52,412 bases of DNA from Clostridiales bacterium (GTDB taxonomy: Bacteria; Bacillota; Clostridia; Christensenellales; Aristaeellaceae). A program made the translations under genes and the position numbers. How positions within the stretch are numbered: position 1 is the first letter of the stretch; every line of letters begins with the position of its first letter. Of this stretch, positions 1 to 52,412 are shown one piece after another. Below the pieces are notes generated by a model, which saw only the letters and a list, made by a program, of their open reading frames with translations, was not told where the DNA came from and searched no databases. The stretch lies in contig JAAYOH010000037.1 in NCBI GenBank assembly GCA_012520375.1, positions 1-52,412 of the forward strand, given 5' to 3'.

Positions 1-653
1 CCCACGGATTCCACGAAGGTGCCGAAGGCGGTCTTCCGGGTGAACAGGACCACGGCGGCCACCACCACGATGCTGATGATGACGGGCATGGGCAGGTAAA
101 ACAAGCTGCCCTGTCCGATGACGCGGAAGGGAGAATAGCCCGTGGTGAACTGCTTGCCGTTGGTGAGGATCTGGGCCACGCCCCGGCCGCACACCATGAG
201 GATCAGGGTGGCGATGATGGGCTGCATGCCGATCTTAGCGATCATGAAACCGTTGAACAGGCCCATGATGAGGCATACCAAAAGGGGTACCAGGAGCACG
301 ACGATGAAGGGCATGACGGTGTAATCGCCGGGTGTGTTGTAGACGGTCACGTCCCAGCGCAGGAATTTCAGGGCAAAGGCGCCGGACACCGCTACCAGGG
401 CGCCAACGGACAGGTCCGTGCCGCCCAGGGCGATGACCAGGGTCATGCCCATGGCGATGATGGTGATCTCGGCAGAGCGGTTGAGGATGTCGATCAGGCT
501 GCCGTACAGCATGCCCGTGCTGGGCTGGTAACTGATGCTGAAGAAATCCGGGCGGATGCACAGGCATACCAGCAGGATCAGGATCTCGGCGATGACCGCC
601 CAGGTCACCTTGCTCTGCATCAGTGCGGACAGATCGATTTTTTTGCGTTTCAT
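1..653 (-). CDS. Sugar ABC transporter permease, RbsC/YtfT type (partial)
   Basis: This is the membrane subunit of a furanose/ribose-class ABC importer, moving the sugar through the cytoplasmic membrane. About 217 residues are visible; the C-terminal part lies beyond the left edge. Several hydrophobic segments are present, and the family motif GGTDLSVGA is seen near residue 80. The start ATG overlaps the stop of the upstream ATPase gene (ATGA, 650-653), so translation is probably coupled. The upstream binding protein is YtfQ-like, so this should be the YtfT counterpart; a second permease (YjfF-like) may follow outside the window. The substrate is inferred only. Confidence 0.9.
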   Translation of the reverse strand, partial: MKRKKIDLSALMQSKVTWAVIAEILILLVCLCIRPDFFSISYQPSTGMLYGSLIDILNRSAEITIIAMGMTLVIALGGTDLSVGALVAVSGAFALKFLRWDVTVYNTPGDYTVMPFIVVLLVPLLVCLIMGLFNGFMIAKIGMQPIIATLILMVCGRGVAQILTNGKQFTTGYSPFRVIGQGSLFYLPMPVIISIVVVAAVVLFTRKTAFGTFVESV

Positions 654-2164
654 ACGGCCTCACCTCCCGCGCCCTCGGCGATGATCCCCAGGATGGTCTG
701 CTGGGTACAGGTCCCGCCGTCGATCTCCGCCACCTTCTTGCGGTCCCGCATGACCACGATGCGGTTGGAGCACCGGATGATCTCGTCCAGCTCGGAACTG
801 ATGAACAGGATGGACACGCCCTCGCCGCACATCGACAGCATCAGGCGCTGGATCTCGGCCTTGGCGCCCACGTCGATGCCCCGGGTGGGCTCGTCCAAAA
901 TGAGCACGTCGGGGGTGGTGGCCATCCACCGGGCTACGATCACCTTTTGCTGATTGCCGCCGGATAGTTCCCCGGTCTTCTTCTCGGCGTCGGGGGTGGC
1001 GATGCCCAGGGCCTGGATGTACTTGTCCGCCAACTCGTTCTGCTCTTGCCTGGACATGGGGTGCAGGAAGCCGCGCCGGGCCTGTACCGCCAGCATGATG
1101 TTTTCCCGGACGGAAAGGTCGGCGATGATGCCGTCCCGCTTGCGGTCTTCCGGGCAGAAGGCGAGGTGCTTTTCGATGGCGTCCAAGGGGTTGCGGAAAT
1201 TCACCGTTTCGCCCTTCACCTGGATGCTGCCCTTGCTGATGCGCTCGGCCCCGAAGAGGAGCTCGGCGGTCTCGGTTCGGCCGGAGCCCAATAGCCCCGC
1301 GAAACCCATCAGTTCCCCTTCCTTGAGGGTGATGGAGATGTCGTCGATTTTGCCGGGGGCGCCGATGTTGGTGGCTGTGAGGGTGTAAGGGGCGTCCTCT
1401 TTGACTTCGGCCCGCTTCAGGTTGAAGATGACGTCCATGTCCTTGCCGATCATGTGGGTGACCAGCTCCAGCTTGGTGATCTCCTCCACGCCAAAGGTGC
1501 CCACCAGGCGGCCGTTCCGCAGGATGGTCATGCGGTCGGACACGGCGAAGACCTGGTCCAGGAAATGGGTGATGAAGATGATGCCCATGCCCGAAGCCTT
1601 CAGGTCCCGCATGACCTCGAACAGCAGCTGCACTTCGTTGTCGTCCAGGGAGGAGGTAGGCTCGTCCAGGATCAGGATCCTGGCCTTGATATCCACGGCC
1701 CGGGCGATGGAGACCATTTGCTGCACCGCGGTGGAATAATAGGAAAGGGGCCGCGTGACGTCGATGTCCAGGCGGAAGCGGGCCATCAGTTCGGCGGCGC
1801 GGCGCTCGATCTCTTTCCAATTGATCTGGCCGCGCCGCATGGGCTGCCGGCCTACGAAGATGTTTTCCGCCACCGTCAGGTTGGGACACAGGTTGATCTC
1901 CTGGAAGACGGTGGAGATGCCCTCTGCGATGGCCTGTTGGGGGCTGGCGGGCCGGATCTCCCGCCCCTCCAGGCGGATGACCCCCGCATCCATGTGGTTG
2001 ACGCCGGTGAGGCATTTGATCAGGGTGGATTTGCCGGCGCCGTTCTCCCCCAGCAGGGCGTGCACTTCTCCCGCCTCTAAGGTAAAATCCACTTTATCCA
2101 ATGCCTTGACGCCGGGGAACTGGATCTCGATGCCCCGCATATCCAGTAAGCTTTGTTCAGGCAA
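650..2164 (-). CDS. Sugar ABC transporter ATP-binding protein, RbsA/YtfR type
   Basis: This is a double ATPase that powers a ribose/galactofuranose-class importer from the cytoplasmic side. It has about 504 residues with two ABC domains. The first has a Walker A motif GENGAGKST and a Walker B motif followed by DEPTSSLDD. The second has a degenerate P-loop (GLLGSGRTE) and the signature LSGGNQQK, as is normal for this family. I chose a TTG start at 2164 because the sequence TAAGGGAG lies 8 bases upstream and the alignable part starts shortly after; an in-frame TTG one codon earlier or the ATG at codon 9 are alternatives. It lies between the binding protein gene and the permease gene. Confidence 0.93.
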   Translation of the reverse strand: MPEQSLLDMRGIEIQFPGVKALDKVDFTLEAGEVHALLGENGAGKSTLIKCLTGVNHMDAGVIRLEGREIRPASPQQAIAEGISTVFQEINLCPNLTVAENIFVGRQPMRRGQINWKEIERRAAELMARFRLDIDVTRPLSYYSTAVQQMVSIARAVDIKARILILDEPTSSLDDNEVQLLFEVMRDLKASGMGIIFITHFLDQVFAVSDRMTILRNGRLVGTFGVEEITKLELVTHMIGKDMDVIFNLKRAEVKEDAPYTLTATNIGAPGKIDDISITLKEGELMGFAGLLGSGRTETAELLFGAERISKGSIQVKGETVNFRNPLDAIEKHLAFCPEDRKRDGIIADLSVRENIMLAVQARRGFLHPMSRQEQNELADKYIQALGIATPDAEKKTGELSGGNQQKVIVARWMATTPDVLILDEPTRGIDVGAKAEIQRLMLSMCGEGVSILFISSELDEIIRCSNRIVVMRDRKKVAEIDGGTCTQQTILGIIAEGAGGEAV

Positions 2165-2187
2165 CAAAATCACTCCCTTACAGGAAT

Positions 2188-2213
2188 GCAGGGCGAACTG
2201 GCGCCCGCCCTGC
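2188..2213 (-). promoter_or_regulatory. Intercistronic hairpin between binding protein and ATPase genes
   Basis: A perfect 8-bp inverted repeat (GCAGGGCG / CGCCCTGC) with a 10-base loop lies between the stop of the binding protein gene and the ribosome site of the ATPase gene. It has no T-tract, so it is more likely an RNA-processing or 3'-end-protecting element, or a leaky attenuator, than a full terminator. Such elements would keep binding protein output above that of the membrane parts; this role is inferred. Confidence 0.5.
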
Positions 2214-2240
2214 ACATAGACCGATACCGATGCGATGAAA

Positions 2241-3224
2241 TTAGTAGACGCGCTGGTCGATGACGTCCGCCGCCAGGATGGAGGTGACGCCGCACTCGAT
2301 GCCGCCCACGCAGTCAAACACGCCCTCTTCGGGGTGGACGACGGTCTTGTCGTACTCCTGACCGGCTTCCAGGTTCTTGATGGCTTGGATGACGAAGGGG
2401 CTGTACAGCGGGGTGCACTCCACGGTGCAGTTCATCTCGCCCGCAACGATGGCGTCAAAGGCGGCCTTCACCGAGTCGCAACCCACGATGATGATGTCCT
2501 TGCCGGGTACCAGGCCGGCGGCTTTGATGGCGTCGATGGCGCCCAGGCCCATGTCGTCGTTCTGGGCCAGCAGCACGTCGATCTTGTCGATGGATTTCAG
2601 GAAGCTTTCCATGACAGCCTGGCCTTCGGCGCGGGTGAAGTTGCCGGACTGCTGGGCCACCAGTTTGAGGTTGGGATACTCGGGCAGGCACTCCAGGATG
2701 CCGTTGCTGCGACCGATCTGGGCGTCGGAGCCGGTGGTGCCTTCCAGCATGACCACATTGATCTCTTCCTCGCCGCGGCCGATGCTCTTCATGTACTCGC
2801 CGGTCCAGCGGGCCATGCGGCGGCCTTCCTCGACGAAGTCGCCGCCGAAGGCGACCTTGTAGTCGATGACGTCGGCGCAGTCGGGGATGCGGTCCAACAG
2901 GATCAGCGGGATCTCGGCCTCGTTGACCTCGGTCAGCACCTCTTCCCAGCCGGTGGACACCACGCCGGTGAACAGGATGTAGTCGACGCCTTGGGTGATG
3001 AAGTTGCGCAGTGCTTTGATCTGGTTTTCCTGTTTCTGCTGGGCGTCGTCATACACCAGGGTCCAGCCCTCGGCCTCGATGGCGCTGCAGACGTCGTCGG
3101 TGTTGGCGGTACGCCAGTCGGATTCCTGACCAATCTGGGAGAAGGCGATGGTCAGCGCCGAGGCGCTGGAGGCCAGGGCCAGAGCCAGTACCAGGGCCAG
3201 AACGAGAGTGAGAAGTTTTTTCAT
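2241..3224 (-). CDS. ytfQ: YtfQ-like sugar-binding protein of an ABC importer
   Basis: This is the extracytoplasmic substrate receptor of the importer, 327 residues, a periplasmic-binding fold of the ribose/galactose class. The N-terminus is a clear signal peptide (MKKLL, long Leu/Ala core, ASA cleavage site near residue 23), and there is no lipobox cysteine. The stretch QQKQENQIKALRNF near residue 62 and DRIPDC-type loops match the E. coli galactofuranose-binding protein YtfQ closely, so a furanose sugar is the best guess. The start has an AAGGAGG site at 3233-3240. It is the first gene of the operon, behind a near-consensus promoter. Confidence 0.88.
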   Translation of the reverse strand: MKKLLTLVLALVLALALASSASALTIAFSQIGQESDWRTANTDDVCSAIEAEGWTLVYDDAQQKQENQIKALRNFITQGVDYILFTGVVSTGWEEVLTEVNEAEIPLILLDRIPDCADVIDYKVAFGGDFVEEGRRMARWTGEYMKSIGRGEEEINVVMLEGTTGSDAQIGRSNGILECLPEYPNLKLVAQQSGNFTRAEGQAVMESFLKSIDKIDVLLAQNDDMGLGAIDAIKAAGLVPGKDIIIVGCDSVKAAFDAIVAGEMNCTVECTPLYSPFVIQAIKNLEAGQEYDKTVVHPEEGVFDCVGGIECGVTSILAADVIDQRVY

Positions 3225-3248
3225 GGGGATTTCCTCCTTACCAATAAT

Positions 3249-3262
3249 CGGACAAGTGTCCG
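3249..3262. promoter_or_regulatory. Candidate operator palindrome in the ytfQ leader
   Basis: CGGACA-AG-TGTCCG is a perfect 6-bp inverted repeat with a 2-base spacer. It sits just downstream of the -10 box at 3272-3277, over the expected first transcribed bases, a classic position for a repressor site. No regulator gene is adjacent in the window. Confidence 0.5.
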
Positions 3263-3271
3263 TATGGTGTA

Positions 3272-3300
3272 ATTATACATGATGAAGAAGGGATTGTAAA
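3272..3300 (-). promoter_or_regulatory. Promoter of the YtfQ-like sugar importer operon
   Basis: Read on the minus strand, TTTACA (3300-3295) and TATAAT (3277-3272) are separated by exactly 17 bases, a near-consensus housekeeping promoter. It points at the binding protein gene 48 bases downstream. Confidence 0.8.
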
Positions 3301-3500
3301 GAAGAAATTTCAAAAAGAACCGGCAGTGTGGCCAAAAATCAACGAGAAATATGTGGAACAAATGTTTTTTGGGGCGCATTTACCGGGAACGGTGTTGCCG
3401 GTTTCACAGAGCGGAATAAGGCGCTGAAAACACGGCTCTATCGCTATGGAACCTCCCTTGTGAAACCCAGGCATAGCACCGGATACTGCTGTCTTTCCGA
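3301..3500. other. Intergenic stretch without recognised feature
   Basis: This is the part of the 308-base gap between the sugar importer promoter and the tRNA terminator. I see no gene-like reading frame with a ribosome site, no repeat and no convincing structure. Distant regulatory sites for the importer could lie here. Confidence 0.5.
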
Positions 3501-3530
3501 ATAAAAAAGCCCCCCTGATAATTTGGGGGG
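3501..3530 (-). terminator. Rho-independent terminator of tRNA-Lys
   Basis: On the minus strand, six C, a 9-base loop and six G are followed by C and a run of six T. It starts three bases after the mature 3' end of the tRNA, so the tRNA forms a one-gene transcription unit. Confidence 0.85.
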
Positions 3531-3532
3531 AA

Positions 3533-3605
3533 TACGCCATCAGGGACTCGAACCCTGGACACCCTGATTAAGAGTCAGGTGCTCTACCAACTGAGCTAAT
3601 GGCGC
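3533..3605 (-). tRNA. tRNA-Lys (anticodon CTT)
   Basis: The minus strand folds as a 73-nt cloverleaf. The acceptor arm GCGCCAT pairs with ATGGCGT, including a G-U first pair, and is followed by discriminator A. The D-arm GCTC...GAGC, anticodon arm CCTGA-CTCTTAA-TCAGG with anticodon CTT, and T-arm with GGTTCGAGTCC are all regular. CCA is not encoded. It reads AAG (and not AAA by strict pairing) lysine codons, the common one in a GC-rich genome. Confidence 0.95.
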
Positions 3606-3626
3606 ATAAAACCGACAACAGTAAAT

Positions 3627-3655
3627 ATTTTACTCCCTTACAAGAGATTTGTCAA
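3627..3655 (-). promoter_or_regulatory. Promoter of tRNA-Lys
   Basis: On the minus strand TTGACA (3655-3650) and TAAAAT (3632-3627) are separated by 17 bases. The predicted start of transcription is about 15 bases before the mature tRNA, leaving a short leader. Confidence 0.8.
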
Positions 3656-3710
3656 TAGCTTTTGCAGCGAAATCCCATTAAGCTTTGGTGGTGGATGCAA
3701 GAAGGATGGC

Positions 3711-5033
3711 TTAACATCCTTGGGTTTCTGCAAAGTGGGCGAAGAGGGTAAGGGCCAGCAGGTCGGCGCAGCCTCCGGGGCTCAGGCCTTCTGATACGAA
3801 GGACTGGTTCAGGCGGTCAAGTTGCTCCGGGCCGGGGAAGGGCTGCTCGCTGAGCAGTTCGGACAGTTCCGCTGCCAGGGCCTGCCAGCGGGAGAGGGAA
3901 GAGCGGCCGATGAACACGGTGTCGGGGACCACACACAGGAGGGAGAGGAGCGTGCCGCAGGCAGCGTCGTTGAGGGAGAGGCCCATGGAGAGCCCCCGGC
4001 GCAGTTTGGGGAGCGCCACTTTGGTCACGGCGGGGAAACCTGCCGCTGCCATGCCCCGCACCCCCGTGATCCCGTGGGCAAGGTACAGCCTGTCTCCCAC
4101 GGTGGCGGCGTTTTCCGGGGTCAGTCCTTCAAAGTGGGTTTTTACGGCATCTTCCACCATATGTCCGCACAGGGAAAAGGCGGGATCCGGGGCAAAGGGT
4201 TTTCCGGCGGCGTAGAGTTTTCCCGTCGCGGCGCACAGAAGGCCCATGGAGAAGATGGCGCCCTTGTGGGTATTGACCCCCCCGGTAGCCCTGAACATGG
4301 CTTCCTCTCCCCGCATGCCCGCCTCAGCAAGGAGGGGGAACAGGTCCTTTGGCCCGTTGTTCATGCCGATCAGGGCAGCCTCCTCAAAATAGGGGGATAG
4401 AACGGGGACGGCGCGCAGGAAGGAGAAAAAGTCCATGTCGTCATGGGCGCCGTTGTCCAGCCTGTCCACCAGCCCGGGCTTGGGCCCCACCGCCGCCTCG
4501 AAGAGCAGGGCGCGCTGGGCCAGTTGGGCGATGTGCCGGGCCGTGTCCCGTTGCCTGTCCCGGCGCAGGATGTCCATGCAGCGACGGAACAATTCTTCTA
4601 TGCTGTGGGCCCTGCTGCGGGCGCATTCGTGGGCGGGCTTGCAACAAATCAGGCAGGTTCGGGGATGGGGGCGGTCAAGCTTGCGGCCTTCATTGTCCAG
4701 CACGTCCAGGTCGTAGAGGCGGCCCGTTTCGTCCGCTTCTTCGATGGCCATGCACTGGATTTTGAGACGAACGGGATCCCCCTCCACCACAAAGATGGCC
4801 TCACAGCCCGTATCCAGCAGGGACAGAGCTTCGTGGAGGATGGTGAAACGATTCCGCAGCAGCTTGACGCCCCGGTGGAAAGCCCTGCAGATTTCCGGGT
4901 CGCTCTTGAGGGGACCCGGGATGTTCAGGGTAAAGCAGATGAGAGGCTTGGAAAATCGACGGAGCAGCGCCTTCTGCAAGCGGGCCCGCTCTTCCCTTGC
5001 GGCCAGCATGGCGTTTACATCGACAAGTGGCAA
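3711..5033 (-). CDS. citXG: CitXG: holo-ACP synthase / triphosphoribosyl-dephospho-CoA synthase fusion
   Basis: This is a 440-residue cytoplasmic fusion that makes and attaches the prosthetic group of citrate lyase. The N-terminal part (about 1-165) matches CitX, which transfers phosphoribosyl-dephospho-CoA to the acyl carrier subunit: note GRLYDLDVLD and the Cys-rich RTCLICCKPAHECARSRAHS. The C-terminal part (about 170-440) matches CitG, which makes triphosphoribosyl-dephospho-CoA: note AAVGPKPGLVDRLDNGAHDD and GGVNTHKGAIFS. The TTG start is backed by a GGGGGGA site 7 bases upstream. No citrate lyase genes (citCDEF) lie in the window, so its client is encoded elsewhere or is a different ACP. 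A 7-bp inverted repeat at 3702-3721 over the 3' end could be a weak terminator. Confidence 0.9.
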   Translation of the reverse strand: MPLVDVNAMLAAREERARLQKALLRRFSKPLICFTLNIPGPLKSDPEICRAFHRGVKLLRNRFTILHEALSLLDTGCEAIFVVEGDPVRLKIQCMAIEEADETGRLYDLDVLDNEGRKLDRPHPRTCLICCKPAHECARSRAHSIEELFRRCMDILRRDRQRDTARHIAQLAQRALLFEAAVGPKPGLVDRLDNGAHDDMDFFSFLRAVPVLSPYFEEAALIGMNNGPKDLFPLLAEAGMRGEEAMFRATGGVNTHKGAIFSMGLLCAATGKLYAAGKPFAPDPAFSLCGHMVEDAVKTHFEGLTPENAATVGDRLYLAHGITGVRGMAAAGFPAVTKVALPKLRRGLSMGLSLNDAACGTLLSLLCVVPDTVFIGRSSLSRWQALAAELSELLSEQPFPGPEQLDRLNQSFVSEGLSPGGCADLLALTLFAHFAETQGC

Positions 5034-5063
5034 GATACATCCCCCCGGGGCGAAGATAAAGTG

Positions 5064-5092
5064 ATTGTACCATGGTTCAAGGGGTGGGACAA
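5064..5092 (-). promoter_or_regulatory. Promoter of citXG
   Basis: On the minus strand TTGTCC (5092-5087), 17 bases, and TACAAT (5069-5064) preceded by TGG, which makes an extended -10. It lies 30 bases before the TTG start codon. Confidence 0.6.
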
Positions 5093-5135
5093 GGTGAGCG
5101 TGGAGCCCGAGCGTGTTGCCCTATCGTTCCTGCGC

Positions 5136-5164
5136 AAAAGGAGCCGGAACTGCGCTCCGGCTCC
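5136..5164 (-). terminator. Terminator of the rhamnoside operon
   Basis: On the minus strand a perfect 9-bp stem (GGAGCCGGA / TCCGGCTCC) with a 7-base loop is followed by TTTT. It lies 18 bases after the stop of the rhamnosidase gene and separates it from citXG. Confidence 0.8.
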
Positions 5165-5181
5165 CTGCATTCGGGCTGGGA

Positions 5182-7839
5182 TCAGAACAGGGGGGCGGCT
5201 TTTTCCACAATCTCTTTGTGCACCGTGTCCCCGCTGACCGTATAGCGGAAACTGCGCTGCCCGCTGCCGCAGCGGAAGATGGCGCAGCCCTCCCGGGCTT
5301 CCTGGGGCGTTGCAGGAACGCCGTCCAGCAAGATCGTCTGCCCTTCGGCGTCGGGCAGCCAGATTTCGGCGGTTGCGTTGAAGGGAATGTGGATGGTCAG
5401 GGTGAGCTCGCTTCCGTCCAGGGTCCAGGCACTTTCCACCTTGCCGTGGACGGTCTGGATGGAAGCCCGTGCGAAGCCCAGGGTGTCGTGGACCCGGGGC
5501 CGGATGACCACATGCTTGTAGCCGGGCTGCTTGGGGTCGGGATTGATGCCCGCCACGTACCGGTACAGCCACTCGCACACTGCGCCGAAGGCGTAATGGT
5601 TCAGGGAGTTCATGCTCACCGGGCCGAAGGAGCCGTCGGGGCGCACCGAGTTCCAGCGCTCCCAGATGGTGGTGGCGCCCATGTCCACCTCGTACAGCCA
5701 GCTGGGGCATTCGCTTTGCATCAGCAGCCTGTAGGCATATTCGTTCAACCCGCATTCGGACAGCACGGGGCACAGGTAAGGCGTGCCCAGGAAGCCGGTG
5801 GTCAGCTTGAACCGGTCGATCTCCAGTCGTTCCGCCAGGCATTCCGACGCTTTTTCCCGCTGCCCGGGCAGCAGCATGTCCATGTTGAGGGCCAGGAGGT
5901 AGGCGGTCTGGGTTTCGGAGCTGACCCGGCCGCTCTCGGACACGAATTCCTTCCGGAAGGCGCTGCGCACCCGCCGGGCCAGATCGGCATAGAAAGCCTC
6001 GTCCTCGGGCTTCTCCAGCAGTCCGGCGACCCGGGAGAGCAGTTCGGCGGACCAGGCATAGTAAGACGTGGCTACCAGGGTGGTGGGGGTGAGGCCGAAG
6101 AGGTTGTCCGGATCCTTGGTGTCCTGGGCCAGCCAGTCCCCCAGGTGAAAACCCTGGTACAGGTCCACACCCTCCACGTCCTGTTCCCGCATGTAGTCCA
6201 CCCAGGCTTTCATGCTGTCGTACTGGTCCTCCAGGACCGCTTTGTCTCCGTAATACAGGTACAGATACCAGGGGATCAGCACGGCGGCATCCGCCCAGCC
6301 GGTGGTGGTGAAGTTCCAGATCCCGGAATCCCGGATGAAGTTTGGGATGACCACGGGGACATAACCTGACACGCCCTGTTCCAGCTTCATGTCGTACAGG
6401 TATTTGCGGAAAAAGGCGTCGCTGTCCATGTTCATGCAGGCGGTGGGGCAGAAGACCTGGGCATCCCCGGTCCAGCCCATGCGCTCGTCCCGCTGGGGGC
6501 AGTCGGTGGGGACGTCCACGAAGTTGCCCCGTTGGCTCCACAGGGCGTTGCGGAACAATTGATTGACCCGCTCCTCGGAGCACCGGAAACTGCCTATGGT
6601 AGCCATGGCGGAGTAGATGGCGTGTGCGGTGACGGCTTCCAGGGGCAGATCGTGTCCGGTGACCTTGAGGTAGCGGAAACCGTGGAAGGTGAAGTGCTCC
6701 GTGTAGATCCTGGCTTTGCCGTCGGAGATGTAGATCGCCTCCGCCAGAGCGGTTCGCATATTCTCCCGGTAGAAATTGCCTTGGGCGGTAAGGGCCTCCC
6801 CGAACTGGAACAGGATGCGGGTGCCCTCGGGCGCGTCGATCTTAACTTCCAGGATGCCTGCGATGTTCTGGCCGAAATCGAAGACCTGTTCCCCTGCGGG
6901 GGTCAGGATCTTTTCGATGGCGGGCAGGGCGTGCATGGCTTTGACGGGGATGCTCCGCCGGGCCTGCAGCAGAGACTTGTCGATGTCCACCGCCTGGGCC
7001 CTCTCGCCGCTGCCGCAAACTTTGCACCAGTCCTCGTCGTAGAGGCGGGCGTCAAAGACTTCGCCGTCGTAAATCTCGGTGCGCAGGTAGGGGCTGGTCG
7101 TGGCTTCCCAGCTCTCGTCGGTGAGGACCAGGTCCCGGGTGCCGTCCGTGTATTCGATGTCCAGTTCCAGGATCAGACCCAGCTTGTCGCCGTAGATGCA
7201 GCGGCGCTCCGGGATACCGGGCCAGTTGACCCGGCCTTTGTAGTAGCCGTTGCCCAGCCAGGAGCCGATGACGTTCTGCCCCTGGACCAGCTTGTCCGTC
7301 AGATCGTAGGTTTGGTACTGGATCCACAGGTCGTAGGCGTTGAAGCCCGGGGTCAAGAGCTCGTCGGAAGCCGGCTCGCCGTTGAGGAAGAGCCGGTACA
7401 GCCCCACGCCGCTGGCATAGGCCCGGGCCCGGCGCACGGGCTTGGCGACCTGAAAGCTCTTGCGCAACTGGGGAAAGTCCCGGTCGAAGCCGATCCACTT
7501 GGCCTGCCAGGGCTTGTCATAGCGCCCCGTCTCGAACCAGGAAGGCTCGGAGAAAGGGCTCTCCTGACCTGCTTCATCGTAGACCTTTACCCGCCAATGG
7601 TAGCGCGTACAGGGGGCGAGGGACAGGGGCAGCCGGAAGCCTATACTTTGATCCGAAAGCACCTTTCCGGTGTCGTACAGGATATTTCCGAAGGCCGGGT
7701 CCAGGGACACCTGCAGTTGGAAGGCGCTCTGGCGCTTGTCCAGGCCCTCCGTTTCCGCGACCCAGTTCAGGGTAGGCCGATGGAAGTCGAAGCCCAGGGG
7801 ACGATCCATGTAGTCGCATTGGAGTCTGGTGATCTGCAT
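5182..7839 (-). CDS. Alpha-L-rhamnosidase, GH78 family
   Basis: This 885-residue enzyme removes terminal alpha-L-rhamnose from glycosides or oligosaccharides by an inverting mechanism. The N-terminal beta-sandwich domains (RPTLNW and WRVKVYD near residues 22 and 82) and the central (alpha/alpha)6 barrel follow the GH78 order. The hallmark DCPQRDERMGWTGD is at about 446-459, with Glu452 the likely general acid; TIWERWNS around Glu727 supplies the likely base. No signal peptide is seen, so it acts in the cytoplasm on sugars imported by the ABC system encoded just upstream. RBS AGGAGG precedes the ATG. Length is typical for the family. Confidence 0.93.
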   Translation of the reverse strand: MQITRLQCDYMDRPLGFDFHRPTLNWVAETEGLDKRQSAFQLQVSLDPAFGNILYDTGKVLSDQSIGFRLPLSLAPCTRYHWRVKVYDEAGQESPFSEPSWFETGRYDKPWQAKWIGFDRDFPQLRKSFQVAKPVRRARAYASGVGLYRLFLNGEPASDELLTPGFNAYDLWIQYQTYDLTDKLVQGQNVIGSWLGNGYYKGRVNWPGIPERRCIYGDKLGLILELDIEYTDGTRDLVLTDESWEATTSPYLRTEIYDGEVFDARLYDEDWCKVCGSGERAQAVDIDKSLLQARRSIPVKAMHALPAIEKILTPAGEQVFDFGQNIAGILEVKIDAPEGTRILFQFGEALTAQGNFYRENMRTALAEAIYISDGKARIYTEHFTFHGFRYLKVTGHDLPLEAVTAHAIYSAMATIGSFRCSEERVNQLFRNALWSQRGNFVDVPTDCPQRDERMGWTGDAQVFCPTACMNMDSDAFFRKYLYDMKLEQGVSGYVPVVIPNFIRDSGIWNFTTTGWADAAVLIPWYLYLYYGDKAVLEDQYDSMKAWVDYMREQDVEGVDLYQGFHLGDWLAQDTKDPDNLFGLTPTTLVATSYYAWSAELLSRVAGLLEKPEDEAFYADLARRVRSAFRKEFVSESGRVSSETQTAYLLALNMDMLLPGQREKASECLAERLEIDRFKLTTGFLGTPYLCPVLSECGLNEYAYRLLMQSECPSWLYEVDMGATTIWERWNSVRPDGSFGPVSMNSLNHYAFGAVCEWLYRYVAGINPDPKQPGYKHVVIRPRVHDTLGFARASIQTVHGKVESAWTLDGSELTLTIHIPFNATAEIWLPDAEGQTILLDGVPATPQEAREGCAIFRCGSGQRSFRYTVSGDTVHKEIVEKAAPLF

Positions 7840-7866
7840 AAAAACCTCCTGATTTTTGGATGTTGT

Positions 7867-8703
7867 TTACCCCTTGACCGCCCCGGAGACCATGCCTGAG
7901 ATGATGCGCTTGTTGAAGATGATGAACAGCAGCAGCATGGGCAGGGTGATCAGGATGACGTCTGCAAAGAGCAGGTTGTAGGATGACTGGAACTGGCTGA
8001 TGTAGTTGTAGATGGTGAGCTGCACGGTGACATTGGCGTTGCTGGGATAGAAGTACAGGGGGTTGGTGAAGTCGTTGAAGATGGTGACCGCGTTCAGGAT
8101 GATCACCGTAGAGGTGACGGGCTTTAGCAGCGGGAAGATGATGCGGCTGAACACCGCCCACTTGTTGCAGCCGTCGATCCAGGCCGCCTCTTCCAGTTCG
8201 GTGGGGATGGTGTCCATGAAGCCCCGGTACAACATGATGGTGAAGGGCAGGTTGAGGGCCGACTCGATCATGACCATGGAAAACAAGGTCTTGTAGATGT
8301 TCAGGCTCCTGAGCAGCCAGATGGTGGGCAGGATGGATACGGGGACCATGAGCCCCACCAACAGCAGTTTGTTGGCCGCTGCCGTGACCCGGGTGCGCCG
8401 GCGCTGGATGATGTAGCCCGCCATGGCGCTGCAGCCCACCAGTACGATCAGGCTGAAGAAGGTGATCTCGGCGCTGTTTTTGAAGGCGGTGAGGATCTGG
8501 TAGCGGTTGTTCCGGATGACCTCGACATAGTTTTCCCAGTGGAAGACATCGGGCGGGGTGAAATTCAGCTTGTTGGCCCCCCTTCGATCCTTCAGGGAGT
8601 TGAAGGCTACGAACAGGAAGGGCAGAACGAACAGGGAGACAGCCACGATCCAGCCGATGATTTCTGCAGCGAGAGATCCCGGATTTCTCTTTTTCATCTT
8701 CAT
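7867..8703 (-). CDS. Carbohydrate ABC transporter permease, MalG type
   Basis: This 278-residue inner-membrane subunit pairs with the MalF-type permease encoded just upstream. It has about six hydrophobic segments and the cytoplasmic EAA loop (EEAAWIDGCNKWAVFSRIIF) that docks to the ATPase. The start ATG at 8703 overlaps the previous stop (ATGA) and has GGAGG 7 bases upstream; an ATG two codons later is also possible. No ATPase gene occurs in this operon, so a shared MsmX-type ATPase encoded elsewhere is likely. The rhamnosidase gene follows, which suggests a rhamnose-containing substrate. Confidence 0.92.
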   Translation of the reverse strand: MKMKKRNPGSLAAEIIGWIVAVSLFVLPFLFVAFNSLKDRRGANKLNFTPPDVFHWENYVEVIRNNRYQILTAFKNSAEITFFSLIVLVGCSAMAGYIIQRRRTRVTAAANKLLLVGLMVPVSILPTIWLLRSLNIYKTLFSMVMIESALNLPFTIMLYRGFMDTIPTELEEAAWIDGCNKWAVFSRIIFPLLKPVTSTVIILNAVTIFNDFTNPLYFYPSNANVTVQLTIYNYISQFQSSYNLLFADVILITLPMLLLFIIFNKRIISGMVSGAVKG

Positions 8704-9590
8704 CGCATGGCCTCCTCACTTTTGCTCAACAATTTCTGCAGCGGGAAGATGACGATGCTGATCATCACCAGCAGGATGACGTTGCCCGCTGTGGACAACC
8801 CGAAGAAGCCCTGGGTGTACTGCTTGTATATGATGGAAGGCATGACGTCGGAGGCGAAGCCGGGTCCGCCGGCGGTCATGGTCCAGATCAGTTCAAAGGA
8901 GCGCAAGCCGCCGATCAACGAGAGGATGATGACGGTGTTGCGGGAGGCGGCGGTGAGGGGGATGGTGACGTATCGCAGGGTCTGCCAGCGGCTGGCGCCG
9001 TCGATGGAGGAAGCCTCGTAATAGCTGTGGTCGATGGAGGCGATGCCCGCCACGTAGATGACGGTGGCGATGCTGAGACCCTTCCAAATGTCTACCGCTG
9101 CCACCGAGAACAGGGCCAGGGAGCGGTTGCCCAGCCAGTCCACCGAGGATAAGCCGAAGAGGTTGATGAACTGGTTGATGTAGCCCTTGGTGGGGTGGAG
9201 GATGGCTTTGAAGGCGATGCCCACCGCCACGGTGGACACCAGGTTGGGGAAGAAGACGATGGACCGCAGAACATTGCGGGTCCGGATCTTGCCGGTCAAA
9301 AAAACGGCGATAAGGAAGGCCAGAACCACCTTGGAGCCGCTGGTGAGAAAGGCGTAGATGAAGGTGTTTTTGATGCCGATGGTGAGGGCGTACTCCGAGA
9401 AGAACATTTTGTAGTTGTCGAAGCCGCAGAAAGTGGAGCTGTCGAAACTCCACACCGTCATGCTGAAATAGAGGGAGATCGCCGTCGGGATCACAAAGAA
9501 AATGACGAAAATGAAAAAGGCCGGAACGAGGAACCAGTAGGAGTAGATGCTCGCTTCCGCCTTTTGTATGCTGGCCGTCTGTCTGGCCAT
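8700..9590 (-). CDS. Carbohydrate ABC transporter permease, MalF/UgpA type
   Basis: This 296-residue membrane subunit forms the sugar channel together with the MalG-type partner. The first membrane segment is near residues 18-40 (FLVPAFFIFVIFFVIP), and the EAA loop is EASSIDGASRWQTLRYVTIP near residue 190. It sits between the binding protein gene and the second permease gene in a four-gene operon. A strong hairpin lies just before it, which may lower its expression relative to the binding protein. Confidence 0.92.
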   Translation of the reverse strand: MARQTASIQKAEASIYSYWFLVPAFFIFVIFFVIPTAISLYFSMTVWSFDSSTFCGFDNYKMFFSEYALTIGIKNTFIYAFLTSGSKVVLAFLIAVFLTGKIRTRNVLRSIVFFPNLVSTVAVGIAFKAILHPTKGYINQFINLFGLSSVDWLGNRSLALFSVAAVDIWKGLSIATVIYVAGIASIDHSYYEASSIDGASRWQTLRYVTIPLTAASRNTVIILSLIGGLRSFELIWTMTAGGPGFASDVMPSIIYKQYTQGFFGLSTAGNVILLVMISIVIFPLQKLLSKSEEAMR

Positions 9591-9617
9591 TTGCAGCCCC
9601 CCTTTATCAAATGGGTC

Positions 9618-9647
9618 GGCAGCGCCGCAGGTCCCTGCGGCGCTGCC
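9618..9647 (-). promoter_or_regulatory. Strong intercistronic hairpin after the binding protein gene
   Basis: GGCAGCGCCGCAGG and CCTGCGGCGCTGCC form a perfect 14-bp inverted repeat with only two bases between, located between the stop of the binding protein gene (9662) and the permease start (9590). No T-tract follows on the minus strand, so it is not a standard terminator. It probably stabilises the upstream mRNA end or partly attenuates transcription; this is inference from its position. Confidence 0.6.
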
Positions 9648-9661
9648 CGGACTTTATGGGA

Positions 9662-10927
9662 CTAGTCCCAGTTGAAGCCAAGCTGGACGGCCATCTTGTA
9701 GCAGTCGTCGTCGTAGATCGCGGCGGCTTCCTCGGCACTGATGGCGCCGGTGCCCACCTCGATGCAAATGGATTCACAGTTGGCGCCCTTGATGGCGCAT
9801 TCGAATTCCTGGGCCACGTAGGTGGTGCCGGCGTCGAAGTAGGCCTGCATGTCCTTGGCTACGGCGGCATAGGCGTTGTCGCCCATCTGATAGCCCTTGA
9901 TGCAGAAGGGGCCGTTGGCCAACAGGGTGTTGGCATAAACGTCCAGGGCGGCATCGCTGATGTAATATTCGATGAATTTAATGGCCTCATCCACATGGGC
10001 GCCGTTCTTGTTGACATAGATGCCGTTGGCGACCCAGACGGTCAAGCCGTTGTTGCCGTCATCTGCGGGCACGCAGAAGACGCCGATCTCGTCCACTGTC
10101 TCCCGGCCGTACAGGGAGTCGATGTTCTGCAGGGCCTGGGTCAGGATGATCCAGTGGGCGCCCTTGGCCTCGGCCAGGTACTCTACGCCGTCCTCATAGG
10201 TGGCTACCACGTAGTCGGGGTTGTAATAGGGGATGACCTCGGTGTACTTCTCGAAGGAGCGCACAGCGGAGGGGGTGATGGCGTACTTGGCAGTGCCCGC
10301 CTCGAAATCGGCGGCGAAGGTGGGATAGCCGGTGACCACGTTATAGTAGTCGCCCAGGAAGAGCACCTGAGAGCTCCAGCTGGTGCCGAAGGTGCCGATC
10401 AGGCCGTAATAGCCGGCGTCGGCGCAGGCTTTGCAGTTGTCCAGGAATTCCTGCCAGTTGGCAGGCACTTCCAGGCCCAGTTCTTCGTAGATCACCTTAT
10501 TGTACAGTATCGCGCCCGCTTGGGAGGAGGTGAGGGGCACACCGTACACGGCGTCGCCCACGGTGACGGCGCCCTTGAAGGAATCCGCCAGGCGATCCAC
10601 GATGTGGGGATAGGCGGTGAGGTCCACGAAGTTATTGGCGGGATCCATCTCCAGCAGCTTGGAGCCGGAGTTGTAATACAAAAGGTCTGGTACCTCGCCG
10701 GCGGCGATCCAGGCTTTGACCAGGTTGTCTCCCTCGTCTCCGCCGGGGCGGATCTCCACCTCCACGTTGACGCCGATGTCCTCCCTGGCCTTCTCAATGA
10801 CGGCCCTCAGGCCATCGGCAGAGGCGTTGGTGTCCACCGCGATCCGCAGGGTGGGCCCTTCAGCCATGGCAGGGATCATGACCGGTACCAGGAGCAGGGT
10901 GAGCAACAGTGCGACGAGTTTCTTCAT
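9662..10927 (-). CDS. Carbohydrate ABC transporter substrate-binding protein (family 1)
   Basis: This 421-residue exported protein captures the sugar for the two permeases encoded downstream. It begins with a typical signal peptide (MKKLVALLL, hydrophobic core, cut after PAMA near residue 22), and there is no cysteine for lipid attachment. The mature part has the MalE-like pattern seen in family 1 binding proteins (IRPGGDEGDNLVKAWIAAGE, then DLLYYNSGS and a later GVPLT). I start it at 10927 rather than further upstream because AGGAGG lies 7 bases before this ATG and the signal peptide starts here. It is the first gene of the rhamnoside operon. Confidence 0.9.
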   Translation of the reverse strand: MKKLVALLLTLLLVPVMIPAMAEGPTLRIAVDTNASADGLRAVIEKAREDIGVNVEVEIRPGGDEGDNLVKAWIAAGEVPDLLYYNSGSKLLEMDPANNFVDLTAYPHIVDRLADSFKGAVTVGDAVYGVPLTSSQAGAILYNKVIYEELGLEVPANWQEFLDNCKACADAGYYGLIGTFGTSWSSQVLFLGDYYNVVTGYPTFAADFEAGTAKYAITPSAVRSFEKYTEVIPYYNPDYVVATYEDGVEYLAEAKGAHWIILTQALQNIDSLYGRETVDEIGVFCVPADDGNNGLTVWVANGIYVNKNGAHVDEAIKFIEYYISDAALDVYANTLLANGPFCIKGYQMGDNAYAAVAKDMQAYFDAGTTYVAQEFECAIKGANCESICIEVGTGAISAEEAAAIYDDDCYKMAVQLGFNWD

Positions 10928-11004
10928 GGGTATGACCTCCTCTTTTATTCTCCCCCTTGAGGGGGGCAAGGGACAAAAGTTAATATGATCTTATCACATG
11001 TAAC

Positions 11005-11034
11005 ATTATACCATAGGAATGAAAAGAAAATCAA
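11005..11034 (-). promoter_or_regulatory. Promoter of the rhamnoside ABC/rhamnosidase operon
   Basis: On the minus strand TTGATT (11034-11029), 18 bases, TATAAT (11010-11005). It leads to the binding protein gene after a leader of about 70 bases. Two direct repeats lie directly upstream of the -35 box. Confidence 0.7.
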
Positions 11035-11047
11035 GGGCAGGATTGCA

Positions 11048-11100
11048 GAACGCGAAAATCGCTAAAATCTTGTTGGGGAACGCGAAAATCCGGTCCTGAA
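11048..11100. repeat. Paired direct repeat GAACGCGAAAATC between divergent promoters
   Basis: The 13-mer GAACGCGAAAATC occurs at 11048-11060 and again at 11088-11100, 40 bases apart, which places both copies on the same face of the helix. The pair lies between the rhamnoside operon promoter and the promoter of the AI-2E-family gene. It looks like a binding-site pair for a regulator of one or both genes. Confidence 0.6.
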
Positions 11101-11115
11101 CATGCCGTGGAAAGG

Positions 11116-11144
11116 TTGACAGAGCCGGCTTTTTCGTGTATCGT
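11116..11144 (+). promoter_or_regulatory. Promoter of the AI-2E-family gene
   Basis: TTGACA (11116-11121), 17 bases, TATCGT (11139-11144). It points at the gene starting at 11188. Confidence 0.6.
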
Positions 11145-11187
11145 GTACGCATAAAGGAAGCGTTTGGCATGGCGAGGGGGTGGGACA

Positions 11188-12399
11188 ATGGTCAAAGACA
11201 AATACAGGACATACCTGAACTGGGGCGTCACGATCTTTCTGATCATCGTGTGCTCCATTTTTGCATTTTTCCTGCTGTACCGCTGGAATGAGATGTGTGA
11301 GCTGTTCCAGAAGGTGGGGGATATCCTGTCTCCCATCATGACCGGGGTGGTGGTGGCCTACCTGCTGAACCCGGTGATGGACACCCTGATCCGCTGGTTC
11401 AACCGGATCCCGGGGAAGAGCGGAACCCTCAGAAAGCGCCTGACCCGGGGCGCTGCCATTATGCTTTCCCTGCTGTTGCTGCTTGCCATTCTGGGCTTCA
11501 TGATCGGCATGATCATCCCCCAGCTGGTGGACACCCTGCGCACCATGATATCCAACGTGGACGTGTATATCGCCGCCGTCGAGGAATGGGTGACGCCCCT
11601 GATGGAGATGAACCCCGACATTCACAACACGGTCACCGGCATCATCGAGCAAGCGGAGAGCACCATCCGTTCCTTTTTCCGGAATGATATCGGGCGCCTG
11701 GTGGGCACCCTGACCTCCGGGGTCATGGGGGTGGGCAGGTTCATTTACAATTTCGTCATCGGCCTGATCGTGTCGGTGTACCTGCTGGCCGCCAAGGAAA
11801 AACTGGTGGGCCGGATGAAGAAATTGCTGTTCGCATTCGTTCGCACGCCCCAAGCCAACAAAATCCTGGGGGTAGCCCGGCAGACCAACAGAATGTTCAA
11901 GGGCTTCATCGTGGGCAAGATCCTGGACTCCTCCATCATCGGGGTGCTGTGCTTTGTGGGCATGACCCTGCTGAAACTGCCGTATACCCTGTTGATCAGC
12001 GTAATCGTTGGGGTGACCAACATCATCCCCTACTTCGGACCTTTTATCGGCGCCATCCCCAGCGCCCTGTTGATCCTGATCGAAAGCCCCATCAAGTGCC
12101 TGATTTTCGTGATTTTCATCTTTGTGCTGCAGCAGGTGGACGGCAACTTTATCGGCCCCAAGGTGCTGGGCAATACCACCGGTCTCTCTTCCCTGGGGGT
12201 GCTTTTTTCCATCCTGGTGGGAGGCGGCCTGTTCGGCCTGGTGGGCATGCTGGTGTGCGTCCCCGTGTGCGGGGTGCTGTACTCCCTGATCAAGGCGCTG
12301 GCGGACGGCAAGCTGAAAAAGCGGGGGCTGCCCTCGGAATCCACGGGCTACACCCACGTGACCGGTGTGGACGAAGAGACCAAACGGCTGAAGATGTAG
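11188..12399 (+). CDS. AI-2E family transporter (PerM/YhhT-like membrane protein)
   Basis: This 403-residue polytopic membrane protein belongs to the AI-2E exporter/permease family, whose members export small molecules or act as sodium-proton antiporters. Pairs of hydrophobic segments lie at the N-terminus (residues 12-32 and about 40-60) and in the C-terminal half, with the family pattern VTNIIPYFGPFIGAIPSALL near residue 280. I start at the ATG at 11188, which follows GGGGGTGGG; an earlier in-frame ATG gives eight extra non-conserved residues. It is a single-gene unit, convergent with the next gene, leaving only seven bases between stop codons. The substrate cannot be told. Confidence 0.87.
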   Translation: MVKDKYRTYLNWGVTIFLIIVCSIFAFFLLYRWNEMCELFQKVGDILSPIMTGVVVAYLLNPVMDTLIRWFNRIPGKSGTLRKRLTRGAAIMLSLLLLLAILGFMIGMIIPQLVDTLRTMISNVDVYIAAVEEWVTPLMEMNPDIHNTVTGIIEQAESTIRSFFRNDIGRLVGTLTSGVMGVGRFIYNFVIGLIVSVYLLAAKEKLVGRMKKLLFAFVRTPQANKILGVARQTNRMFKGFIVGKILDSSIIGVLCFVGMTLLKLPYTLLISVIVGVTNIIPYFGPFIGAIPSALLILIESPIKCLIFVIFIFVLQQVDGNFIGPKVLGNTTGLSSLGVLFSILVGGGLFGLVGMLVCVPVCGVLYSLIKALADGKLKKRGLPSESTGYTHVTGVDEETKRLKM

Positions 12400-12406
12400 C
12401 CCTCTT

Positions 12407-12985
12407 TTAATTCAGCGCGTCCAGCGGCAGGGCGAAACTGGGGGCGAATTCCCGCAGGAAATCTTCTGTCTCGGGCACGCCCAGCCCCTTGATGGAGGAA
12501 AGGATACTCTCTTTGGCCGAAGTAAACTCATTGTTTCCGTAGCTTTCCTCTTCCACGCATTTGAGGTAAGCGCAGATGCGGTCCGCGGCTTTCATGAGAC
12601 GCCATTCCGGCGTGCTTTCGTCCTGGATCAGCAGGGGCCCGTAGGCGTCCTGCAGGTCCTGGGGCAGATAACTCAGCAGTTTTTCGGCAGCAATGCGCTC
12701 GATATCCTTGAAGGCGTCCTTGATGCCGGGATTGAAGTACTTGATGGGTGTGGCTACGTCCCCGGTAATGACTTCGGGGGCCTCGTGGTACACTGCCAGC
12801 AGCATCAGTTTCTCCAGGTCCACCGTCCCGCCGTAGCGCTTTTTGCGGATCACCGCCAGGGCGTGGGCGATCATGGCCACCTGCAGGGAATGCTCCTGGT
12901 CGTTTTCCGCCAGGGTGTTGCGCCGGAGGTTCCAGCGCCGAACGAATTTCATACGGGCCATGTAGGCATAAAAATGGCTTTGCAT
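12407..12985 (-). CDS. yfbR: YfbR-like HD-domain 5'-nucleotidase
   Basis: This 192-residue cytoplasmic metal-dependent phosphohydrolase resembles E. coli YfbR, which dephosphorylates deoxyribonucleoside 5'-monophosphates. QSHFYAYMARMKFVRRW at the N-terminus, NDQEHSLQVAMIAHAL (His32) and TGDVATPIKYFN are strongly conserved. The HD pair itself reads His67-Glu68 (VYHEAPEV) instead of His-Asp, a visible change at a metal ligand. The rest of the family pattern (KAADRICAYLKC with the later Asp) is intact, so I expect an active enzyme. It has its own promoter. Confidence 0.88.
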   Translation of the reverse strand: MQSHFYAYMARMKFVRRWNLRRNTLAENDQEHSLQVAMIAHALAVIRKKRYGGTVDLEKLMLLAVYHEAPEVITGDVATPIKYFNPGIKDAFKDIERIAAEKLLSYLPQDLQDAYGPLLIQDESTPEWRLMKAADRICAYLKCVEEESYGNNEFTSAKESILSSIKGLGVPETEDFLREFAPSFALPLDALN

Positions 12986-13011
12986 CCCGTCTTTCCCCCT
13001 TTACGAATCCC

Positions 13012-13040
13012 ATTGTACACCTCGTCCGGGAGCCCGTCAA
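13012..13040 (-). promoter_or_regulatory. Promoter of the yfbR-like gene
   Basis: On the minus strand TTGACG (13040-13035), 17 bases, TACAAT (13017-13012). The start codon follows about 27 bases later. Confidence 0.75.
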
Positions 13041-13122
13041 TAGGGCCGGAGCGGGGAAGCATGTCGAAAAGCGGGTGGAGATCATTGCAGAGAACGGCCA
13101 AAATAGTTCATTTTTGAACCGG

Positions 13123-13151
13123 TTGCATAATCGCCGAATATCTGGTATAAT
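13123..13151 (+). promoter_or_regulatory. Promoter of the Asp23-to-TlyA gene run
   Basis: TTGCAT (13123-13128), 17 bases, TATAAT (13146-13151). A 5-bp inverted repeat GTTCA-TTTT-TGAAC lies immediately upstream at 13106-13119 and could bind a regulator. This is the only clear promoter I see before the block of eleven closely spaced genes. Confidence 0.75.
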
Positions 13152-13178
13152 GCCGCCATACGGGGAGGTGCTTTACCC

Positions 13179-13661
13179 ATGAGTGATAATCTTCCAACCA
13201 ATGTCCAACTGAACACAAATGAGAACGGAACGGTCACTTTCGCCACCGACGTGATAGCGACCATTGCAAGTCTTGCGGCGACGGAAGTAGAGGGCGTGAC
13301 CAACATGGTGGGGCCCGGCGGCAGCGTACTGGATCTGTTGAACCGGCGCGGTCAGTCCAGCCGGAACCTGACCCGGGGCGTTAAGGTCGAGGTGGCGGAG
13401 GACCGGGTGAGCATCCAGGTATCCATCATCATCGACTATGGGGTCCCGATCCCGGATATCGCCCGGGACATCCAGGAGAATATCAAGAAGGCGGTGGAGA
13501 CCATGAGCGGGCTCACCGTCGAGACGGTGGACGTGCAGGTGCACGGCATCAGTTTCAAGCGGGAGATGCAGACCACCGCCGAGATCGAACAACATCAGCG
13601 GGCCCTGCTGCAGAAAAGCGAGGAAGAGCCCGCGCCGGAAGAGCCCTTCGAAGAAACCTGA
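13179..13661 (+). CDS. Asp23/Gls24 family envelope stress protein
   Basis: This 160-residue soluble protein belongs to the Asp23/YloU family, which in Gram-positive bacteria collects at the membrane and helps with cell envelope homeostasis. The core runs from residue 15 to about 125 and contains the typical ATEVEGVTNM and IPDIARDIQENIKKAVE. The acidic C-terminal tail (EEEPAPEEPFEET) is variable. The gene is directly followed by amaP, the membrane anchor of Asp23, so the pair should form one complex. RBS GGGGAGG precedes the ATG. Confidence 0.92.
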   Translation: MSDNLPTNVQLNTNENGTVTFATDVIATIASLAATEVEGVTNMVGPGGSVLDLLNRRGQSSRNLTRGVKVEVAEDRVSIQVSIIIDYGVPIPDIARDIQENIKKAVETMSGLTVETVDVQVHGISFKREMQTTAEIEQHQRALLQKSEEEPAPEEPFEET

Positions 13662-13686
13662 GCCTGAGCGATAGGGAGGTTTGTCT

Positions 13687-14541
13687 ATGAAAACGAAAAT
13701 GAGGACAATGGACAGGGTGCTTTTGGGGTTGTACGCCCTGTTGGGCTTTGTGGTCATCGCCGTGCTGGCATCCGCATTGTGTTCCGGGCTGAAGCTTTCC
13801 CTCTTCGGATATACCATCCAGCTGGGGGAGGGGGCCTTGCCCCTCGTCATCCTGGTAGCGGCAGCGGTGCTTCTGCTGGCCTGGTCCATCAAACTGATGA
13901 TGCTGGCTTGCTGCCAGAAGTCCAGGCCTGGCAAGGACAGCGTTTCGCTGCAGACCACCGAGAACGGTGCGGTGCGCATATCCATGCAGGCCATGGAGAC
14001 TTTGGCGCGCCTGGCCATCGGCACTACGGAAGGGGTGGAGAAGATCCGGACCACCATCCTCAACCATGAGGATTCCATCTCGGTGAACATCGACATGACG
14101 GTGCGCAGCGATGTGCACATCCCCAACGTGACCATGCTGATGCAGCATTCCGTCAAGAGCTTCATTGAGGAGTATTCCGGCATTGCGGTGCGGGACGTTG
14201 TCGTTCTGGTAAGCCACATCGAGGAGGCGCCGGCGGAACTGCCCGTGCGGGCCAAGACGGCGGAGCCTGCCGCCATACCCGAACTCGAACTTGAGCCCGA
14301 ACCGGAACCCGAGCTTGGGTTTGAGCCTGAGCCTGAATTGGAACAGGAACCGGAACCTGAACCGGAGTTGGAACCTTTGATTGAATCCGAACCCGATATC
14401 GAACCCCTATCCGATATCGAACCCCTGCCCGAGGCCGAAAACGCCGGTTTCATCGAGGAGATCCCCGATGGGGAGATTTCCGATGAAGAGGTCCCCGACG
14501 TGGACAGGGACGAGGAGTTCAATGAAAAGGACATCTGGTAA
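13687..14541 (+). CDS. amaP: AmaP-like membrane anchor with acidic Glu-Pro repeat tail
   Basis: This 284-residue protein has two N-terminal membrane segments (about 9-32 and 48-70), then an Asp23-like domain (about 80-180), and then a tail made of repeated Glu-Pro and Glu-Leu dipeptides (about 200-245) ending in an acidic stretch. The first two parts match AmaP, which anchors Asp23 to the membrane. The ATG at 13687 is favoured over a TTG two codons earlier because GGGAGG lies 7 bases before it. The repeat tail is longer than in well-known AmaP proteins and may be extended and cytoplasmic; its role is unknown. Confidence 0.85.
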   Translation: MKTKMRTMDRVLLGLYALLGFVVIAVLASALCSGLKLSLFGYTIQLGEGALPLVILVAAAVLLLAWSIKLMMLACCQKSRPGKDSVSLQTTENGAVRISMQAMETLARLAIGTTEGVEKIRTTILNHEDSISVNIDMTVRSDVHIPNVTMLMQHSVKSFIEEYSGIAVRDVVVLVSHIEEAPAELPVRAKTAEPAAIPELELEPEPEPELGFEPEPELEQEPEPEPELEPLIESEPDIEPLSDIEPLPEAENAGFIEEIPDGEISDEEVPDVDRDEEFNEKDIW

Positions 14542-14569
14542 AAGGACATAAAGAGACGAGGAGCCGCAG

Positions 14570-14968
14570 ATGGACAGAAGGCAGGCGCGGGCTGCCGCGA
14601 TGAAGTTGATCTACGAATGGGAGATGGGCGGCGACGGCGGCGAAGAAACCGTGGGCGGGATCCTCGAGATCAAGCCGGAAGAGCCCGAGTACGATTATAC
14701 CCAAAGGATGGTGGAGGGTGTCCGCAGGGACGCGGAAGAACTGGACAAGCGAATCGGGAGCTATACCTCCGGCTGGAAGCTGGAGCGTCTGGGCCGGGTA
14801 GACTTGGCGATTCTGCGCCTGGGCGCCTATGAGCTCTCCCTTGGGGAGCTGCCTCCGGGTGTGGTGATCAGCGAGGCGGTGAGCCTGGCCCATGTCTATT
14901 CCACGGACAAGGCGCCTTCTTTCATCAACGGCGTGCTGGGCAGCATGGCCCGTGCCGAAAAGGAATGA
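14570..14968 (+). CDS. nusB: Transcription antitermination factor NusB
   Basis: This is the 132-residue all-helical RNA-binding protein that, with NusE (S10), binds boxA RNA and supports antitermination of rRNA operons. Typical elements are the N-terminal RRQARAAAMKLIYEWEM and the C-terminal VVISEAVSLAHVYSTDKAPS and FINGVLGSMAR. Length is normal. The last four bases (ATGA) overlap the start of the next gene. Placement after asp23/amaP is common in Clostridia. Confidence 0.95.
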   Translation: MDRRQARAAAMKLIYEWEMGGDGGEETVGGILEIKPEEPEYDYTQRMVEGVRRDAEELDKRIGSYTSGWKLERLGRVDLAILRLGAYELSLGELPPGVVISEAVSLAHVYSTDKAPSFINGVLGSMARAEKE

Positions 14969-15924
14969 AGGCGGTACTGGGCATCGATACCAGCTGTTAC
15001 CGCACCTCCCTGGCGATCGCGGGGGATGGTGCGGTTTATGCTGATGAAAGGCGCCTGCTCCAGGTGCCGGCGGGCCACCGAGGGCTCAGGCAGAGCGAAG
15101 CGCTGTTTCAGCATGTGGGGCATTTGGGGGAATTGAGCCGACGAGCGCTGGAGAAAGCGGGGACGGTGGACATCGGCGCGGTATGTGTCAGCAGCCGGCC
15201 CCGGCCGGTGGAGGGTTCGTACATGCCCGTGTTCATGGCGGGGCTTATGGCGGCTCAATGCATGGCCAGCGTGCTGAAAGTGCCCCTGCTGGAAACCAGC
15301 CACCAACAGGGCCATCTGAGGGCGGCTCTGTTGGGCTCGGGCTTTGCGCCCGTGGGCGAATTTATGGCGCTCCACGTGTCCGGGGGCACCACCGAGCTGC
15401 TGCGGTGTACGCATGATCTGAAGGAGATCCGCGTCATCGGGGGCACCCTGGACCTGCATGCGGGGCAGTTGGTGGACCGGATCGGCGTGATGCTGGGGCT
15501 GGAATTCCCGGCAGGCCCCATGCTGGAGGAACTGGCGGGACCCGAACCCCAAAGGCCCTCCGTCCCCACGGCAGCAAAGGGAGCGGATATCAGCCTGTCG
15601 GGGGCGGAGAACCGCATCAAAGGCATGATCGCGTCGGGGAGCGCCCCGTCGGCCGTGGCAGCGGAACTCTATTCTTTTTTGGAGCGCAGCCTGGGCAAGA
15701 TGATCGAAGCGGGCTGTGCCGGGACCGGCCTGGGGGACATCCTGATCACGGGCGGGGTGGCAGCCTCCGTGCGCCTGCGCCGGACCCTGGAAAGGCGATT
15801 GAAAAAGCGGGGCGCTTTGGTGAACGTGTACTGGGGACAGCCCGCCCTCTCCGGGGATAACGCGGTGGGGGTGGCGCTGTTGGGGATGGACCTGCTCAAA
15901 GAGAAGGAGGTATGGGGCACATGA
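14965..15924 (+). CDS. TsaD-family (Kae1/M22) protein, divergent paralogue
   Basis: This 319-residue ASKHA-fold protein is related to TsaD, the enzyme that transfers threonylcarbamoyl to A37 of tRNAs. The first nucleotide-binding loop ([13 protein letters not shown]), the metal-binding HQQGH motif, and SGGTTELL are seen, and the C-terminal ITGGVAAS and SGDNAVGVA are conserved. However, the usual GPGLxGSLxVG loop reads [15 protein letters not shown], so this is not an ordinary TsaD. A true TsaD is probably encoded elsewhere. It overlaps nusB by four bases and folD by four bases (ATGA at both ends). Confidence 0.8.
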
Positions 15925-16754
15925 GCGCGGTTCTCATGGACGGAAAGGCGCTGGCGGAGCGCATCAAGGAAACCCTGCGGGAACGGGTCGACGGGATGAC
16001 GATAAAGCCCGGCTTGACGGTGATCCTGGCAGGGGAAGATCCCGCTTCGAAGGTGTATGTCCGCAACAAGGAACGGGCCTGCGAAACGGTGGGCATCCGT
16101 TCCCGGGTAATCCGGCTGCCGGATGCGGTCTCCCAGGAAGAGCTGCTGGCCCACATCGACGCGGCCAACCGGGACGAGGCGGTGCATGGGATTTTGGTGC
16201 AGCTGCCCCTGCCCAGGCACATCGATGGAGCTGTGGTGCTGAAGGCCATCGACCCCAAAAAGGACGTGGACGGCTTTCACGTGGAGAATGCCGGCGCCCT
16301 GCTGAGCGGAGCCCCGGGCATCGCCCCCTGCACCCCCAGCGGGATCATGGAGCTGTTGAAGGACAGCGGCGTCCCCCTGGAGGGAGCCCATGCAGTGGTA
16401 GTGGGCCGGTCAAACATCGTGGGCAAGCCGGTGGCGCTGCTGCTGTTGCAGGCCAACTGCACCGTGACCCTGTGCCACTCAAAGACAAGGGATCTGGCCG
16501 CCGTCACCCGGCAGGCGGATATCCTGGTGGCCGCCGTGGGCAGGCCCCGCTTCATCACCCGGGACATGGTGAAAAACGGGGCGGCCGTCGTCGACGTGGG
16601 GGTGAATCGCTGCGCCGACGGCAGCCTGTGCGGGGACGTGGACTTTGAACAGGTCCGGGAAGTGGCGGGCCGCATCACCCCCGTGCCCGGGGGCGTGGGG
16701 CCCATGACCATTGCCATGCTGATGGCCAATACCCTGCGGGCTGCGGAGGGATGA
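15921..16754 (+). CDS. folD: FolD: methylenetetrahydrofolate dehydrogenase / methenyltetrahydrofolate cyclohydrolase
   Basis: This 277-residue bifunctional enzyme interconverts 5,10-methylene-, methenyl- and 10-formyl-tetrahydrofolate for purine, thymidylate and formate metabolism. Signatures seen are [12 protein letters not shown] (substrate Tyr/Lys region), [24 protein letters not shown] and [14 protein letters not shown] at the C-terminus; the Rossmann loop is [17 protein letters not shown] start at 15921, where ATGA overlaps the previous stop and AAGGAGG lies 10 bases upstream; an ATG at 15912 sits too close to that site. Confidence 0.96.
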
Positions 16755-18046
16755 TGGGCGAATGGGTGCTGTCCGTAGGGCAGCTGAACGAGTACGTACG
16801 GCGGCAGTTGGCGGGGGATCCCATCCTGCGCAGCCTGTGGGTGCGGGGGGAGATCTCGGGTTTTAAGCGTCACTACAGCGGGCACCTGTATTTTGCCATC
16901 AAGGACGAACAGGCCCGGGTGCAGTGCGTAATGTTCCGGCAACATGCCATGGGCCTCAAGGAAGATCCCCGGGAAGGGCAGCGGGTGACCGTAAAGGGCT
17001 CGGCTTCCCTGTACGTGCAGAGCGGGTCTTTTCAGCTGTACTGCGAGGAGATCCGCCCGGAGGGAACCGGGGACATGTACGCCCGCTTTGAGGCGCTGAA
17101 AGAAAAGCTGAGCCGGGAAGGCCTGTTCGATCCGGCGCGGAAGCGGCCGCTGCCCCTGCTGCCCAGTCGGATCGGGGTCATCACCTCCCGTTCCGGCGCG
17201 GCCCTCCGGGACATCCTGCGGGTGGCCCGGAGGAGGGATCCTTTGGTGGACATCCTGATCTGCCCCGCCCCGGTACAGGGGGAGGGGGCAGCCCGGGAAC
17301 TGGCCGGGGCCCTGGCGCGGCTGGACCGGGACGGGGACTGCGACCTGATCCTGATCGGCCGGGGCGGAGGGTCCATCGAGGACCTGTGGGCCTTCAACGA
17401 AGAGGTGTTGGCCCGGGCCATTTACGCCTGCAGCGTTCCGGTCATCTCCTGCGTGGGACACGAGACAGATTTTACCATTGCGGACTTTGTGGCGGATGTG
17501 CGGGCGGCGACCCCCTCCATGGCAGCGGAACTGGCGGTTCCGGTGCGAGGGGAATTGCTGCAGCGGGTGCAGGGGCTTGCAGCCAGGCTGCAGCAGGCCC
17601 TGAGCCGGCGCATGACCCTGCTGGGGGTGATGCTGGATCGGCTGGCCCTGCGGCTCGGGGTACCGGTGCAGGCCCTGATCGGGCCCAAGCGGGAGCGGCT
17701 TGTGCAGCTCTCCGGCCGGCTGGCCCGGTTGGGGCAGGAATTGATACGGAGCAGGGACGAGGCGCTCCAAGGGATGGGGACGCGCCTGAACAGCGCCGCC
17801 CGGGCCCGTTTGCTGCATACACAGACCCGGCTGGAAGGGCTGGAGCGCACGCTGGCGGCCCTGGATCCCGGGAATGTGCTGCAACGGGGCTACGCTCTGG
17901 TCAAAAAGGATGGCAGAGCGGTTGCCGATGCAAAGGCCCTTCACGGGGGAGAAATCGTGAGCCTGCGCCTGCGGGACGGAGAAGTGGGCGCCCGGATACT
18001 GGCTGAGGAGGAACGACATGGCAACAAAAAAGAAACCGAGCTTTGA
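16751..18046 (+). CDS. xseA: Exodeoxyribonuclease VII large subunit
   Basis: This 431-residue catalytic subunit degrades single-stranded DNA from both ends together with XseB. The N-terminal OB fold ([22 protein letters not shown]), the catalytic domain ([56 protein letters not shown]) and the long coiled coil before the C-terminus are all present in order. The start codon overlaps the folD stop, and the 3' end overlaps xseB by 29 bases. Confidence 0.96.
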
Positions 18047-18242
18047 GGAAGGCATGCAGCAGCTGGAGGAGATCGTCGCCCAGCTGGAAAAGGGGGAGAT
18101 GCCCCTGGACGAATCCTTCACTGCTTACGAAAAGGGGATGGGCATGCTGAAGGACCTGCGGGAACAGCTAAAGGCGGGGGAAGCCCGCATTATGGAATGG
18201 ACAGCCCAGGGCGAAAAACCCTTTGAGGAGGAACAAACGTGA
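18018..18242 (+). CDS. xseB: Exodeoxyribonuclease VII small subunit
   Basis: This 74-residue helical hairpin protein wraps the coiled coil of XseA. The family pattern [20 protein letters not shown] and LDESFTAYEKGM is plain. It overlaps xseA upstream and ispA downstream, so the three are translationally linked. Confidence 0.95.
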   Translation: MATKKKPSFEEGMQQLEEIVAQLEKGEMPLDESFTAYEKGMGMLKDLREQLKAGEARIMEWTAQGEKPFEEEQT

Positions 18243-19123
18243 AAAGCCTGCAGGAATACGCCGCGCTGGTGGAGGAGCGGTTGCCCGGATATATCCTTGC
18301 CAAGTGCGATGCTTCGTCCACCCTGGCCCGGGCCATGCTCTACAGCCTGATGGCGGGGGGCAAGCGCCTCCGCCCCGCCATGCTGCTGGCTGCGGTGGAT
18401 ATGCTGGGGGGCAATAGCGGCGAGGCCATGGTATATGCCTGCGCCGTGGAGATGATCCACACCTATTCCCTGATCCACGACGACTTGCCCGGCATGGACA
18501 ACGACGTGCTGCGCCGGGGCATCCCCACAAACCATGTGAAATTCGGCGAGGGCCAGGCGATCCTCGCGGGGGACGGCCTGCTGAGCCTGGCTGCCGAACT
18601 CATGTTGGAGGACGCCCTGACCCACCCCGGCTCCATGGATCGGCGGGTGGCTGCGGCATGGGAGATCATCCGCGGCGCTGGGGCCTTTGGCATGGTGGCG
18701 GGGCAGTCCCTGGACCTGGCGTGTGAAAGGGAGCACGTGGGAGGATCCAAGGAGTTGGACCTGATCTTTTTGGGGAAGACATGCAGGATGTTCATCCATC
18801 CCCTGCGGGCGGCAGCCCGGTTGGCGGTCGCCGAAGAATGGGCGGTGGACGCGCTGGACCGATACGGCCTGGCCTTTGGCCGGATGTTCCAGGCTGCGGA
18901 CGACATGCTGGACATCGAAGGCAATGCCAGCATCCTGGGCAAGAGCGTGGGCAAGGACGAGAAAGGCGGCAAGCTGACCGCCATCGGGGTGTACGGCCTG
19001 GAAGGCGCCCGTGCCCTGGTGGACGAGGAAATGGCAAAGGCCCTGGAGGCCTTGGAGCCATTTGGACCGGAAGCCGATTTCTTCCGGGAACTGGTGCGTT
19101 CCATGAGGGGACGAGACCGATAA
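18239..19123 (+). CDS. ispA: Farnesyl/geranyl diphosphate synthase (IspA-type prenyltransferase)
   Basis: This 294-residue cytoplasmic enzyme joins isopentenyl diphosphate to allylic diphosphates to make C15 (possibly C20) precursors for undecaprenyl phosphate and other isoprenoids. Motifs are GGKRLRP (about 40), the first aspartate-rich DDLPGMDND at 81, RRGIPTNH, and the second DDMLDIEG near residue 220. It starts with GTG inside the GTGA overlap with xseB. The dxs gene three positions downstream supplies its substrate by the MEP pathway. Confidence 0.95.
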   Translation: MKSLQEYAALVEERLPGYILAKCDASSTLARAMLYSLMAGGKRLRPAMLLAAVDMLGGNSGEAMVYACAVEMIHTYSLIHDDLPGMDNDVLRRGIPTNHVKFGEGQAILAGDGLLSLAAELMLEDALTHPGSMDRRVAAAWEIIRGAGAFGMVAGQSLDLACEREHVGGSKELDLIFLGKTCRMFIHPLRAAARLAVAEEWAVDALDRYGLAFGRMFQAADDMLDIEGNASILGKSVGKDEKGGKLTAIGVYGLEGARALVDEEMAKALEALEPFGPEADFFRELVRSMRGRDR

Positions 19124-19145
19124 AGCGTTCCCAAAGGAGAGAGGA

Positions 19146-19592
19146 ATGAGCTTTTTTCAAGAACTGATATCCAACCGGGTATTTCTGGTGGGCTCCGCGG
19201 GCTGGTTCACTGCCCAAGCCCTGAAAGTGGTATTTACGCTGATTCTGGAGCGCCGCTGGGATTTCTATCGGTTTTTCGGGTTGGGAGGCATGCCCAGTTC
19301 CCACGCTGCCGTGGTATGCGGTGTGGCTACCGCCACCGGTTTGCAGGAGGGGTTTTACTCGGTAGAATTTGCCCTTGCCTTTACCTTGGCCTGCATCGTC
19401 ATGACCGATGCGGCGGGGGTGCGCCGGGCAGCCGGGCGGCAGGCCGCCCTGCTGAACAAGCTGGTTCAGGACCTGGTGGTCAGCGGTCCCGGCCCCCATT
19501 ACGAACGGCTGAAAGAACTGCTGGGCCACACGCCCTTCGAGGTGTTGGTGGGCGCCCTGCTGGGGACCCTCCTGGCTGTCATCATGATGTGA
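19146..19592 (+). CDS. YuiD-like divergent PAP2 family membrane protein (DUF212)
   Basis: This 148-residue membrane protein belongs to the acid-phosphatase/vanadium-haloperoxidase-related DUF212 family. The landmark GGMPSSHAAVVCGVATATG (from about residue 43) and VMTDAAGVRRAAGRQA (about 85) match B. subtilis YuiD. PAP2-like function on isoprenyl phosphates would fit its place between ispA and dxs, but this is inference. It has AAGGAGAGAGG upstream of its ATG. Confidence 0.87.
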   Translation: MSFFQELISNRVFLVGSAGWFTAQALKVVFTLILERRWDFYRFFGLGGMPSSHAAVVCGVATATGLQEGFYSVEFALAFTLACIVMTDAAGVRRAAGRQAALLNKLVQDLVVSGPGPHYERLKELLGHTPFEVLVGALLGTLLAVIMM

Positions 19593-19598
19593 GGGAAT

Positions 19599-21482
19599 AT
19601 GCTGAAAGATATCCATTCGGGAGATGACCTGCGCGCCCTGGGAAAGGGTGAACTGACTGCCTTGGCCGGAGAGATCCGCCAGACCATCATCCGCACCGTG
19701 CTGGCCAATGGCGGTCATCTGTCCAGCAACCTGGGCAGCGTGGAGCTGACCCTGGCGCTGCACCGGGTGTTGGATTTGCCCCGGGACAAGCTGGTATTTG
19801 ACGTGGGGCATCAGAGCTATACCCACAAATTGTTGACCGGCCGCCTGGAAAAATTCGGGACCCTGCGCCAAAAAGGCGGTTTGGGGGGCTTTATGCGCCC
19901 CGACGAAAGCCCCTATGACGTGTGCATGACCGGGCACGCCTCCTCATCCATCTCCACCGCCCTGGGCTTGGCACGGGCCAGGGACATCATGGGCGGCAGC
20001 CACCGGGTGGTGGCGGTGATCGGGGATGGGGCGCTGACCGGGGGCTTGAGTTACGAGGCCCTGAACGATGCGGGTCACTCGGGGACCCGGCTGATCGTGG
20101 TGCTGAACGACAACGCCATGTCCATTTCCCGGAACGTGGGGGCCATGTCCGCCTACCTGACGAACCTGCGCCAGTCCACTCCCTATCGCAGCATCAAGCG
20201 GGGGATTCGTTCGGGCCTGTCCCGCATCCCCCTGGCGGGGCGGGGCATCCTGCGCGCCCTGGAAAAAGTCCGGAACGCCCTTCGGACCCTGTTCCTGGAA
20301 GACCGATTTTTCGAGGCTCTGGGTTTTGAGTACCAAGGCCCGATTGACGGGCACAACATCCGGCAGTTGGAAAAGGTGCTGCGACGCGCTGCGGACTGTC
20401 CCCACCCGGTGTTGATCCATGTGGTTACCAAGAAGGGAAACGGCTATGCCCCCGCGGAGGAGCATCCGGATCGTTTCCACGGGGTTGCGCCCTTTTTTGT
20501 GGGCACCGACGCCGGGCAAGGGGAGCAGGCGGTGGAAAATGGCCGGATCATGGCGGCGGAATTGATCGACATGGCCCTGCGGGATCTGCGGGTGTGTGCG
20601 GTGACCGCCGCCATGCCGACGGGCACCGGGCTGTCCGCCTTTGCCAAGGCCTGCCCGGACCGCTTCTACGACGTGGGCATTGCGGAGGAGCATGCCGTGT
20701 CCATGGCGGCGGGCCTGGCCCTGGCGGGGATGCGCCCCTACGTGGCGGTGTATTCCACCTTTTTGCAGCGGGCATTCGATCAGATCTTGACGGAAGTTTG
20801 CCTGCAGAACCTGCCGGTGACTCTGCTGGTGGACCGGGCGGGGCTGGTGGGCTCCGACGGCGCTACCCACCAGGGAGCTTTTGATCTGATGTATCTGGGC
20901 AATCTGCCGGGGATGACCTTGGCGGCCCCCAGGGATCAGCGGGATCTGCGGCGGCTGCTGCAGCTCAGCCTTTCCATGGAGGGGCCCATGGCCATCCGTT
21001 ATCCCAAGGATGCCTTCGACATGGGACCGGGGATGCAGGAGGGCGGGGAACTGAAGCCCGGGGAATGGGAACTGCTGATGGACGGCCATGATGTGATGAT
21101 CCTGGCGGTGGGGCGCATGGTGGAGCTGGCCCTGGCGGTGTCCATCGAACTGAACGGAAAACAACTGTCCTGCGGCGTGATGGACGCTCGCTTTATCAAG
21201 CCCATGGACGAGGAGAAACTGTTTCAGGTTGCGAACCGGGTGGCTTTGGTGGTGACCCTGGAAGAGGGGAGCGTGCTGGGGGGGTTCGGCTGTGCCGTCA
21301 TGGAAAAGCTGGCGAAGGCCGGGGTGCAGGTGCCCCTGCTGCCCCTGGGGATCCCCGACTGTGTGATCGAACAGGGAAGCATCGATCAGCAAATGGAAGA
21401 TGCGGGCCTGACCTGCCGGCAGGTGTCGGAGCGGATCAGGGAGCGTATGTTGGAGCTTTTCCATGGCGATCAACAGGATTGA
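19599..21482 (+). CDS. dxs: 1-deoxy-D-xylulose-5-phosphate synthase
   Basis: This 627-residue thiamine diphosphate enzyme condenses pyruvate and glyceraldehyde 3-phosphate in the first step of the MEP isoprenoid pathway. The TPP motif GDGALTGGLSYEALN with the later NDNAMSIS, the GPIDGHN loop, and the transketolase Glu in GIAEEHAVSMAAG are all conserved, as is the C-terminal domain (GIPDCVIEQGS). Length is usual. It overlaps tlyA by 20 bases. Confidence 0.97.
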   Translation: MLKDIHSGDDLRALGKGELTALAGEIRQTIIRTVLANGGHLSSNLGSVELTLALHRVLDLPRDKLVFDVGHQSYTHKLLTGRLEKFGTLRQKGGLGGFMRPDESPYDVCMTGHASSSISTALGLARARDIMGGSHRVVAVIGDGALTGGLSYEALNDAGHSGTRLIVVLNDNAMSISRNVGAMSAYLTNLRQSTPYRSIKRGIRSGLSRIPLAGRGILRALEKVRNALRTLFLEDRFFEALGFEYQGPIDGHNIRQLEKVLRRAADCPHPVLIHVVTKKGNGYAPAEEHPDRFHGVAPFFVGTDAGQGEQAVENGRIMAAELIDMALRDLRVCAVTAAMPTGTGLSAFAKACPDRFYDVGIAEEHAVSMAAGLALAGMRPYVAVYSTFLQRAFDQILTEVCLQNLPVTLLVDRAGLVGSDGATHQGAFDLMYLGNLPGMTLAAPRDQRDLRRLLQLSLSMEGPMAIRYPKDAFDMGPGMQEGGELKPGEWELLMDGHDVMILAVGRMVELALAVSIELNGKQLSCGVMDARFIKPMDEEKLFQVANRVALVVTLEEGSVLGGFGCAVMEKLAKAGVQVPLLPLGIPDCVIEQGSIDQQMEDAGLTCRQVSERIRERMLELFHGDQQD

Positions 21483-22278
21483 CGAGGAACTGGTGCACAG
21501 GGGACTTGCAGACACCATCCAGCAGGCGCGCCTGCTGGTGATGGAGGGCAAGGTGTATCTGGGCGGCGGCAAGGTGGGCAATGCATCCCAGAAGATGAAA
21601 GCCGGGTTGGCCCTGACCGTGCGGGACGGGGGGCCGGGCTATGTGAGCCGGGGCGCTTTGAAGCTGAAAAAAGCGCTGGAGGTTTTCTCTGTACATCCGG
21701 AAGGGCTGGTGTGTATCGACATCGGGGCATCCACCGGGGGGTTCACCGATGTACTGCTCCGGGCCGGGGCAAGACGGGTATATGCGGTGGACGTGGGCTA
21801 CGGTCTCCTGGACTGGTCCCTGCGGAACGACCCCAGGGTGCGGGTGATGGAAAAGACCAATGCCCGAAGTCTGCATCCGGACATGTTCGAAGAAAAACCT
21901 GCGCTGGGGGTGACGGACGTGTCCTTCATCTCCCTGCGGGCCATCCTGCCGAGGGCTTTTGAGGTGCTGGGAGAGGAGGGGCGCTTCATCGCACTGGTCA
22001 AGCCCCAGTTCGAGGCGCGGCGGGAGCAGGTGGGACCGGGAGGCATCGTGCGGGATCCGGAGGTACATCGTCAGGTACTGCTGTATGTGGCGGAGGAGAC
22101 GAACAAACTGGGCTGGTGCTGCGCCGGGGTATCCTATTCCCCCATCACCGGCACCGGAGGCAATATGGAGTTTCTGATGGATATGATGCCCGAGGGCAGA
22201 GCGGCCCAAAGAATGGAGGCCTCGGACTTTTGCCGCACGGTGGAGGAAGCCTGGGAAGCTGTGGCCAGAAATGAATAA
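21463..22278 (+). CDS. tlyA: TlyA family rRNA (cytidine-2'-O)-methyltransferase
   Basis: This 271-residue enzyme methylates 2'-hydroxyls of cytidines in 16S and/or 23S rRNA, a change linked to capreomycin sensitivity. The N-terminal S4-like RNA-binding domain (RIDEELVHRGLADTIQQARL) is followed by a Rossmann methyltransferase domain with SAM motif DIGASTGGFTDVLL near residue 85, and DVSFISLR. It ends the long asp23-to-tlyA gene run. The next gene has its own promoter within four bases of this stop. Confidence 0.95.
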   Translation: MAINRIDEELVHRGLADTIQQARLLVMEGKVYLGGGKVGNASQKMKAGLALTVRDGGPGYVSRGALKLKKALEVFSVHPEGLVCIDIGASTGGFTDVLLRAGARRVYAVDVGYGLLDWSLRNDPRVRVMEKTNARSLHPDMFEEKPALGVTDVSFISLRAILPRAFEVLGEEGRFIALVKPQFEARREQVGPGGIVRDPEVHRQVLLYVAEETNKLGWCCAGVSYSPITGTGGNMEFLMDMMPEGRAAQRMEASDFCRTVEEAWEAVARNE

Positions 22279-22281
22279 TTA

Positions 22282-22311
22282 TTGACGAAAACGGGAAAAA
22301 TATGCTATGCT
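22282..22311 (+). promoter_or_regulatory. Promoter of nadK-argR-recN run
   Basis: TTGACG (22282-22287), 18 bases, TATGCT (22306-22311), directly after the tlyA stop codon. The predicted transcript starts about 15 bases before the nadK start codon. Confidence 0.65.
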
Positions 22312-22332
22312 GTGGGGGAGGCTGGTCTGGCG

Positions 22333-23172
22333 ATGCGTAAGGTGGGTGTTTGGTTCAATGGAACTTCACCCGAGACCCTTTCGGTGGCAAACAAGCTGCT
22401 GGAATTGCTCTGGGACCAGGGTGTGCAGCCCGTACTGCCGGAAGAGCCGGCCCGGGCACTGGGCCTTGAACCCCGGGACAAAAAGGAGCTGAAGGAGTGC
22501 GCCTTCCTTTGCGTGTTGGGGGGCGACGGTACCCTGCTCTCTGCGGTGGACATAGCCCTGGAAGCGGACGTGCCCATCCTGGGCATCAACCTGGGCAGGG
22601 TGGGCTACCTGACCGAGGTACAGCCGGAGGATCTGAAAGGGGACCTGGACCGGGCACTGGCGGGGGAATACCGGCTGGAGGAGCGCATGTTGCTCAAGGC
22701 GAGCACGAGGGCGGCCAGCGCACTGGGCCTGAACGAAGTATCCTTCAATCGGGCGGAGGGCTCCGTGGGCATCCTGACCCTGGAGATCCGGGCAGCTTCC
22801 GGGGTGGTGGATACCCTGGCGGGAGACGGCCTGGTGGTGGCGACGGCTACAGGGTCCACGGGATATTCCCTTTCCGCCGGGGGGCCGGTGGTGTCCCCTG
22901 AACTGCATTGCATCCTGCTCACCCCCATATGTCCCCACACCCTGCATGCCAGGCCCATGGTCATCTCGGCAGACGAGCAGGTGGTGGTGCGCATCAAGGA
23001 TGCCCGGCACGGTGCCCATGTGGTGTTGGACGGCCACAAGCAGCTGCCCCTGAGCGGGGAAGACCGGGAGGTCACGATCTGCCGCAGCCAGCACAGCGTC
23101 CGCTTTGTGCGGCTGAAGCACTACAACTTCTATGAGCTTATGCGGGATAAGCTCTCTTCATGGACATATTAG
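22333..23172 (+). CDS. nadK: NAD kinase
   Basis: This 279-residue enzyme phosphorylates NAD to NADP. The catalytic GGDGTLL (about residue 57), LNEVSFNR, and [20 protein letters not shown] motifs are all present. I start at the ATG at 22333; a longer frame from 22282 would have to begin inside the promoter. A GGGGGAGG site lies about 12 bases upstream, somewhat distant. The gene is followed closely by argR and recN, a very common Clostridia order. Confidence 0.95.
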
Positions 23173-23184
23173 GAGGGATATGCG

Positions 23185-23643
23185 ATGAAAAGGACCAGAC
23201 AGGCGCTCATCCGGGAGATCATCATGCACGAAGACATCGAGACGCAGGAGGAACTGGCCAATCAGCTTAGTACGCGGGGCTTGAAGGTGACCCAGGCCAC
23301 GGTATCGCGGGATATCAAGGAACTCCGGCTGATCAAGACCTTGTCCCCCAGGGGTCGCTACCGCTATACCACCGCGGAGTACACGGAGCAGGATACCGAC
23401 GACAGGCTGATACGGATTTTCTCGGAATCCGTGATCTCCGTCACGCCCTCGGACAACCTGGTGGTGATCAAGACCCTGCCCGCCAGCGCCAGTGCAGCGG
23501 CAGAGGCGGTGGACTCCCTGCGCTGGCCCCAGGTGCTGGGCACCCTGGCGGGGGACAACACCTTTCTGGTGATCCTGCGCAGCGACGAAGATGCCGAAGA
23601 AGTGGTCGGCAAATTCCGCGGCATGATGCGGCGCATGAGGTAG
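23185..23643 (+). CDS. argR: Arginine repressor ArgR
   Basis: This 152-residue hexameric regulator binds arginine and operators of arginine metabolic genes. The N-terminal winged helix (TQEELANQLSTRGLKVTQAT, then SRDIKELRL) and the C-terminal arginine-binding domain (GTLAGDNTFLVI) are plain. RBS AGGAGGG precedes the ATG. No arginine genes lie near it, and I did not recognise an ARG box here. Confidence 0.95.
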   Translation: MKRTRQALIREIIMHEDIETQEELANQLSTRGLKVTQATVSRDIKELRLIKTLSPRGRYRYTTAEYTEQDTDDRLIRIFSESVISVTPSDNLVVIKTLPASASAAAEAVDSLRWPQVLGTLAGDNTFLVILRSDEDAEEVVGKFRGMMRRMR

Positions 23644-23655
23644 GGCGGAACAAGC

Positions 23656-25398
23656 ATGTTGCTTGAGATACAAGTGCATAACGTCGCCCTGATCGATGCG
23701 CTGTGCCTGGAGCTGGGAGAAGGTTTGAATGTGCTCACCGGCGAGACGGGGGCCGGCAAGTCCATCCTGGTGGGGGCGCTGAACCTGGTATTGGGAGGCA
23801 GGGCGGACCGTTCCATCATCCGAACCGGCGAAGAACAGGCCAGTGTGGAGGCCCTGTTTGACATCGGCAACTGCCCGGAGGCCAGGGAATTGCTGGCGGA
23901 ATGGGGCATCGAGGGGGACGAGAATCTGGTCAGCGTGAAGCGCAGCCTGACTGCCGCCGGGCGCAGCCTGTGCCGGGTGGCGGGCAGCGTGTTGCCTCTG
24001 TCCCGATTCCGCCAGCTTACGGGGGCGCTGGTGGAATTGCACGGTCAGCATGAGCACCAGAAACTGTGCGATGAGGGGCAACACACCGGGTTTTTGGACG
24101 CCTTCGGGGGCTTGGAACACCAAAGGCTTCTGGAAAAGGTCGCCGTGGATCACGAGTCCTTTGCCGGACTCCGGCGTCAGGCGGAGCGGCTGAAAGGGGA
24201 CCTGGCAGAGCGGGAGCGGCTGCGGGACGTCCTTTGCTATCAGATCGATGAGATCGATCAGGTCAGGCCCAAGGCAGGGGAGATGGAAAAGCTGCAACAA
24301 AAGAGCAGGTTGCTGGGCAGCGCCATGAAGATCTCCCAGCGACTGGAACGGGCCTGCGACCTGGTGTACCGGGGCGGCAAGGATGCCAGTGTGCAGGAAT
24401 CCCTGAAAAAGGCCGCGGACGCCATGGCCTCCATCGGGGATCTGGATCCCCGCTTTGAAAGCCTGGCCCGGCGGCTGGAAGAGCTCTTCTACGGGGCTCA
24501 GGACCTGGGCAGCGAACTGCTGGACCTGTGCGAGACCACGGAATTCGACCCGGGGGAAGAGGAGCGGGTGGCGAGTCGGCTCAGCGCCCTGAAGGGGTTG
24601 ACAAAAAAGTACGGGCCGGAACTGGAAGACGTGATACAATTTCGGGCCCGGGCCCGGGAGAGGCTGGAGGAGATCGAGTCCGGGGACGAGCGGCTGGCGG
24701 AGCTGGAACGGGAATTGGATGTTGCCGATAAAAAGCTGGAGGAGAGTTGCCGGGCTTTAAGCGACAGCAGGAAGGCCCTTGCGCCCCGTCTGTCGGAGCG
24801 CATCCTGGAGGAACTGAAGGCGCTTGGCATGGAAAAGGCTCGTTTTGCCGTGCGCTTTCAGGGGACGGGAGAACCTACCAGGCAGGGCGCCGAGCGGGCC
24901 GGCTTTCTGTTGTCAGCCAACCCCGGCGAACCCATGAAGGCCCTGGCCGACGTGGCGTCGGGGGGTGAGCTCAGCCGCATCATGCTGGCCATGAAGACGG
25001 TGGCAGCGGACCAGGCGGGGGTGGACGCCATGGTGTTCGACGAGATCGACACAGGGGTCAGCGGGCGCATGGCCCAGGCAGTGGGAGAGAAGATGGCCCT
25101 GATCGCGGGACGCAGACAGGTGATCTGTGTCAGCCACCTGCCCCAGATCGCGGCTTTGGGGGACCGGCACTACCTGGTGGAAAAGCAGGAACAGGGAGGG
25201 CGGACCAGCACCACGGTGCGGCTTTTGGATGAGGAAGGCCGGATCGAGGAGCTGAGCCGCATGGTGGGGGGCGCGGGAGAGATGGAGAGCTCCCGGACCC
25301 ATGCTGCCCACATGCTCAGCGCCGCGCGGGACCGGGCAACTGCCCTCCGAAGGGCCGAACGAGAAAAAAGGAGCAATGAACATGACGGAGAGGATTAA
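23656..25398 (+). CDS. recN: DNA repair protein RecN
   Basis: This 580-residue SMC-like ATPase acts early in double-strand break repair. The Walker A motif GETGAGKSI is near residue 29; long coiled coils follow (about 155-215 and 290-380); the signature SGGELSRIMLAMK and Walker B FDEIDTGVSGRMAQ lie near 440-475. The gene overlaps the glycyl radical enzyme gene by 17 bases at its 3' end, which is unusual for this conserved neighbourhood. Confidence 0.96.
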   Translation: MLLEIQVHNVALIDALCLELGEGLNVLTGETGAGKSILVGALNLVLGGRADRSIIRTGEEQASVEALFDIGNCPEARELLAEWGIEGDENLVSVKRSLTAAGRSLCRVAGSVLPLSRFRQLTGALVELHGQHEHQKLCDEGQHTGFLDAFGGLEHQRLLEKVAVDHESFAGLRRQAERLKGDLAERERLRDVLCYQIDEIDQVRPKAGEMEKLQQKSRLLGSAMKISQRLERACDLVYRGGKDASVQESLKKAADAMASIGDLDPRFESLARRLEELFYGAQDLGSELLDLCETTEFDPGEEERVASRLSALKGLTKKYGPELEDVIQFRARARERLEEIESGDERLAELERELDVADKKLEESCRALSDSRKALAPRLSERILEELKALGMEKARFAVRFQGTGEPTRQGAERAGFLLSANPGEPMKALADVASGGELSRIMLAMKTVAADQAGVDAMVFDEIDTGVSGRMAQAVGEKMALIAGRRQVICVSHLPQIAALGDRHYLVEKQEQGGRTSTTVRLLDEEGRIEELSRMVGGAGEMESSRTHAAHMLSAARDRATALRRAEREKRSNEHDGED

Positions 25399-27400
25399 GG
25401 AGATCAAGGAGTATCAGTGGGAGAAACGTCATCACAAGGCGCGACAGCCCTTGCCGGAGACATTGTGCTACCGGGATCCGGGGCTGAGCGATACCCTGCG
25501 AAGCGCCCTGCGCACCAAGCAGGCCCTGGATGCCGAACAGCCCTTCCTGTTCCCGGGGGAATACATCGCCTTTACCCGCACCCTGCCCAACCTGCCCTTC
25601 CTGTATGACGAAGGGGAGTGGGCGGACATCACCTCCACCCATTTCATCCACGAGTCGGGCAATGTGAGCAACCTCTCCCCGGACTACGAGGCGGTGCTGC
25701 AGCATGGCCTGCTGTATTTCCGGGAGCGCCTGGGGGACGGGGAACTGCACAAAGCCACCAGGATCACCATCGACGCCTTGCTCTCCCTCACTGCCCGGTA
25801 CGCTGCGGCGGCACGGGAAGCGGGCGACGAGGAACTGGCCACGGTACTGGACCGGGTGCCCGCCCAGGGTGCCCGCACTTTCCGGGAGGCGCTCCAATCC
25901 CTGCGCATCCTCCACTATGCCATGTGGTGTGAGGGGGACTACCACAACACCCTGGGGCGATTCGACCAGTATATGATGCCCTACCTGGCGGATGACCTGC
26001 AGGCGGGACGGGAGACGGAAGAGAGCGCACTGGAACTGGTGGAGGCCTTTTTCCTGGCCTGTAACCGGGACAGCGACCTGTACCCCGGCATGCAGCAGGG
26101 AGACAACGGCCAGAGCATGGTGCTGGGGGGCATGACCCGGGACGGCGCGGACGGGTACAACCTGCTGACCGGGTTGTGCCTGGACGCCTGCGGCGAATTG
26201 ATGCTGATCGACCCCAAGATCAACCTGAGGGTAAACAAAAACACGCCCCTGTGGGTGTATGAAAAGGGGACCCGGCTGACCCGGCTGGGCTTGGGATTCC
26301 CCCAGTACCAGAATGATGACGTGGTGATCCCGGGCTTGGTCCGGCTGGGTTATGCCGAAGGGGATGCCAGGGACTACGCGGTGGCAGCCTGCTGGGAATT
26401 CATCATCCCCGGCAAGGGTATGGAAATTCCCAACATAGGGGCCCTGCCCTTTGCAAATATCGTGGACGAGGCCATTCGCTTCGACCTGAAAGACTGCACC
26501 GATATGCAGGCCCTGAAGGAGAAGGTGCGGCAGCGCATCTTTGACAGCGTGGCCGCTGCCATGGCGGAGCGCAAAAACCTGTATATTATCCCTTCTCCCT
26601 TCCTGTCCCTCTTCTTTGAAGGGTGCATGGACAGCGGGCGGGATATCTCCCTGGGCTGCCGCTACAACAACTGGGGCTTGCACGGTACCGGACTGGCCCC
26701 CGCTGCCGACATGTTGGCTGCGGTAGAGCAGAAGGTATTTGAAGAAGGGCTGCCCGTGGATACCTTGCTGGCTGCCCTGGAAGCGGATTTTGTCGGCTAT
26801 GAAGAGCTGCACGAAAGCCTGAAGTACCACAGCCCCAAGATGGGCAACGATGAGGACCGTGTGGACGCCCTTGCCTGCTGGCTGCTGGAGAGTTTTGCGG
26901 AGGCGGTCTCCGGGCACAAAAACGAGCGGGGCGGTATCCTGCGGGCGGGCACGGGTTCGGCCATGTACTACATCTTCCACGCCAACGAGTTGGGCGCCAC
27001 GGCGGACGGTCGGGAGGCAGGCGTGCCCCTCCCTGCCAACTATGCCCCTTCTTTAAACATCCGCCTGAACGGGCCGGTCTCCCTGATCAAGTCTTTCACC
27101 AAGCCTGATCTGGAAAAGACCATCAACGGCGGGCCCCTGACCGTGGAGTTCTCGGACCGCGTGTTTGCCCAGGAGGAGTCCATCACCAAGGTGGCGCAGC
27201 TGGTACAGCTTTTCGTGCTGCGGGGCGGCCACCAGATCCAGCTGAATACCGTGAACCGGGAGCGGCTGCTGGACGCCCAGAGGCATCCGGAGAAATACCG
27301 GAACCTGATCGTGCGGGTATGGGGCTGGAGCGGTTATTTTGTGGAACTGGACAAGTGTTATCAGGATCACATCATCCAAAGGACGCAGCTGAATGTATGA
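25382..27400 (+). CDS. Glycyl radical enzyme of unknown substrate (PFL-like family)
   Basis: This 672-residue enzyme belongs to the glycyl radical superfamily. The radical loop near the C-terminus reads RVWGWSGYF with Gly648, close to the canonical RVxGYxAxF. The active-site loop is DYAVAACWEFIIPGKG with Cys337 and Glu339, the C-x-E spacing of eliminase or dehydratase members (glycerol/propanediol dehydratase, choline lyase) rather than the Cys-Cys of pyruvate formate-lyase. It is about 100-170 residues shorter than those enzymes. The chosen ATG has GGAG 8 bases upstream. The activase gene overlaps its end. The reaction cannot be named from sequence alone. Confidence 0.88.
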   Translation: MTERIKEIKEYQWEKRHHKARQPLPETLCYRDPGLSDTLRSALRTKQALDAEQPFLFPGEYIAFTRTLPNLPFLYDEGEWADITSTHFIHESGNVSNLSPDYEAVLQHGLLYFRERLGDGELHKATRITIDALLSLTARYAAAAREAGDEELATVLDRVPAQGARTFREALQSLRILHYAMWCEGDYHNTLGRFDQYMMPYLADDLQAGRETEESALELVEAFFLACNRDSDLYPGMQQGDNGQSMVLGGMTRDGADGYNLLTGLCLDACGELMLIDPKINLRVNKNTPLWVYEKGTRLTRLGLGFPQYQNDDVVIPGLVRLGYAEGDARDYAVAACWEFIIPGKGMEIPNIGALPFANIVDEAIRFDLKDCTDMQALKEKVRQRIFDSVAAAMAERKNLYIIPSPFLSLFFEGCMDSGRDISLGCRYNNWGLHGTGLAPAADMLAAVEQKVFEEGLPVDTLLAALEADFVGYEELHESLKYHSPKMGNDEDRVDALACWLLESFAEAVSGHKNERGGILRAGTGSAMYYIFHANELGATADGREAGVPLPANYAPSLNIRLNGPVSLIKSFTKPDLEKTINGGPLTVEFSDRVFAQEESITKVAQLVQLFVLRGGHQIQLNTVNRERLLDAQRHPEKYRNLIVRVWGWSGYFVELDKCYQDHIIQRTQLNV

Positions 27401-28250
27401 AAAAGAGACGGGCGTCGTCTTTGACATCAAGGAGTTTGCGGTATTCGACGGGCCGGGCATCCGCACCACCGTTTTCCTGAAGGGCTGCCCCCTGCGCTGC
27501 CGCTGGTGCCACAACCCCGAAGGGTTGTCCCCGGCGCCCCAGCTCATGGTGAGCCGGGCGGCCTGTACCCGTTGCGGCGCCTGCGAGAAAGTGTGCCCAA
27601 GTCCGGGGGCCTGTATCCTGTGCGGCGCCTGTATCCCCCAATGCCGGAGCGGCCTGCGGAAGATTGCGGGGACGCGGATGGGCGCGGCGGAACTTGCAGA
27701 CCGCCTGAAAAAGGATGCGGACATCTACGGCGCCACCGGGGGCGGCGTCACCTTTTCCGGGGGCGAGCCTCTGCTACAGTGGAGTTTTCTGCGGGAGGTG
27801 ATCCGCCTCCTGCCCGGCATCCACACGGCGGTGGAGACCAGCGGTTATGCCTCAGACGAAGTATTCAGGGAATGCATGGACATCTGCGGGCTGGTCATGC
27901 TGGACTGGAAGGTCTCGGACCCGGCGCTGCACAGGGCGTATACCGGGGTGGACCAGTTGCCCATCCTGCGGCATGCCCGGATGCTGGCGGAGGGAGATAC
28001 CCCTTTCATCCTGCGCATGCCCATCATCCCCGGGGTGAACGACAACCCAGAGCACTTTCGCTTTGCGGCCCGGCTGGTGGAAGGGGCAAAAAGTCTGGTC
28101 CGGGTGGATCTTCTGCCCTACCAGCGCGCCGCCGGGGCCAAGTACGAGATGGTGGGAAGAATGTACGACCCCGGATTTGACGAGGACAGGGTGCCCTGCT
28201 TTTTCCCGGAAGAGTTCGAAAGCCGGGGGATTCCCTTCCAAAGGTTCTGA
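27393..28250 (+). CDS. Glycyl radical enzyme activase (radical SAM)
   Basis: This 285-residue radical SAM enzyme makes the glycyl radical on the partner encoded directly upstream. The SAM cluster motif is C32-x3-C36-x2-C39 (GCPLRCRWCHNPEG). A ferredoxin-like insert carries two complete sets C58-x2-C-x2-C-x3-C68 and C74-x2-C-x2-C-x3-C84, only five residues apart, which should hold two extra 4Fe-4S clusters. This insert is typical of activases for dehydratase/lyase-type glycyl radical enzymes and absent from PflA proper. The ATG lies eight bases inside the upstream gene. Confidence 0.93.
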   Translation: MYEKETGVVFDIKEFAVFDGPGIRTTVFLKGCPLRCRWCHNPEGLSPAPQLMVSRAACTRCGACEKVCPSPGACILCGACIPQCRSGLRKIAGTRMGAAELADRLKKDADIYGATGGGVTFSGGEPLLQWSFLREVIRLLPGIHTAVETSGYASDEVFRECMDICGLVMLDWKVSDPALHRAYTGVDQLPILRHARMLAEGDTPFILRMPIIPGVNDNPEHFRFAARLVEGAKSLVRVDLLPYQRAAGAKYEMVGRMYDPGFDEDRVPCFFPEEFESRGIPFQRF

Positions 28251-28288
28251 GGTTCATACAGGTTTATCATGGATTTCGGGATTTCTCC

Positions 28289-28317
28289 TTGCCCCGGGAG
28301 AGGATTTGTTCTATAAT
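28289..28317 (+). promoter_or_regulatory. Promoter of the class II aldolase gene
   Basis: TTGCCC (28289-28294), 17 bases, TATAAT (28312-28317). It shows that the aldolase gene is a separate unit from the glycyl radical pair. Confidence 0.7.
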
Positions 28318-28363
28318 CATATCTGGCACAAGAAGCCAGTACAAAAAAGGAGGCGTATTGCCC

Positions 28364-29269
28364 ATGGATACCCAAAAGATCGTACAAAACGCGCTGGCGG
28401 CCGGTTATGTCGTGCCCGCATTCAATATTCCGCACCTGCCCATGATGGAGCCCATCACCCGGGCGGTTGCCGATGAAAAGAGCATCGGCATGATCCAGGT
28501 TGCGCGCTTGGAATGGGAAAAATTCGAGGCGGAGAGCCTGGAAAAGGTGGCTGAACTATACGGCAAGTACAAGAAGCCGGGCTACACCTTGCTGCATCTG
28601 GACCATGTTCCCGTGGTGGACGAGGATCACCTGGAAGTGGACTACCTGTCCATCATCCGCCGCGCCCTCAAGGCGGGGTATCAGTCCGTGATGGTGGACG
28701 GAAGCCGCCTGCCCCTGGAGGGCAACATCGCCGCCACCAAAGCTGCCGCGGAGATCGCTCATGCGGCGGGCGTGCCCATTGAGGCGGAGCTGGGCGCCGT
28801 GATGGGCCACGAGACCAGCCAGCAGTCCATCCCCTACGAAGAGATTTTTGCCGGGAAGATGGGCTTCACCAAGGTAGACGAGGCGGTGCGCTTTGTGAAA
28901 GAGTCGGGCTGTGACTGGCTGAGCGTGGCAGTAGGCAGCGTCCACGGCGCCATCGCGGACAACCTGCTGGACAAGAAAAAGCCGGCTGCCAAGCTGGATA
29001 TCCAACGCATTGCCGAACTCAGGAGCGCCCTGGGCATCCCCCTGGTGCTTCACGGCGGTTCCGGCATTGTGGAGAGCTATATCACCGCCGGCATCAAGGC
29101 GGGCATCGCCAAGATCAACGTGGGCACCGAACTGCGCCAGCCCTACGAGCGCGCCCTGCGGGAGACGGGGAGCGTGGAGGCGGCCCAGGAAAGTGTGTAT
29201 ACCCGCTGCCGCGAGTTGATCCGCGACTTCCTGCATACCGCCGGGAATGCCGAGATCCTGAACAAGTAA
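28364..29269 (+). CDS. fba: Class II fructose-bisphosphate aldolase family protein
   Basis: This 301-residue zinc aldolase cleaves fructose 1,6-bisphosphate or tagatose 1,6-bisphosphate, or a related ketose phosphate, to dihydroxyacetone phosphate and an aldehyde. The metal-binding LHLDHV (about residue 80), HETSQQ-type loop, VGSVHGA and VLHGGSGI motifs are present. The ATG at 28364 has AAGGAGG 10 bases upstream; an in-frame TTG lies earlier but too close to that site. The single gene is flanked by its own promoter and terminator. Which ketose bisphosphate is used is not clear. Confidence 0.88.
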   Translation: MDTQKIVQNALAAGYVVPAFNIPHLPMMEPITRAVADEKSIGMIQVARLEWEKFEAESLEKVAELYGKYKKPGYTLLHLDHVPVVDEDHLEVDYLSIIRRALKAGYQSVMVDGSRLPLEGNIAATKAAAEIAHAAGVPIEAELGAVMGHETSQQSIPYEEIFAGKMGFTKVDEAVRFVKESGCDWLSVAVGSVHGAIADNLLDKKKPAAKLDIQRIAELRSALGIPLVLHGGSGIVESYITAGIKAGIAKINVGTELRQPYERALRETGSVEAAQESVYTRCRELIRDFLHTAGNAEILNK

Positions 29270-29280
29270 GGGTCCTTTAC

Positions 29281-29306
29281 CGCCCCGCTTGCCGGGGCGT
29301 TTTTTT
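29281..29306 (+). terminator. Terminator of the class II aldolase gene
   Basis: CGCCCCG and CGGGGCG form a perfect 7-bp stem with a five-base loop, followed by seven T. It lies 12 bases after the aldolase stop. Confidence 0.9.
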
Positions 29307-29323
29307 CCCTGGTTGCCGGAAAC

Positions 29324-29352
29324 TTGACGAAAGCGGGGCTTTGGGGTATACT
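29324..29352 (+). promoter_or_regulatory. Promoter of the epimerase-trkA-trkH run
   Basis: TTGACG (29324-29329), 17 bases, TATACT (29347-29352), immediately after the aldolase terminator. Confidence 0.7.
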
Positions 29353-29386
29353 GTGCGAAATCTTTTGCGAGGCGGAGATCGTGGAC

Positions 29387-30169
29387 GTGGACTGGGTTAA
29401 ACTTGGCGTATGCGCTCCCCTAGAGCACATCCTCTTGGCGGAACGGGCGGGCTTTGAATACATCGAGGGCAACCTGTCCGAGGCGGCGCTGATGCCGGAG
29501 CGATCGTTCCGCACCCTGTGTGCCCTGGTCCACGAGGCGGGGATCCGCTGTGAGGTCATGGGGTACATGCTGCCCAGGGAACTCAGCGTCATCGGGCGGG
29601 GGGTCAATGCAGCCCAGCTCCATGCCTATCTGGACCTTGCTTTTGACCGGGCCAGGCGCCTGGGCGCCGAACTGGTTGTCTTCGCCAGTGCGGCGGCGCG
29701 GCAGGTGCCCATCGGCTGGCCCACCGATGTGGCTTGGCGGCAGCTGGCCAATTTTTTGCGCATTGTAGAGCGCCACGCCACCGATCACCGGCTGACGGTG
29801 GCCGTCGAGCCTCTGTCCCGCATGGAGTGCAACCTGCTCTCTACCGTGGCGGAGGCTACCTTGCTGTGCTCCATCCTGCAGCTGAAGCATATCCGGGTGA
29901 TGGCGGACACCTACCACATGGCCATGGAGCACGAGCTGAGCGAGAGCATCACCATGGCCGGGCCCATGCTGGCCCATGTGCACACGGCCAATGCCCTGGG
30001 CCGCAGTTTTCCCAAGCCGGGAGACGGCGAGGATTACGGCAAGCTGTTCCGGACCTTGAAGGAGATCGACTACAGGGGCCGGGTCAGCGTGGAAGCCGGA
30101 TACGACAATTTTGAGGAGGAAGCGCCCACCGCATTTACGGTGCTGGATCAGGCGCGCAGTGGAGTATGA
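29387..30169 (+). CDS. Sugar phosphate isomerase/epimerase-like TIM barrel
   Basis: This 260-residue protein has the xylose-isomerase-like TIM barrel fold of D-tagatose 3-epimerase and IolE relatives. The likely metal ligands lie in VAVEPLSRMECN (Glu), MADTYHMAME (Asp/His), HVHTAN (His) and VSVEAGYDN (Glu). I start at the GTG at 29387, which has GGAG nine bases upstream and leaves the promoter in front; another GTG two codons earlier is possible. The substrate is unknown. The stop overlaps the trkA start (ATGA). Confidence 0.82.
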   Translation: MDWVKLGVCAPLEHILLAERAGFEYIEGNLSEAALMPERSFRTLCALVHEAGIRCEVMGYMLPRELSVIGRGVNAAQLHAYLDLAFDRARRLGAELVVFASAAARQVPIGWPTDVAWRQLANFLRIVERHATDHRLTVAVEPLSRMECNLLSTVAEATLLCSILQLKHIRVMADTYHMAMEHELSESITMAGPMLAHVHTANALGRSFPKPGDGEDYGKLFRTLKEIDYRGRVSVEAGYDNFEEEAPTAFTVLDQARSGV

Positions 30170-31521
30170 ACATTCTGGTTGTGGGCGACGGCAAGGTGGG
30201 TTACACCCTGGCCGAAGATTTGTCGGCGGAGGGGCACGATGTCACCGTGGTGGACAGCAACCCGGAAGCCCTGGAGCGGGCCGAGGAAGCCCTGGACGTG
30301 CTGTGTGTCCATGGCAGCGGCACGGACGTGAAGACTTTGCTGGAGGCGGGGGTAGAAAACGCGGACATCCTGATCTCGGTGATGGCCTCGGATGAGATCA
30401 ACATGATATGCTCCATGATGGGCAAGCACCTGGGCGCCAAGTACGTCATCACCCGCATCCGCAGCCCCGAGTACACCGACAGCCTGTCTTTGCTGCAAAA
30501 CAGCATGGGCATCGACATGGTGATCAATCCGGAGCGTGGGGCGGCCCAGGAAATCTCCCAGCTCTTCCGCTACCCCTTTGTGGTGGACATCGAGACCTTT
30601 GCCCGTGGCAGGGTGGAGCTGGCGGGGTTTCTGCCCGAGGAAAGCGACGGGCTGTTCGGCATCCCCCTGAAGGAATTGGGGAGCCGCTTTGTCAAGGTGC
30701 TGTGCTGTGCCTGCGAGCGGGACGACAGGGCCATCATCCCGGACGGCAATTTTGTCATCAAGCCCGGGGACAAGCTGTACGTGGCGGGGGACCTGATGAG
30801 CATCACCCATTTCTTCAAAAAGCTGGGCCGGAATATTCAGCGGGTGCGCTCCGCCGTGCTCATCGGCGGCGGCCATATTTCCTACTATCTCGCCAAGACC
30901 ATCGCGGGGATGGGCGTGGACCTGCGCATCATCGAGATCAAGCCGGAAAAGTGCAAATACCTGGCCCAGGTGCTTCAAGATGTGACGGTGATCAACGCAG
31001 ATGGAACCGACCAGAAACTGTTGATGAGCGAGAACTTGTCCGAGATGGACGCCATGGTCTGCCTTACCGACCGGGACGAGGAAAATTTGATGGCAGGTTT
31101 GTTCGGCGTTCGGGAAGGGGCCAAGAAAGTCATCGTCAAGGTGAACCGTCTGGGCTACCTGGACCTGATCAAGGGCATGGGCATCGACAGCGTGATCAGC
31201 CCCACGCGCACCACCGCCAACAACATCCTTCGGCAGGTGCGCGCCCGGGCCCGGAGCCGGGACTCGGTGGTGGAAAAGATCCATCGGGCGGTGGGGGGAC
31301 AGGTGGAGGCGCTACAGTTTACGGTGAACGAGGATGCCCCGTACCTCAATATCCCGCTGAGCAGGCTGCGCATCCAAAAGGGGGTGCTGGTGGCCGTGAT
31401 CGTGCGCAAAAAGCAGGTCATCATCCCCTTCGGCTCGGACCATATCGAGGCGGGGGACACGGTGATCCTCATGACGAGGACCAGCGGGATCAGCAGCCTG
31501 GAAGAGGCGCTGCAGAGGTGA
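30166..31521 (+). CDS. trkA: Trk potassium uptake protein TrkA
   Basis: This 451-residue cytoplasmic protein gates the potassium channel TrkH. It has two RCK units, each with an NAD-binding Rossmann loop (GDGKVGYTLAE at about 7, and IGGGHISYYLA at about 232) and a TrkA-C domain. The gene runs into trkH four bases downstream, so the pair makes a complete potassium uptake system. Confidence 0.94.
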   Translation: MNILVVGDGKVGYTLAEDLSAEGHDVTVVDSNPEALERAEEALDVLCVHGSGTDVKTLLEAGVENADILISVMASDEINMICSMMGKHLGAKYVITRIRSPEYTDSLSLLQNSMGIDMVINPERGAAQEISQLFRYPFVVDIETFARGRVELAGFLPEESDGLFGIPLKELGSRFVKVLCCACERDDRAIIPDGNFVIKPGDKLYVAGDLMSITHFFKKLGRNIQRVRSAVLIGGGHISYYLAKTIAGMGVDLRIIEIKPEKCKYLAQVLQDVTVINADGTDQKLLMSENLSEMDAMVCLTDRDEENLMAGLFGVREGAKKVIVKVNRLGYLDLIKGMGIDSVISPTRTTANNILRQVRARARSRDSVVEKIHRAVGGQVEALQFTVNEDAPYLNIPLSRLRIQKGVLVAVIVRKKQVIIPFGSDHIEAGDTVILMTRTSGISSLEEALQR

Positions 31522-31525
31522 AAAA

Positions 31526-32971
31526 ATGAACGCTCGTTTGGTTTTCAACCTGCTGGGCAAGGCGCTGGGTATCGAGGGGATCCTGATGCTGCCTTCCGTC
31601 CTGGTGGCCCTGGTGTACGGCGGGGGGGACTGGGACGGTTTGCTCATTGCTGCGGCAGTTGCCGCAAGCGCGGGATTTTTATTGTCTTTCATGGTCAAAC
31701 CCAGGAACGAAAACCTGCGGGCCCGGGAGGGGCTGGCGGTGGTCGCCCTGATCTGGCTGACCATGTCCCTGTTCGGGGCGCTGCCCTTTTACATCGAAAG
31801 GGCGATCCCCCGGTACGTGGATTGCTTCTTTGAGTGCGTTTCCGGCTTTACCACCACGGGATCCACGATCCTCACCGATGTGGAGGCGCTGCCAAAGGGC
31901 CTTCTCTTCTGGCGCAGTTTTACCCACTGGGTGGGGGGGATGGGGGTGCTGGTGCTCTCCCTGGCCCTGCTGCCCCACGTGGGGGCGGGGGCCCATCACC
32001 TGCTGAAGGCGGAATCCCCCGGACCCAGCCCGGGCAAGTTGATGCCCCGGATCGGGAAGTCCTCCCGGACCCTGTACCAGCTGTACCTGGGCATGTCCCT
32101 GTTGATGTTCCTGATCCTGATGGCTTGCGGCATGGACTGGTATGACGCCCTGATCCACATGTTCGGCGCGGCAGGCACCGGGGGCTTTTCCAATTATAAT
32201 ATGAGCGTGGGCCACTTCGCAAGTCCAGCCATCGATTTCGTGATCGGCACCTTCATGCTGCTTTTTGGCATCAATTTTTCCCTGTACTTTTTGTTGCTCC
32301 GGGGCAAGTTCCGGCAGTCGCTGCGCAGTGAAGAGATGTGGGTGTACTTAGGCATCGTGGGGATCAGCGTGCTGCTCATAAGCCTCGCCATCCTCCCCGG
32401 CCTCGGCAATTGGTGGGAGGCGCTGCGCCAGGGTTATTTCCAGGTCGCATCCATCATCACCACCACGGGTTATGCAACTGTCGACTTCCATCTGTGGCCC
32501 CAGTTCGCCCGTTGCCTGTTGGCGCTGCTGATGCTGCTGGGCGCCTGCGCCGGCTCCACCGGTGGCGGCATAAAGATCGTCCGGGTCACCGTGCTGGGGA
32601 AATCCGTGGCGCGGGAGATCAAGCGCTGCATCCGGCCCCGCAGCGTGGTCACTGTCAAGATGGATGGCAATGCCCTGGAGGAGGAAACCATCGGCCAGAT
32701 CCAGGTGTTCTTCTTCGCCTATTTGCTGGTCATCGCCTTGGCCGCCTTGGTGGTTTCCCTGGACGGCTTCAGCCTCGAGGTCAACCTGACCGCCGCCCTG
32801 GCTACCTTGTCCAACGTCGGCCCGGGACTGGGCATGATTGGTCCCACGGGCAACTTTTCCAGCTTCTCGGACCTGAGCAAGGTGGTGTTGTCCCTGTGCA
32901 TGCTGATCGGGCGCCTGGAGATCTATCCGATCTTGATCCTGCTCGCGCCCTCCAGCTGGCGCAAAAACTGA
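31526..32971 (+). CDS. trkH: Trk potassium uptake channel subunit TrkH
   Basis: This 481-residue membrane protein is the potassium-translocating subunit. It shows the repeated membrane-pore-membrane plan with selectivity-filter-like segments SGFTTTGST, GAAGTGGFSN, TTTGYAT and LSNVGPGLG. It depends on TrkA, encoded just before it. The last residues (ILILLAPSSWRKN) are typical of the family. Confidence 0.95.
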   Translation: MNARLVFNLLGKALGIEGILMLPSVLVALVYGGGDWDGLLIAAAVAASAGFLLSFMVKPRNENLRAREGLAVVALIWLTMSLFGALPFYIERAIPRYVDCFFECVSGFTTTGSTILTDVEALPKGLLFWRSFTHWVGGMGVLVLSLALLPHVGAGAHHLLKAESPGPSPGKLMPRIGKSSRTLYQLYLGMSLLMFLILMACGMDWYDALIHMFGAAGTGGFSNYNMSVGHFASPAIDFVIGTFMLLFGINFSLYFLLLRGKFRQSLRSEEMWVYLGIVGISVLLISLAILPGLGNWWEALRQGYFQVASIITTTGYATVDFHLWPQFARCLLALLMLLGACAGSTGGGIKIVRVTVLGKSVAREIKRCIRPRSVVTVKMDGNALEEETIGQIQVFFFAYLLVIALAALVVSLDGFSLEVNLTAALATLSNVGPGLGMIGPTGNFSSFSDLSKVVLSLCMLIGRLEIYPILILLAPSSWRKN

Positions 32972-33003
32972 CCCCGGAAAACAATGGGAAAGTTGGTGTA
33001 GCA

Positions 33004-34044
33004 ATGGACATCAAAGCCTTTCTGACCCGGGCCTGTGTCCTGCCCGGCATATCCGGACACGAAGGAGCGGTGGCGGATCATATTGCCGGAGCCTTCCGTC
33101 CCCTGTCGGCAGAGGTGACCATCGATGCGCTGTTCGATGTGATCGCCCGGGTGGGAGAGAAGGGCCCCCGCATCATGGTGACCGCCCATCACGACGAGAT
33201 CGGGCTGATGGTCCTCGCCATCGAAAAAGACGGAGCCCTGCGCTTTACCGAGGTGGGGGGTGTGGATGGACGCATCCTGCCCGCCATGCCCGTCACCGTG
33301 CACACGATGGCCGGGGCGCTTCCCGGGGTGATCGGAGCCAAGCCGCCCCATCTGCTCAGCGGGGAGGATCGGAAGAAGGCGGTGCGCATGAAGGACCTGT
33401 TCATCGACCTGGGGCTGCCCCCGGAAGAGGTGCGGGCTTTGGTGCGGCCCGGGGATCCGGTTACCTTGACAGGGGACCTTATCCTCCTTGAGGAAGGGCG
33501 GCTTGCCGCCAAGACCCTGGACGACCGGGCTTGCGTGGCCTGTATGCTGGTGGCGGCGCAGCATTTGAAGGAGATGCGGGTGGATGCCCGGGTGTACTTC
33601 GTGTCCGCATCCCAGGAAGAGACCCATTCCCAGGGCGCCATCGTCACCGGCTGCGCCCTGGACCCGGACATGGCCATCGCCATCGACGTGGCCCATGGCC
33701 CGGCGCCGGGGGCGGCAGAGGACGAGACCTGCCCCCTGGATATCCCGACCCTGACCCTCGGGCCCTTTATGCATCCCGTACTGACGAACAGGCTGCGAGA
33801 GACGGCAAAACAGAACGGGATCCCCCTCACCATAGAAGTGAGCCCGGGCAAAACCTACACAGACGCGGATTACACCGGGATCAGTCGGGCGGGGGTGCCC
33901 TCCTTGCTGATCGGCGTGCCCGTGAAGTATATGCACACCACGGTGGAGATGCTGAGCGAGCAGGTGATCCGGGACGCGGGTCGGCTGGTGGCCCTGTTTA
34001 TCCGGGATATCAGCCGCGAATGGGAGGCGATCCAGTGGAACTGA
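33004..34044 (+). CDS. M42 family metallopeptidase, paralogue 1
   Basis: This 346-residue protein belongs to the M42 (FrvX/PepA-like) aminopeptidases, which form large tetrahedral shells that trim peptides. Metal sites are AHHDEIG near residue 60, the Glu-Glu pair in SASQEETHSQGA, AIDVAHG, and the C-terminal MHTTVEM. The usual QEEVGLRGA reads QEETHSQGA, so this copy differs most from its neighbours. An upstream in-frame extension into trkH is not supported. It overlaps the next paralogue by 10 bases. Confidence 0.88.
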   Translation: MDIKAFLTRACVLPGISGHEGAVADHIAGAFRPLSAEVTIDALFDVIARVGEKGPRIMVTAHHDEIGLMVLAIEKDGALRFTEVGGVDGRILPAMPVTVHTMAGALPGVIGAKPPHLLSGEDRKKAVRMKDLFIDLGLPPEEVRALVRPGDPVTLTGDLILLEEGRLAAKTLDDRACVACMLVAAQHLKEMRVDARVYFVSASQEETHSQGAIVTGCALDPDMAIAIDVAHGPAPGAAEDETCPLDIPTLTLGPFMHPVLTNRLRETAKQNGIPLTIEVSPGKTYTDADYTGISRAGVPSLLIGVPVKYMHTTVEMLSEQVIRDAGRLVALFIRDISREWEAIQWN

Positions 34045-35066
34045 GGGAACTGACCATGCGAAACGGCGTATCGGGCCATGAAGGCGCGGTGCGCCGGTAC
34101 CTGATGGACCAGGCGCGCCCCTACTGCGACGAGATGAACGTGGACCGCATGGGGAACCTGCTCTGCCGGGTGCGGGGCAAAAACCCCCTGGCCGGCACGG
34201 TGATGGTGGCTGCCCACATGGACGAGGTGGGCCTGATCGTCAGGAGCATCCGGGAGGACGGCCTGCTGCGCTACGAACCCGTGGGGAGCATCGACGCCCG
34301 GGTCATGGTGAGCAAAAGGGTCCTGGTGGGAGATGAGGAGTTGCCCGGGGTGATCGGGGCCAAGGCCATCCACCTGCAGAGCCCCGAGGAACGGAACACT
34401 CCCTTGTCCCACGAAAAGCTGTTCATAGACATCGGATGCAAAGACAAGGCTTCCGCGGAAAAACGGGTGTCCCCGGGGGATTACGCGGCCTTTATGCCCC
34501 TGTGGATCCCCTTTGGAAAGGGCTTCGTGATGAGCAAAGCCCTGGACGACCGGGTGGGTTGCTACAATATGCTGCGCCTGATGCGTACCCGTCAAGAGAT
34601 GACCGTGGTATATGCCTTTACCGTCCAGGAAGAGGTGGGACTGCGGGGCGCCCAGACCGCGGCCTGGCAGATCCGGCCCCGATGCGCCCTCGTCCTGGAG
34701 GGGACCACGGCCAACGACCTGGGGGGGATCCCCCATCACCAGCAGGTGTGCAGGGCGGGGGGCGGCGTGGCCATCTCCTTTATGGACAGGAGCAGCATTG
34801 CCCATCCCGGCATGTTCGGGGTGCTGCGGGGTATCGCCCAAAAAGAGGGCATCCGTTGGCAGCTGAAGCGGTACGTATCCGGAGGCAACGATGCGGGAAA
34901 GATACAGAACGCCCGGGGCGCCGTGCCCGTGGCGGTGCTGTCCGTGCCCTGTCGCTATATCCATTCCCCCGCCAGCGTCTGCTGTCTGGCGGACGTGGAG
35001 GCGCAATACGAATTGGCGCTGGCTTATCTGGCCGGCGGCGCGGCGATACAGGAGGGAGAAAAATGA
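34035..35066 (+). CDS. M42 family metallopeptidase, paralogue 2
   Basis: This 343-residue protein carries the standard M42 sites AHMDEVGLIV, TVQEEVGLRGA, LVLEGTTANDLGG and YIHSPAS. The GTG start at 34035 has GGGAGG seven bases upstream and lies inside the end of paralogue 1. The family also includes endoglucanase-like misannotations, but the metal sites fit a peptidase. It overlaps paralogue 3 by ATGA. Confidence 0.9.
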   Translation: MELRELTMRNGVSGHEGAVRRYLMDQARPYCDEMNVDRMGNLLCRVRGKNPLAGTVMVAAHMDEVGLIVRSIREDGLLRYEPVGSIDARVMVSKRVLVGDEELPGVIGAKAIHLQSPEERNTPLSHEKLFIDIGCKDKASAEKRVSPGDYAAFMPLWIPFGKGFVMSKALDDRVGCYNMLRLMRTRQEMTVVYAFTVQEEVGLRGAQTAAWQIRPRCALVLEGTTANDLGGIPHHQQVCRAGGGVAISFMDRSSIAHPGMFGVLRGIAQKEGIRWQLKRYVSGGNDAGKIQNARGAVPVAVLSVPCRYIHSPASVCCLADVEAQYELALAYLAGGAAIQEGEK

Positions 35067-36055
35067 AAGATCTGCTGAAAAAACTGTGTGCAACCTTCGG
35101 GCCCTCCGGCCACGAAGAAAAGGTGCGCCGACTGATCGAAGAGGAGCTGCGCCCCCATGTGGACGAGCTGCGCACCGACGTCATGGGCAATCTGTACGCC
35201 CTGAAACGGGGAAAGAGCGACGCCACCATCATGCTGGCGGCCCACATGGACCAGATCGGCTTCATCGTCATCGATGTGGACAAAAAGGGTTTTCTGCGCA
35301 TCAGCCCGGTGGGGGGGATCCACCGCGCCTGTGCCCTGGCCCGGCGGGTGGTCTTTTCGAACGGCGTGACCGGAGTCATCGGCTGGGAAACGGAGGATGT
35401 GGATCATCGAGACAAAAGCCTGGACAAGCTGTTTGTGGACATCGGGGCAGCCGACAGGGAAGAGGCCCTCAAACGGGTCATGATCGGGGACATGGCGGTC
35501 TTTGCCCCGGACTGGGCGGAACTGGGAGAGGATCTGGTGGCTTCCCCTGCCCTGGACAACCGAAGCGGCTGCGCCCTGCTGGTACAGACCATGAAAAATC
35601 TGAAGGACTGTCCCAACAATGTGGTGGGGGTGTTTACCGTACAGGAGGAAGTGGGACTGCGGGGCGCGCGGGCTGCTTCCTACGACGTCGCTCCTACGGT
35701 GGGCCTGGCCCTGGACGTGACTGCCACCGGGGACACCCCCAAGGGAGAGAAGCTGCCGGTGAAACTGGGGGAGGGCATTGCCATCAAAGTGATGGACAAG
35801 AGCCTGATCACGTCCCCCGGCGTGGTGGCGGGATTGGAGCAGGCTGCCCGCTCTGCCGGGGTGCGCTGGCAGCGGGAAGTGCTGTACTTCGGCGGCACCG
35901 ATGCGGCGGAGATCCAGACGACCCACAGCGGCGTACCCGTAGGCGTTCTGTCCATCCCCTGCCGCTACGTGCATTCGGCGGTTGAGGTGGTCAGCCTGCG
36001 GGACATGGAAGAGGGCTTGAAACTGCTGGCTACAGTGCTGGGGAAGGCGGAATAG
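35063..36055 (+). CDS. M42 family metallopeptidase, paralogue 3
   Basis: This 330-residue protein is the third member of the array and the most canonical, with GPSGHEEKVR at the N-terminus, LAAHMDQIGFIV, TVQEEVGLRGARAAS, LDVTATGDTP and YVHSAVEVV. RBS GGAGGGAG precedes the ATG. The three genes are linked by overlaps, so they could build a mixed-subunit complex; that is a guess. Confidence 0.92.
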   Translation: MKDLLKKLCATFGPSGHEEKVRRLIEEELRPHVDELRTDVMGNLYALKRGKSDATIMLAAHMDQIGFIVIDVDKKGFLRISPVGGIHRACALARRVVFSNGVTGVIGWETEDVDHRDKSLDKLFVDIGAADREEALKRVMIGDMAVFAPDWAELGEDLVASPALDNRSGCALLVQTMKNLKDCPNNVVGVFTVQEEVGLRGARAASYDVAPTVGLALDVTATGDTPKGEKLPVKLGEGIAIKVMDKSLITSPGVVAGLEQAARSAGVRWQREVLYFGGTDAAEIQTTHSGVPVGVLSIPCRYVHSAVEVVSLRDMEEGLKLLATVLGKAE

Positions 36056-36191
36056 CCCGTACCGGCCTTATCCTGTTTCTTCCCTTTGTGCTCCCGGGCG
36101 GTGGAAGAGAAGCGAGCAGAGTTGTTTTTGGCCTGCTGTCGGGAGGGCATACAACATCCAGGAAGACGTGGCCGGGAAAGGGGGAGGGCCT

Positions 36192-36713
36192 TTGATCAAC
36201 ACCACCCTGCTGTACATCGAAGAGGGGCAGCGCTACCTGATGCTACACCGCACCAAGAAGGAGAACGACCTGAACCACGACAAGTGGGTGGGCATCGGGG
36301 GCAAGTTCGAGGACAAGGAGAGCCCCGAGGATTGCCTGCTGCGGGAAACCTTCGAGGAAACGGGCCTGACCCTGACAAAGTATCGCTATCGGGGCATCGT
36401 GACGTTTATTTCCAATGAATGGCCCACCGAGTATATGCATCTGTTCACCGCCACCGGTTTTACCGGGAACGTCGGGCCCTGCGCCGAAGGGGATCTGGAA
36501 TGGATCGACAAAAAAGCGCTGCGGGCCCTGCCGCTTTGGGAAGGAGACAAGATCTTCCTGGACCTGTTGGAGCAGGATGCTCCCTTCTTTTCCCTGAAGC
36601 TGGCTTACGAAGGGGATGAACTGGTGCAGGCGGTGCTGAACGGGACGGACATTCTGGACAGCTGGAAGGACGGGACCTGGAGACCGGATACACACGGAAA
36701 GGAGACAATATGA
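36192..36713 (+). CDS. Nudix hydrolase, MutT-like (8-oxo-dGTP diphosphatase type)
   Basis: This 173-residue protein hydrolyses a nucleoside diphosphate derivative, possibly oxidised dGTP. The Nudix box is complete: G-x5-E-x7-REtfEEtGL, about residues 39-61. I start at a TTG at 36192 behind GGGGAGGG because homologues begin with TTLLYI; a GTG at 36168 would add eight residues. The stop overlaps the SDR gene start by ATGA. The C-terminal 50 residues match the MutT/ADP-ribose-type extension. Confidence 0.87.
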   Translation: MINTTLLYIEEGQRYLMLHRTKKENDLNHDKWVGIGGKFEDKESPEDCLLRETFEETGLTLTKYRYRGIVTFISNEWPTEYMHLFTATGFTGNVGPCAEGDLEWIDKKALRALPLWEGDKIFLDLLEQDAPFFSLKLAYEGDELVQAVLNGTDILDSWKDGTWRPDTHGKETI

Positions 36714-37456
36714 GCAGGAATGCGGAGCATTTGAAGGGAAAGACCGCCATCGTCACCGGAGCAGCCGGGGGTATCGGGCGGGCCATCTGCCATATGCTGG
36801 CGGGCTATGGAGTGGACCTGCTGCTGGTGGGCCGGAACGAGGGAAAGCTGGCGGCCTTGAGGGAAGAACTGGAGGCGTACGGTACCAAAAACCTGTGTCT
36901 GGCCGGAGACCTGACCCGGGCATCCTTCCCGGGACAGGTCATCCGTGCGGCTGCGGAGCACTTTGGCGGGATCGATATTCTGATCAACAATGCGGGCATC
37001 GTGCAGTTTTGCGGGATGGAGGAGGTTTCCGGGAATCTGTACGACGCCGTGATGGATACCAATGTGCGGGCTCCCTTCTTCCTGTGCCTCTATGCCCTGA
37101 AGCATCTCAGGAAGTCGTGCTGCGCCACCATCGTCAACATCTGTTCCGCCTCCTCCCACAAGGGATATCCCGGGCAGACCCTGTACGTGGCGTCCAAGCA
37201 CGCCTTGCTGGGGATGACCAAGTCCCTGGCGGCCGAGGTGTACAGGGAGAATATCCGGGTGCACGCGGTCAGCCCGGGGGCGGTGACCACGGATATGCTC
37301 CCGGTCATCAAGCCCGATTGGACCGGGGACGAACAAATGCTGGATCCAAAGGACATCGCCGGAATCATCGCTTTCCTCCTGGAACAGCGCATGACGAACG
37401 CGGTGATCGATGAGGTCATGGTGAACCGTAGCACAAAAGAGCCTTTTGTGGTATAA
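36710..37456 (+). CDS. SDR family NAD(P)-dependent oxidoreductase
   Basis: This 248-residue classical short-chain dehydrogenase has the cofactor loop TGAAGGIGR (about residue 17), INNAG, the catalytic Ser in CSASSHKGY and the YVASK motif. The substrate (an alcohol, ketone or 3-oxoacyl group) cannot be told. It follows the Nudix gene with an overlap and precedes an iron alcohol dehydrogenase, but the latter appears to have its own promoter. Confidence 0.9.
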   Translation: MSRNAEHLKGKTAIVTGAAGGIGRAICHMLAGYGVDLLLVGRNEGKLAALREELEAYGTKNLCLAGDLTRASFPGQVIRAAAEHFGGIDILINNAGIVQFCGMEEVSGNLYDAVMDTNVRAPFFLCLYALKHLRKSCCATIVNICSASSHKGYPGQTLYVASKHALLGMTKSLAAEVYRENIRVHAVSPGAVTTDMLPVIKPDWTGDEQMLDPKDIAGIIAFLLEQRMTNAVIDEVMVNRSTKEPFVV

Positions 37457-37457
37457 T
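37449..37457 (+). promoter_or_regulatory. Extended -10 promoter of the iron alcohol dehydrogenase gene
   Basis: TGG-TATAAT is a perfect extended -10 element; the TAA stop of the SDR gene lies inside it. The -35 region is weak, as is usual for this promoter type. Confidence 0.55.
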
Positions 37458-37487
37458 AGAATAAGATCAAGTTCAGAGGAGGCCAAA

Positions 37488-38672
37488 ATGATAGGTATGG
37501 AGAACTTTACTTTTTTCAGCCCCACATACTTTGCTTTTGGAAAAGGACAGGAGAAAGACACGGGGATGTATGTCAAGCGCTTTGGCGGCAGCCGGGTGCT
37601 CATTCATTACGGGGGCGGCAGCGTGATTCGCAGCGGCCTGCTTGACCGGGTGAAGCGCTCGCTGGACGCGGAGGGGATTTCCTATGTGGAACTGGGCGGC
37701 GTCCAGCCGAACCCCCGGAGTGGCTTGGTGTACCAGGGGATCGAGCTGTGCCGGAAAGAGAAGGTGGACTTTGTTCTGGCGGTGGGCGGCGGCAGCGCCA
37801 TCGACTCCGCCAAAGCCATCGCCGCGGGAACGGTGTACGAGGGAGATTTCTGGGACTATTATCAGGGAAAGCCCGTGGATCAGGCGCTTCCCATCGGAAC
37901 GGTCCTCACCATTGCGGCGGCGGGCAGCGAAGGAAGCCCGGATTCCGTCATCACGAAGGAAGAGGGGATGCTCAAGCGCGGCGCCACCGGTGAAGCCCTG
38001 CGCCCGGCGTTTTCCATCCTGAACCCGGAGCTGACGCAGACGCTTCCCCCGTACCAGACCGCGGCGGGCATCACGGACATCATGGCCCATCTTCTGGAGC
38101 GGTATTTCACCAACACGAAGGACGTGGAGACCACGGATCGGGTCATCGAAGGCCTGCTGATGAGCATGATCCATGAGGCGCCCAAGGTCATCGCCGACCC
38201 AAACGACTACCAGGCCCGGGCCAACATCATGTGGGCGGGCATGCTGGCTCACAACAACTGCTGCGGCGTTGGGCGGGAACAGGATTGGGCGAGCCACAAT
38301 ATCGAGCACGAGATCTCCGCCGTCAGCGACTGTGCCCACGGCGCGGGACTGGCCGTGGTGTTCCCGGCCTGGATGCGTTATACGATGCACCACAATGTGA
38401 TGCGCAGCGCGCAGCTGGCCAACCGGGTGTGGGGATGCCCCATGGACTTTGCCGATCCGGAAGCCACCGCAAAGGCCGGCATCGAAGCATTCCGGGGGTT
38501 TTTGAAGTCCATCGGCATGCCGGGCACCTTGGCAGAGCTTGGCGCGAGTGCAGAGGATATCCCCCACATGGCTCACTCCGCCTGTTACGGCAACGGCGGG
38601 AAGGGCTTTGTGGGAAACTATGTGACCCTGAACGAAGAGGCGGTTACGGAGATCTACAAGCTGATGCTTTGA
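37488..38672 (+). CDS. Iron-containing alcohol dehydrogenase (butanol dehydrogenase type)
   Basis: This 394-residue group III dehydrogenase reduces aldehydes to alcohols with NAD(P)H. The NAD loop GGGSAIDSAKAIA lies near residue 97, and the metal site is formed by the Asp and His in GITDIMAHLLE and the two His residues in SHNIEHE and CAHGAGLAV. The start at 37488 has GAGGAGG seven bases upstream. It resembles NADPH-dependent butanol dehydrogenases (BdhA, YqhD) rather than the glycerol branch. Confidence 0.92.
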   Translation: MIGMENFTFFSPTYFAFGKGQEKDTGMYVKRFGGSRVLIHYGGGSVIRSGLLDRVKRSLDAEGISYVELGGVQPNPRSGLVYQGIELCRKEKVDFVLAVGGGSAIDSAKAIAAGTVYEGDFWDYYQGKPVDQALPIGTVLTIAAAGSEGSPDSVITKEEGMLKRGATGEALRPAFSILNPELTQTLPPYQTAAGITDIMAHLLERYFTNTKDVETTDRVIEGLLMSMIHEAPKVIADPNDYQARANIMWAGMLAHNNCCGVGREQDWASHNIEHEISAVSDCAHGAGLAVVFPAWMRYTMHHNVMRSAQLANRVWGCPMDFADPEATAKAGIEAFRGFLKSIGMPGTLAELGASAEDIPHMAHSACYGNGGKGFVGNYVTLNEEAVTEIYKLML

Positions 38673-38697
38673 TTCCCAATCCCTCCAAAACGCGACG

Positions 38698-38746
38698 AAA
38701 AGGGCGCCGCATCCCCGAGACCATGATGCCCGGGGATGCGGCGCCC
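38698..38746 (-). terminator. Terminator of the pyrimidine operon
   Basis: GGGCGCCGCATCCCCG and its exact complement form a perfect 16-bp stem with a 13-base loop; on the minus strand TTTT follows. It lies 16 bases after the pyrI stop. On the plus strand the stem follows the alcohol dehydrogenase gene but has no T-run, so it may act in that direction only weakly. Confidence 0.8.
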
Positions 38747-38761
38747 GCATTGTGCGGGTTG

Positions 38762-39181
38762 TCAGCGGCTGCCCTGGGTTTCGCAGTACACGCAGCGGTA
38801 CACTTTGTTGACGGGATCGGTGAGGCGGAAGATGTGGGGAAGCTCCTGCTCGGTGGACGTGATGCAGCGGGGGTTCTTGCACTTCACCACGTTCACCAGT
38901 TCACTGGGCATATCGATGTTCTGCTTGCTGATCAGTTGGCCGTCCCGTATGATGTTGACGGTGGCGCCGGGATCCACATAGCCGATCACTGCCAGGTCCA
39001 CGGGGATCGTGGCGTCGATCTTGATGATGTCCTTGCGCCCCATCTTGTTGCTGGTCACTTTTTTGATGATGGCCACGGAGGCGTCCAGCTTGTCCAGGTT
39101 CAGCAGGTCGTAAAGGCGCATGCCTTTGCCCGGGGTGATGTGGTCGATGACGATGCCGTTTTGGATGGAATCGATATTCAT
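38762..39181 (-). CDS. pyrI: Aspartate carbamoyltransferase regulatory subunit
   Basis: This 139-residue protein binds nucleotide effectors and couples to PyrB through a zinc domain. The N-terminal allosteric domain ([15 protein letters not shown]) is followed by the zinc-binding CKNPRC and YRCVYC. A longer upstream frame is not real, since it runs antisense-free but frame-shifted through pyrB. The start overlaps the pyrB stop by ATGA. It is the last gene of the operon. Confidence 0.96.
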
Positions 39182-40101
39182 AGTGTACCCGCCTCCTGTA
39201 AGAGCTTCAGAATCAGCGCCATGCGGATGTACTTGCCGTTGAGTACCTGTTTGAAGTAACATGCCCGGGGATCCGCGTCCACAGCCACGCTGATCTCGTT
39301 TACCCGGGGCAGGGGATGCATGATGCTCATGTCGGGTTTGGCCTTCTTCAGGCGTTCCGGGGTGAGGATGTAGCTGTCCTTCAGGCGCAGGTAGTCCTCT
39401 TCGTTGAAGAAGCGTTCCCGCTGCACACGGGTCATGTACAGGATGTCCAGTTCGGGCAGGGCGATCTCCATGCTGGTGGTTTGCACGTAGGGGATGCCGC
39501 CGGAATGCAGCACGTCCTTCTTTACGTAGCTGGGCAGTTTCAGCTCCTCCGGGGAGATCAGGTAGAAACGGATGCCGCTGTAGCAGGACAGGGCGGTGAT
39601 CAGGGAATGGACGGTGCGGCCGAACTTCAGGTCGCCGCACAGGCCCACGGTAAGGCCGGTAAAGCGGCCCTTTTCCCGCCAGATGGTCAACAGGTCTGTT
39701 AAGGTCTGGGTGGGATGGTAGTGGCCGCCGTCCCCCGCGTTGATGACCGGGATGCTGGCGTTGTTTGCGGCCACCAGGGCGGCGCCCTCCTTGGGATGGC
39801 GCATGGCCATGATGTCGGCGTAGCAGCTCACCGTCTTGGCGGTGTCCGCTATGCTCTCCCCCTTGGCGGCGGAGGAGGAATCGGCTCCCGCCACCGAAAT
39901 GACGTTGCCGCCCAGCCCGTACATGGCGGACTCGAAGCTGAGGCGGGTGCGGGTGGAGGGTTCGAAAAACAGGGTAGCCAGGATCCGGCCCAGGCAGCTC
40001 CGGGCGTAGGCGGCGGGGTCGTCGATGATGTCCAGGGCGGTCTGGATCAGTTCATCGATCTCTTCAAGGCTCAGGTCGCGGATGTTGATAACGCTCTTCA
40101 T
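39178..40101 (-). CDS. pyrB: Aspartate carbamoyltransferase catalytic subunit
   Basis: This 307-residue enzyme makes carbamoyl aspartate from carbamoyl phosphate and aspartate in pyrimidine synthesis. [16 protein letters not shown] (the STRTR loop), [15 protein letters not shown] and HPLPRVNEI are family hallmarks. It lies between pyrE and pyrI. With PyrI it should form an allosteric dodecamer. Confidence 0.97.
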
Positions 40102-40104
40102 ACA

Positions 40105-40743
40105 TTAGCCTCCGATCCAGCTTTCGTCCGAGGGATTGTTGCGGAAGGCGATCAGGCGGGACACGTCCCGGGGGTTGATGTACCCGGTCTCCGAAGCGGT
40201 CCGCACCACGCAGTCGAAGTCGGTGAGGGAGTGGTTCACGACCCCGGCGGCGCTGAGGCGGTCCAGGCCTTTCTGCATACCGTAGGTAAAGAGGGAGGCG
40301 ATGCCCAGGACCTGGGCGCCTGCTTCCCGAATGGCCTCTACCGCGTCCAGCACGCTGCCGCCGGTGGAGATCAGATCTTCCACCACGACGACTTTCTGCC
40401 CCGGGAGCAGTTTGCCTTCGATGCGGTTTTGCCTGCCGTGGTCTTTGGCGCTGCCCCGGACGTAGCCCATGGGCAGGCCCAGCAGATGGGCGGCGATGGC
40501 GGCGTGGGCGATGCCTGCGGTGGCGGTGCCCATGAGCACCTCGGCTTCGGGATAGCGCTCCCGGATGAGGTCTGCCAGGCCCTGTTCCACGTGGTCCCGG
40601 ACCTCGGGATCGCTGAGGGTCAGGCGGTTGTCGCAGTAGATGGGACTTTTGATGCCGCTGGCCCAGGTGAAGGGCTGGTCGGGGCGCAGGAAAACGGCTT
40701 GGATTTTCAACAGATCCCGGGCGATCAGGCGACTTGTTTCCAT
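40105..40743 (-). CDS. pyrE: Orotate phosphoribosyltransferase
   Basis: This 212-residue enzyme joins orotate with PRPP to make orotidine monophosphate. The PRPP loop VVVEDLISTGGS lies near residue 120, and the N-terminal part contains FTWASGIKSPIYCDNR. The ATG has GGAGGGAA upstream. It sits between pyrF and pyrB. Confidence 0.96.
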   Translation of the reverse strand: METSRLIARDLLKIQAVFLRPDQPFTWASGIKSPIYCDNRLTLSDPEVRDHVEQGLADLIRERYPEAEVLMGTATAGIAHAAIAAHLLGLPMGYVRGSAKDHGRQNRIEGKLLPGQKVVVVEDLISTGGSVLDAVEAIREAGAQVLGIASLFTYGMQKGLDRLSAAGVVNHSLTDFDCVVRTASETGYINPRDVSRLIAFRNNPSDESWIGG

Positions 40744-40759
40744 GGGGTTCCCTCCTCCA

Positions 40760-41458
40760 TCATCCGATGAATTGTTCCAGACAGGTTTCGTAGGCGGCTG
40801 CCGGGTCGGCGGCAGCCGTGATGGGACGGCCCACCACGATGTAATCGGAGCCCGCTTCCCTGGCGGCGGCGGGGGTCATGACCCGCTTTTGGTCTCCTGC
40901 GTCGTCGGTGGCGAAGCGGATGCCCGGGGTGACAGTCAAAAAGTCTGCTCCGCAGGCGGCGTGGACACCGGCGGCTTCCAGGGGGGAACATACGATGCCG
41001 TCCAGGCCCGCTGCCCGGGCATTTTTTGCGTAGTGGGCTACCGCTTCCGCCATGGGGACCCGGATGAGCAGTTCGTTTTCCATGGCGGCCTGGTCGGTGG
41101 AGGTGAGCATGGTGACTGCGATCAGAAGGGGCCGGGTGCCGTCCGGCCGGGTCAGGCCCTCCAGGGCGGCTCGCATCATGGCGGCGGTGCCGGCGGCGTG
41201 GAGGTTGCAGATGTCCACGTCCAGCCTGGACAGCACCCGCATGGCTTTCTTCACGGTGTTGGGGATGTCGTGCAGCTTCAGGTCCAGAAAGATGCGGTGT
41301 CCCCGCTCCTTGATCTGACGAACGATTTGGGGCCCTTCGGCGTAGAACAGCTCCATGCCAATCTTGACGAAGGGTTTGTGCCCGGTGAAGCGGTCCAGAA
41401 ATGCCAGGGTCTGCCGACCGTCCGGAAAATCGCAGGCGATGATGACGTCTTTGCCCAT
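40760..41458 (-). CDS. pyrF: Orotidine 5'-phosphate decarboxylase
   Basis: This 232-residue TIM barrel enzyme forms UMP. The N-terminal ACDFPDGRQTL and catalytic FLDLKLHDIPNTV with its Asp-Lys-Asp pattern are clear, as is the phosphate site VGRPITAAADP. The start ATG at 41458 overlaps the pyrD stop by one base (TAATG). Upstream in-frame ATG-less extension is not needed. Confidence 0.95.
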   Translation of the reverse strand: MGKDVIIACDFPDGRQTLAFLDRFTGHKPFVKIGMELFYAEGPQIVRQIKERGHRIFLDLKLHDIPNTVKKAMRVLSRLDVDICNLHAAGTAAMMRAALEGLTRPDGTRPLLIAVTMLTSTDQAAMENELLIRVPMAEAVAHYAKNARAAGLDGIVCSPLEAAGVHAACGADFLTVTPGIRFATDDAGDQKRVMTPAAAREAGSDYIVVGRPITAAADPAAAYETCLEQFIG

Positions 41459-42369
41459 TATCTTGCACCTCCAATGATGTCCGAGAGGGATGTGATGCCG
41501 TATCGTTCCATGACCCGGGGGAGATCCATGATGATATCCCGGCAGATGGTGGGCTCCACCAGGTTGGCGGTACCCACCTGTACCGCAGTGGCCCCGGCCA
41601 GCATCATTTCGATGACGTCTTGGGCCGAGGAGACGCCCCCCATACCCACCACCGGGATGTGCACGGCCCCGGCCACCTGCCACACCATGCGCAGAGCCAC
41701 CGGGAAGATCCCCGGCCCCGAATAGCCGCCGGTCTGCCGGGCCAGCACCGGGCGGCGGGTTTTCAGGTCGATGCGCATGCCCACCAGGGTGTTGATCAGG
41801 CTGATGCCGTCCGCCCCCGCATCCTCACATGCCCGGGCGATGGGGATGATGTCCGCGACGTTGGGGGTCAGTTTCACGATGAGGGGCTTGTCCGTCACCT
41901 TTCGCACCGCCTCCACCACCAGGGCTGCGGAGGCGGGATCCGTGCCGAAGCTCATGCCGCCCCCATGGACATTGGGGCAGGAGATGTTGATCTCCAGCCA
42001 ACCCACCTGGGGTTCGGCGGCCAGCAGGCGGCAGGCCTCTACATATTCGTCCACGGAGAAGCCGCTGACGTTGGCCATCACGGGTTTGTGGAAGCAAGAC
42101 CTCAGTTTGGGCAGTTCCTCCCGGATGACCTCGTGGACCCCGGGGTTTTGCAGCCCCACCGCGTTGAGCATTCCGGCGCTGCACTCGGCGATCCGGGGGG
42201 TAGGATTGCCGAGGCGGGGGGAAAGGGTGGTGCCCTTGAAGGAGAAGGTACCCAGGCAGTTGATGTCGTACCACTGGGCGAATTCGTGTCCGTAACCGAA
42301 AGTGCCCGAGGCCGGGATCACCGGGTTGTCCAGGGGGATACCGCAAAGGCTTACCTTCAGCGCGTCCAC
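41458..42369 (-). CDS. pyrD: Dihydroorotate dehydrogenase, catalytic subunit (class 1B)
   Basis: This 303-residue FMN enzyme oxidises dihydroorotate and passes electrons to PyrK and then NAD. The base-bearing loop contains the active-site cysteine in NISCPNVHGG, and NPVIPASGTFGYG lies at the N-terminus. The GTG start at 42369 has AAAGGAGG six bases upstream and lies within the 3' end of pyrK, so the two subunits are translationally coupled. Confidence 0.96.
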   Translation of the reverse strand: MDALKVSLCGIPLDNPVIPASGTFGYGHEFAQWYDINCLGTFSFKGTTLSPRLGNPTPRIAECSAGMLNAVGLQNPGVHEVIREELPKLRSCFHKPVMANVSGFSVDEYVEACRLLAAEPQVGWLEINISCPNVHGGGMSFGTDPASAALVVEAVRKVTDKPLIVKLTPNVADIIPIARACEDAGADGISLINTLVGMRIDLKTRRPVLARQTGGYSGPGIFPVALRMVWQVAGAVHIPVVGMGGVSSAQDVIEMMLAGATAVQVGTANLVEPTICRDIIMDLPRVMERYGITSLSDIIGGAR

Positions 42370-43091
42370 AAGAGCTCCTCCTTTCGCAGGACCGGGCCTT
42401 CCCGGCAGATGCGCTTGCTGCCCGTCAAGGTCTGGCAGCTGCAGCCCATGCAGGCGCCAAATCCGCAGCCCATACGCGCCTCGAAGCTCAGCTGCCCGGA
42501 CGTGCGGGTGACGGCGCAAACCGCCTGCAGCATGGGCTCGGGGCCGCAGGCAAAAAAGTGGTCGTACCGTTCCGGGAGGATCTCGGTGACAAAGCCCTTG
42601 TGCCCCAGGGAGCCGTCCAGGGTGGCCAGCCGCACCTCACAGCCCAGTTCCCGGAACTCCCGGAGGTAGAAGGCATCCTCTTTGGCGCCAAAACCCAGGC
42701 AGACGCACACGGCCTTGTCTGCGGCCCGGAGCTCTTTGGCCAGCAGGAACAGGGGCGGGACCCCTACGCCCCCGCCCACCAGCAGGGGCCGTTCCCCTGC
42801 GGGGGCGCAGTCGTAGCCGTTGCCCAGCCCGGTGAGGGCCCGGATCGTTTCTCCCTTGACCAGGCGGGAAAGGGTCGCCGTACCCTTGCCCACCACCTTG
42901 TAGATCAGGGTGAGCACATCTTCCTCCAGGTCGCAGACCGAGATGGGCCTGCGCAGGAAACAGCCCTCCACCTTCAGATTGACGAACTGGCCGGGCCGGG
43001 CGATGGCGCCGGTGTCCCCCTGCAGCCGCAGCCGATACACATCCCTTGCCAGGAGCGCGTTGTCCAGGACCGTGAAGAGGACGTCGTTCAT
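42357..43091 (-). CDS. pyrK: Dihydroorotate dehydrogenase, electron transfer subunit
   Basis: This 244-residue flavoprotein carries FAD and a 2Fe-2S cluster and links PyrD to NAD. The FAD motif RRPISVCD lies near residue 50, GGGVGVPPL is the NAD site, and CGFGACMGC with a later Cys (RICREGPV) makes the iron-sulfur site. The ATG at 43091 overlaps the pyrC stop. Confidence 0.95.
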   Translation of the reverse strand: MNDVLFTVLDNALLARDVYRLRLQGDTGAIARPGQFVNLKVEGCFLRRPISVCDLEEDVLTLIYKVVGKGTATLSRLVKGETIRALTGLGNGYDCAPAGERPLLVGGGVGVPPLFLLAKELRAADKAVCVCLGFGAKEDAFYLREFRELGCEVRLATLDGSLGHKGFVTEILPERYDHFFACGPEPMLQAVCAVTRTSGQLSFEARMGCGFGACMGCSCQTLTGSKRICREGPVLRKEELLWTR

Positions 43092-44272
43092 GTGCTTCGT
43101 TCCTCCCCATATACCGTTTTGCCCCCTACCCGGGTGAGCAGGCATTTGCCGTACAGGGCCTCTCCGGCAAAGGGGGTAGCCGTGCCCTTTGACAGGAAGA
43201 AGTCCGGAGTGACATGGACCACTTCCGAAAGGTCCCACACGCTGTAGTCCCCCTGGTCCAGGGGGATGCCGAAGCGCCGCCGGGGCGCATGGGCAAGCAA
43301 ATCCACCAATCTGTCCAGGGCGAGGATGCCCGGGATGACCAGGCGGGTGTACAGGGCGGGGAAGGCGGTCTCCAGGCCCGTGACGCCAAAGGCGCTGTCC
43401 CGCAAGCCCTTGGCCTTTTCTTCCGGGCTGTGGGGGGCGTGGTCCGTGGCGATCATGTCGATGGTGCCGTCCAGCAGCCCTTCCAGCAGGGCTTCCCGGT
43501 CTTCCCGGCCGCGCAGGGGCGGGTTCATCTTGAAGCACCCCTCATCCTTCAGGCAGTTTTCGTCCAGCAGCAGGTAGTGGGGAGCGGTCTCACAGCTCAC
43601 GTCAACGCCCTCCGCCTTGGCCCGGCGGATCAGCTCCACACTTTCCCGGCAGGAGACGTGACATACGTGATACTTGCAGCCCGTCTCCTTTGCCAGCAGC
43701 AGGTCGCGACGGACCATGTGCCATTCGCTCTCGCTGCAGATGCCGGGGATCCCCCGGGCCGCCGCGTACGCGCCGTCATGGATACAGCCGCCCTTCAGCA
43801 ACTCGTTCACTTCACAGTGGGCGGCGATGAGGGCGCCCAAGCCGGCCGCCTGCTCCATGGCCCGGCGCATCAGGGATGAGGACTGCACGCCCCGGCCGTC
43901 GTCGGAGAAACCGATGACCCTGCCCGCGAGCTCAGCCATGTGAGAAAGGGATTTCCCCGCCTCCCCCCGGGTGATGGCGCCGTAGGGGTGGACCCGGACC
44001 AGGGCCCGGGCGTCGATGCAGCGCTGCTGCTCCAGCAGGTGTGGAAGATCGTCCGGCACAGGGGAGAGGTTGGGCATGGTACACACATCGGTGTAGCCTC
44101 CGTGGGCTGCCGCCAGGCTCCCGCTTTTCATGTCCTCTTTGTATGAAAAACCCGGTTCGCGAAAGTGCACATGCACATCGCAAAAACCGGGAAAAACCGT
44201 GTATTCTCTGCCTTCGGGCAGGGATCCGGGGGGGACATCCCCAAAGGCCCGCAAAGTGGGTGCAGCAGCCAT
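43088..44272 (-). CDS. pyrC: Dihydroorotase
   Basis: This 394-residue zinc amidohydrolase closes carbamoyl aspartate to dihydroorotate. Metal site DVHVHFREPG lies near residue 28 and ATDHAPHSPEEK near residue 280; CTMPNLSPVPD is the substrate loop. I start it at the ATG at 44272 with GGAGG 10 bases upstream, not further out where the frame runs back through the terminator of the leader. It is the first gene of the operon, right after the attenuator. Confidence 0.94.
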   Translation of the reverse strand: MAAAPTLRAFGDVPPGSLPEGREYTVFPGFCDVHVHFREPGFSYKEDMKSGSLAAAHGGYTDVCTMPNLSPVPDDLPHLLEQQRCIDARALVRVHPYGAITRGEAGKSLSHMAELAGRVIGFSDDGRGVQSSSLMRRAMEQAAGLGALIAAHCEVNELLKGGCIHDGAYAAARGIPGICSESEWHMVRRDLLLAKETGCKYHVCHVSCRESVELIRRAKAEGVDVSCETAPHYLLLDENCLKDEGCFKMNPPLRGREDREALLEGLLDGTIDMIATDHAPHSPEEKAKGLRDSAFGVTGLETAFPALYTRLVIPGILALDRLVDLLAHAPRRRFGIPLDQGDYSVWDLSEVVHVTPDFFLSKGTATPFAGEALYGKCLLTRVGGKTVYGEERST

Positions 44273-44291
44273 AGGCAGCGATCCTCCACAC

Positions 44292-44377
44292 AAAAAAGTC
44301 CTGCCGAGGGGGCAAGACTTGCGCACAAGAAAAAAGACAGGTACCAGCGTAAATCTTGCCAACATCTCTGTATCGGC
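44292..44377 (-). promoter_or_regulatory. PyrR-type attenuator in the pyr operon leader
   Basis: Read on the minus strand, three mutually exclusive parts are visible. A 7-bp hairpin with hexaloop CAGAGA (44377-44358) fits the PyrR-binding pattern CNGNGA closed by U-rich pairs. GGCAAGATTT (44360-44351) can pair over 10 bp with AAGTCTTGCC (44320-44311) as an antiterminator. The same AAGTCTTGCC also pairs with GGCAGGACTT (44305-44296) and four T residues as a terminator. PyrR with UMP should favour the first hairpin and thus termination. No pyrR gene is in the window. Confidence 0.8.
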
Positions 44378-44410
44378 TTAAAGATCCGCGTACTCCGGAA
44401 CTTCAAGAAG

Positions 44411-44440
44411 ATGATACCACAGTTCCCCTCCCGGTGTCAA
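44411..44440 (-). promoter_or_regulatory. Promoter of the pyrC-K-D-F-E-B-I operon
   Basis: On the minus strand TTGACA (44440-44435), 18 bases, TATCAT (44416-44411) preceded by TGG. Transcription would start near 44404, about 27 bases before the PyrR-type hairpin. Confidence 0.8.
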
Positions 44441-44552
44441 TCGGCATCCAGGCATTTAACACGGTTCTTCTATGCATGGTATCGGGGAGGAAGCCGTTGA
44501 CATGGGACTTGGATGTCTTGGAAACCGAGGAGGAAGACAAACAAAAATACCG

Positions 44553-44581
44553 TTGACCGATGGGGAAACTTGGGCTATAAT
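44553..44581 (+). promoter_or_regulatory. Promoter of the unknown membrane-anchored protein gene
   Basis: TTGACC (44553-44558), 17 bases, TATAAT (44576-44581). It is divergent from the pyr operon promoter. The stretch 44441-44552 between them shows no convincing gene. Confidence 0.75.
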
Positions 44582-44634
44582 ATCATCATGAAGCCTACCC
44601 GTATGGGGCAAATGAAAGAGAGGCATGAAAAACC

Positions 44635-45378
44635 GTGGCAAAGAAAAAATCCGTACCCAGGAGACAACAGGCCCAGGTCAAACGTGAGAAGAAGTTCATC
44701 GATATGCCCAAAGAAAAGTTTATCAAGATCTGCATCATAGCGGCTGTGGTGATCGTGTTGGTGGTTGCCGTCTTTTTGACCAAGCCTCTCTGGGACGGCC
44801 GCCTGCCCGTCCAGGACGGTGTGGTGGCGACCGAGGCGGATAACTGGCTGATCGTCAACAAGGGCACGCCTCAGCGTCCCGCCTACCATAAATTGGGCAG
44901 CGTGGGGGACGTGGAAGGCTACACCCGGGCAAAGGATACATCCATGGTTACCGATGCCAACACGGCGGGACAGGCCTTTACCCCCTCGGATGAGAACAGC
45001 AAGATCAAAGGCGCTCACGTCATGACCGGTAACGGGGCATATGACGAGCTGGCGGCGAACATGCAGGGGAACTTCGCCAGATTCTTCGCCAATTGCACCA
45101 CCACCGAGGTTGAGGACCTGGATCTGGAAGGCAAGAAAGCCAAGCGCATCGGATACTCCTACAGTGTGGAGAACCAGCCCGAGACGGACGAGGCGGGGAA
45201 TGCACTGCCCGCCACCACCACCTACGAGCGGGGCGAGTATGTGTACATCAAGGCGGGCAAGGGTCGCTGCATCTTCTTGTGGGTGACCAGCAGCGGCCCG
45301 GAAGAAGCTGCCTTGGCGACCCAGGAAGAGATCGCCGCCGAGGCGCTGAAGATCGCCTCCGCCGTGACGGTGGACTGA
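44635..45378 (+). CDS. Hypothetical protein with N-terminal membrane anchor
   Basis: I do not recognise this 247-residue protein. Its N-terminus is strongly basic (MAKKKSVPRRQQAQVKREKK), followed by one hydrophobic helix at about 29-50 (IIAAVVIVLVVAVFL), which gives a cytoplasmic start and an extracytoplasmic domain of about 195 residues. That domain has only one or two Cys, no catalytic motif I know, and ends with an Ala/Glu-rich helix. The GTG start is preceded by AGAGAGG 13 bases away. The gene has its own promoter and terminator, so it stands alone. Confidence 0.8.
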   Translation: MAKKKSVPRRQQAQVKREKKFIDMPKEKFIKICIIAAVVIVLVVAVFLTKPLWDGRLPVQDGVVATEADNWLIVNKGTPQRPAYHKLGSVGDVEGYTRAKDTSMVTDANTAGQAFTPSDENSKIKGAHVMTGNGAYDELAANMQGNFARFFANCTTTEVEDLDLEGKKAKRIGYSYSVENQPETDEAGNALPATTTYERGEYVYIKAGKGRCIFLWVTSSGPEEAALATQEEIAAEALKIASAVTVD

Positions 45379-45394
45379 CCGGAGCGATGGGAAA

Positions 45395-45433
45395 GGAGTT
45401 GCCGCACAAAAAAGCTGCGGCAGCTCCTTTTTT
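45395..45433 (+). terminator. Terminator of the hypothetical protein gene
   Basis: GGAGTTGCCGCA and TGCGGCAGCTCC pair over 12 bp with one G-T pair, around a loop of about nine bases; six T follow. It lies 16 bases after the stop codon. Confidence 0.85.
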
Positions 45434-45541
45434 GACGTCAACCAAGCGGAATGACCACTTGTCCGCGGCACAGGGTGCGATGGCAACGAGGAGGCTATGG
45501 TCCTTTAGATCACAGAAGACCTTTCGCCAAGGCATAGTCTC

Positions 45542-46750
45542 TCAACGCTCCGCCATCGCCAGGCGCACTGCCAGGGTGAAGAGCTCCATGGCCGGCTCCA
45601 GTTCCTCCATGGGGGGATAGCTGGGGGCGAGGCGCAGGAAGGCGTCCTCGGGGTCGTGGTTGCCGGGGAACACGGAGCCCGCGTGGGTGAGGGTGACCCC
45701 CGCCTGGCGGCACAATTCCACAGTACGCCCTGCGCAGCCCTGCGGGCCCTTGAAACAAATGAAGTAGCCGCCCAGAGGCTTGCTCCAGGTGGCGATACCG
45801 GACAACTCTTTTTCCAGCATATCCAGCGCCAGATCGAACTTGGGGCGCAGGATGGCGGCATGTTTTTCCATGTGTGCTTCCACCGCGGCCCGGTGGGGCA
45901 GGAAACGCACATGGCGAAGCTGGTTGACCTTGTCATAACATACCCGCTGGAATCGCATCCGTTCGGCCTGATGGCGGATGTTGGCAGGGCTGGCTGCGAT
46001 GGCGGAGATGCCGCCCCCGGCATAGGTGATCTTGGAGGTGGAGGTGAACATCAGTACCCGGTCTGGGCAACCCGCGTGGAGGCAGGCCTGGTAGAGATTT
46101 TTGAGGGTGTCCCGCCGGTCCGGGTACAGGTGATGCACGCAGTAGGCGTGATCCCAGAAGATGCGGAAATCCTTGGCGGCGGGGCGCATACAGGCCAGCC
46201 GGTCCACCACCTCCTCCGAGTAGGTGACGCCGGAGGGGTTGCCGTACATGGGGACGCACAGCATGCCCTTGACCAAAGGATCCCGCACCAGCGTTTCAAT
46301 CAGCTCCATGTCGGGGCCCTGGGGATGGGTGGGGATGGGCACCACCGTGAGGCCCAGCATATCGCACATGCCAAAATGCCAGTCGTAGCCGGGAACGGGG
46401 CAGAGGATCTTCGTCCCCTTGCGGCACCCCCAGGGAACGTCCCCCGGCAAGGGCCCATGCAGCACTGCCCGGGCAAGGGCATCGAAGAGCAGGTTGATGC
46501 TGGAATTGCCCCCCACGATGACCTGTTCCGGAGGCATATCCAGCAGCTGCCCCATCAGGCGCCTGGCCTCGGGGATGCCGAGGGGGTCGCCGTAATTGCG
46601 CACATCTACGCCGTCTTCCGCAAGGAAGTTTGTCAAGGGGGCGAGCATGGGACCGGACAGATCCAGCTGCAGGGTGCTGGGTTTGCCCCGGGACATATCC
46701 AGGCACAGCCCTTTCTGTTTGAAATCCTCGTAACGGGCGGCATCTTTCAT
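45542..46750 (-). CDS. Aspartate aminotransferase, class Ic (PF12897-type)
   Basis: This 402-residue PLP enzyme transfers amino groups between aspartate and 2-oxoglutarate or similar partners. The family opening LDMSRGKPS near residue 17 and DLSGPM distinguish subgroup Ic (Corynebacterium AspT type) from classical AspC. The PLP lysine is Lys240 in FTSTSKITYAGGG. The start at 46750 has GGAAGG nine bases upstream; a longer frame to 46834 would cross the divergent promoter region and is unlikely. It is divergent from the lactate dehydrogenase-Etf genes. Confidence 0.88.
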   Translation of the reverse strand: MKDAARYEDFKQKGLCLDMSRGKPSTLQLDLSGPMLAPLTNFLAEDGVDVRNYGDPLGIPEARRLMGQLLDMPPEQVIVGGNSSINLLFDALARAVLHGPLPGDVPWGCRKGTKILCPVPGYDWHFGMCDMLGLTVVPIPTHPQGPDMELIETLVRDPLVKGMLCVPMYGNPSGVTYSEEVVDRLACMRPAAKDFRIFWDHAYCVHHLYPDRRDTLKNLYQACLHAGCPDRVLMFTSTSKITYAGGGISAIAASPANIRHQAERMRFQRVCYDKVNQLRHVRFLPHRAAVEAHMEKHAAILRPKFDLALDMLEKELSGIATWSKPLGGYFICFKGPQGCAGRTVELCRQAGVTLTHAGSVFPGNHDPEDAFLRLAPSYPPMEELEPAMELFTLAVRLAMAER

Positions 46751-46783
46751 GGTGGATACCTTCCTTTCCCACGGGGTTTTGGT

Positions 46784-46799
46784 GTATAATGCATTATAC
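46784..46799. promoter_or_regulatory. Divergent -10 boxes within one palindrome
   Basis: GTATAATGCATTATAC is a perfect 16-bp palindrome containing TATAAT on the plus strand (46785-46790) and on the minus strand (46798-46793). The minus copy has the extended TGG-TATAAT form. The two promoters, for the aminotransferase and for the flavoprotein-Etf genes, would be mutually exclusive on one DNA molecule. The -35 regions on both sides are weak. Confidence 0.65.
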
Positions 46800-46833
46800 C
46801 ATATTTTGATGAATCCGAAAGAGGGAAAATGCA

Positions 46834-48423
46834 TTGGTCCAAATAAAAGCCATGGAACCCCAGTACGCCGCCTATCTCCACGACGAATCCCGGCTCATGG
46901 GCAGCGCCCGGTACATCGCCTTTCCCGATTCCCTTTCGGAGGTGGTGGAGGCGGTGCGCTGGTGCGGGGATCGGGGCGTGCCCCTGACGGCCCAGGGAAG
47001 CCGTACCGGCTTGTCCGGCGGGGCCAGCCCTGCAGGGGGGTTGATCCTGAACCTGAGCAGGATGGACAGGATCCTGGGTATTCGAAAAGACGAAGCGGGG
47101 AACTGCTACCTCAGGGTACAGCCCGGACTGCCCCTGCTGCGCCTGCGGAACGCCCTGAAAAACAAGGCCTTTGACATTTCCGGCTGGAGCGAAAAAGACA
47201 TCGAAGTGCTGCGGGAACTGAAGGCGGGGGAATGGGTCTTTCCCCCGGACCCCACGGAACCTACGGCATCCATCGGGGGCATGGCAGCTTGCAATGCCTG
47301 CGGCGCCCGCTCTTTTTTGTACGGCAGCATCCGGGCGCACGTGACGGAGCTCGTGGTGGTGCTGGCGGACGGGCGGACAGCCCGCCTGCGCCGGGGGAGC
47401 GAGCGGGCCCGGGGCCGGCAGGTGCGGATCCCCCTTCGGGAGGGGGGCGTTTTCGAGGCAACCCTTCCCGAATTCGACACCCCTACGGTAAAAAACGCGG
47501 GCTTTTACATCCATGGGGACATGGAGTTGATCGACCTCTTCATGGGCAGCCAGGGGACCCTGGGGATCATCGGCGAACTGGAGCTGAAGCTGATGCGGGC
47601 TCCCGGCCATCTGTGGGGGGTAACCGCCTTTTTGCCCGGGGACGAGGCGGCCCTGAGCTATGTGGAAGCCTTGAAGGATATGGCCCACAAGCCGGCGGCC
47701 ATCGAGTTCTTCGGGCACCGGGCACTGGCCATGGTGGAGCGGCAGCGCACCCTGACCCCGGCTTTCGCCCGGCTCCAGGAACTGCCGGAGGACTATGGGT
47801 GCGCGGTGTACGTGGAGTTCAACGATGAGGACAACAGCGCAATGCTGCACGACCTGGAGGAACTTGCGGGGCTGCTGAAACAGGTGGGGGCAGACCCCGG
47901 GGATACCTGGGTAGCAAGGGATCAGGAGGAATTGGAAAAACTGTTGATCTTCCGGCACGCGGTGCCCGAAACCATCGACCTGATCGTGGAGAAGAACAAA
48001 AAACGGGAGCCCATCATCACCATCCTGTCCACGGACATGTCGGTGGATGACGGGCATTTCCGGGAATTATTCCGGATGTACAAGGAGGATCTGTCTGCGA
48101 GCGGGTTGGACTGGGTCATCTTCGGGCACATCGGGGAGAACCATGTTCACCCCAATATCCTGGCCCGCACCGCCGACGAATACCGGGCAGGACTCGCCCT
48201 GTTCGAGAAATGGGCCGGGGAAGTGCGGCGCATGGGCGGCACCATTACCGCGGAGCATGGGGTGGGAAAGATCAAAAAAAGGCTGGAACACATCCTGTAC
48301 GGGGCAGAAAAAATGGGGGAACTGGCTTTGCTGAAGCGCTCCTTCGACCCGTTGGGGCTGCTGGGCCCGGGGAATATCATTCCGAAGGAGGGGGAGGACG
48401 GATGCGCATCTACGCGTGCGTGA
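46834..48423 (+). CDS. FAD-binding D-lactate dehydrogenase-type oxidoreductase
   Basis: This 529-residue flavoprotein belongs to the GlcD/D-LDH family. The FAD loop AQGSRTGLSGGASPAGG lies near residue 52, PTEPTASIGGMAACNACGA near residue 140, and FGHIGENHVHPNI plus ITAEHGVGKIK form the C-terminal substrate and FAD-contact part. It is linked to etfB and etfA by overlaps, which suggests an electron-confurcating lactate dehydrogenase like Acetobacterium LctBCD: lactate oxidation with NAD driven by reduced ferredoxin. The TTG start is favoured because GAGGG lies seven bases upstream; an ATG six codons later is possible. The substrate could be another 2-hydroxyacid. Confidence 0.87.
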   Translation: MVQIKAMEPQYAAYLHDESRLMGSARYIAFPDSLSEVVEAVRWCGDRGVPLTAQGSRTGLSGGASPAGGLILNLSRMDRILGIRKDEAGNCYLRVQPGLPLLRLRNALKNKAFDISGWSEKDIEVLRELKAGEWVFPPDPTEPTASIGGMAACNACGARSFLYGSIRAHVTELVVVLADGRTARLRRGSERARGRQVRIPLREGGVFEATLPEFDTPTVKNAGFYIHGDMELIDLFMGSQGTLGIIGELELKLMRAPGHLWGVTAFLPGDEAALSYVEALKDMAHKPAAIEFFGHRALAMVERQRTLTPAFARLQELPEDYGCAVYVEFNDEDNSAMLHDLEELAGLLKQVGADPGDTWVARDQEELEKLLIFRHAVPETIDLIVEKNKKREPIITILSTDMSVDDGHFRELFRMYKEDLSASGLDWVIFGHIGENHVHPNILARTADEYRAGLALFEKWAGEVRRMGGTITAEHGVGKIKKRLEHILYGAEKMGELALLKRSFDPLGLLGPGNIIPKEGEDGCASTRA

Positions 48424-49199
48424 AACAGGTTCCCGCAAACAACGAAACCCGGCTGGATCCCGTGACGGGGACCCTGATCCGGGAGGGTTCCCCGGGGGTG
48501 CTGAACCCCCTGGACGCCTATGCCGTGGAGCAAGCCCTGCGCCTGAAAGAGCAATATGGCGGCGAAGTGAGCGCCTTGAGCATGGGGGTGCCCGGAGTCC
48601 GGGATATGCTGCGGCGGGTGGTGGCCCTGGGGGTGGACCGGGGGATCCTGCTGACGGACCGGGCTTTTGCGGGCTCGGATACCCTGGCCACCGCAAGGGT
48701 GCTGGCGGCGGCGGTGAACAAGTGCGGTATGCCCGATCTGGTTCTGTGCGGCCGGGTGGCCTCGGACGGGGACACCGCCCAGGTGGGGCCTATGCTGGCG
48801 GAATGCCTGGGCATTCCCCATGTGAGCGATGTGGCCTGCATCGAAGAAATAGCCCGGGGCGAGGCCCGGGTGCGGCGCCTGGGGGACAGGGGATACCACA
48901 GCCTGCGGGTCCGGCTGCCTGCCCTGTTCACGGTGTTGAAGGAGATTTGTGTGCCCCGGCTGCCCTCCATCACGGGGGTACTGCGGGGGGAGAAAGCGGC
49001 GATTGCGGTATGGGGGCGGGCGGATCTGGGTTCTTTGGAGGGCGGGGTGGGCCTGAAGGGGTCAAATACCCGGGTGCTCAGGAGCCATCGCCCGGATCTG
49101 CGGGTGAAAACCCGGGCCGTAGCGGGTGCCCGGGACCTGATGGATATCCTGCGGGAAGAAAATCTGATAGCGGAGGACAGGGTTCGTGGGGACATATGA
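48402..49199 (+). CDS. etfB: Electron transfer flavoprotein beta subunit
   Basis: This 265-residue subunit forms the Etf heterodimer with EtfA. It has the EtfB N-terminus (YACVKQVPANNETRLDP), NPLDAYAVEQALRL, and GDTAQVGPMLAECLG with LPALFTV later. It overlaps the upstream oxidoreductase gene by 22 bases and etfA by 14 bases. In the bifurcating class, EtfB also binds NADH; I cannot confirm this by eye. Confidence 0.92.
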   Translation: MRIYACVKQVPANNETRLDPVTGTLIREGSPGVLNPLDAYAVEQALRLKEQYGGEVSALSMGVPGVRDMLRRVVALGVDRGILLTDRAFAGSDTLATARVLAAAVNKCGMPDLVLCGRVASDGDTAQVGPMLAECLGIPHVSDVACIEEIARGEARVRRLGDRGYHSLRVRLPALFTVLKEICVPRLPSITGVLRGEKAAIAVWGRADLGSLEGGVGLKGSNTRVLRSHRPDLRVKTRAVAGARDLMDILREENLIAEDRVRGDI

Positions 49200-50193
49200 G
49201 GGACTGCAGGGGATCTGGGTATTGTGCGGCGTCCGGGACGGCCAGATCGACCGGGTGAGCCGGGAACTGCTGGGAGAGGCAGAGCGGCTGGGTGCGGTGG
49301 AGGGGATGAAGACCACCGCGGTGGTGCTGGGAAGGGAAATCCCACAGATCCGGGGGGCGGACCATGCCCTGGTGGTACAGGATGATTCCCTTTCGGTCCC
49401 GGAGGAACTGCGCTGGACCCATGAACTGTACCATCTGGTCCGGCGATACCGGCCCCAGGTGTTGCTGCTGGGGGCGAACGGCTTTGGCCGTTCCCTTGCG
49501 CCCCGGCTGGCGGCCCGGCTGGGCACCGGGCTTACGGCGGACTGCACCGCCTTGGACATGCGGGACGGATTGCTGGTACAGACCCGGCCCGCCTTCGGGG
49601 GCAACCTGATGGCGGACATCCTGTGCCCCGACGCGCGGCCCCAGATGGCCACGGTGCGGCCAAGGGTCTTCCGGGCCCCGGATTGGGAGGCAGCCCGTCC
49701 CTGCGAGATCCTCCGGGAGCCCCCGGCGGGCCCGGACACCCTGAGCCGACTGGTAGAGATCACGGGATTTACCCCATCGGGGCAGGACGCGGCCATCGGG
49801 GAGGCAGACATCCTGGTGGCGGTGGGCCAGGGGATCGGGTCGAAGGAAAACATCGCCATGGCGGAGAAATTGGCGGAGCTGATGGGGGGCGCCCTGGCGG
49901 CGTCCCGGCCGCTGGTGGATGGGGGATTGGTGCCCTATGCCCACCAGGTGGGACAGACCGGGCGCACCGTGGCGCCCCGGTTGTATATCGCCTGCGGGAT
50001 ATCCGGCGCCATCCAGCACTTGGCGGGGGTGGCGGCGGAGAAGGTCGTGGCGGTGAACATCGACCCGGATGCCCCCATCATGGAACGGGCGAACTGGGCC
50101 ATCCTGGGAGACTGCGGCGCCTTCCTCCGGGAGATGGTGGACCTTTACACCACCAGCCCTCCGTCCGTTTTGCCGGATCGGCACTCGAAATAG
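49186..50193 (+). CDS. etfA: Electron transfer flavoprotein alpha subunit
   Basis: This 335-residue subunit holds FAD. The C-terminal FAD motif is complete: VGQGIGSKENIAMAEKLAEL, SRPLVDGG, HQVGQTGRTVAPRLYIACGI, SGAIQHLAG and AVNIDPDAPIM. It has no N-terminal ferredoxin domain, unlike LctC of Acetobacterium. It starts with GTG within etfB. Its 3' end overlaps the opposite-strand MtnA-like gene by 49 bases, with no terminator between. Confidence 0.93.
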   Translation: MGTYEGLQGIWVLCGVRDGQIDRVSRELLGEAERLGAVEGMKTTAVVLGREIPQIRGADHALVVQDDSLSVPEELRWTHELYHLVRRYRPQVLLLGANGFGRSLAPRLAARLGTGLTADCTALDMRDGLLVQTRPAFGGNLMADILCPDARPQMATVRPRVFRAPDWEAARPCEILREPPAGPDTLSRLVEITGFTPSGQDAAIGEADILVAVGQGIGSKENIAMAEKLAELMGGALAASRPLVDGGLVPYAHQVGQTGRTVAPRLYIACGISGAIQHLAGVAAEKVVAVNIDPDAPIMERANWAILGDCGAFLREMVDLYTTSPPSVLPDRHSK

Positions 50194-51212
50194 CGCTGCA
50201 GGTCGTTGGCGGCGTAGACGCCCCGGTCGGTGACCACGCCGCTGACCAGTTCGGGGGGCGTGATGTCAAAGGAGGGATAGTATCCCTTCACCCCGTCGCA
50301 GGCGGTCCGGACCCCCATGGCCTGGAGCACGTAGTCCGGGTCCCGCATTTCAATGGTGACGCTGGCCCGGTTCGGGTGCCCGATGTCCGGGGCGCCGGTG
50401 ACATAATAGGGGATGCCCATGTACCGGGCCACGATGGCGATCTGGAAGGTGCCCACCTTGTTTACCACGTGCCCGTCCAGGCAGATGGCGTCCGCTGCCG
50501 AGGTGAAGAGGTCGATCTTCTCCTTTTCCATGACGTAGGCGGGCATGTTGTCGGTGATGACGGTAACGTCGAAGCCCATGTCGCGGCACACCGTGGCGGT
50601 GAGCCTGGCGCCCTGGAAATAGGGACGGGTCTCCGGACAGAAGATGCGGATGTCCTTGCCCCGTTGCCGGGCGACCTTCAGCATCTGCCCCACAATGGTT
50701 TCCCCGAAACACTGGGTCATGATGCTGCCCTTGTCCGGGAATTTGTCTACCAGGTACCGGGCCGTGCGGCCGATGCGCTCATAGCGGGTATTGTTCATGA
50801 AAATGGCGTGGTCCCGAATGGCGCTGCATAGATCCTCCCCGGCGGCGATGGCCCGCTCTGCCGCCCCAAGACAGCTTTCGCAGATGAGCTGCATCCGGCT
50901 CCTGGTGGTGGGCCGTGCCCCGGCGATGGCGGCCGCGGCCTCTTTCAAATGCTGCAGCTGCCCTTCAGCGTCCCTGTCCCGACACTCGTAGGCGGCCAGT
51001 GCCATGCCCATGGCGGCGGCGGTGTAGGGGCCGGCGCTCTGGGTGACCATGTCGCGAATGGCCTGGGCCACCTCGACGTGGCTGCGGCAGGTTACGAATT
51101 CTACCTTGCGGGGATATACCCGCCGGTCCAGGATGCGCACCGCCCCTGCTTCGTACCAGGCGATGTTTTCATATTGCAGCATGAATGCAAGATCCCGATC
51201 CCAACGATCCAT
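50145..51212 (-). CDS. MtnA/eIF2B-family isomerase, divergent
   Basis: This 355-residue protein belongs to the family of methylthioribose-1-phosphate isomerase, ribose-1,5-bisphosphate isomerase and eIF2B. It has the family Cys in SIMTQCFGETIVG and the Asp in ADAICLDGHVVNKVGT, which match the catalytic pair. However, the phosphate-loop RGAPAIG of MtnA reads QSAGPYTA, and NGDVANKIGT reads DGHVVNKVGT. No methionine salvage gene is nearby, so the substrate may be a different sugar 1-phosphate. The ATG has GGGAGG seven bases upstream. Confidence 0.75.
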   Translation of the reverse strand: MDRWDRDLAFMLQYENIAWYEAGAVRILDRRVYPRKVEFVTCRSHVEVAQAIRDMVTQSAGPYTAAAMGMALAAYECRDRDAEGQLQHLKEAAAAIAGARPTTRSRMQLICESCLGAAERAIAAGEDLCSAIRDHAIFMNNTRYERIGRTARYLVDKFPDKGSIMTQCFGETIVGQMLKVARQRGKDIRIFCPETRPYFQGARLTATVCRDMGFDVTVITDNMPAYVMEKEKIDLFTSAADAICLDGHVVNKVGTFQIAIVARYMGIPYYVTGAPDIGHPNRASVTIEMRDPDYVLQAMGVRTACDGVKGYYPSFDITPPELVSGVVTDRGVYAANDLQRYFECRSGKTDGGLVV

Positions 51213-51250
51213 GAGGATACCTCCCAAACGACGCGATGTTGTCAGGGTGT

Positions 51251-51279
51251 ATTGTACAACAAAAATCCCGGAAAGTCTA
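51251..51279 (-). promoter_or_regulatory. Promoter of the MtnA-like gene
   Basis: On the minus strand TAGACT (51279-51274), 17 bases, TACAAT (51256-51251). It is divergent from the galE promoter. Confidence 0.55.
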
Positions 51280-51303
51280 CCGCGGGTCTTGCGAAAAACG
51301 GGC

Positions 51304-51332
51304 TTGCCAAGCGGGGGAAAACAGGCTATAAT
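51304..51332 (+). promoter_or_regulatory. Promoter of galE
   Basis: TTGCCA (51304-51309), 17 bases, TATAAT (51327-51332), 23 bases before the start codon. Confidence 0.75.
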
Positions 51333-51355
51333 GACGTATGAATGGAGGGGGCTGC

Positions 51356-52412
51356 ATGGGGAAAATGGTTCTGTTGACAGGGGGCGCCGGGTACATCGGC
51401 TCACATACCTGTCTGGAGTTGTTGAATGCCGGGTTTGACGTGGTGGTGGCGGACAATTACAGCAACAGTTCCCCGGAGGCGCTTCGGCGGGTCCGGGCGT
51501 TGACGTGCCGGAACTTCCCGGTATACGAGATCGACGTATCCTGCCGGGCCGCTCTGGAGGAGATCTTCAAAAAGCATGAGATCGGGGCAGTGATCCATTT
51601 CGCCGGGCTGAAGGCTGTGGGGGAGTCGATGGAAAAGCCCCTGGCCTACTACCGCAACAACCTGGACAGCACCTTGAGCCTGCTGGAGTGCATGAAGGCG
51701 CAGGGGGTGAACAAGCTGGTCTTTTCCTCTTCCGCCACGGTATACGCCGATTCGGAAGTCGAAAAGAAAACCGAGGACCTGCCAACGGGCTGTATCAACC
51801 CCTACGGCTGGACCAAGTACATGATCGAGCAGATCCTGCGGGATGTGGCAGCCGTGGAGCCGGACTGGTCCGTAGCGCTGCTGCGGTACTTTAACCCGGT
51901 GGGCGCCCACGAGAGCGGCTGCATCGGGGAGGACCCAAGTGGTATCCCCAACAACCTGATGCCCAGGGTATTGCAAAATGCCCGGGGGCTGCTGCCCGTG
52001 CTGGGGGTGTTTGGGGACGATTATCCCACCCACGACGGTACCTGCGTGCGGGACTACATCCACGTGGTGGACCTGGCCAAGGGACATGTGGCGGCGCTTG
52101 AATACCTGAAGAAGCACAGGGGCTGCGAGGCGATCAACCTGGGCACCGGGGTGGGCTACAGTGTGCTGGACATCCTGAACAGCTTTGAAAGGGCAAACGG
52201 GGTGTCTCTGAACTACGAGATCCAGGGCAGGCGGCCCGGGGACGCGGCGGCCTGTTATGCGGATCCCGGCAAGGCAGCGGCCTTGCTGGGCTGGAAAGCC
52301 GAAAAGAGCCTGGATGACATGTGCCGGGATGCCTGGCGCTGGCAGTGCTACAATCCGGAAGGCTACGCCTCCGGCATAGAGGCCTGGTACAAGGCCCAAG
52401 ATACGGAAAGTG
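51356..52412 (+). CDS. galE: UDP-glucose 4-epimerase GalE (runs off the right edge)
   Basis: This cytoplasmic extended-SDR enzyme interconverts UDP-glucose and UDP-galactose. The NAD loop TGGAGYIGSHT is at residue 8, FSSSATVYAD and YGWTKYM give the catalytic Ser/Tyr/Lys, and CVRDYIHVVDLAKGH and FERANG follow. About 352 residues are visible; the family is usually near 330-340, so only the very C-terminus and stop codon are missing. RBS GGAGGGG lies five bases upstream of the ATG. The gene stands alone with its own promoter. Confidence 0.95.
   Translation, partial: MGKMVLLTGGAGYIGSHTCLELLNAGFDVVVADNYSNSSPEALRRVRALTCRNFPVYEIDVSCRAALEEIFKKHEIGAVIHFAGLKAVGESMEKPLAYYRNNLDSTLSLLECMKAQGVNKLVFSSSATVYADSEVEKKTEDLPTGCINPYGWTKYMIEQILRDVAAVEPDWSVALLRYFNPVGAHESGCIGEDPSGIPNNLMPRVLQNARGLLPVLGVFGDDYPTHDGTCVRDYIHVVDLAKGHVAALEYLKKHRGCEAINLGTGVGYSVLDILNSFERANGVSLNYEIQGRRPGDAAACYADPGKAAALLGWKAEKSLDDMCRDAWRWQCYNPEGYASGIEAWYKAQDTES

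Follow-up and report, generated by a model that had tools for sequence, protein, structure and literature searches.

Escherichia coli PflD and YbiW, which we take to be 1,5-anhydromannitol- and 1,5-anhydroglucitol-6-phosphate lyases, are glycyl radical enzymes (GREs) of sugar chemistry with a Cys-x-Glu pair; ybiW is clustered with fsaA, and pflD lies within a PTS cluster. According to a review, both turn anhydrohexitol 6-phosphates into 1-deoxyfructose 6-phosphate (PMC12441222). B12-independent glycerol dehydratase (1r8w) and 1,2-propanediol dehydratase (5i2a, 9rco) have the same fold and Cys-x-Glu pair as the enzyme described here, and CutC, HypD, HpsG/HpfG and the indoleacetate and 4-hydroxyphenylacetate decarboxylases have the superfamily fold and activation in common with it. 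A network paper on gut GREs reportedly contains unassigned clusters, and the short GRE family treated here may be among them. According to a 2024 review, many abundant gut GREs are of unknown function (PMC11574389). Our literature search, which covered few subscription journals, found no paper assigning the short family.

The window, a stretch of 52,412 nucleotides from a Clostridiales bacterium (contig JAAYOH010000037.1), encodes on its plus strand a GRE of 672 amino acids (25382..27400), with an AGGAG ribosome-binding site read from the sequence (25369..25373, plus strand) 8 nt 5′ of the ATG at 25382. The protein matched the Pfam domains PFL-like (PF02901, E 1.4e-89) and Gly_radical (PF01228, E 1.9e-20). 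A sequence-only reading had described a GRE of this length with the radical loop RVWGWSGYF around Gly648 and with Cys337 and Glu339 in its active site; the reading frame is intact and both motifs lie where they were placed, R645-V-W-G648-W-S-G-Y-F at 27314..27340 and A335-A-C337-W-E339-F, with thiyl Cys337 and base Glu339 as predicted roles, at 26384..26401 (both plus strand). A further loop, QQGDNGQS (residues 238-245; 26093..26116, plus strand), is invariant in the family except for N242 (>90%). In 81 aligned family rows, 80 of them distinct, Cys337, Trp338, Glu339, Trp647 and Gly648 are invariant, so the motifs are not due to chance and a sequencing slip is unlikely. Altogether about 100 columns, catalytic ones included, do not vary in these rows, which argues against a clade whose enzymes differ in substrate, the RIWGWSA members (L072, L094, L096, L107) being one candidate for such a difference. 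We give such a mixture a small chance; what suggests it is Ala in place of Gly651 in 6 of 70 checked members and neighbour sets that vary by lineage.

The GRE end is overlapped by 8 bases by the start of a radical-SAM activase of 285 amino acids (27393..28250, plus strand), which scored 259.1 bits against the GRE-activase subfamily TIGR02494 (cut-off 174.35). The C-x3-C-x2-C motif (C32, C36, C39) and the two additional CX2CX2CX3C sets (C58-C68 and C74-C84) that had been attributed to this activase were all located in its reading frame. Two-cluster activases are ordinary within the GRE superfamily, and of the 48 family activases readable by pattern, 47 have both extra Cys sets. An activase gene lies on the same strand within 1.5 kb of the GRE in 83 of 92 family loci (at least two of the 92 being duplicates) and is the sole near-constant partner of the GRE. 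The glycine of the RVxG loop, the catalytic Cys (Cys337 aligned with Cys433 of 1r8w), the predicted fold and the adjoining activase all place the protein in the GRE superfamily. Judged by its sequence, it is a real oxygen-sensitive radical enzyme with an activating partner.

Comparison with profiles of assigned GREs placed the enzyme outside all of them, as none of the NCBIfam cut-offs was reached. Pyruvate formate-lyase was rejected since the active site reads A-C-W-E and adjacent Cys-Cys is absent; the score against TIGR01255 was 72.6 bits (cut-off 994.2). The PFL2/glycerol dehydratase subfamily TIGR01774 gave 319.9 bits (cut-off 678.2), the PflD equivalog NF007437 271.6 bits (cut-off 1109), and the HypD, CutC, HpfG, HpsG, IAD and HPAD equivalogs gave 136-283 bits, far below cut-offs of 1000-1150. 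In a tree with PflD, YbiW, CutC and a HypD the family formed its own supported clade, apart from that of PflD and YbiW. The nearest clade (SH-aLRT 81) consists of L020/L021-type GREs of 708-732 amino acids, which share C-W-E and the Trp next to the radical Gly but differ in their RVSGWNA motif and are only 27% identical to the window GRE; this placement is unsure because of long branches. The proposal that this is a GRE of the C-x-E branch with no assigned substrate was thus borne out, as it clusters with no assigned enzyme by NCBIfam equivalogs, tree or PDB chains.

An AF2 model built from the 81-row alignment had a pLDDT of 92.3 and replaced an earlier one from 11 rows, whose active-site loops were below 50. 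The best structural match was E. coli PflD (Z 41.4, rmsd 2.4), followed by PflD with an anhydrosugar phosphate (Z 41.0), an Archaeoglobus GRE (40.6) and glycerol dehydratase (40.2), with PFL at about 30; little more than 1 Z separates the top rows, and the nearest structures are mostly eliminases. The window GRE had been called shorter than characterised members, and PflD and YbiW (31% and 28% identical) are indeed 93 and 138 residues longer; this does not imply truncation, since 665 of the 672 residues superpose on PflD and the enzyme therefore appears compact. Most of the difference comes from the lack of a loop of about 49 residues following residue 76-77, the rest from smaller deletions. 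The full-length superposition and the family conservation rule out a truncated or broken gene. The glycerol and propanediol dehydratases are about 29-30% identical on superposition. H188 aligns with H281 of glycerol dehydratase, whereas H164 and D447 of that enzyme are replaced by Asn, and QQGDNGQS takes the place of an active-site loop 5 residues longer. Twenty-eight residues are invariant in the 28 treed members and absent from 11 other enzymes; this count leaves out L002 and the second GRE of L095, the most divergent rows of the outgroup, and the 11 enzymes do not include glycerol dehydratase, in which the H188 position is likewise His. As many of the family-specific invariants are polar, the substrate may carry several hydroxyl groups. 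By analogy, the invariant eliminase-type pair Cys337-Trp338-Glu339 and the structural kinship suggest a putative eliminase.

Indications of the substrate came from the gene neighbourhood in relatives, for which 80 loci from five phyla were retained. A context check in related genomes had been proposed for transporters or microcompartment genes, and it gave a positive answer for the former, with a sugar porter within 2.3 kb in 28 of 80 loci. Neither microcompartment nor PTS families occurred among the best 25 of 47 and 25 of 57 neighbour families. Arabinofuranosidases (GH51 or GH127) were found in 23 loci and aldose 1-epimerase in 11; many of the 57 loci with no GH51 or GH127 match are short contigs. 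Sugar-type ATPases of 454-523 amino acids were found in six loci (L036, L038, L048, L057, L060, L079) after a length filter on 11 loci matched by an AraG seed that also picks up general ABC ATPases. For a tally against distant genes we used contiguous same-strand neighbours from 53 of the 80 loci, keeping two genes per side (117 of 179) and a random 115 of 260 far genes; L041, L042, L050, L051, L053, L055, L056 and L074 were left out as a longer antisense frame had been chosen there. With kinship uncorrected, Sugar_tr matched 24 of 117 operon neighbours and, going by the best 25 of 117 families of the distant set, no more than 1 of its 115 genes; for the arabinofuranosidase C-terminal domain the figures were 7 of 117 and, on the same basis, no more than 1 of 115. 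GH127 showed 1 match in 62 near genes and 2 in 115 distant genes, with none in the other 55 near genes among the best 25 families listed. In L110 a fused GH51 plus GH127 protein is encoded by the third gene 3′ of the GRE, and by-eye reading of L048 showed adjoining araA, araB and araD.

L-arabinofuranose is the sugar common to GH51 and GH127. As the GRE often stands beside genes for freeing and importing arabinose, its probable role is a so far undescribed route of sugar breakdown. In our leading, still tentative reading, to which we assign a probability of roughly 0.4, the GRE is a radical C-O lyase, switched on by its activase, whose substrate is L-arabinose or a pentose derived directly from that sugar. 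Since 57 of the 80 loci gave no GH51 or GH127 match, and GH36-, GH3- and GH4-like genes also occur near the relatives, the sugar may instead be a different one, for instance galactose. The arabinose link would then be incidental, and the enzyme would be a lyase of the PflD/YbiW kind for an unphosphorylated or pentose anhydrosugar, or one for another hexose. PflD does head the structure list, by less than 1 Z, aldose 1-epimerase and GH36-like genes are among the neighbours, and in L027 a lactonase-like protein follows the activase. We nevertheless regard this as decidedly unlikely, given the wide miss of the PflD equivalog cut-off, the lack of PTS families among those listed and the agreement of GH51 and GH127 on L-arabinofuranose. 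PflD and YbiW also differ from the window GRE at N97, H188, N351, G525 and W647, the first three being His, Ser and Asp in PflD.

The C-O lyase acting on a pentose must also be weighed against a role further downstream, comparable to that of propanediol dehydratase in the breakdown of fucose and rhamnose: the pentose would be split by an isomerase, a kinase and an aldolase into DHAP and glycolaldehyde, and the GRE would dehydrate glycolaldehyde or ethylene glycol. A few relative loci do contain genes for an isomerase, a kinase and a class II aldolase; class II aldolases of three subgroups were found in 6 of 80, and in the spirochaete locus L079 the activase and GRE genes run straight on into an isomerase, an aldolase and the beginning of an FGGY kinase. 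The nearness of the glycerol and propanediol dehydratases in sequence and structure fits as well. However, in Bacteroidota loci GRE and activase stand directly with transporter, glycosidase and mutarotase, while isomerase, kinase and aldolase were not recognised there. Together with the polar invariants, which would suit a substrate with several hydroxyls, this makes the downstream role unlikely in our view.

In the window itself the GRE is preceded by recN and followed by an aldolase, a TIM-barrel gene and trkA/trkH potassium genes; its own operon contains no sugar transporter and no arabinosidase, which counts against the arabinose reading. The class II aldolase (PF01116; 28364..29269, plus strand) is 62-64% identical to that of L079, which has the same GRE, and is a probable pathway partner. 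Between activase and aldolase lies a promoter-like site (28289..28317, plus strand; 10 of 12 positions), a consensus match only, of a kind found 4 times against 1.8 expected. Behind the aldolase follows a terminator-like stem of 7 GC pairs and seven T (29281..29299, plus strand), the sole all-GC stem among 7 such sites, against 7.2 expected. The xylose-isomerase-like TIM-barrel gene (PF01261; 29324..30169, plus strand, start uncertain) was considered as a further partner and discounted, because it lies past this stem, has its own promoter-like site (29324-29352) inside the first codons of its reading frame and had no homologue in other GRE loci. It is probably a separate transcript, and its link to the GRE is weak.

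The arabinose genes of whole genomes bear on a further alternative, a radical aldose-ketose isomerase that would take H off C2 and break the bond between C1 and the ring oxygen. As C1 bears an OH, unlike in the PflD/YbiW case, the product would be L-ribulose, made from L-arabinose for ribulokinase. In the window genome an L-ribulokinase scored above cut-off, an AraD-like gene fell short of its own, and AraA had no match. Among 36 genomes of the same bacterial family, ribulokinase was above cut-off in 8 of 11 with the GRE and 7 of 25 others (p 0.025), and occurred without a strong AraA in 6 of 11 and 4 of 25 (p 0.039), in two uncorrected tests on small numbers of draft genomes with relatives treated as independent, a borderline AraA match in G028 (25.4 vs 24 bits) being scored as absent and G019, which has GRE fragments only, as a genome without the GRE. 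Strong AraA alone gave no contrast in this family (3 of 11 vs 6 of 25). An ordinary isomerase family is found beside the GRE in some loci and also in the window genome, in Parabacteroides chinchillae, which has the GRE, neither araA nor araD was matched and nothing reached the araB cut-off, and a radical route brings no clear benefit at this step; we therefore give the isomerase a slim chance. Hungatella hathewayi, Eisenbergiella tayi and Lachnospiraceae CE91-St56 have both GRE and strong AraA, so the GRE is no simple replacement of the known route.

For the C-O lyase we infer substrate, bond broken and product as follows. Plant arabinans or arabinosides would be cut and imported before the GRE step. 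As in the superfamily generally, the activase would use SAM and a 4Fe-4S cluster to place a radical on Gly648, which would pass to Cys337 as a thiyl; this would take H from a hydroxyl-bearing sugar carbon, Glu339 would take the hydroxyl proton, and the resulting ketyl radical would expel the neighbouring C-O bond. Loss of a hydroxyl would amount to dehydration; loss of the ring oxygen would open the ring, as with PflD/YbiW on 1,5-anhydrohexitol phosphates. Return of H from Cys337 would give a deoxy-keto or deoxy-aldehydo sugar, which in the window lineage the class II aldolase may then split into DHAP and an aldehyde.

A scan of species genomes found at least 572 stretches encoding relatives, and the family occurs in many gut and rumen bacteria, with H. 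hathewayi, E. tayi and P. chinchillae as named-strain members. A search of viral_contigs gave no match, and in a plasmid search 140 records contained none at 60% identity or more, 33.8% being the best among the matches listed. Even with the substrate left aside, the analysis provides a large GRE family with members in named strains and a short list of test compounds. It is possible, if doubtful, that the GRE opens or dehydrates free L-arabinose as a radical entry for pentoses, by which anaerobic gut and rumen bacteria with no recognisable araA, such as P. chinchillae and the window organism, would use sugar released from arabinans and arabinosides. If its substrate is a free pentose, the window GRE would to our knowledge be the first to act on an unphosphorylated sugar, and there would be an oxygen-sensitive branch in the breakdown of a very common plant cell-wall sugar in the gut.

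The glycyl radical enzyme (GRE) of the window is encoded by an ORF of 672 residues (25382-27400), which lies inside a longer frame opening at 25301 and, according to the ORF calls, shares 8 bases with the ORF of its 285-residue activase (27393-28250). AGGAG was read 8 nt upstream of the ATG at 25382; the ATG at 25376 was rejected as start, since AGGAG lies too near to it. Pfam identified PFL-like and Gly_radical domains in the 672-residue protein and Radical_SAM, plus weak Fer4 matches, in the 285-residue protein, and translation gave Gly648, Cys337 and Glu339 as numbered in the sequence-only reading. The GRE matched 12 NCBIfam models and reached the cut-off of none, with scores of 319.9 for TIGR01774 (cut-off 678.2), 282.8 for HypD (1100), 271.6 for PflD (1109) and 259.9 for CutC (1050). 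The activase passed the general GRE-activase model (259.1, cut-off 174.35) and no specific activase model in NCBIfam. Sequence searches against PDB chains returned PflD and glycerol dehydratase at the top. In a quick maximum likelihood tree of 41 rows, one branch (starred) sets the 28 family members apart from all other rows. The outgroup, several branches of which are long, held PflD, YbiW, Klebsiella CutC, HypD (from locus L019, whose GRE exceeds the HypD cut-off) and an Enterococcus GRE, together with the second GRE of L095 and seven further GREs, two from the window genome itself and five from its relatives. Nearest to the family, with support of 81 only, are the GREs of L020 and L021, an unassigned group of 708-732 aa with the motifs GCWE and RVSGWNA. 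With every NCBIfam cut-off missed and a clade separate from PflD, YbiW, CutC and HypD, the enzyme is indeed unassigned, as first proposed, and a literature search, which had most subscription journals outside its reach, found no paper assigning the family. A very divergent GRE-like family was encountered in L002 (window genome, contig C31) and as the second GRE of L094 and L095; RIHGTFVNF takes the place of RVxGYSA as its radical loop and GCQE stands in the active site (read in L002 and L095), and in L094/L095 a short activase of its own adjoins, as does an FGGY kinase.

An AF2 model of the window GRE, built from the 81-row family alignment (80 distinct rows, mean column identity 61%), reached a pLDDT of 92.3 and a pTM of 0.92. 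The top VIA-align rows were near ties, with PflD at Z 41.4 (rmsd 2.4, 665 residues aligned), PflD with 1,5-anhydromannitol-6-phosphate at 41.0, an Archaeoglobus GRE at 40.6, and glycerol dehydratase at 40.2; YbiW scored 38.1, PFL about 30 and class III RNR about 22. That the GRE acts on another sugar or an anhydrosugar, as PflD and YbiW do on anhydrohexitol 6-phosphates, appears unlikely to us. The protein had been described as shorter than characterised members, and a loop of about 49 residues after residue 76-77 as well as smaller stretches are indeed missing; because 665 residues superpose on PflD, the model is nevertheless that of a complete GRE. In the alignment with glycerol dehydratase (numbers counted by hand), C433 and E435 are the counterparts of C337 and E339, and H281 aligns with H188, whereas H164, D447 and Y640 are replaced by N97, N351 and G525. 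With the two rows of the tree that diverge most set aside, 28 residues were invariant in the 28 members and absent from the 11 other GREs, among them N97, H188, D230, Q238, Q239, N242, K279, A336, N351, G525, T587, E589 and W647; the other GREs have His/Asp at N97, Gly at A336 and Lys at E589. Some of these residues may line the pocket.

Among 59 genomes related to that of the window, 10 have family members (49-73% identity) whose alignment spans most or the whole of the protein. Another relative, G019, holds GRE fragments; its locus L034 (contig C29, 8630-9787) bears a decayed copy, with remnants in several frames and parts missing. A scan of GTDB species with an 11-row alignment yielded at least 594 pattern stretches, at least 572 of which code for a relative with an E-value of 1e-3 or below. 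The 80 relatives kept (49-74% identity) include at least two duplicates (L036 = L024, L042 = L025; L052 probably duplicates L027) and are named or labelled as Bacillota, Bacteroidota, Spirochaetota, Verrucomicrobiota and Lentisphaerota. The distribution is patchy, since only one of 397 other genomes sampled evenly across the phylum has the GRE.

In 83 of 92 loci the activase gene shares the strand of the GRE and is no more than 1.5 kb away; L081, L104 and L114 have it at a greater distance, and none was found in the remaining six (L041, L056, L100, L102, L108, L111). Both CX2CX2CX3C sets are kept in 47 of 48 readable activases and lacking in that of L048 (6018-7004), which represents a natural loss of auxiliary clusters. 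Among 117 operon neighbours we counted Sugar_tr 24 times, the arabinofuranosidase C-terminal domain seven times and aldose 1-epimerase five times, and none of the three occurs among the families listed for 115 genes farther away in these loci; GH127 showed no such excess (one near, two far, among families listed). Using tblastn with seeds mostly from the loci themselves, 28 of 80 loci had sugar porters (within 2.3 kb) and 23 had GH51 or GH127 (30 places in 1,296 kb), while GalM was counted in 11, class II aldolase in six and the isomerase in four; a sugar-type ABC ATPase (454-523 aa) occurs in six of the 80. The 36 genomes of the window's taxonomic family (96 Mb) hold 68 GH51 and 92 GH127 matches, which makes 1.7 per Mb where the GRE loci have 23; the excess is only an indication, because the methods differ between the two sides and many loci come from other phyla. 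In L110 a single polypeptide with GH51 and GH127 is the third gene 3' of the GRE. G026 and L049 have in common GRE, activase, ABC importer, YesM, regulator and GH127, the last 84% identical. The ABC ATPases adjoining the GRE in G400 (one contig, from another family) and G011 are 59% identical and resemble xylose/L-arabinose importers, below cut-offs. That the family mixes enzymes with different substrates is improbable. Two sugar genes are among three noted on the minus strand of the window's left arm (2244-7839), which encode a CitX-CitG fusion, an alpha-L-rhamnosidase-like protein and a YtfQ-like binding protein of the galactofuranose type.

Searches of the window genome (95% complete) gave two matches to GH51 and none to GH127 or AraA; its L-ribulokinase scores above the cut-off (686.8 bits, with 583.25 required), its AraD-like gene below (347.8, with 389.1 required), and the isomerase family is represented once, at 44% identity. 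Among seven GRE genomes, an AraA match is absent from G026 (97% complete), G400 (99%) and P. chinchillae, the last also without AraD match or ribulokinase above cut-off, weak in a Bacteroides sp. and strong in H. hathewayi, E. tayi and Lachnospiraceae CE91-St56. Because strong AraA accompanies it in these three, the GRE cannot just be a replacement for AraA, although it may be one in some genomes. That it is itself a radical isomerase is the least probable of the readings considered. Within the window's taxonomic family, ribulokinase occurs in 8 of 11 GRE genomes and 7 of 25 others (p 0.025, uncorrected). The drafts G000 (C16), G002 (C72) and G004 (C31) encode L-ribulokinases above the curated cut-off and lack any AraA match.

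The spirochaete locus L079 runs from activase through GRE, isomerase and aldolase to a xylulokinase-like FGGY kinase, the last incomplete at the end of the available stretch, and a divergent sugar ABC system is also present. The L079 aldolase is 62-64% identical to that of the window, those of five other GRE loci 30-39%. The window aldolase has a promoter-like site of its own (10/12 match) and an all-GC terminator-like stem on its 3' side, beyond which a TIM-barrel gene probably forms a separate unit; such boundaries are weak, since four promoter-like sites were found with 1.8 expected by chance and seven terminator-like sites with 7.2. The isomerase, distantly like sulfoquinovose isomerase (110 versus 700 bits), abuts the GRE in L036, and because in L136 (G024, contig C162, 4205-8883) a member of this isomerase family, an activase and another kind of GRE (PFL2-like, 809 aa) are consecutive, isomerase and GRE hint at a recurring pair. 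A downstream role of the GRE, on a C2 product, is rather doubtful, though the strongest of the alternatives.

Superfamily logic together with the sugar-gene setting leads us to favour, at a probability of roughly 40%, a radical C-O lyase acting on L-arabinose or a close derivative, in which a thiyl Cys and a Glu base would bring about loss of the neighbouring C-O. The family is an unassigned variant within a known kind of enzyme, not a new kind.
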